Source of the DNA: Thozetella sp. PMI_491
Taxonomy: Eukaryota; Ascomycota; Sordariomycetes; Chaetosphaeriales; Chaetosphaeriaceae
DNA length: 64,000 nucleotides
NCBI GenBank assembly: GCA_021432635.1
Contig: MU270076.1
Location: 124,001-188,000, forward strand
Reading direction: 5' to 3'
The position numbers and the translations under genes were made by a program. Positions 1 to 64,000 of the stretch are shown here, piece after piece. How positions within the stretch are numbered: the stretch's first letter is position 1; every line of letters starts with the position of its first letter. The notes below the pieces were generated by a model. The model worked only from the letters and a program-made list of their open reading frames with translations, had not been told where the DNA came from and ran no database searches.

Positions 1-246
1 CCTAAGTGCCTGCTCTTCGACGTCCCCGCTGCTCAGGTTCCTTCCCAGGGCACCGACCTGAACGTCTTCGACCTCGCCTGCCCCGCTGCCCAGATCCCCA
101 GCACTGCCCCCACCCACGACCAGCCCATCGGCCAGGTCCCGGCTACTGGCAACACTGGCAACAACAACGGCGGTGCCCAGACTGGCAACAACGGCGCCCA
201 GAACGGTCAGAACGGTGCTCAGAACGGCGCCCAGGGCCAGCACTAA
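1..246 (+). CDS. 3' end of a protein with an Asn/Gln/Gly-rich tail (5' part outside window)
   Basis: An open frame runs in frame 1 from the window edge to a TAA at 244-246, giving the last 81 residues of a protein. The first part (PKCLLFDVPAAQVPSQGTDL and onward) has two Cys residues. The last 35 or so residues are a low-complexity run of Gly, Asn, Gln, Ala and Thr, with short units such as AQNGQNG repeated. Codon use is strongly C-ending, as in the other genes here. Such tails are common in secreted or cell-wall fungal proteins, but no domain can be recognised in the visible piece, so no function is given. Confidence 0.7.
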   Translation, partial: PKCLLFDVPAAQVPSQGTDLNVFDLACPAAQIPSTAPTHDQPIGQVPATGNTGNNNGGAQTGNNGAQNGQNGAQNGAQGQH

Positions 247-716
247 GTAACCGCGGGTCTCTGCACAGAGCCCTTCAATCTCCTTTGTACAGGGACAGGT
301 TCAGGGAATTTGCAAGATAATAGCGCAGCATAGACGGATGGAACGGATCAGCAATATGCATTGGGCGGTGTGTCATTAATTTCTCTTTGTTTGGGTAGCA
401 TCTTTCGGATAGGATAAAAAAATTGATTCGCGCCGGCCGGCCTTAAAAAAAACATTTCGTTCCTCGCTCTCAGTGACTGTAGCGCACACAGCTGTGGACA
501 ACACGGCCTGGGCAGCCTTTCAAGTGTGCCAGAGGGAGAAATGTGCAGATTGAAGGTAGAAGCGCGTGCCAACTAGAATTCGCTAGCCCAATGGAAGCCC
601 CAGCCCTCTTATCCACAACCACGGACCTAGCAATTGGGGAACAAATTCGGGGTAGGGCAGGCCACCAGAGAACGAGCTAGTACAAATACACAAAAATATC
701 GCGGCAGCTCTAACTT
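247..716. other. Intergenic, no gene seen
   Basis: This is the 3' flank of the truncated gene and the 5' flank of the tRNA gene. It is AT-richer than the coding DNA. Open frames are short and lack coding character. Confidence 0.6.
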
Positions 717-754
717 GGTGAGATGGCCGAGCGGTCTAAGGCGCCACGTTAAGG

Positions 755-780
755 ATATCTTAAAATCTTTAAAACTCCCT
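755..780 (+). other. Canonical tRNA intron (37/38)
   Basis: This 26-base AT-rich insertion lies right after purine 37 (G754) in the anticodon loop. It contains CTT, which can pair with the AAG anticodon, as expected of introns removed by the tRNA splicing endonuclease. Confidence 0.85.
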
Positions 781-804
781 CCGTGGTCCGAAAGGGCGTG
801 GGTT

Positions 805-861
805 GTACGTTGGACTCTTCCAAAATCATCGAGAGAGTGTTATACTGACTGAAATGTCCAG
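805..861 (+). other. Spliceosomal-type intron inside the tRNA T-loop
   Basis: This 57-base insertion sits between TT (803-804) and CGAAT (862-866) of the T-loop. It begins GTACGT and ends CCAG. It carries ACTGAC at 844-849, with the candidate branch A 13 bases before the end. These are the splice signals and spacing of the protein-gene introns in this window (for example GTACGT donors at 4788 and 21612, and ACTGAC in the 9180-9232 intron). The boundaries are unique: only a GT...AG cut restores the TTCGAAT loop and the perfect T-stem. The insertion also carries a degenerate B-box-like stretch (GTTGGACTC near 809). Whether it is removed cannot be told from sequence. Confidence 0.8.
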
Positions 862-880
862 CGAATCCCACTCTCATCAA

Positions 881-889
881 TTTTTTTTT
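881..889 (+). terminator. RNA polymerase III terminator
   Basis: Nine T follow the tRNA 3' end after two bases, and a second run of seven T lies at 891-897. This is a strong pol III stop signal. Confidence 0.8.
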
Positions 890-1489
890 CTTTTTTTCGA
901 AAGTAGGAAAAGAAAAAGGAAAAAAAATCAGCATGTGTCATGGGTTGAACTGCCGCTTTGACTGAGATGGAGCTGTCGTTTTTAGCAGTCCAAACCGCCT
1001 TGCAAAGTACCTATGTACAGTATATGCGGGTCGGCAGGGATGCAGCGGTTAAAGTTGTCAGCAGAAATGAATTCGTGGAAACCCCACGGATTCAGGCGTG
1101 CTTTTGATAGACCCTTAAAGGTAGCGCCGTGGTATCCTATAGAGGCTCTAACTAGCGAAATACTAAGTCTTTACGAACAGCAGCAAATTTGTACATGTGC
1201 CATAGTTTCCATGAATTGCATCCAGTCTCGAAGTTTGACAAAGTTGGAACCCAAGGTTGTAAGGTATCTGGCCGGCAAAGAGAGACCACAGACACTGAAA
1301 GAGCCTCACGACACCGGATGGGCAACACCGGTAGCCCAGTTGTTTTTATTACAATATACCGCTGAGACTGGTTAGCTCTCGGGGTTTGCATCATGGGAGG
1401 GAAGGAAAGGGTTAATACCTGCAGCAAATATCGCGTAACTGTCTGTGGTGGAGATGACACATTAGCTCTCCGAGATCAAGAGCGAGGGG
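890..1489. other. Intergenic, no gene seen
   Basis: This lies between the tRNA gene and the 3' end of the protease gene on the opposite strand. Only short open frames without coding bias are present. Confidence 0.55.
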
Positions 1490-2767
1490 TCAAGAGCGAC
1501 AGGACAGCGTCTGATAATACATACCGGCATTTCTGACTGCTAATTCTGGGTGGTCGGCCAGCTGAATAACGCAGAGCCAGCCGTATGCACCTGCGTTAGG
1601 GTTGGTAGGGCATTTCTGGTCGTCTATAAAGAGTTAGCGAGATCACGAACCGGCAGGAGGGAAGACGGCAAGCGTAGACTAACCAATAGGGCTGACTTCA
1701 GTTCCCTCGTCGGGATCTATCACCGAGTCCTTGACGGCGCTCACCGAGTGAGTGAGTTCATGGAGGACTGCCACTGCGAGGTGCTCGTTATCGACGACCT
1801 CCTGTATCCGCTTCCCGTTGTTGTATTTTACGGAACAGACATCCTTCAAAGTTTGGCCATTCCCTTGCCGCTCGTTCCAGGTTGGGAACATGTCCTGGCA
1901 AAGGGTGATGACGTCCGTCTTGGCGCTCCAAAGCTGGGTCATGGTGAAGCCGCCTGTTCTGCTGCCGTCGGGTTCGTAGCAGGGAGGAGCTGGGCCTCCA
2001 GTGTAGATCCATCCATCCACGAGCATATTGGGTCTGCTCTCAAAATTTGGCCTGCTGTCCCAGAAGTTACCGACACTTGAGTGAGGTTTGCCGTTGGGGT
2101 CTGTCGGGCTAAGCCACTCATCCGAACACTGGAAGTCAATGTTCAGACTTCCCGGTGAGCCGATGGAGTCCTTTAGGGCACTGAAAATCTCTGCAGCAGC
2201 TGTTAGCATCGGAATTTCGAATCAAGGAGTCTTAATTCACTTGCTCTCGACATAGGTAGCGTATGCTAGCATCTTCAACTGCTTGTCCCTATCTTTTGTA
2301 GACTGAGGGAAATCCTCTCCACCGAAGATGGCGGCGAATGTTTCCCACTGGGTCTGGATGAGAGGGTTATCTCTGCGGACATAATACGCTTGACCGATAT
2401 TCTCGAGGATAGTTCTTATACCATTGAGTGCCACAAGCGCAGCGTCAATCTCCAGTCTAGTCAGTAAACACTTCTGGCATTGGGCTGGGAGCCCGAAAGG
2501 ACCGAACTCTACCATTTCAGAAGCCTGGTTGTACGCGGCGCTCACTGACATCATGGATGCCTGGTCGCAAGTATAGACATAGCGCTTCGAGATATGTCTG
2601 AAATGACTTGAGGCGTCGAAGTTAGTGAAGTTAGAACTAACTAGCTCCAACTCCTTAGGCGTCACGGCGTGTCCAGTACGTAGTGGAAGGTGCTCTACTG
2701 GGGATGCCCATGTGAAAGGCCCAAGGGGCAATGCCCAAGCGCAGAGAAGGATCTTTCTCAGCGCCAT
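1490..2767 (-). CDS. Secreted zincin-type metalloprotease (M35/deuterolysin-like)
   Basis: Three exons, 2767-2241, 2180-1684 and 1623-1490, give 385 aa. Both introns are 60 bp with GCTAAC branch sites. The first ATG in frame (2767) is followed by a hydrophobic secretion signal (about residues 1-22). The zinc motif HELTH lies near residues 316-320, and the last exon reads HPELAVRNAGMYY, close to the end of M35-like fungal domains (LALKNAxxY). The middle part has paired Cys and a Trp/Gly/Pro-rich stretch. The family cleaves peptide bonds outside the cell, using Zn and a Glu general base (E317). Length and layout fit the fungal M35-like secreted proteins better than classic deuterolysins, which have a shorter mature domain. 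The substrate is unknown. Confidence 0.75.
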
Positions 2768-3568
2768 TGCGACCAAACCATGGAGTCCCTATGCTTATCG
2801 GCCGAGGGCGTACGAAGGGTCTCGAAGTGCAAGTTATTTATTATCGACGCGGCTTCTCCTGTCCCCACCGGCAAGGCTTCTCCTTTTGCCCCCTCCGCCT
2901 TGGCACTAGGATTTGGGTTAGCTGCACTCGCAGGGTTGCAGGAGGATTTCAGCTGTCCAAGCTTGTGGGCCTATTAATATCCCCCAATGGCTAGGTATTA
3001 ACCGTACTATATTCCCACTTTCCGTTGCTTAATTATTCCTGCAGCGCGCCATCCTCCTCTTTAAGGAAGGTATTAGGCGAAAACCTAGTCACCTAGTCAC
3101 CTAGTCATCCGGATAGGCAACCTGTTTGTACTAGTTGCTTACCCCTAGCCTTCAATGTCACGCGACACAATCGAAGGCGATATCCCCGATAGGACTAGAT
3201 AATATGGATCTCCAGGATACGGTCGAAATATTGCTCACGTAATGCTACGAAGAAGGTGATTATGGGCTTGGCATAGGAGCAAGGATTGAATCTTCACCTT
3301 TGGCGCATGACTGACTTAGTCTTCACAACCGGGACCTCGGCAAACAGTTTTGCCAATCCCCCTTTTCGGAACTCTGGGCATGTTACCTACAATTGCTGAA
3401 GGTTACATTGCGGACCCATCTGTGTCTCCAATCCTGGCGGGAATGGCTCTTCTCCCGAATCCAATATTATATATTATCCTGCCGGGACTGCAGTCCGTGG
3501 CCTGCCAGGAGGTTGTGCAGGTAACGTGAGCCCTAGATTTCCTATCTGCTATTCAAGGGGGCGTCACG
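2768..3568. other. Divergent promoter region between protease and chitinase genes
   Basis: This 0.8 kb interval separates two genes transcribed away from each other, both encoding secreted proteins. It holds an 8-bp triplicate at 3083-3106. No open frame with coding character was found. Confidence 0.6.
3083..3106 (+). repeat. Short tandem repeat, 3 x 8 bp
   Basis: Three perfect head-to-tail copies of ACCTAGTC lie in the shared upstream region of the protease and chitinase genes. This could be simple slippage or a cluster of protein-binding sites. Confidence 0.8.
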
Positions 3569-6500
3569 ATGGCACGACACAGGGCGCATTTTGGGTCTTC
3601 CACTGCGGCTTCCGCTCTTTTCATCTTCGTCTTGTCCACCTGCCTGTCCCTCGCATCCGCCACTGCTGCGCGGGACAGCTCTCACCCCTATCCTCACGCT
3701 CACTTTGTACGAGCAAACAGTAGCTATGTGAACACCACGGTAAAAGCGACCAATATGACGGGTGGAGTTGTGAACTCCACGGTGATAGCCACCAATACAA
3801 CTGGTGGCGTTATGAAAATCCAAGGAGGAACTCTTACCGACTCGGCAACTACTGCAAAAGTCACGGACTGTTCTACTGGGCAGCAGTGCACTCTGGGTTG
3901 CTGTTCTACCGGAGGGTTCTGCGGCTATGGTCCCGATTACTGCGGGTCTAATGCTTGCATCGCCAAGTTGAGTGCCAACGGGACTTGTTCACAATTGTCC
4001 GAATGTGACGCGGGCGGCTACCCTGGCTATGGCTCGCTTTGGGGTGAGTCCTGCTACAATCCTTAGAGAGTTATGTGTCTATTGGCTGACATATATCCAC
4101 CAAGGGCCGACCTATGCAAAGCAGACAAACTGTCCCCTCAATGTTTGCTGTAGCAAGTTTGGTTTCTGTAAGTTCCTTGGTCAGATGAATATTCCGGCTT
4201 CGTGCAATAGGCTCACGTGTGACGCAAGGCGGAACAACAGAAGACTTTTGCGGCAGCACAGTTTGGCCAGAGCCCAGCTGCGGCGGCACTTCAGCTACCA
4301 AACGTAGCATTGGCTACTATGAGGGCTGGAACCAGGATCATCCATGTGATCGTAAGTATTGTCATAGGCCTCATACCCGAGCATTTTGCTTACACATTCG
4401 GCACAGATATGACCCCTGAGGAAGTGAGTGCTCCTAGTCAAGAGACCGCCAGGACTGGATCAAAGAATGACTAACTCCTTCCAAGATTCCCATCAAAGCT
4501 TACACTCATCTGAACTTCGCATTCGCCTATATCGACCCCAGCTCCTACGCGGTCGTGCCCATGTCCGCAAACCACGAGGCACTGTACCTGAGATTCACCG
4601 GACTTAAGGACAAGCAACCAGGCTTGCAGACCTGGATTTCTATTGGAGGCTGGACATTTAATGATCCAGGTCCGACGGAAAAGACCTTCTCCAAGCTCGC
4701 AGCATCGAGCGAGGCCCAATCAGCCTTCTTTGCCTCCCTTCTAGACTTCTTGAAGAAGTACAATTTCGACGGTGTTGACCTCGACTGGTACGTGACTTTC
4801 ACTGAAGTATGTAGAGCATTGGCGAAACTAACATTGGCCCAGGGAATATCCAGAGGCAGAGGACCGTGGGGGAGTTACGGCTGACTTCAAGAACTTTGTG
4901 GCGCTTCTGGCAAATCTCAAGGCAGCCTTGGGGAGCTATGGACTCTCCATCACTCTCCCAAATAGTTATTGGTACTTGCAGCACTTTGATGTTGCTAGAT
5001 TAGATAGATTTGTTGACTTTGTGAGTCTCCTCCTGCCTAAAACAACCCCAGATTCGACCGACAGACACTAACTTCCTCCCGAAGCTCAACGTCATGACAT
5101 ATGATGTTTACGGAACTTGGGACAAAACCGTGGACGAGATTGGCCCCTATGTGTATGCCCACACGAACATGACCGTCATCGACAAAGGGTTGCAGTTGCT
5201 TTGGCACAACAACATCGACCCGGCCCGCGTCAACCTCGGCCTTGGCTTCTATGGTCGAAGTGAGTGATCTGGGATTCCCTCCATCCTCCAGGGCAGCAGA
5301 GAGCTAACATCGCCAACAGGCTACACGCTGTCCAACCCTTCTTGCAAAGCAACCGGGTGCGAGTTCAGTTCAGGAGGTATGGTTCTCTCGGTATTGCTGC
5401 TATCTACCAGCAACCCCCATGCTGACTACGCACAAAAGGCCATGCTGGAAAGTGCACCGGTACCGTGGGCATCTTATCTTATGCCGAGATAGTCTCAGTC
5501 CTTGAAGACAAGTCTCAAAACGCTCAAGTCACATTTGACTCCAAAGAGATGGTCAAGATAGCTACCTGGGGCGGTGACCAGTGGGTCGGCTATGATGATG
5601 CCGAGACCTTGAAGATGAAGGTGGACTTTGCCAACAAGCATTGCATGGGAGGGTATGTGCTCGCATCACTAGTCCGGTACCATGGCTAACCAGTACTGCT
5701 TCGCGATTCCAGAACCATGGTATGGGCAGTCGATCTCGACACGACGTATACCCTTGCCGGAGCGGTATCTGGGAAGAACGTATCCGATATCTCCCCTGGA
5801 GGAAGCGTCATTTATCCGGATGGAAGTCTCTGGGGCCAAGACCAGCCAGAGATTGTCTGCGCGCCCCCTTGCACATTCGTCTTGCCGCCTTCGCCGCTTG
5901 AAACGCCGGTAACAGTCACCTGGCCGCCGTTCCTTACATCTGTTCTCTCGAGCTCGGGCGGTATTACGTACAGTTCGAACACGCGTGTTACTGTTAAGCC
6001 TTTCACCATCTCGAGTGTATCCTTCTGGCCTGTCACCGTCACGGAGTCGGATACCGCAGTCGTTACGTTCGCGTGAGTGAATCCCTATATTTTCACTATC
6101 TCTTGGCTTCAACTTCAAGTGTGACTGACAAACTGTGGCTAGTCCCGTACAGAGCGTGATGCCTCCGTCCATGGTGGTTTCCTGGCCCGGAAGCGTGACT
6201 CTGTTCCCGCCAACACCCATTACCCTCGCTCCAGGCGAGACTACTAGTGCGTGTTCGGCCAACGGCGGCGGAGCTGTGACGACGCCTACCCCGATCACGG
6301 GGAACATGCCTGCCGGCTGCACCAAGTTCTACCAGGTGAAGGACGGCGACGGTTGCTGGAGTATCGAGCAGGAGTACGGCCTGTCAGCCTCGCAATTCGA
6401 AAGCATGAATCCGGCTGTTGGTACCGGCTGCGCCAATGGTGTGTGGCTTGGGTATTACTATTGCGTCGGGATGGACGGCTGCAACGGCGGCGCTACATAC

Positions 6501-8069
6501 AGCTTCCCAGGAGGCACCATCTCCCCAGTGTTCCACACCACATCCCATAATATCACGATCCAGCCCCAACCGACTGTGACCGTAACGACTCCGACGCCCG
6601 CTACCAAGATCAGGTACAGCACTACCAAAGATACTGGTCCCCTTCCCACACACGAACACACGGATCCAGAAGACCCGAAATGCAAGGACAACTGCGGCGA
6701 CTGGGACTGCGGCCCGTTTGGCTGTCCGCCTGGCGTCAAGTGGCCCGAACCCGGCGGCGGCGGCGGTGGTGAATGCGGCCTCTTCGGATGCGACGGAGGC
6801 TGCGGCATTCTGGGTTGCGGCGGTCTCTGCGGCTTCTTTGGATGCGGATGTAAGGGATGTACCATCAAGCCTGGTGGCGGAGGCGGGAGCAGCGGACCCG
6901 TGCCACCGGATGGCGACCCAGAGGGATGCAACGAGCCCAAAAAGCCTGTCGTCATGTGCGAGGTCTACGTCAACATATGGGTACCGGAAGACAAAACCAC
7001 AAAAACGACGTCGTCCAAGACAATGTGCATCACATCGACGGTATGCGACGGCAAGGATAGCACTACGACAACGACCATCTCATCCAGCGTCACAACGTCT
7101 ACAATGACTTTCCTTTTCGCAAACCAACCAATCAGGACAGCTAACCCAGTAGCAGAAGCGTCCGCAGCGGCCAGAGTCGAGTCCTTAGCCAGCATGTGGG
7201 ACGCCGTCTTCCTATCGCCTACGGGCGCCGCTCCAACGGGACCGTCGACTGTCACCGGTCTGTGCAGCATCGGCTTGACGATCCTCCCAACTTCAGTCAA
7301 GAGTTTCTGCGAATGTGGCAATTCCTTCCCCTCCACCCTGCCCCTGATGACCTCGACCGACGCTCCCTGCGCCTACACGACGCTGCCGCACATCTGCCAC
7401 TACGGTGCCAGCCCGCAACAGAACAAAGAGTATTGCAACTGCGACGACTATCCGCACACGCTTCCCCTGCTGCCGACATCAGACTACCCGTGCGCATACA
7501 CATCTTTCCCGGACCCTTGGCCGTACACCTACACCGACGAACCCGGCAACGTCATCGCCTGTGAGACTTCGACGGTGCACGACTCCAAGACCGACTGTGA
7601 CGGCGACAGCTATACCGTCAAACCAGCCCCTCCGAAGCCGACGGCAAAGCCGCGCTGCATTACGGCGCACACCTTCATGGATAACTGCCTGCTGTCGGGC
7701 GACCTTATGGTGGTGCAGCTGTGGGATTCTGGCAAGCAGGTGTGCAAAAAGGGCAAGACGATTGCTTTCGCTTCCGACCAAAGCACGTACAACATCGACT
7801 GCGACGACGGCGCGAGCGTGAGCATCACCGGTAACGGCTCCAAGCTGGTCTACAAGGCGGCCGATGGGTACCAGGCCGAGATCGAGGAGACACACGGCAC
7901 CAGGCAAACCTACACGTGCGGATGGTATGAGACGGCCTCGGGCGGCAAGGAGATCAGGGGCATCCAGTTCGAGCACACGTTTGCCAACGATATGTGTGCG
8001 AATTGCCATACTGCTGAGCTGTGCGATTTGCAATCGAGCTGTAAGGACTTTGACGGGTCGTGTAGCTGA
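3569..8069 (+). CDS. Subgroup-C (killer-toxin-like) GH18 chitinase with chitin-binding and LysM modules
   Basis: Eleven exons (3569-4043, 4105-4167, 4229-4351, 4407-4423, 4486-4787, 4843-5020, 5085-5259, 5320-5376, 5439-5652, 5713-6072, 6143-8069) join to 1296 aa. Order: signal peptide (about 1-33); a sequon-rich duplicated stretch (54-80); two hevein-type Cys modules (about 101-130 and 168-197, the second with NVCCSKFGFC); a GH18 barrel (about 206-545) with an intact DGVDLDWE catalytic motif at 321-328, whose W codon is split by an intron; a LysM (about 715-763); a Gly/Cys-rich linker; and a long Cys-rich tail. The enzyme hydrolyses chitin at the cell surface or outside. Subgroup-C chitinases are related to the chitinase subunit of yeast killer toxins and are linked to attack on other fungi or self wall turnover. 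The 17-bp exon is unusually small. No disruption was found. Confidence 0.92.
3728..3811 (+). repeat. 42-bp tandem duplication within the chitinase gene
   Basis: Two imperfect 42-bp copies (3728-3769 and 3770-3811) encode VNTTVKATNMTGGV and VNSTVIATNTTGGV. The result is a duplicated block of Asn-glycosylation sequons just before the first chitin-binding module. Confidence 0.8.
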
Positions 8070-9094
8070 GGTGTTTAGACAGATACCAAGAGTGAAGATT
8101 TCTCGTAAATATATATTGATGTATCTAAAATGAAATACCTACCTTTGTCTTCAAAGTGCGCTAGAGTTCTGTGATAAAGACAGGGGGGGCGGAGCGAGCA
8201 AGATAATACTAGACTTACTCTTCATAGAGATTCTAAATTTTAAACGCGCGGGAAGAGGGATGTATTTATCTTAAGCAGGCGACATGTGCCGATTCACCAA
8301 AATATATATATATTAATCCAAGGTACCTTACTTACTAAGGGCTTGCCAACCCCCCTCCCGTCACTTGCCTCTTTTTCCGTCTCCTCTGCGGCTAGCACTT
8401 AGAGTGGGCGGTAGTCAAGTCGACGGCTGTGTCTGTTCGTTTCAACGCTCAGCACTCCACTCATCAAGCACCACAAAACCAATAAGGGGTATCACGTGAA
8501 TATAACGTCGTCTTTGTCAATATAAAGAGATTGGACAGAGGCTATGCTCTGTGGGTGGTCCAGTTTAGAGTGGAGCGGGTGACGTTTCCCACCGTCGTTT
8601 CGCCGCTGCGCCTCCCTACCCACCCGCAGCGTTGGGTCGAGTTGACGAACCACCGCTCGGTGCTAGGCCCGATTAGTATGGTATGCAGGAAATGCGCTCT
8701 ACGCATAGCCGTTGCATGCCTGTATATGCATATGAGAGATTCACTGACCCCTGACTCGTCGGGCTGATGAAACAAGACGTGCCGGCCGGACCGAGCAGCG
8801 ACTTAATGTATAGGCGCAACTAGGAGAAACCCCGGGAGCGGCGGGAGGGGAGATGGGAGAGATGGAGCACTTAGACCGAGGTGTGACGACGACAGACTCC
8901 ACTACCTTACGCCAGCACTCGCGAGTCAGTGCTGCCAGCAGGGGATGATAGAGCGCCAATGTCCCTCCTATACGCGGCGTCGAACTTCTTTTTTTTTTTC
9001 CTTCTTGTTTCCTATTCTTAGGGTGCCATTCGGCTTTGACCCTGCTGTAGATCATCTTGGCCTCGTTTTTGGTGGTCATATCGTCCGATGCAGC
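8070..9094. other. Intergenic, no gene seen
   Basis: 3' flank of the chitinase and promoter of the GH76 gene. It contains an (AT)n stretch near 8300-8316 and T-rich tracts near 8990. No convincing open frame. Confidence 0.6.
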
Positions 9095-10676
9095 ATGCAG
9101 CTTCTTGGGCCAACAATATGGCTTCACGGCGTTCTGTTTCCGCTGGTTGGTGCAGTCAACATCGATTGGACCTCTGAGTGTTCGTCCAAGCTTGGCTTTC
9201 GGTCTTGGCACCAGAAACTGACAAGCATGCAGCCTCGGTCAAGGATGGCGCCGCCACGATAGCGTACGGGTTGATGAAGTACTACACCGGCAACAACACT
9301 GGAGATACTCCCGGGAACCTGCCAGACCCTTACTACTGTACTGTCTCGCATTCCGTGGTGCTCGCTTGGGGCATTCGCACTGACACACATACCAGGGTGG
9401 GAAGCTGGCGCTGTGTTTGGGACCATGGTGGACTACTGGTGAGTGAAAGCAGGCAATGGGTCGTCATGACCTGATTTCGGTCTGGACGTTGCTTCTAACG
9501 GGTTGTCACAGGCACTACACTGGCGACAGCAGCTATGTCAACGTGACGTTCCAGGCATTGCAGCACCAGGTCGGAGATGACGACGATTTCATGCCGAGGA
9601 ACCAGACCAGCACCGAAGGGAACGACGACCAGGGTTTCTGGGCCATGGCGGCCATGACGGCAGCCGAAGTCAATTTCCAAAACCCGGACACCGACGAGGG
9701 GCCCCAGTGGCTCGCCCTCGTGCAGGCCGTGTTCAACGAGTACGCGTACCGCTGGGATACCGAGTACTGCGACGGCGGGCTGCGCTGGCAGATCTTCACC
9801 TTCAATAACGGATACACGTACAAGAACAGCATCTCGAATGGCTGCTTCTTCAACCTCGCCGCCCGGCTAGCCCGCTATACCGGCAACTCGACATACGCCG
9901 ACTGGGCGGAGAAGGTCTACGACTGGATGGTAGAGATTGCCTTCATCGACGACTCGTACAACGTATACGACGGCGCCGGCTACGCCGACAACGCCAACTG
10001 CACCGTCATCGACACGGTCCAGTGGAGCTACAATACCGGCATCTTCCTCCACGGAGCCGCCGTCATGTACAACTACTCGGACGGCTCGGCCATGTGGAAG
10101 GCGCGGGTAGATGGGATTCTCAGCCGGACGAGCCAGTACTTTTTTCAGAACAGCGTCATGTACGAGCCAGCGTGCGAGCCGGACGCCAAGTGCACGACGG
10201 ACTCGCTCAGCTTCAAGGCGTACCTGGCGCGGTGGCTGGCCGGCACGGTGCAGATGGCCACCTATACGTACGACACGATATCACCATTGCTGCTGGCCAG
10301 TGCGAAAGGCGCGGCGCTGCAGTGCAGCGGGACGGCGACAGCCGCAGACGGCTACAAGGGCCTGAGCGGCACGGCGTGCGGCCAGAAGTGGGTCGACAAC
10401 TCGACTTGGGACGGCACCAGTGGCGTCGGCCAGCAGATGGCCGCGCTGTCGGCCGTCTTCTACTCGCAGGTCAAGGCCTTTGGCGTCTCGTCCCCCGTGA
10501 CGGCGGACACGGGAGGAACATCCGTGGGCGATCCGTCGGCGGGGACGTCGAAGGACGACAGCTCGCTCGAGGACGAGATGGTCATCACAACGGCCTCGAG
10601 GGCGGCCGCGGGGATCTTGACGGCGGCCATACTTGCGGGACTCATTGGTGGCTGCGCCCTGATGATCGCGGATTAG
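9095..10676 (+). CDS. GH76 family mannosidase-like cell-wall protein (Dfg5/Dcw1 type)
   Basis: Exons 9095-9179, 9233-9337, 9396-9438 and 9512-10676 give 465 aa. The start at 9095 gives a clear secretion signal (MQLLGPTIWLHGVLFPLVGA). The GH76 hallmarks follow in order: TIAYGLMKYYTGN, PGNLPDPYYWWEAG (rebuilt across two introns), DYWHYTGD, the FWAMAAMTAAE region, and a paired Asp (IDDSYNVYDGAG) at the expected catalytic place. After a Ser/Thr/Gly-rich stretch the C-terminus is a 30-residue hydrophobic tail, typical of a GPI-anchor signal. Members are thought to cut or transfer the mannan of GPI glycans so that wall proteins are linked to glucan. It lies close to the chitinase, so the two may both serve wall remodelling. 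Confidence 0.9.
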
Positions 10677-10895
10677 GCATTGCATTCGGAGCATTCACGG
10701 CGCGGACAGCGACAACAGACACGTGTAGGGATACCCAAAGAGCTGGCCGATCAGGACGGCCGGGACGGAGTCAGGCGTAGCGAATCTAGAATTGGCTTGG
10801 TATCTTTGTTCTTTCATTCAATCATTCATTGTACATAGTAGGACAGAGAAACGAAGATTTCCTTGCACGCAACGACCGCCCGCGGCGGCCGCTCG

Positions 10896-23574: not shown

Positions 23575-24784
23575 ATGGAGGACGGTGTACCAGGTAAGAG
23601 AGCACTTGGCCGCCGAGGAAGCGTGGACCGCTATGTTAACACCACCCAGTGCCCGGGAGCTTGTTCATATACGCTCCCAACAAAATCGCTCCCGTGATCT
23701 TTGCCCTGTTATTCACGGTCTCCGGGGCTGTCCACCTTTGGCAATGCCAGTAAGCTGCGCCGAGCCCACCGCGAAACTGCGAAACTGACAGAGAACAGAC
23801 ACTACCGCTGCTTCAAGCTCACATGGCTGTTTCCCCTCTGCTGTATGCTATTCGCGGTCGGCTTCGCGATCAGAGAGTTCGGGGCATTCAACTATACAAG
23901 TCTCGCTGGCTATATCACTAGCACCATGTTCATCTACTTCTCGCCGTATGTCCATAGGCATCCTGCACCACACCAGAGCTACAGAAAATCACTAACCATT
24001 TTTGTGACACAGACCGCTACTGGAGCTCGCAAACTACCACATCCTGGGCCGCGTCCTCTACTACGTCCCTTATAACTCGCCGATCCACCCGGGCCGTGTG
24101 CTCAGCACTCTCGGCTTCCTGTCGACCCTGGTCGAGGTGTTCAACGCGATAGGCATCTCGTATGCCACGAATCCCGCGCTCCCGGAGAAGTACATCACGA
24201 TCGGCAACATCTTCATGAAGACCTCGCTGGTCCTGCAGATCATCGTGATTGCGCTCTTCTACGTGCTCGCCGCCGTGTTTCAATACCGCTGCTCTAGGAG
24301 CGGCGTCAACACCAGCAAGGTCCAGAACTCGCTAGCGACGCTGTACCTCAGCTCGTTCATCATCCTCATCCGTACCGTCTACCGCACCGTCGAGTTCTTC
24401 GGCGGCGAGAACCTCAAGGACATCCATAACCTCTCCGAGGTCAGCCCGCTCCTACGTTACGAATGGTTCTTCTGGGTCTTTGAGGCGAGTGTCATGTTTA
24501 TCAACGTGGTGCTGTGGAACCTGCGCCACCCTCGCCGCTACCTACCCAAGGACTACCGCGTCTACCTCGCCAAGGATGGCGTGACGGAGCTGCAAGGCCC
24601 CGGCTGGGAGACCAAGAACACCGGCTGGAAAGGCTTCGTGATCACCCTGGTGGATCCGTTCGGGTTCCTAGATAGCGCGCTGCAGAAGAGAGATGGGAAG
24701 CAGCCGTTTTGGGAGACAGATGGCATCGGAGGAACGCAACAGGGGAAATCGGCGGCTGGCAGGCCTGCGCACGAGACGGTATAG
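23575..24784 (+). CDS. RTA1-like seven-helix membrane protein
   Basis: Exons 23575-23593, 23650-23749, 23799-23945 and 24013-24784 give 345 aa. The first exon encodes only six residues. The rebuilt N-terminus (YAPNKIAPVIFALLFTVSGA) is the family start, followed by about seven hydrophobic segments and the RTA1 block ILIRTVYRTVEFFGGENL with Arg and Glu residues kept. The tail after residue 270 is soluble and basic. RTA1/RTM1 family proteins sit in the plasma membrane or endomembranes. Yeast members affect resistance to 7-aminocholesterol and other toxic lipids, and the molecular activity is unknown. Introns are 49-67 bp with good signals. No neighbouring gene points to its ligand. Confidence 0.88.
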
Positions 24785-25616
24785 CGGTTTAGATAATCAT
24801 GGCTGGCCGAGGAGGCTGTGGTGTTTGCTTTTCCTCGATTCTAGGGCCTTTTTTGGGAGTTTAAGCCGAAAGGCGGAGTTTGTCGGTTTTGCCTCGTCAG
24901 CGATGGGGAACACGAGGTGACACGATCGAATTAACACGAGGTGACACGATCGAATTAAAGAGGATGTATAAATAGACTGCAGGATAGAGTAATAATTTCG
25001 ATCCCCCACCGTATTCAACCAACAAAGGTTTTGGGCAACTCAAAAATGAAAAAGTTAACAACTACCAGGAAGAGGAGAACAGGGTGGGAGGAAGGTATGG
25101 TTAAAAACGACGTATAGACACAAAGCTACCAATGGGTTCTATCGCGACTAAGAATCAAGTCGGGCAAAGGACTTACATCATACCCTTACCTCCGATTTGG
25201 TAGCTTCAGCTAGCGTGGCCTCCATTCTGGACTCCGCATCGTGTTCCCGTGCGGGCGAGGCTGGTGTTTGGCTGTGCTTACCTCGTACTGGGTATAGGGT
25301 AAGTCCCGAAACGGAGCACGCCCCACTGGTCGGCTCCAAGGGCGCCTTGCTATAAATTATGTATATTCCTGCCCGGTCGCCACGCTAAGCCCGATTCTGA
25401 GAAATCTCTGGCCAAGACTTTTGCGCCGCTCCTCATTCGCCGGACGAACTGCGCCACCTACGGCGAGCCCACCGCGACTTATATCGACTACTGCAGAAAC
25501 GTCGCGGCGAGTCCCAGTACCTAGACCTGCTCACTTCGGGGCAGCGTCCGTCTTCCTTTCTTCCATTACACCCAGCAGCCGCCGCAATCATAGCGCGTGA
25601 GACGCGGCACTGAAGC
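24785..25616. other. Intergenic with 24-bp duplication
   Basis: 3' flank of the RTA1-like gene and promoter of the Zn2Cys6 gene. It holds the 24-bp tandem repeat listed below and a TATAAATTAT at 25351-25360, about 260 bases before the regulator's start. Confidence 0.55.
24911..24958 (+). repeat. Perfect tandem repeat, 2 x 24 bp
   Basis: The unit starts CACGAGGTGACACGATCG and ends AATTAA. Two identical copies lie head to tail about 130 bases past the stop of the RTA1-like gene. Their identity points to a recent duplication. Confidence 0.85.
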
Positions 25617-27466
25617 ATGGCGAGCCACTCCCCTGCCACGTCCCAGTCCACGGACCTGTCGACTTCCCCTTCGAGCCCACTAACGTCCAATTCGAGCCCC
25701 CAGCCCCTGCAGCAAGTGCAGGAAACCGGCTCCAAGCAGTGCTGGGAGTGCCTCCGGCGTAGGATCGTCTGCGACAGGTGGCAGCCCGTCTGCAACAAGT
25801 GCCAGCTCGCCAAAATCGTGTGCCCCGGGTACGGCGACCACAAACCGCTCACGTGGCTCACCCCCGGCAAGGTCCTGTCGCGGACGCGCAAGCGCAAGAG
25901 CCCTCGGGGTGCCCCGGCTCGTAGCAAGGGCCAGGTCCAGAACGAGGGACTGCAGCCGCCATTAGACCCCAGTCAACCCGTGGCCGTGGGCCTGGTGCCG
26001 CGGCAGGAGCAGCCGCCCCAGATCTCCCACATCTTGGAGCTAACGGAAGGGACTGCCCAGCTGTTCCAGGCAGCGGCGTATTGTAAGTTATTATTCTACC
26101 CCTCCGCTCATTTCCCCATCCCCTAGGCCCAGGTCCCTGGCTGGTCGAACCCCCCAGACTGCCCTGTCCGAGTCGTTGCTTATGTAGAAAAACGCGCGTA
26201 GACAATGCCATCATCTACCCCGAGGTTCTCGAAAATCACCTGGGACCAAATATGTTCATTGTCCCCTTTGAGCTTGTACATGCCATCTCGGCCTCGAAGC
26301 GCCATCTCATGGTTGCCTTCACCATCAGCCACTACCTCCTGCGGCTCCCAGACGGTGCAGAGCGAGTTGCCTCCTCGGAGCTCGCGATACGGCTCCACCA
26401 CCACCGCGGAGAAGGCATTCGGGCGCTGAACCAGGAGCTTGGGACCGAGATGGGGCGGTTCGACGATTCCGCCATTACCAGCGTCCTGCTTCTGATGTTT
26501 TCTGATGTAAAATGCCCCCCTTATCCTCCACCGCAGAGGGAAAAGAAGTTGTGTTTTCTTTCACTCACGCATTGAAAACCAGGTACAGCAATTTGTCAGT
26601 GGCAACTGGAGCGTGCATGCGGCCGCCATCGCGCAGATGATTGCGTCGCGTGGCGGGATAAACCAACTTGTCAAGACAGAGACAGACATGCGACCGGTCT
26701 ATCTGTCCTACATAATGTGAGTCCGGTATCCGTTTCCCTTCGGCGGCGTTGGTCGAATGCAGACGGGCTAACCGCATTGGCCAATTTAAGCTGTGTGATA
26801 ATGGGCAACACAACGACACCCGCAGCCAACCAGATGATGGAATACTCTCGGAAAGACATTATCGACCTCTTCGTCGAGCTACATGCCGAGATAGTCTACT
26901 TCCCCCAGTTTCCCTGCCCCCTTACTCTATTCTGCGAGATCATCCACATCAACGAACTGCGACACCAGGTCGCCACGGCCGTGCCGTCGGCGGATTTTGG
27001 GCCTTACAGACTTCTAGCCCGCGAGATATTGGATAGAATTGTCGACTTCGATCCAAAATCATGGTCCGAGAGCCACGAGGATTTCCAGCCCGAGTGGCTT
27101 GTCATGGGTCGTCTGTGCCAATCCACTTTGGTTCTCTACTGCCTCTGCTCTCTTCGCTCCCTCTTTGACGCGTCGTCTTCGCTGCGAATGAAGCATCGAA
27201 GCAGCCTTTTCCTGGAGCTCGGTCTCGCATTGGAGTCCCCGCGACTAAGAAGATGCGTCATGTGGCCGCTCGTTGTCGCAGGGATGCTAGCCGTCGAGGG
27301 GAGCTGGATAGAGCGCGACTGGGTGGAGAAGGAGCTGTGCAAGATGACCCAGCTCCTGGGCATATACTCGCCGCTTGTTGCAGTGGTTCTGCTCAAGAGA
27401 TTCTGGACATCAGGCAAGACGGGGTGGGACGAATGCTTCCACGAGCCGCGAGTGTTTCTAGCTTGA
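25617..27466 (+). CDS. Zn2Cys6 transcription factor
   Basis: Exons 25617-26082, 26202-26506, 26583-26716 and 26791-27466 give 526 aa. A Ser/Thr/Pro-rich start leads to a complete binuclear zinc cluster, Cys42, 45, 52, 59, 62 and 69 (C-x2-C-x6-C-x6-C-x2-C-x6-C), followed by a basic patch (RTRKRKS). The remaining 400 residues read as the helical fungal-specific regulatory domain (for example YPEVLENHLGPNMF, FVSGNWSVHAAAIAQMIASRGG), the type described as fungal transcription factor domain 2. It should bind CGG-type half sites as a dimer. No metabolic cluster lies right beside it, so the targets cannot be guessed. Intron donors are weak (GTAAAA at 26507), so exon 2 may end slightly differently. 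Confidence 0.85.
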
Positions 27467-28923
27467 AGCCAGGGCAGAGAGAGGCTACGGTTCTGGGCGG
27501 GCGGTGTCATCTCTACTCCTTTAGTGTACTTTTATCGAGATACCCCTTTTCCATTAATAAGGAGTTCGAAACCATGACCGTGTTGAAGTTGACGTTACGC
27601 CCTCACGACAGGACCGGCAACCGCCAATCGCTTTTGGTGTTCCTCTGACAGGTATCAATCAATCTACACGGAAGCACTACGCTGCGCTCTGTTGCAGCAT
27701 TGCGGGTAGAGCGCTAGGCCACAAACCCTTTCTCTCAACACTGGGTTGGCTGAGATGGGCGTTGTGGCACAGAGCAAACATTCCGATCCAGGCTATCTCT
27801 GTGCGATCTGCACCGTAGGCGTTGCACAAGCGAGCAGCGGATTCTCTAAGCTAGGACAGATACTCCCCGGTCGCTAGAGCCTCCCGCACCGCCCTTTGCA
27901 TACCGAGTTAGGTACCACGGCGCCTCCCTTGGGGATGTCGCTCCGTCATATTGCTCCCGGGTGCCGGCTCCAAATGCCGTACCCATGCCGTACCCATGCC
28001 AGGCGAGTGTCTCACGCGGGCGATGGTTCGGGTAGAGTGAAATGTGGCGGCCGATGTCTTGGACGTGCATGCCTGGGGCCGATTCGATGCGGACATCATG
28101 CAGAGAACAAGCAGCCATCCGGGGGTAGATACAGAGAAAAAGAGTGAGATAGGGACGGCCGATCTCCAGTGAATCCCTGAAATATATTTGCGGCGACTGA
28201 AAATGGCAATTTCGACGGACCCACTTTGAGAAAAGGGAGCCGACGGGAGCGTGGCCTATGGCTGTCCGCCGTTGGCCCACGACATCCCACAGCGCCTACT
28301 GCGCCCGCTGCGCCGGGGGACCGCGTCTCTCACGCGCGTATGCGCGGTCAGCGTGAAAGTGAACCCAGACGGTGCGGCCCTGCTCGCTGGCAAACAACCT
28401 GGAACAGTCGGCGTCGTGAGCATTGTGGGCTAGACAGAAACAGACGCGGAAGATCGGCAGCCTCCACAAAGGGCAAGGTTTGAGTTTGGGGCGGACGGCG
28501 GCGAGGCGGGTAGTGATGGCACCTTATTCAGTGCGCCAAAGATCTTCACTGGCGAAAGGGAGAGCCCCGATGTTTTTTTTTAACACTACTAAAGTTACCC
28601 GTGGGGGCCTGAAACCCAGGTTCGAGGTCGGCTCCAAACTTGTTTGATAGGTTCCGGCCTGGGATCCAGTGGCTTTGAAGTTTGTTGGCCCCACCTTGTC
28701 GTGCATCACTTTGATTTTTCGATAACGATCCAACCCGCAGCCGCCGCATGAAGCAGGTGTGGACCTAGCTCATTTCATCTCCCAACCGCGCTGGATAAAT
28801 TGGCCCTGGTCTCCTTTTTCCTTTTCGCCGTTGTCGCCCGGCGTCCGAAAGACTCTTGTGTCCTTGCTCTCGCTCGTCGCAAACCGACGCATCGCGCCCG
28901 CAGCACCCAAATCGCAGCACCAA
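27467..28923. other. Intergenic, 1.5 kb, no gene seen
   Basis: 3' flank of the regulator and promoter of the transporter. A small direct repeat (ATGCCGTACCC twice, near 27975) occurs, and a T-run lies at 28571-28580. Open frames are short. Confidence 0.5.
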
Positions 28924-30523
28924 ATGGCGCAGAACGACGAGAAGGAGCGCAAGCTCGAGAGCGGCGACGCCAAGGGCCCTCAGCCGCCAGCCGCGCCCGC
29001 CGCCGCCGCCCCGGCGCCGTCCAGCAGGACCTCGATCCACCCGGCCGTTTACATTGGGTAGGGGCTCTCACGCCCGGCTGCCAGGACCAGCCAGCTCGCC
29101 GCAGACAAAATGCTGACCGTGTTCGCCGCAGCCTCTGGATTGGCCTTAGCTCAAGCGTCATTCTCTTCAACAAGTGGGTCCTAGCCACGGCCAAGTTCGA
29201 CTTTCGTGAGTGCACGCGACTCCATCAAGGAGGGCTCCGGGGAGAGCCCGCCGACACAGGCGCTGCGTACTGACAGCTCGGCAGCGCTCTTTTTGACAAC
29301 ATGGCACATGGCCTTTGCGACCCTCATGACGCAGATCATGGCTCGCTTCACCACGACCCTTGACTCGCGCCTCAAGGTGCCCATGGACACCGCGACTTAC
29401 TGGCAAGTTCCACTTCCCGGGGCGCCGCCATGCGTCCGACAGCCGGGGGAACGTCTGTGCTAATCGAGAGACAGCCGCGCCATCGTCCCCATCGGCATCA
29501 TGTTTAGCGTTTCTCTCATCTGCGGAAACCTGGCCTACCTCTACTTGAGTGTCTCTTTCATCCAAATGCTGAAGGTTGGTGCCTGCCCCTTGTGACTGTT
29601 GCTGCTGCTGCTGCTGCTACACGCTGTGCATATTGAGCTAACTAGATAGGCTACCAATGTCGTCGCGACTCTGCTAGCCACCTGGGCCTTCGGCATGGCA
29701 CAGCCAAACATGAAGCCGCTGCTCAACGTCCTGGTGATCGTCTTCGGCGTCGCCATCGCGTCGTTTGGCGAGCTCAAGTTTGAGCTCACTGGCTTCCTCT
29801 GTACGTCGTCCTTTTAGGTCCCACTAGGGTAACCTTGTTTTGCTGACCATGCTACAGTCCAAGTCGGCGGTATCATTGCTGAGGCTCTGCGCCTGGTCAT
29901 GGTGCAGCGCATTCTCAGCTCGCCCGAGTTCAAGATGGACCCCCTGGTGTCGGTTTACTACTACGCCCCTGCGTGCGCTGTCATCAACGGCGTCTTCACG
30001 CTGTTCATTGAGGTTCCCCGCATGAGCATGGCGAGCATTCTGAACCTGGGAATCATCACCCTCATCGCGAATGCCTTCGTAGCCTTCCTCCTCAACGTCT
30101 CCGTTGTCTTGCTGGTAAGTAATGCATTGCTCCCTCGCTGCGGCCTGCTGCGTCTAGCCGTGATTTTAACCCCGTGGACAGATCGGCAAGACCTCTGCGG
30201 TCGTTCTGACACTTTCCGGCGTCCTCAAGGATATCCTGCTTGTCATGGCTTCCATGGTTATCTTCGGCGACCCGGTCACCGGCCAGCAGTACATCGGCTA
30301 CTCGATCGCGCTGGGAGGTCTTGTCTACTACAAGCTGGGAGCCGACAAGCTACAGTCCCTCGCCACTGACACGCGCCTCTTTGTGGGCGACTTCCGCCGG
30401 TCGCACCCGGCACGGACTAAGGTGGTGGCGCTTGGCCTCGTGGTGGGTGCGCTCTCGCTGGCTCTGCTCACCTGGTGGCACAGCGCCGGACTACCCGGAG
30501 CTGTACTGGTGCCCGCCGCGTAA
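28924..30523 (+). CDS. Triose-phosphate-translocator / nucleotide-sugar transporter family protein
   Basis: Seven exons (28924-29057, 29132-29205, 29285-29402, 29475-29574, 29650-29800, 29858-30114, 30182-30523) give 391 aa. A Pro/Ala-rich cytosolic start is followed by about ten hydrophobic helices. Family stretches are clear: [53 protein letters not shown] and [20 protein letters not shown]. This DUF250-type drug/metabolite carrier group exchanges phosphorylated sugars or nucleotide sugars across Golgi or ER membranes. The exact substrate is not readable from sequence. Intron 3 starts with GC rather than GT (GCAAGT at 29403), and the alternative GT sites nearby break the frame. Intron 4 carries six GCT units (29601-29618). 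Confidence 0.88.
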
Positions 30524-31052
30524 TTGATGTGTAAATGAATAAATGGCCTTGTGCGATGGAACCCGGGGTGGGTGATACAAGGTGTACTGATACGAAGGCC
30601 CGGATTGTAATGCATTCACAAAATAGAGAGCGTCCTTATTTCTACTACTAATACTTTGTAGCCACTTGTTTGTCTTTTCTATCCGATGCCTACTACGAAG
30701 TAGCCAAAAAGTAAGACGTCACTTTAGGGGCACTGACGATTCTACCATAAATCTACCGAGTGCTCCGCCCGCTTCCAATTTAGCGGCATCTAAAGCTGCT
30801 TAGGCCCGGACTGCCGTAATTCCTTTGAGGAGGGCGGCTGGCCTTAGAGGGCCGCAGGGTTGCGAGCGTGCTCTGGCGCCACAGTGCACATACGGTGTTC
30901 TGCAGCATTTTTTGGCACGGTGTTGACCGGGCGTGACTCACACTTGACCATTTCGGCTGGCCGGTCGAACCAACCGCGCAAACCCGTGTGACCTGAGACT
31001 CGGACGACAAAATCTCGCGACTGACTGATGGCGGCAGCGCGGCCAGGCAAAC
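30524..31052. other. Intergenic, no gene seen
   Basis: 3' flank of the transporter (with AATAAA-like signals at 30538-30543) and 5' flank of the Clr5 gene. No open frame with coding character. Confidence 0.55.
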
Positions 31053-33390
31053 ATGATGTACGCCTGGGAAGAGAACCGGGAGAGATGCTATCAGCTGTAC
31101 GTGACCGAGGGCAAGTCGATGGACGAGGTCATGGACCTGATGCGGCTCCGGCACGCCTTCACCCCCAGGTACGTTCCCATTGGCGCCCCTGCTTCTGCGC
31201 TCCTTGGCCTTCCGTACCGCGAGCCCGGTCAACCGCAACACCGGTGCCCACTGTCCACCGCTCCGGCCGCCGCCTGAGACCGACGACGTAGCCGCTCGGA
31301 GCGCGCCGGCCTTTTGAGACGCGCCATATCTCCTGTGCCCCCGGGCCGACCAACCGTCGTCCGGGATCTCCCACCGTCTGCGCCGTGTCTCATACGGCCC
31401 TCTCGGCCTCCCCCCTCCCACCCCTTTTTGCCCATGCCCGCTGGTAATGGTAGCGATACTAACTGGAGTTCCTAGTCGACGGTCTTACCAGACACAGTTT
31501 CGCAAATGGAACTTTCCAGCCAAGCATAGCCCGGCACATAAGAACGAGCAGCTGGTCTCTCGAGTCAAGGAGTTATGGGGCAAGAACCTCTCGCAGAAGG
31601 AGATGCTCCGCGTGCTGACCGAGGAAGATGGCTTCCCGGTGGACTTGCGTGACCTGCAGCGGCTGCGAGCCCGCCACCGCCTGCTCCTGAGGGAGACGGG
31701 AGACTCATGGACCAAGCGACAGTCCTCGGGTGCCGGGCCTAGCCCGTCATCGCCAGGGGATGATGACGAGGACGGAGGTGAGGACGACTTCGACGAAGAC
31801 GTCGACGTGGACCCAAGTCTGAGCGGCAGCATGCCGTCGTCGGCTATGCATGCGTCTGGCTCAGCGAGCGAGGGCACCCCTGGCTTGGACCAAACCGCCT
31901 CGATGGCCGCGGAGCGGGAACAGAGAAGGCGTGACATGGAGGTCGAGTCTAGCGAGAAGCTGGCTTCTAGGAAACGGCGGCGGAGGACCAAGGGCTGGGC
32001 AGGTTTCCCTGCCGACCCCCCGGGGCCGCCCCGGTTCCCGTCCGAGACGACGCTCGATCAGGCAAAGGTGATCCTGCAGCTTGATGGGGACAAATACAAG
32101 GAAATGCGCGAGAAGTTCAAGATGATCTGCGAGGAAGAGGGAATCGTCAAGAAGACACTTGCCGGCACCGATAAGTGGGAGGCGGTCAAGGAGCGGCTCG
32201 TCATGGACAGCATGCACCTGCGGGCCGTCATGTACGGCAACGAGAAGACGGAGCTAAAGAAGCTGGCTATCGATGTCATAGCCTGCGACGTCACGAAGCG
32301 GATGCGCATGGCAGATCACGCCCTCACCATCCCCGAGGCCAAGAGCATCCTGGGGTTGAACCCCGAGCAGGGCCGCGAAATGCGCTTCGCCTTTTACAAG
32401 ATTTTGACGGACGACCAGTTCATGGGTAAGATCATGTCCGGGCCAGAGCACTGGGAAATACTTAAGCAGAAATGGATCGAGGGCTCCGAGCTGTTGCAGG
32501 GGATCCTCGCGCCAGGGGAGGCCGACCCTAATCACGAGATGAAGCTCAAGGCTTTCGAGGTCCTCGCGCGGGACGTGCGGAAGCGGTATCAGGAGGACTC
32601 CCGGGCAGAGAAGAAGGCGGCCCCCTCCAAGAAGCCTAATACCTCTAGGAAGAGGCGACCGAGCGTTGGGCCCTCGACCCCGGATCTCATGGAGACGATC
32701 GATACCGACTACGAGGTGGCGCAGCTCTCGCAGCTGCCCATGGCCCCAAGCACCCCGAACAACATGCAGCGACCACCCAGCACTGCTCCTTCTTCCCAGC
32801 GCTCGAGGCGAGCGCAACGCACTCCAGTCGCTCCGGCTCCCGCGCCGCAGCCGGCGCCTGCACCTTTGCCCGAACCGCGCTTGCTCCCGGCTCAAGTCAT
32901 TGACCCGACCCCAGATCTGTCCATGGACCCAAGCCTGGGCTCCTCGATGCTTCTCGGTACGGACCCCGGCGCGGCGTTCCTCAACCAGCAGTTCGTGCAG
33001 GCCTATGTCCCCACGCAGCAGGCGCCCATCTACCACCAGCCGACAGCGCCCTATGCTGTCTATCTCCGCATGGACCCGTCGTCGAGCTTCCCGGCCGTGA
33101 CGCCGATGTGGATTGCCATGATGCAGTCGCGGTCCCTCAACGAGCTGCGGGGCATGGCGGTGGCCAAGTACCCCGGCGGCGTCTGCCTGGCGATATCGGG
33201 CATCATCAAGGACGACAAGAGCGGGGGCGAGCTGCCGCTGGCCGTCAACGACGATGCCGAACTGCACGCTTACTTAGACCACATGGAGGGTAGAGGGGCG
33301 CCGACTTTTAATGTACAAATCCGGGTGATACATGACTTAAACCAAGGGCTAGGGGGTGGCTTAGGCGTTCAGGGACAAGGATGGGCTTAG
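31053..33390 (+). CDS. Clr5-domain protein with a duplicated helical module
   Basis: Two exons (31053-31168 and 31476-33390), separated by a 307-bp intron with a TACTAAC branch site, give 676 aa. The Clr5 domain spans the intron (WEENRERCYQLYVTEGKSMD, then SYQTQFRKWNF). It is named after S. pombe Clr5, a silencing factor, and is found in many fungal nuclear proteins. A second helical part (residues about 55-95) and a basic stretch with KRRRRTKG follow. Residues 231-316 and 322-411 are two copies of a 90-residue module (TLDQAKVILQL...KWEAVKERL and TIPEAKSILGL...HWEILKQKW). A long Pro/Gln/Ala-rich segment and a folded C-terminal part (FPAVTPMWIAMMQSRSLNEL) complete it. It is likely nuclear, and DNA or chromatin binding is an inference. 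Confidence 0.82.
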
Positions 33391-34123
33391 GAGGTTTCCA
33401 GCGATATAGGGACTGAATTTGGGACGGAGTACGGGCGCCGCCAGGCCGGGGAGAGCCAAGGCCTGCTTCGTGGGGCTGATAGGGTATATCGGAGCCTCGC
33501 CAGTCAATTTGTCCTGGCGTGAAGACTTGATAGGACACACGAAGCAATAACAGCAAGCCCGAGAAGGTGCTGATTTGCCCTGGGCTGGGCATTCCGAGAG
33601 ATGCTAGCTTCCGCCGTTGTCCTATTGCTGCTCCCCACCTCTCCTCCGGTCGAGGTCCGAATTCGTTGGGTGATTCCCGGGATTCGTTGACGTGCTTCCT
33701 CCCCCAGCTCAGCGGCCCGCTGCCGTAGGCCCGAACAATTCGCCCTCGGTTACTTACTACTGGCTTTGGACGACTTACAAACCAGAAAGCGCGGGCTCCA
33801 TTGGAGAAGCTTGGAGCGACCCGCTTTTATGTCTTATTTCAAGCCCCATGATTGGTCCATCCAGGGAGAGCTGCCGGGGTAGCAGAGAAGTGAAAAGCGG
33901 ATTGGGGCTTTGCGCTACATGAACCGGCCCGGCGTCGATTGGATCCAACACCGACCTGCACCATCCAGGCGGGGGAAGCTTTTACCTCGAGACTCCAAGA
34001 CCGAGGGCCGTTGCCAACTCGTTCATCTTGTCGACTGCCACCCAACGTCTTGCCCACGAGCAATTGGCGTCTCCCTCCCCCACCTGCCCTCCGCCCCCTG
34101 CGTTTTTCTCCCGCCGCGTCGCC
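33391..34123. other. Intergenic, promoter of the D-lactate dehydrogenase gene
   Basis: No open frame with coding character. A CCATCCAGG motif occurs twice (33858 and 33961), spacing about 100 bases. Confidence 0.5.
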
Positions 34124-36187
34124 ATGTCGCAGCTCACGCGCAGAGCTCCCCGGAGCTTGGCCCAGAGCCTACGAGCTCCGGCCGGACGAGCTGCCGTCGT
34201 GCACCGCAGCGGGCCCGCCCGACACATGTCGACCGAGAAGGACGGCCAGACGCCCCCGCCCGGCCCTTCGTTCCGCGGGCAGATGACGACGAGCATCATG
34301 CAGCGACTGGCGCGCGAGAAGGCCGAGCGGGAGCGAATTTTCAACGAGCGGGTCGAGGGCTCCGGCACCAGGAACGCCGCCGTGCTGTTCAGTAAGCAAG
34401 CACCTACGAAGCCCTGCAGATGCGTACTACACAAGGAAACCCGAGCGCTAACACTAAGCTCTTTGCCGCAGTGGTCATCTTCGCGACCGTCAGCGGCTGG
34501 TACGTCGGCACCCGCTATCCCCACGACCCCGACCCGAGCTCGACGCTTCCGCTGGCCAAGACGCGCACCCTGAAGCACAACCTGGGCAAGGGCAACCTTG
34601 AGGCGGCGTGGGCCGACTTCGCTGAGATCGTCGGCCAGGAGAACGTGAGCACCCGCGCTGCCGACATCGACGTGCACGCCAACTCGGACTGGTCCTCATA
34701 CCGGGCCGCGGAGGCCCAGAAGCCCTTCGCCGTCGTCTACCCGGCCTCGACGGCCGAAGTGTCGGCCATCCTGAAGGTGTGCCACACCCGCAAGATCCCC
34801 GTGGTCGGCTACAGCGGCGGCACGAGCCTCGAGGGCCACTTCACCCCCACTCGGGGCGGCATCTCGGTCGACTTCAGCCGCATGAACAAGATCGTTGCGC
34901 TGCACAAGGAGGACCTAGACGTGGTGGTGCAGCCGGCCGTCGGCTGGGAGCACCTCAACGAAGTGCTGGCCACGGACAACCTGTTCTTCCCCCCGGACCC
35001 GGGCCCGGGCGCCATGATCGGCGGCATGGTGGGCACGGGATGCAGTGGCACCAACGCGTACCGCTACGGCACCATGCGGGAGTGGGTGCTGAACTTGACG
35101 GTGGTGCTCGCCGACGGAACCGTCATCAAGACGCGCCAGCGCCCGCGCAAGAGCAGCGCCGGCTACGACCTCACCAAGCTCTTCATCGGGTCCGAAGGCA
35201 CCCTCGGCCTGGTGACCGAGGCGACGCTCAAGCTGGCCGTGAAGCCGCAGTCTACGTCGGTAGCGGTGGCGTCGTTCGGCTCGATCCGGCAGGCGGCCGA
35301 CTGCGTGGCGGCGGTGGTCGGGCAGGGCGTGCCGGTGGCGGCGGTCGAGATCCTCGACGACGACCAGATGCGCTTCATCAACATGGCGGGCATGACGTCG
35401 CGGACGTGGAAGGAGGCGCCGACCATCTTCTTCAAGTTCGCCGGCACCGACCAGGGCGTCAAGGAGCAGGTCGGCCTGGTGCAGAAGCTGGCGGGCCGCA
35501 CCGGCGGCACCGGCTTCGACTTCGCCAAGACCCCGGCCGAGCAGGCCGAGCTGTGGAGCGCGCGCAAGGAGGCGCTGTGGAGCACCACGGCCGTCAAGCG
35601 CCCCGGCGACCATGTGTGGACCGGCGATGTGGCGGTGCCCGTCAGCAAGCTGCCCGACATCATCGACGAGACCCGGCGCGATGTCAAGAAGAGCGGCCTT
35701 ACGAGCTCCATCGTGGGACACGTGGGCGACGGAAACTTCCACTGTGAGTCTGACTGACCGCACAAGCACCCAATGTGGGAGCCAAGAATTCTGACAAGCA
35801 CGTAGTGATCCTGCTGTACAACGACAAAGAGAGGGAGTTGGCTGAAGATGTCGTCCACAAGATGGTCAAGAGGGCGGTGGAGCTGGAGGGAACTGTCACG
35901 GTACGTCGATCCCACGAGAGAGGCATGGTGGACTTGGCTAACTGATGTGGCGCATAGGGCGAGCACGGCGTTGGGCTCGTCAAGCGGGACTACCTCCCGC
36001 ACGAGCTTGGTGAGACCACGGTGGATGCCATGCGCAAGGTTCGCAGACCCTTCCCCACCGCTGCATCCCCCAGGCCTGCTAACTTAGGAACTAGATAAAA
36101 ACTGCCTTTGACCCCCTCGGAATCCTCAACGTAGACAAGATCGTCCGGATAGAGAAGCCCAAGGCCGGGGAGGTCGCGGAATGGTGA
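34124..36187 (+). CDS. DLD1: Mitochondrial D-lactate dehydrogenase (cytochrome c)
   Basis: Exons 34124-34391, 34472-35743, 35806-35900, 35958-36038 and 36095-36187 give 602 aa. The N-terminus is rich in Arg, Ser and Ala, as a mitochondrial presequence should be. A single membrane segment (about residues 88-105, VIFATVSGWYVG) follows, so the enzyme should be anchored in the inner membrane with the catalytic part outside the matrix. The FAD-binding part is clear (PFAVVYPASTAEVSAILKVC, GYSGGTSLEGH, PDPGPGAMIGGMVGTG), as is the C-terminal FAD-oxidase domain (SSIVGHVGDGNFH and GEHGVGLVKRDYL, with the His and Glu expected at the active site). It oxidises D-lactate to pyruvate and passes electrons to cytochrome c. 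The gene ends facing ROK1, 273 bases apart. Confidence 0.93.
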
Positions 36188-36460
36188 GAGAAGCGCTAGA
36201 CGGGGGGACGGCAGTTGTGATGATAGAGGATCCGATACCCTCCACTTGACGGGGGCGAACGCAGCGTACAGCTTGCTTCACGGTCCAGCAGTTGGCAGCG
36301 TCGCTGTCTGGGCCATTCCCTCATTCAATCGATTGATTGTATTGCTAGCCTGCTGTTCTTATAGCGATAAATAAGTCTGCAGACTTTTATTTTCCGATAT
36401 GGGTATCGAGACTCCAGCTAGTAGCGAGATGCATATACACACGTAGGCGAGGGGTCCAGT

Positions 36461-38677
36461 CTAATCATCGAGGCCTTCCCATTCGCCGTCATCCCCGGAT
36501 CCATTCTCGGCCGCTTCCAACGCTTCCTTCTTTCGCCGCTTGCTAGCCTCGATCGCGCCTTTCAGGTTGTTTGCCTTCCGCTTCTCCCACGAGCTCTTCG
36601 TGGAGATGGTGGCCTTGCCTCCGGCCCGCCTGGACTCGATGCCGCGAGCCTTCAGTTTCCTCCGATCCTCCTTCTTGACATCTGGCAGCGCATCGAGCAG
36701 CCACTTCTGGACACCCCCGCCGTCTGCCTTCTTGCCGGCCTGCTTCTCGCTAGCCGCGATAACGTTGGCCACGCTCTTGATGAACGGGATGTCGTCCTTG
36801 GTATAGTACGTGACAGCCACGCCGCCCGCGCGACCTGCACGTCCGGTCCGCCCGGCCCGGTGCACATATGCGGCGGCCGAGGTCGGCACGTCGTAGTTGA
36901 CGACGCCGTTAACCCCCACGAAGTCGACACCACGCGCGAGCACATCGGTCGTGATCAACACCCAGATCTCGCCAGCCCTAAACCGCGCCATGATCTTGCT
37001 GCGCACTGAGTCCGACAATGAGCTGTGGAGCACCGCAATCCGCGTTGAGCCACCGGCCTGCGCGGGGATGTCGTACTTTAGCTCGTCATGCAGGGACTGG
37101 GCACGCTCGATGGTCTGCGTGAAGACGAGGAACGGCGGTCGTAGTGGCGTGTCATTGTCTATCCGAGAAGTTGGATGGAGGAGCTGCCGAAGCCCTATGA
37201 GCTTGCCGGCCTCTGTCGCAGCATATATGAGCTTGTGTGTGATGTTAGGCACGGCGGCGTCCTTGAGGCCGACGACAAGTCGCACAAACGGTTTGGACTG
37301 CTTCTTGAATCGATACGCGCGCTTGGACAGCATGGTCGTGATTATAGCCTCGACGTTTGACGCCATGGTTGCGGACCAGCAGCTGAGGTGGAGGTCTGGG
37401 TTGGTGCAGGACTTCCAGATGCCCATAGTCTGCTTCCGGAACAGGGGATCCAGAAGGACATCGGCTTCATCGAGGATGAGGAACCGGACGCTTGGTAGTG
37501 TCTTTTTGACGCCGGGCTTGCCGTCTGTGAGAAAGTTGAGGAGCAGCTTCGGTGTCGTCACCAGTATATCTGCCTTGGTAGCAGGCCGAATCTCGTTCTT
37601 GGAATGACCATCGCTTTTGCCATCTTCATCAGAATCGTGCTGATCAGACTCGGCCGGCTCATCCTCATCCTCATCGTCGTTCTCGCCCTCACTCTCGCTC
37701 TCCTCCGCCAAGCTAACGCTGGGCCTCTTGGCTATCTTTTGTACCTGCTCCTCTGCGGGAACACGCATGCCTTTCTTCATCAAGGCCAGCCGTACTAAAG
37801 TAGACACGGCCAGTTTCCTCCCCTCGTTCACAATCTGGCCGGCCAATTCTCTCGTAGGGGCCAGCACGATGGCCTCCAGTGGGTGTTCGTCCTGGTCTGC
37901 CTGCACTGCCTTCCGCCGCACTAGGTCGCTGAGAACGGGAATTAGGAAGCTGATGGTTTTTCCGCTGCCGGTAGGTGCCACAGCCATAAAGTCCACTCCT
38001 TGGGTGGTCTCGAGGTCATCGACACCGCTGGCGGCAGACAGCGCAGCGCTTGGCTTCAGAAGAAGCGGCAGACTGCCCATTTGAACCTCTGTGGGGACTC
38101 GAAAGCCCTGGGCCGTAACATTCTCTGCGAGCTGGTCTGGAATATCGTAGTGGTATCGAAGTTCGGGGAACGAGTTCAGCGGTTGGGGGAAGAGCTGCTT
38201 CAAATCCTCCTTGGGCGGCACCACCGCAGCTTGCTCCTTGCCCGCCTTCTTCTCTTTCTTATTCTTCTTCCCCTTGCTAGCCGCTTCTGGCTTGCCCGAC
38301 CGGCCAGAAAGAATGGTGAACTTCAATCTATGTGATTTGAGGATCTGCCGGCATTCGTCTTCGTCGAGCAGCTTTGCCTTCCGTTTTCGCTTCCGCTCCT
38401 TGGCCTCGTCGCGTGCCACCGGCGATGCCTGGACTGGCTGGGGTGCGTCCTCTTTCTTCGGCGCGAAGTAGTCGACGTCAATTTCTTCGTCTTCTTCGTC
38501 CTTTCTCTCTGATTCCTTGGCCCGTTTGCGCTTCTTGCTGCCAGAGCGGCCGGCATCGTCGTGGAAGAACTGGGGGTTTGGCAGCGTGCCTTCGGACGGA
38601 AGCTGGGATGTTGACGAGCGAGAGTTTGTCCGGTTCGCAGACTTGGTGCCTCGGGAGAGGACTTTGAGAATATCCAT
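36461..38677 (-). CDS. ROK1: DEAD-box RNA helicase Rok1 (ribosome biogenesis)
   Basis: One intron-free frame of 738 aa begins MDILKVLSRG, close to the start of yeast Rok1. Helicase motifs occur in order: the Q-motif region (GFRVPTEVQ, 191-199), motif I APTGSGKT (234-241), Ia PTREL (274-278), TPKLL (375-379), II DEAD (403-406), III SAT, ARGVDF, and VI HRAGRTGRAG. Rok1 works in the nucleolus on 18S rRNA processing and release of snoRNA from pre-ribosomes. The N-terminal 160 residues are highly charged with Lys/Arg runs. An acidic insert (residues 325-355) separates motifs Ia and Ib. The C-terminal tail is Lys-rich. It is the only long single-exon housekeeping gene here. Confidence 0.95.
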   Translation of the reverse strand: MDILKVLSRGTKSANRTNSRSSTSQLPSEGTLPNPQFFHDDAGRSGSKKRKRAKESERKDEEDEEIDVDYFAPKKEDAPQPVQASPVARDEAKERKRKRKAKLLDEDECRQILKSHRLKFTILSGRSGKPEAASKGKKNKKEKKAGKEQAAVVPPKEDLKQLFPQPLNSFPELRYHYDIPDQLAENVTAQGFRVPTEVQMGSLPLLLKPSAALSAASGVDDLETTQGVDFMAVAPTGSGKTISFLIPVLSDLVRRKAVQADQDEHPLEAIVLAPTRELAGQIVNEGRKLAVSTLVRLALMKKGMRVPAEEQVQKIAKRPSVSLAEESESEGENDDEDEDEPAESDQHDSDEDGKSDGHSKNEIRPATKADILVTTPKLLLNFLTDGKPGVKKTLPSVRFLILDEADVLLDPLFRKQTMGIWKSCTNPDLHLSCWSATMASNVEAIITTMLSKRAYRFKKQSKPFVRLVVGLKDAAVPNITHKLIYAATEAGKLIGLRQLLHPTSRIDNDTPLRPPFLVFTQTIERAQSLHDELKYDIPAQAGGSTRIAVLHSSLSDSVRSKIMARFRAGEIWVLITTDVLARGVDFVGVNGVVNYDVPTSAAAYVHRAGRTGRAGRAGGVAVTYYTKDDIPFIKSVANVIAASEKQAGKKADGGGVQKWLLDALPDVKKEDRRKLKARGIESRRAGGKATISTKSSWEKRKANNLKGAIEASKRRKKEALEAAENGSGDDGEWEGLDD

Positions 38678-39246
38678 TGTTATGGTTCCTCACAATCGCG
38701 CGCCCTCACGTCGATTGTCGCCTTGGGCAAAGAATTGGTTGAAGCTCTTCCTTGCATGGACAAAATTTTTGGTGGGGTGAGCTTCCCAAAAAAAAAAAAA
38801 AAAAGTTCCGGCAGGCAGCGCGCCCCCCACATGGACCGGCGTTCCGCTTCGGTGAATAGACCCACTTATCCGGGTTGAGGATCGGCTCATGACTCCTTTG
38901 TTCACGGCGGACCAAGAAGCCAGACGGAATATCCCCAAATGGGGCATTAAGGGAACTAGATGTTTCCGGGATGTTTGGATATCATGCTTAGAAGAAGCGG
39001 GAGGCTTTTGGAGACGACGGCCATGCTCATAGTTGGATGAGTATAGCTACTCTTGAAACAACATGGTAGAGGAAGCTAAGGTAGATACCGATGCATACAG
39101 GACAGGCGCTGACAGCCCGTCTTATGTGGAATAGCTAGAAGTTCTATGCCCATCTCACCTGGTTCTTATTGTACATCCCAAACGTGCCTAGACGGCTTCT
39201 AGCAATAAATTCTTGGTCCTGCTTGCTCTCTTCTCGCACTCTCTCG
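38678..39246. other. Intergenic, promoter of ROK1
   Basis: Contains an uninterrupted run of about 16 A (38789-38804), 110-125 bases upstream of the ROK1 start, a typical nucleosome-free promoter element. No gene seen. Confidence 0.6.
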
Positions 39247-40175
39247 CTAAAGCTTGCTCGGCATCCTCGTCGCACCGTCAAGTCGAATGACCACACCGTT
39301 CAACATGGAGTTCTCGATAGCAGAGTGAACCATGGCAGAAAACTCCTCGGGCTTACCAGGCCGTAAGGGGAACTCCATCGCGTTGAGGAGGCTTTTCTTG
39401 ACCTTGTCGGATAGCATCGCGGTCATGTTGCTGTCGAACATGCTGGGCGCGATGGTGACGACACGGATTCCGAACCGCGAGAGATCCCGGGCCATTGGGA
39501 GAGTCATTGACGCCACGGCACCCTTGCTCGCTGCGTAGGACACCTGCCCCATCTGACCCTCGAAGGCGGCGGCACTGGCAACCATAATAATAATACCACG
39601 CTCGCCGTCCGGGCCGGTGGGCTCTACTTTGGCGAGATGGGGAAGAAACTGGCGTGTGAGATCCAGCGTTCCGCGTAAGTTGATGTTGAGTACGAAGTCT
39701 ATGGATTCGATAGAGACCGGCTGGCCCTTCTTGTCGAGCATCTGAATACGTGTCAGGACACCGGGAGGACGGCCAGCGAGGCATACCCAAGATATCGACA
39801 GGCACCTACCAACCCAGGGTTTCCTACTCCCGCGGCCGGGATGATGCCACCGAGTGGCTTCCCGGTCTGGTTGATCCACTCAACTGAGCTCTTGACTACA
39901 GAGGCGATGTTCTCCGTGTCCGTCACGTCGCAGGGGAAGAACTTGGCTGAAGGGCCGAGCTCCTTGACTAACTCGCCGCCGAGGTCCTCGTTCATGTCCA
40001 AAATGACGGCATTGCCACCGCTCCTGCAGACATCTCGGACGCAGGCCCTCCCTAAGCCGGAGGCGCTTCGATGTGTTAGATGAAAGTGCAGCAAGCCGGG
40101 AGAGGCCGGGCTTTTGGCATGTGATTGGACGACCTACCCTCCGGAAACAACAAATGTCCTCCCTTCGATCTTCAT
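39247..40175 (-). CDS. Short-chain dehydrogenase, 3-hydroxyacyl-CoA dehydrogenase type-2-like
   Basis: Exons 40175-40138, 40065-39810 and 39741-39247 give 262 aa. The cofactor motif GGASGLGRA (12-20) is split by the first intron. An acidic residue after the second strand (VILDMNED) points to NAD. The family NNAG position reads PAAG. The catalytic block is SAAAFEGQMGQVSYAASKG, with Tyr and Lys in YxxxK. The end (IENSMLNGVVIRLDGATRM) is characteristic of the HSD17B10 branch, which oxidises 3-hydroxyacyl-CoA or hydroxysteroids in mitochondria. No presequence is seen, and the 12 residues before the glycine motif leave no room for one. The substrate is inferred only from family likeness. Confidence 0.85.
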
Positions 40176-41142
40176 TCTGAAGACAGCCCAAGCACCAGCA
40201 AGTTATGGAGGAAGTAGCCGTTTTGTATCAGTTGTTTTGTTTACCTAGGTTGTAGGAGGCAGGCAAGACAAGGTCGTGGTAAAGAGAAGTGGTGCGGGCA
40301 AGACGGAGTCGATCACAGCTAGTAAGCCGAGAGGAATGTGACTTAGCCGCGGGGCCCCGGAAGGAGCGAGGGACGTGGTCCCCACGCTCTGCCGCGGCAC
40401 TACGAAGCCGATAGTGGGTAAGCACCGTGATTCCAGGCCCACCGCTATTACATGCGCGTACCTAAAGTAGGTACCTATTAATCCCCCAAATCGGGGTGTT
40501 TGAAACGAAGAAGTTTCCTCTTTAGCAGTCTCCCTTTGTTCTACTCGGATTCTTTCTGGAAGGATAGGCGGCCAGGGATCACCTTGCCGATGCAACGCGT
40601 GGCGTCTGTAATCCTGCCATCTGCCGGGGTTGGGATGGAAACACTACCGCCTTGGAAACGGACGGTGATGCAGGCACATGAAGTATGAAATCATCCAAAG
40701 GCACTGGTCGGAGAGCTCGCCCAGTCGCATGGCTGGCATGGCCGATGCGTCGACCTTGCGCGGATGGAACCCTGAAATTGCGGGGTTCCACAACAGCCCG
40801 ACGTCACGCGCGGCCCGTCCAGCTGGGCAGTGCGCAGCGGGCAGCGGGCAGCAGGCAGTGGGCGGTGGGCAGATAAGCAGGTGAAACCTCATCTTCGACG
40901 GCTCGTGCGTCGAGTAGCGTCCTTCCTAGGCCATCAAGCGTTCTGGCGATTTTCCTCGAGTCCGCGAGAGCTTCTAGTTCGCTCCACCGGAAAAGTTTTG
41001 CCCTCGGATCCCAAGGCATTTTCTCTCTGCTTGTTTTCTGTACTTTCATCTCCCTTGCTCGCCCCCTTTTCCCCGACCGACCCAACCCTTCACGTGCCAA
41101 TTTGAAGTATCCCTTGGCTCCCGCGATTGCCACCACGAAAAG
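40176..41142. other. Divergent promoter region, no gene seen
   Basis: Shared upstream region of the SDR and Rab4-like genes. A GCAG/GGGCAG-rich stretch at 40827-40875 is an imperfect short repeat. Confidence 0.55.
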
Positions 41143-42363
41143 ATGACGAGACCCCGGCGGTCCTCCGCCGCGAGCGAGGAGAGCAACGGCACGGCCGGCG
41201 AGCAGGTACGACGCACACGGGATCGCGGAGATACAGGGCACCAATACTAACTACTCGGCGCAGGAGCTCGGGAGCATGTACGACTATCTGGCGAAAATCA
41301 TCCTGCTCGGACCCAGCGGAACCGGAAAGTATGTACGATCGCTCGATCAGAAGCCTCGCTCTCGGCCGGCCCATGTCCGAGGGGCACTCCGGGAGCGTCC
41401 GGCCTCTGACCGACGACCCCTACCACTTCCATGGGCGCTACGCGCCGAGCTTACGCTGTGAAAGCTGCTAACCTCACACCTGCCGTCAGGTCCTGCCTCC
41501 TCCACCGCTTCGTCAAGAGCGAGTGGCGTGTCCTCTCATCCCAGACCATAGGCGTCGAGTTCGCCAGCAAGATCATCAAGGTCGGCACCGGAGCGCGCCG
41601 GAAGCGGATAAAGCTTCAGCTCTGGGACACGGCGGGCACGGAGCGCTTCCGGTCCGTGTCGCGCTCCTACTACCGCGGCGCCGCCGGCGCCATCCTCGTC
41701 TACGACGTCACCTCGCACAACTCCTTCGCCGGTCTGCAGCCATTCCTCAACGACGCGCGGGCGCTCGCGTCCCCGAACCTCACGCTGCTCCTCGTCGGAA
41801 ACAAGCTAGACCTCGCCTCAGACGAGCTCGTCGATACGAGCCTACCACCGCCGACCCCGAGCAGCATCTCAGCCGCCTCGATACCGTATACCAGCGCCGC
41901 AATCCCCCCCAACTCGTATTCATCCGCCTCCTCTACGGCGACGGTCCACCCCGGCCTGGGCACGCAGCAAAAGGCGACGATTGCGCCAGAGGGCCGGGAG
42001 GTGTCGGCCTTGGAGGCCAGCCGGTGGGCAAGCACCATCAACATTCCCGTCACCATGGAGGTCAGCGCATTCAGCGGCGAAGGCGTAGACGAAGTATTTG
42101 GGCGGCTCGCGCGCATGATCCTCACCAAGATCGAGCTAGGCGAAATCGACCCGGACGACCCGATGAGCGGCATCCAGTATGGCGACGCGGGCGGCAGCTG
42201 GAACGCGGGTGCCAGCGACGGGGGCAGCATCAAGAGCTCCATGACGGCGGATGAGGCCGGCGTGCGCAGGAGACGGAAAAACAAGCGCACCGGCCAGGGT
42301 CTGAGGGAGTGGGAAGAAGTGTTCACTCTGAGCAACCGCCGGCGGAATAGAGCCTGCTGCTGA
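41143..42363 (+). CDS. Rab4-like small GTPase
   Basis: Exons 41143-41205, 41264-41328 and 41490-42363 give 333 aa. GTPase motifs: G1 GPSGTGKS (37-44, split by intron 2), switch I QTIGVEF, G3 WDTAGTERF, G4 NKLD and G5 SAF. The C-terminus CC carries the double-geranylgeranyl signal, so it should act on membranes, in Rab4 fashion on recycling endosomes. Two features set it apart from animal Rab4 (about 215 aa): a Ser/Pro/Ala-rich insert of about 55 residues between G4 and the REVS segment, and a long Asp/Gly-rich then basic tail before CC. Such inserts occur in filamentous fungal homologs. Intron 2 is 161 bp, long for this window. Confidence 0.88.
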
Positions 42364-44021
42364 GCCGGGGGACGGGGTGCTTCATGCGAGTACGGAGGGG
42401 TGCGGTGATGGACGGTGCGGACTTACCTATGATACCTCTTGTTCCTTTTTCTTTTGTTGGGGCATTCGGCCCTCTGATCCATGACGACGCGACATCCAAG
42501 ACATCTAATACTAGCAGTTCTAGCGCATATCTATTTAACTCGGGGAGGCTTATGGGGGCATTCGGTTCAGCGATGACACACTACACATAGCAGGAGCAGG
42601 CCTTTTCCGGCTCGGGAACCTGAAGAGGGAGTTCAGGGCGGGAGAGAGACAAGACATATATCTAGATCGCATTCATCCACACCTAACCACTGCGCTGGCG
42701 CCTCGCCTACAGTGGAGAAAAGACCGCTGACAGACCCTGAAATCCTGCTGGAATGTGCCACTAGGTTGGGCCCTTGCGGGGGAGGAGTCAGGACGCACCG
42801 GTGACGGTGCCACAGCCACGAGCCCCATACGAGCTAGGGAAGCTCGGGCAGCTTTCCCGATACCAAGGCTGAGCAGCGCCCGCGCTAGACCTACGAAGTA
42901 CTGGCCACGGGCAACCGGCTCTTACACCCGAAAACGGGGGGCTGTGATCCCAACGTAGCTTCTGCGTTTCTCGTCAGCGAAGCGCTGGTCGGGCGGTCCA
43001 ACATACGAGACATAGGGCGGTATGTCTGTTTAGGGAGGGACTAGAGACAGGTAGTGGTGGGTTGGCTCATAAGCGGGTATGCGGCTGCATATACTTGGTA
43101 TGGCGCAAGCCTTTTTTTCTTCGGTTTGGCGACCATAGGGCGACAGAGAGTGAGAGGTGGGAACAGCCGCATGCGGCGTCTTTGCCTTTAGCCGAAACGA
43201 GGTGCGGATATGTCCCCTCCGCCCTCGAGCTCCACCGAAAGGCAGAACGGCGCAGATGGTGCATCGCGCGTGCATGAGTTCGCGCGGATCGGGCTTTTAG
43301 TCCGTGCTCGGGGTGCCCGGGTTTGGGAGCAACGGTTCGGCACAGCTGGACGTCGCCTTACCAAGAGCTGGTCGTTAAGAGTGCAGTTAGGGTCACGGAT
43401 CCACGAGCGAGGAGGCAGAAGAGGACAGGACACAAGGACGGATACTGCTCTCTACTTCCTCCGTACAGCAGAGAGATTTGTCTCGCCTGGGAGAATTTGT
43501 TGTTGGCTTGTCCTGTCTCTAAGCCCAATGGATATGCTATAGTACCGCTTGTGCGACAGTCGGAGTCGGCCACCCACCCACGGGCTGTCCGTCTCGACGG
43601 CATATGTCGTGTGATAATGGAGAATCGGGCATGCCTACAGCGCTTTCTTCCCTGAGTGGTGGCCTTTCCGGTGTTGTTGTTTTGCCACCCCCTGGTCATT
43701 CCTGTGGTGGGGACGGAGGGGGGGGGCCACCGCTTCAGTAGAGCTGCCCCTCCACAGGGCCCCGGCCGGCCGTCATTTGCCATTCGGCCCTCGTTCCCCC
43801 GCTGTCATTAGTCGAGACAGATCACCGACGGATGGTGGTGGTGCGAGGAGGTCCAAGCCGCCATGGTTCGTGTGCCCTTAAATAAGACGAGCCGCTCTGT
43901 GCCGCCGGCCTCGACAAGCCTGCGAGCCGACTTGACGAGCAGAGACTTCGCATCCTCGCCGGCCGCCGTGTCCCAACCCCGCGATACCCCTCACCACACC
44001 GCTCGCACGGGGCTCACCACC
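42364..44021. other. Intergenic, 1.7 kb, no gene seen
   Basis: 3' flank of the Rab gene and promoter of beta-mannosidase B. Poly-G at 43721-43728. The frame of the mannosidase is open back to 43863, but the stretch before 44022 looks like untranslated leader. Confidence 0.5.
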
Positions 44022-46660
44022 ATGGCGCCACGCCTCGTGACGGCCCTCGATCAGGGCTGGGAGTTCAAGCAGGCCGACAAGGAAGATGCCGCCTTCCTGC
44101 CCGTGGGCCAGTTTCCGACCATGGTCCACCTGGACCTGTTGCACCACAAGCTGATCCCGGACCCGTTCATCGGCAAGAACGAGCTGCAAGTGCAGTGGAT
44201 AGGCGAGACCCAATGGGTCTACCGAACCTCCTTCGCGGCCCCCGCGGTCTCGGAGGGGTCCAAGGCGGTGCTGGCCTTTGCCGGGCTGGACACCTTTGCC
44301 ACCGTCAAGCTCAATGGCGAGACGATTCTCGAGTCGGACAACATGTTCCTGTCCCACCGGGTCGACGTCACCAGCCTGCTCCGAGAGGAAGCCAACGAGC
44401 TTGTGATTCACTTTGACAGCGCCTACTTGAGGGGCTGGAAGTTGGTCGAGCAGTATCCTGGTCACAAGTGGTGCGTCTGGAATGGCGACAACTCAAGGCT
44501 CGCCGTGAGGAAATCGCAGTACCATTGGGTGAGTCCCCCTTAGCCTCTCTCGGCGGCTGTTCCCACGCTGTCAAACTTGAAGAAGGCAGGCGTATCTAAC
44601 GTTCCCAGGGATGGGACTGGGGCCCGGAGCTCTTGACCTGTGGCCCGTGGCGCCCTGTCGAGCTCGAGATCTACGCGGCGCGCGTGTCGGACTTGCACTT
44701 TGACACCACTATCAGCGAGTCCCTCGACGCCGCCGACGTGGTCGCCCATGCGTCGGTGGAGGGCGCCACGGACAAGGTCCGCTTCGATGTCTCGCTCGAC
44801 GGCAAGCTCGTCGCGTCCGAGACGGTGGAGCCGAAATCCGGAGAAGCCTCCGTTACCTTCCACATCAAAAACCCGGCCCTGTGGTATCCGGTTCGCTACG
44901 GCAAGCAGCCGCTCTACACCGTGCAGGCGACGCTCCTCAAAAGCGATGCCGAGATTGACTCCTTGGCCAAGAAGATCGGCCTCCGGCGGGCGGAGCTGAT
45001 CCAGCGGCCGCTCAAGGAACAGCCTGGGACGTCCTTCTTCTTCCAGATCAATGGCATCCCCATCTTCTGCGGCGGTAGCGACTGGATCCCGGCCGATAAC
45101 TTCGTGCCACGCATCTCGCGGCAGCGCTACTACGACTGGGTCAAGCTCGTGGCGGACGGCAACCAGTTCATGATCCGCGTGTGGGGCGGCGGCATCTACG
45201 AGGAGGCGACCTTCTACGAGGCGTGCGACGAGCTGGGCATCCTGGTATGGCAGGACTTTATGTTCGGGTGCGGTAACTATCCTGCCTGGCCGGCCCTTCT
45301 GGATTCGATCCGACGCGAGGCCGAGGACAACGTTCGGCGGCTGCGGCACCACCCCAGCATCGTCATCTGGGCCGGCAACAACGAGGACTACCAGATGGCC
45401 GAGAGCATCAACCTGACGTACGACTACGACAACAAGGACGCCGAGTCGTGGCTCCAGACCGACTTCCCCGCCCGCTACATCTACGAGAAGGTGCTTCCCG
45501 ACGTGTGCGCCGCGCTCATCCCCCAGACCTACTACCACCCAGGCTCCCCCTGGGGCGGTGGCAAGGATACCCGTGACCCGACGGTCGGCGACATTCACCA
45601 GTGGAACGTCTGGCACGGCACGCAGGAGAAGTACCAGAACTTCGACAAGCTAGTCGGCCGCTTCGTGTCCGAGTTCGGCATGGAGGCGTTCCCCAGCGTC
45701 AAGACCATCGATGCCTACCTACCGCTTGGCAAGGACGATCCGGACCGGTACCCGCAGTCGTCGACGGTCGACTTCCACAACAAGGCCGACGGGCACGAGC
45801 GGCGCATCGCGCTGTACCTAGTCGAGAACATGCGCTACGCGCCGGACCCGCTCGAGCAGTTCGTCTACTCCACGCAGCTCATGCAGGCCGAGTGCCTGGC
45901 CAGCGCGTACCGCCTGTGGAAGCGCCAGTGGAAAGGCCCCGGCCGCGAGTACTGCGCCGGCGCCCTGGTGTGGCAGATCAACGACTGCTGGCCTGTGACG
46001 AGCTGGGCCATCGTCGACTACTACCTGCGGCCCAAGATGGCCTACTTCACCGTGAAGCGCGAGATGGCGCCCGTGAGCATCGGCATCACCCGCCGCGAGC
46101 ATCGCCACCCCCGGGACAAATACACGCGCGTACACGTCGACGTGCAGACGCAGATCGAGGTGTGGGGGAGCAACCTGACGCTCGAGGACCTAAAGGTGGA
46201 CTGCGTTCTCAAGGCTTGGGACGTTGAGACGGGCGCCGAGACCTTCTCCAAGACGATGGCGGCAGGTCTTTTGCTGCCCGAGAACCGTTCGACTGAGATC
46301 ACCGCCCTCGACGTCCCCGTGTCAACGTCTAACGCAGGCGAGGAAGCCCGGACCGTGGTCGCCGCCTACCTCATCCAAGACGGAAAGCAGATCGCTCGCT
46401 ACGTCAATTGGCCCGAGCCGCTCAAGTATCTACACCTGCAGAAGCCCAAGGAGCTCAAGGCAGAGCTCTCGAGCGACGGGACGACCGTCAACATCAGCGC
46501 CGAGGTGCCCGTCAAGGGGGTCGCGCTGGAGTGCGAGGACGATGCGGTCAAGTTCCAGGACAACCTGGTAGACATCGTCCCCGGCGAGGTCGTCAGCATT
46601 GCGGTCACTGGCGCCACTGCGTCGTCCAGGATCGAGAAGAGATACTTGGGTATGCTGTGA
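44022..46660 (+). CDS. Beta-mannosidase B (GH2, intracellular type)
   Basis: Two exons (44022-44528 and 44609-46660) give 852 aa, the usual size for fungal beta-mannosidase B. The start at 44022 has the context CACCATGG, and an in-frame ATG at 43863 would add 53 Arg/Ser/Thr-rich residues. No signal peptide is present. The sugar-binding start (LDQGWEFKQADKEDAAFLPV), WDWGPEL, the acid/base Glu in WAGNNEDYQ and the nucleophile Glu in RFVSEFGMEAFPS are all present. It removes terminal beta-1,4-mannose from short manno-oligosaccharides imported after mannan or N-glycan breakdown. It ends facing xylitol dehydrogenase, another sugar-use gene. Confidence 0.93.
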
Positions 46661-46963
46661 GCGGAGGCGGCACGTACTACTACAACTACTAGAAGGGGTC
46701 GGGCTGTGTGGCAGGCATAGAGTTCATTGCTAACCAAATAGCTAGAGTCCGTCGATAGCCACATCTGAAATTTGATCGTATTTCTCATATACTTCAGCGA
46801 ACCAACTAGCTGGAGCCATTCAAAATCTTGTCCAAAAGCAAAAAGAGGTCTTGCCAGGTCGACCCAACTTGTGCAACCTTGGCCCGCCGGTACGCCCGCC
46901 TTCCATGCATCAGCCGGTCCACCGATTACCACCCACTCCGGTAATAAACCAATGAAGGAGGCT
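46661..46963. other. Intergenic between convergent genes
   Basis: 3' ends of beta-mannosidase B and xylitol dehydrogenase. Nothing else seen. Confidence 0.6.
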
Positions 46964-48109
46964 TTAAACTGCCTCTGCCTTGGTGTTGGGGCCTGCGATC
47001 AAGATCTTGATTACCTGTCCCTCCTTGACCTCGTTGAATGCCTCCTCGGCCTGGGAGAACTCGACGACCTTGGTGATGAGCTTCTTCACGTCCACCTTGC
47101 CGCTCGACACCAGATCAAGAGCCAGCTTGTAGTCGCCGGCGCTGTAACGGAAGGAACCCTTGGCCGTGATTTCCTTCGCACACAGAGCCACGATGGGGAA
47201 GGTGATGTCAGGCTTGCCCATGCCGCCCTGCACATACGTGCCGCCACGCCTGACCAGATGCACCGCCGCCTGAATGCTGGGTTCGGCGCCCGAGGCGTCG
47301 ATGACGGCATCGGCACCCTCACCGAGCCCAGCGGCCTCGATGATGTTCTTAGCGTTGTCGGCCGGGGACACGCGCTGCGAGAGGTAGGTGTGGGTGGCGC
47401 CGAAGGTGAGCGCGAAGTCGAGCTTGGACTGGACAATGTCCACTGACACAACCTTGGAGGCGCCATACGCCTTGGCAACGGCGGCGCAGAGCAGTCCCAC
47501 TGGGCCGGCACCCATCACCACGACAGTCTGGCCCGGCGTGATGGAGGCTTGCTTGGTGATGTGCACACCCACGGCTAGAGGCTCGAAGAGCGCGCCCTCC
47601 TGCAGAGAAACGTGGTCAGGCAGCTTGTAGAGGAAGTCCTCGGGCGCCGTCCAGAATCCGGTCAGGGTGCCGTCGTACGGCGGAGTCGCGGCGAACTTCA
47701 TGTCCGGGCAGAGGTTGTAGTGGCCGCTCATGCAGGGTCCGCACCGGCGGCAGGGGTACCCGGGCTCGATGGCAACACGGTCGCCGGGCTTGACAGCCGT
47801 GACGGCCGAGCCCACGGCAACGACGGTGCCGGCCGACTCGTGGCCCAGAACCATGGGGTCCTTCACCACGAAGTCGCCGATGGCGCCGTGGAGCAGGTAG
47901 TGCACATCCGAGCCGCAGATGCCCGTGTAGTTCACCGAGATGAGAGCATCGTGGGGGCTGGTGACGGACGGAGCAGGGCGCTCGGCGAAGACGACTTCGT
48001 GGGGCTTGTTGAGGATGAAGGAGAGGTTCTATGAAGCACGGTGAGCGGTACAGCGCGGTGTAAGAGGTTGTCTACGGCAGGTGCTCACCGATTTGCCGTC
48101 GGTAGCCAT
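46964..48109 (-). CDS. Xylitol dehydrogenase (D-xylulose reductase)
   Basis: Exons 48109-48089 (seven codons) and 48028-46964 give 361 aa. It is a zinc medium-chain dehydrogenase: the catalytic Cys in [19 protein letters not shown] (His and Glu of the Zn site), and a structural Zn Cys set ([16 protein letters not shown]). The Rossmann motif GAGPVG is followed by an acidic residue (SVDI), which fits NAD. It oxidises xylitol to D-xylulose in the cytosol, the second step of D-xylose use, and also acts on sorbitol. L-arabinitol dehydrogenase is the closest alternative, but the TPPYDGTL and [19 protein letters not shown] stretches fit XDH well. A GGCTAAA site next to a CCAAT box lies upstream. Confidence 0.9.

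Positions 48110-64000: not shown

Follow-up and report, generated by a model that had tools for sequence, protein, structure and literature searches.

Rogers reportedly described mRNA-type introns in the nuclear rRNA genes of ascomycetes in 1993, and Canzler et al. are said to have described introns in the U6 snRNA genes of fungi. To our knowledge, the introns that tRNA endonuclease removes in eukaryotes lie as a rule between positions 37 and 38 of the tRNA. The available part of PMC5832005 says that frequent interruption by introns is known for no small structured RNAs other than U3 and U6, and gives the branch motif of fungal introns as RCTRAY, 6 to 36 nucleotides from the 3' site. According to the same part of that paper, U3 introns occupy varied positions, some U3 genes carry two of them, and U3 is called a Pol III transcript. 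In the available part of the tRNA-intron review PMC4090602, insertions in the D and T arms of eukaryotic tRNA genes are mostly taken for pseudogenes, the exceptions being nucleomorphs and Cyanidioschyzon merolae, where introns lie outside 37/38, in the D and T arms, with up to three per gene. The string 'spliceosom' does not occur in the text of that review. Among the matches listed in a search of titles and abstract beginnings in the open-licence literature, there was no report of spliceosomal introns in nuclear tRNA genes.

The tRNA genes described here resemble the fungal U3 and U6 genes in that small structured RNA genes carry introns with GT-AG ends, an RCTRAY branch motif and the usual branch distance (PMC5832005, available part). 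They differ from that system in that the hosts are tRNA genes, in which 37/38 introns occur as well. The ascomycete rRNA introns are likewise of the spliceosomal type and in a non-coding RNA gene, but their host is a Pol I transcript and not a tRNA. The nucleomorph and C. merolae introns share the location outside 37/38; in the available part of PMC4090602, those of Guillardia are 3 to 24 nucleotides long, unlike those found here, and are described with no mention of GT-AG signals, and those of C. merolae have a bulge-helix-bulge and are cleaved by tRNA endonuclease. The four full U6 genes of the present genome contain no introns. A partial U6-like sequence (C49:64809-64867) adjoins an intact U6 gene and is likely a pseudogene.

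The window, which is the whole stretch of 64,000 nucleotides that was analysed, lies on contig C62 of a genome of 72.3 Mb in 157 contigs. A ROK1 helicase encoded in it reaches at most 63% identity to named proteins, the best of which come from Sordariales, and this places the fungus among the Sordariomycetes. Direct reading of its positions 717-879 (plus strand, as for all parts of this gene) gives a type II tRNA with the acceptor GGTGAGA/TCTCATC, the anticodon AAG and the discriminator base A, which is interrupted after position 37 (755-780) and between T55 and C56 (805-861). The 5' exon (717-754) runs from the 5' strand of the acceptor to position 37 and includes the A box TGGCCGAGCGG (724-734) and the anticodon (751-753). 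The 26 bases at 755-780, recognised by direct reading and by ARAGORN after removal of the other insert, are an ordinary 37/38 tRNA intron, in which CTTAA is the complement of TTAAG in the anticodon region. The middle exon (781-804) extends from position 38 to T55 and ends with the start of the B box (GGTT, 801-804). The 3' exon (862-879) comprises what remains of the T loop and of the B box (CGAATCC, 862-868), the T stem, the 3' strand of the acceptor and the discriminator A. The second insert splits the B box, as the original prediction had stated. The T runs that follow, TTTTTTTTTCTTTTTTT (881-897, direct reading), likely serve as the Pol III terminator.

The insert at 805-861 is 57 bases long. 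It begins with the 5' site GTACGT (805-810), carries CTGAC (845-849, within ACTGAC), in which the putative branch A, 13 bases from the end of the insert, is at 848, and finishes with the 3' site CAG (859-861, in the terminal CCAG), signals that had been claimed beforehand. We consider it very probable that this T-loop insert of a nuclear tRNA-Leu(AAG) gene is a U2-type spliceosomal intron, one of at least 20 that the genome has in its tRNA genes. Contig C31 carries tRNA-Leu(AAG) twice in tandem, each time with a 37/38 intron only, and the exon bases of the window gene are identical at 80 of 80 positions to those of both genes and of a further copy on contig C91. Because its exons equal two uninterrupted copies, the borders of the insert are fixed without the splice signals; comparison with the C31 paralogues leaves a single possible placement, which has GT and AG at its ends and agrees with the unique borders announced earlier. 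No tRNA was called in the window by ARAGORN or by Rfam at its gathering scores, and ARAGORN found none in the unspliced gene. When 805-861 was removed, ARAGORN reported a tRNA-Leu(aag) with a 26-base intron, which, together with the identity to the intact copies, bears out the claim that a perfect tRNA-Leu is left when both insertions are taken out.

Another 18 tRNA genes proved to hold 19 inserts built in the same way, which makes 20 inserts in 19 of the 67 tRNA genes read, in the D, anticodon, variable and T regions. They are 48 to 61 bases long, with one of 82 bases. The leucine genes other than that of the window are interrupted at 25/26 (Leu(AAG), C91:51000; GTAAGC...GCTAAC...GCAG, unrelated to the window insert), 53/54 (Leu(CAA), C2), 32/33 (Leu(TAG), C4) and 34/35, inside the anticodon (Leu(TAA), C33). 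Inserts are located at 59/60 (C26) and 23/24 (C38) of two Ser(GCT) genes, at 15/16 of Ser(TGA) (C9), at 58/59 of Ala(AGC) (C14), at 32/33 of two Phe(GAA) genes (C60), at 54/55 of Tyr(GTA) (C11) and at 32/33 of Cys(GCA) (C75). The lysine genes are interrupted at 46/47 (two Lys(CTT) genes, C67), 16/17 (Lys(CTT), C12) and 22/23 (Lys(TTT)-like, C21). Both Gln(CTG) genes of C23 have an insert at 33/34, and the second has another in the D loop (18/19), so that this gene carries two inserts on top of its 37/38 intron. A decayed Leu(AAG) locus at C86:52223 (minus strand), which was not counted, has an insert GTGAGC...CCTAAC...AG at or beside the site used in the C91 copy; it looks as if the intron were older than a duplication.

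The position numbers and anticodon names of the 19 genes are our own assignment, and a cloverleaf score yields the same anticodons. ARAGORN recognised 18 of the 19 genes with the inserts removed and 8 of the 19 before removal, with the assigned anticodon in 2 of those 8. Its anticodon for the spliced genes agreed with ours in 13 of 19 and differed for the genes on C4, C26, C38 and C12 and for one of those on C23 (C23a), and the gene on C2 was not accepted as a tRNA even without its insert.

These genes were reached through a D-arm pattern (8 matches, leading to C91:51000), Rfam hits and gapless D-arm patterns. The 67 genes comprise 45 from Rfam (2 interrupted; one organellar-looking and one odd), 17 more that are interrupted and 5 more that are not, namely the two Leu(AAG) genes on C31, Phe at C2:1333601, Trp on C113 and Glu on C54. 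The proportion of 19 in 67 describes a sample and not a census, because Rfam RF00005 scored 63 of 1545 candidates. The gapless D-arm scans gave 66 and 31 matches and their reversed-pattern controls 49 + 58 and 15 + 10; by these controls most of the mismatched matches are chance, and the 67 genes leave most of them out. Ten three-mismatch matches inspected by eye contained no tRNA gene. The C86 relic, a decayed-looking locus on C22, a gene truncated by the end of contig C48, the 3' fragment at C26:662690 and weak matches were also excluded. The DNA similarity search scores some candidates only and missed the C91 copy, and its empty answers therefore carry little weight.

Other tRNA-like loci were seen in the genome. 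The sequence at C12:1005778-1005858 is a type II tRNA-like gene with TGG in the anticodon loop and no T run nearby, and that at C10:530539 (minus strand) has a tRNA-like head with poor acceptor pairing and is perhaps a tRNA-derived repeat. Identical or near-identical tRNA gene pairs lie on opposite strands, 0.5 to 2.7 kb apart, at C14:601559/604313, C14:651358/651901 and C116:49696/50903.

All 20 inserts have GT...AG ends and a G at +5, and 17 of them have an A at +3. For 12 inserts, including that of the window, the borders were set by a close relative that is uninterrupted at the site, and with these independent borders GT-AG was among the 1 to 9 placements that tied for best in each of the 12. 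The borders of the remaining 8 were chosen with GT-AG in view. The Tyr insert of C11 belongs to these 8, and comparison with a more distant relative (four differing sites) placed GT-AG in none of the ten best placements. A cloverleaf score that takes no account of splice signals ranked our excision first for 8 of the 20 inserts; for several of the others the cuts that it preferred also took part of the 37/38 intron. Borders derived from this score were dropped in favour of the relative-based ones.

The motif YTVAY with its A located 9 to 14 bases from the end was present in 20 of 20 inserts versus 9.9% of end-preserving shuffles, and CTRAY was present in 17 of 20 versus 3.3%. In 257 kb of the genome with the tRNA inserts masked, read with no annotation, a strict 5' site with CTRAY and YAG at a spacing of 9 to 14 occurred 21 times versus 2 times in reversed sequence. 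The counts were 41 versus 18 with looser 5' sites and 74 versus 64 with the loosest motifs, with which the excess was nearly gone. By this annotation-free excess, the tRNA inserts appear to share the build of the other introns of the genome.

The best reading of these signals is that U2-type introns were gained many times in the tRNA genes. In the window gene, a pre-tRNA would be transcribed, presumably by Pol III, the spliceosome would take out the GT-AG intron with the A at 848 as branch point, and the 37/38 intron would be excised by tRNA endonuclease and ligase, which would leave a normal tRNA-Leu. Some tRNAs may thus require the spliceosome plus the usual tRNA-splicing enzyme. The earlier proposal, that a nuclear tRNA gene harbours an intron of the spliceosomal type and that its transcript would need both splicing machineries, is supported and is widened to 20 inserts in 19 genes.

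The introns would have been gained repeatedly and at many sites, for the most part in tRNA loops, a pattern compatible with introns having reverse-spliced into exposed pre-tRNA loops and then having been copied back into DNA. With duplicates counted once there are 17 events, 15 of which are in a loop or at its edge by our numbering; the exceptions, on C21 and C38, are in the D stem. The probability of this loop bias by chance is 0.003 to 0.012 at a background of 0.53 to 0.60. Such a bias would fit reverse splicing where loops are exposed, and it would also fit selection for inserts that do not disturb the folding of the stems. The scans depended on an intact D arm or on a fair Rfam score, which may likewise have skewed the loop count. 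We lean slightly towards the wider reading that decoding in this fungus depends on the spliceosome, with indispensable tRNAs, Ser(GCT) foremost among them but also Lys(CTT) and Gln(CTG), supplied solely from interrupted genes, with two machineries acting on some transcripts, one of which has three introns, and with repeated arrival of introns by reverse splicing.

The other explanation that survives best, which we nevertheless judge unlikely, is that the interrupted genes are dead, with introns or other DNA residing in unexpressed tRNA genes while the cell lives on uninterrupted copies. Leu(AAG) has two such copies, Phe has one and Tyr has two, Ala(AGC) and Cys(GCA) are likewise represented, and the window gene may be dispensable because of its two intact paralogues. 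Tyr was dropped from the anticodons without uninterrupted genes once its two uninterrupted copies had been found. The dead-gene explanation is also favoured by the splitting of the A or B box in several genes: the B box is split in five (C62, C2, C26, C14 and C11), and D-arm inserts either interrupt the A box or lie at its edge. The insert of C33 contains TTTTT, a possible Pol III stop. After splicing, the C2 gene has CG at T54T55 and the C11 gene has C54, and the usual T54 of the T loop is restored in neither; the interrupted Leu(AAG) gene of C86 is decayed.

Against this stands the state of the genes themselves, the exons of which are otherwise intact, with duplicated pairs that keep their exons and signals while the intron bodies drift. 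In three duplicated pairs the exon letters are identical (73 of 73 for Lys), the differences in Phe and Gln being confined to the 37/38 intron, and the insert bodies are 58 to 61% alike versus 48 to 51% in shuffles, a likeness that is about what kept signals alone would yield. The GT, the branch and the AG are kept in all three pairs, and the full set of splice signals is present in 20 of 20 inserts, whereas a dead insert would have no need of keeping it. The exons of the window gene and the three anticodons with interrupted copies only are a poor fit to the lone pseudogene that was named with the original prediction as its refutation.

Arm scans of the assembly with up to three mismatches yielded no copy free of inserts for Ser(GCT), Lys(CTT) or Gln(CTG), the Lys and Gln scans being looser fits than that for Ser(GCT). 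This also argues against dead genes. Ser(GCT) is the sole reader of AGY codons. The D-arm scan for Ser(GCT) (22 matches) gave two genes, both interrupted, and the T-arm scan (2 matches) gave the C38 gene again and a 3' half at C26:662690. All of the Lys(CTT) (3 of 3) and Gln(CTG) (2 of 2) genes found are interrupted. The Ser(GCT) 3' half (C26:662690-662728, minus strand) has no 5' half in the approximately 140 bases read upstream, and represents either a fragment or a gene whose interruption is longer.

Of the genes checked, 16 of the 19 with inserts and 28 of the 29 without have at least four T in a row within 40 bases downstream, and no AT-rich upstream region was peculiar to the interrupted genes (0.608 in the 16 genes with sufficient sequence upstream versus 0.615 in 29). 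The three Lys(CTT) genes have the 3' trailer CAATTCCYGATGCRC in common, followed by a small hairpin and later by a T run; unlike the other tRNA genes here, they have no T run in the first 40 bases.

It is quite improbable that the inserts are non-canonical introns cut by tRNA endonuclease at a bulge-helix-bulge, with an incidental GT-AG look. Several D- and T-arm introns per gene are known in nucleomorphs and in a red alga (PMC4090602, available part), and in the predicted fold of the window pre-tRNA an eight-pair helix between the ends of the insert (808-815/856-863) would stack near the T stem; the same helix holds the 3' border inside and is no common trait of the 20 inserts. A four-pair bulge-helix-bulge core at the fixed borders was found in 0 of 20 inserts (0 to 3 pairs), and complementarity between the intron ends was not enriched, with a mean run of 4.45 in the 20 inserts versus 4.34 in shuffles. 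This explanation leaves the GT-AG ends, the G at +5 and the branch motif without a reason, and it applies poorly to an insert that sits in the T loop and not at 37/38, where the intron at 755-780 does sit.

We give very little credence to a mobile family, introner-like or MITE-like, that is now spreading and of which the inserts would be copies. The insertions are many, short and similar in length, and fungal introner-like elements likewise consist of many gains of short GT-AG introns; the latter are near-identical copies, but the 20 inserts are dissimilar. A genome search with the window insert (E <= 10), of a type that scores some candidates only, returned the insert itself only, and 190 pairwise comparisons of the 20 inserts revealed no family, the median identity of 0.49 being about that of shuffled sequence. 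Between 1 and 9 placements are equivalent, depending on the insert, which leaves no room for a constant target duplication. The suggestion that an intron-like element landed in the window gene very recently is therefore unsupported, and an old burst of mobile copies that have since diverged may have taken place.

Group I introns are defined by an exon U before the intron and a G at the intron end, and the window insert taken alone follows a T and ends in G. The small degenerate group I introns reported in Phialophora rRNA genes are similar in size (56 to 81 nucleotides; PMC3160393, available part). That the inserts belong to this class is scarcely credible, as a T precedes the insert in 6 of 20 only and would be expected throughout.

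If the reading of the inserts as U2-type spliceosomal introns is confirmed, the spliceosome would have nuclear tRNAs among its substrates, next to mRNA, U6, U3 and rRNA, and a single class of transcripts would be served by two unrelated splicing machineries. Standard tRNA finders would miss or misname many such genes, as ARAGORN did in giving the assigned anticodon for 2 of 19 unspliced genes. The split A or B boxes would raise the question of how these genes are transcribed. Intron gains in RNAs of known structure would provide a test set for the reverse-splicing model, and the supply of tRNA in this fungus would be coupled to the activity of its spliceosome.
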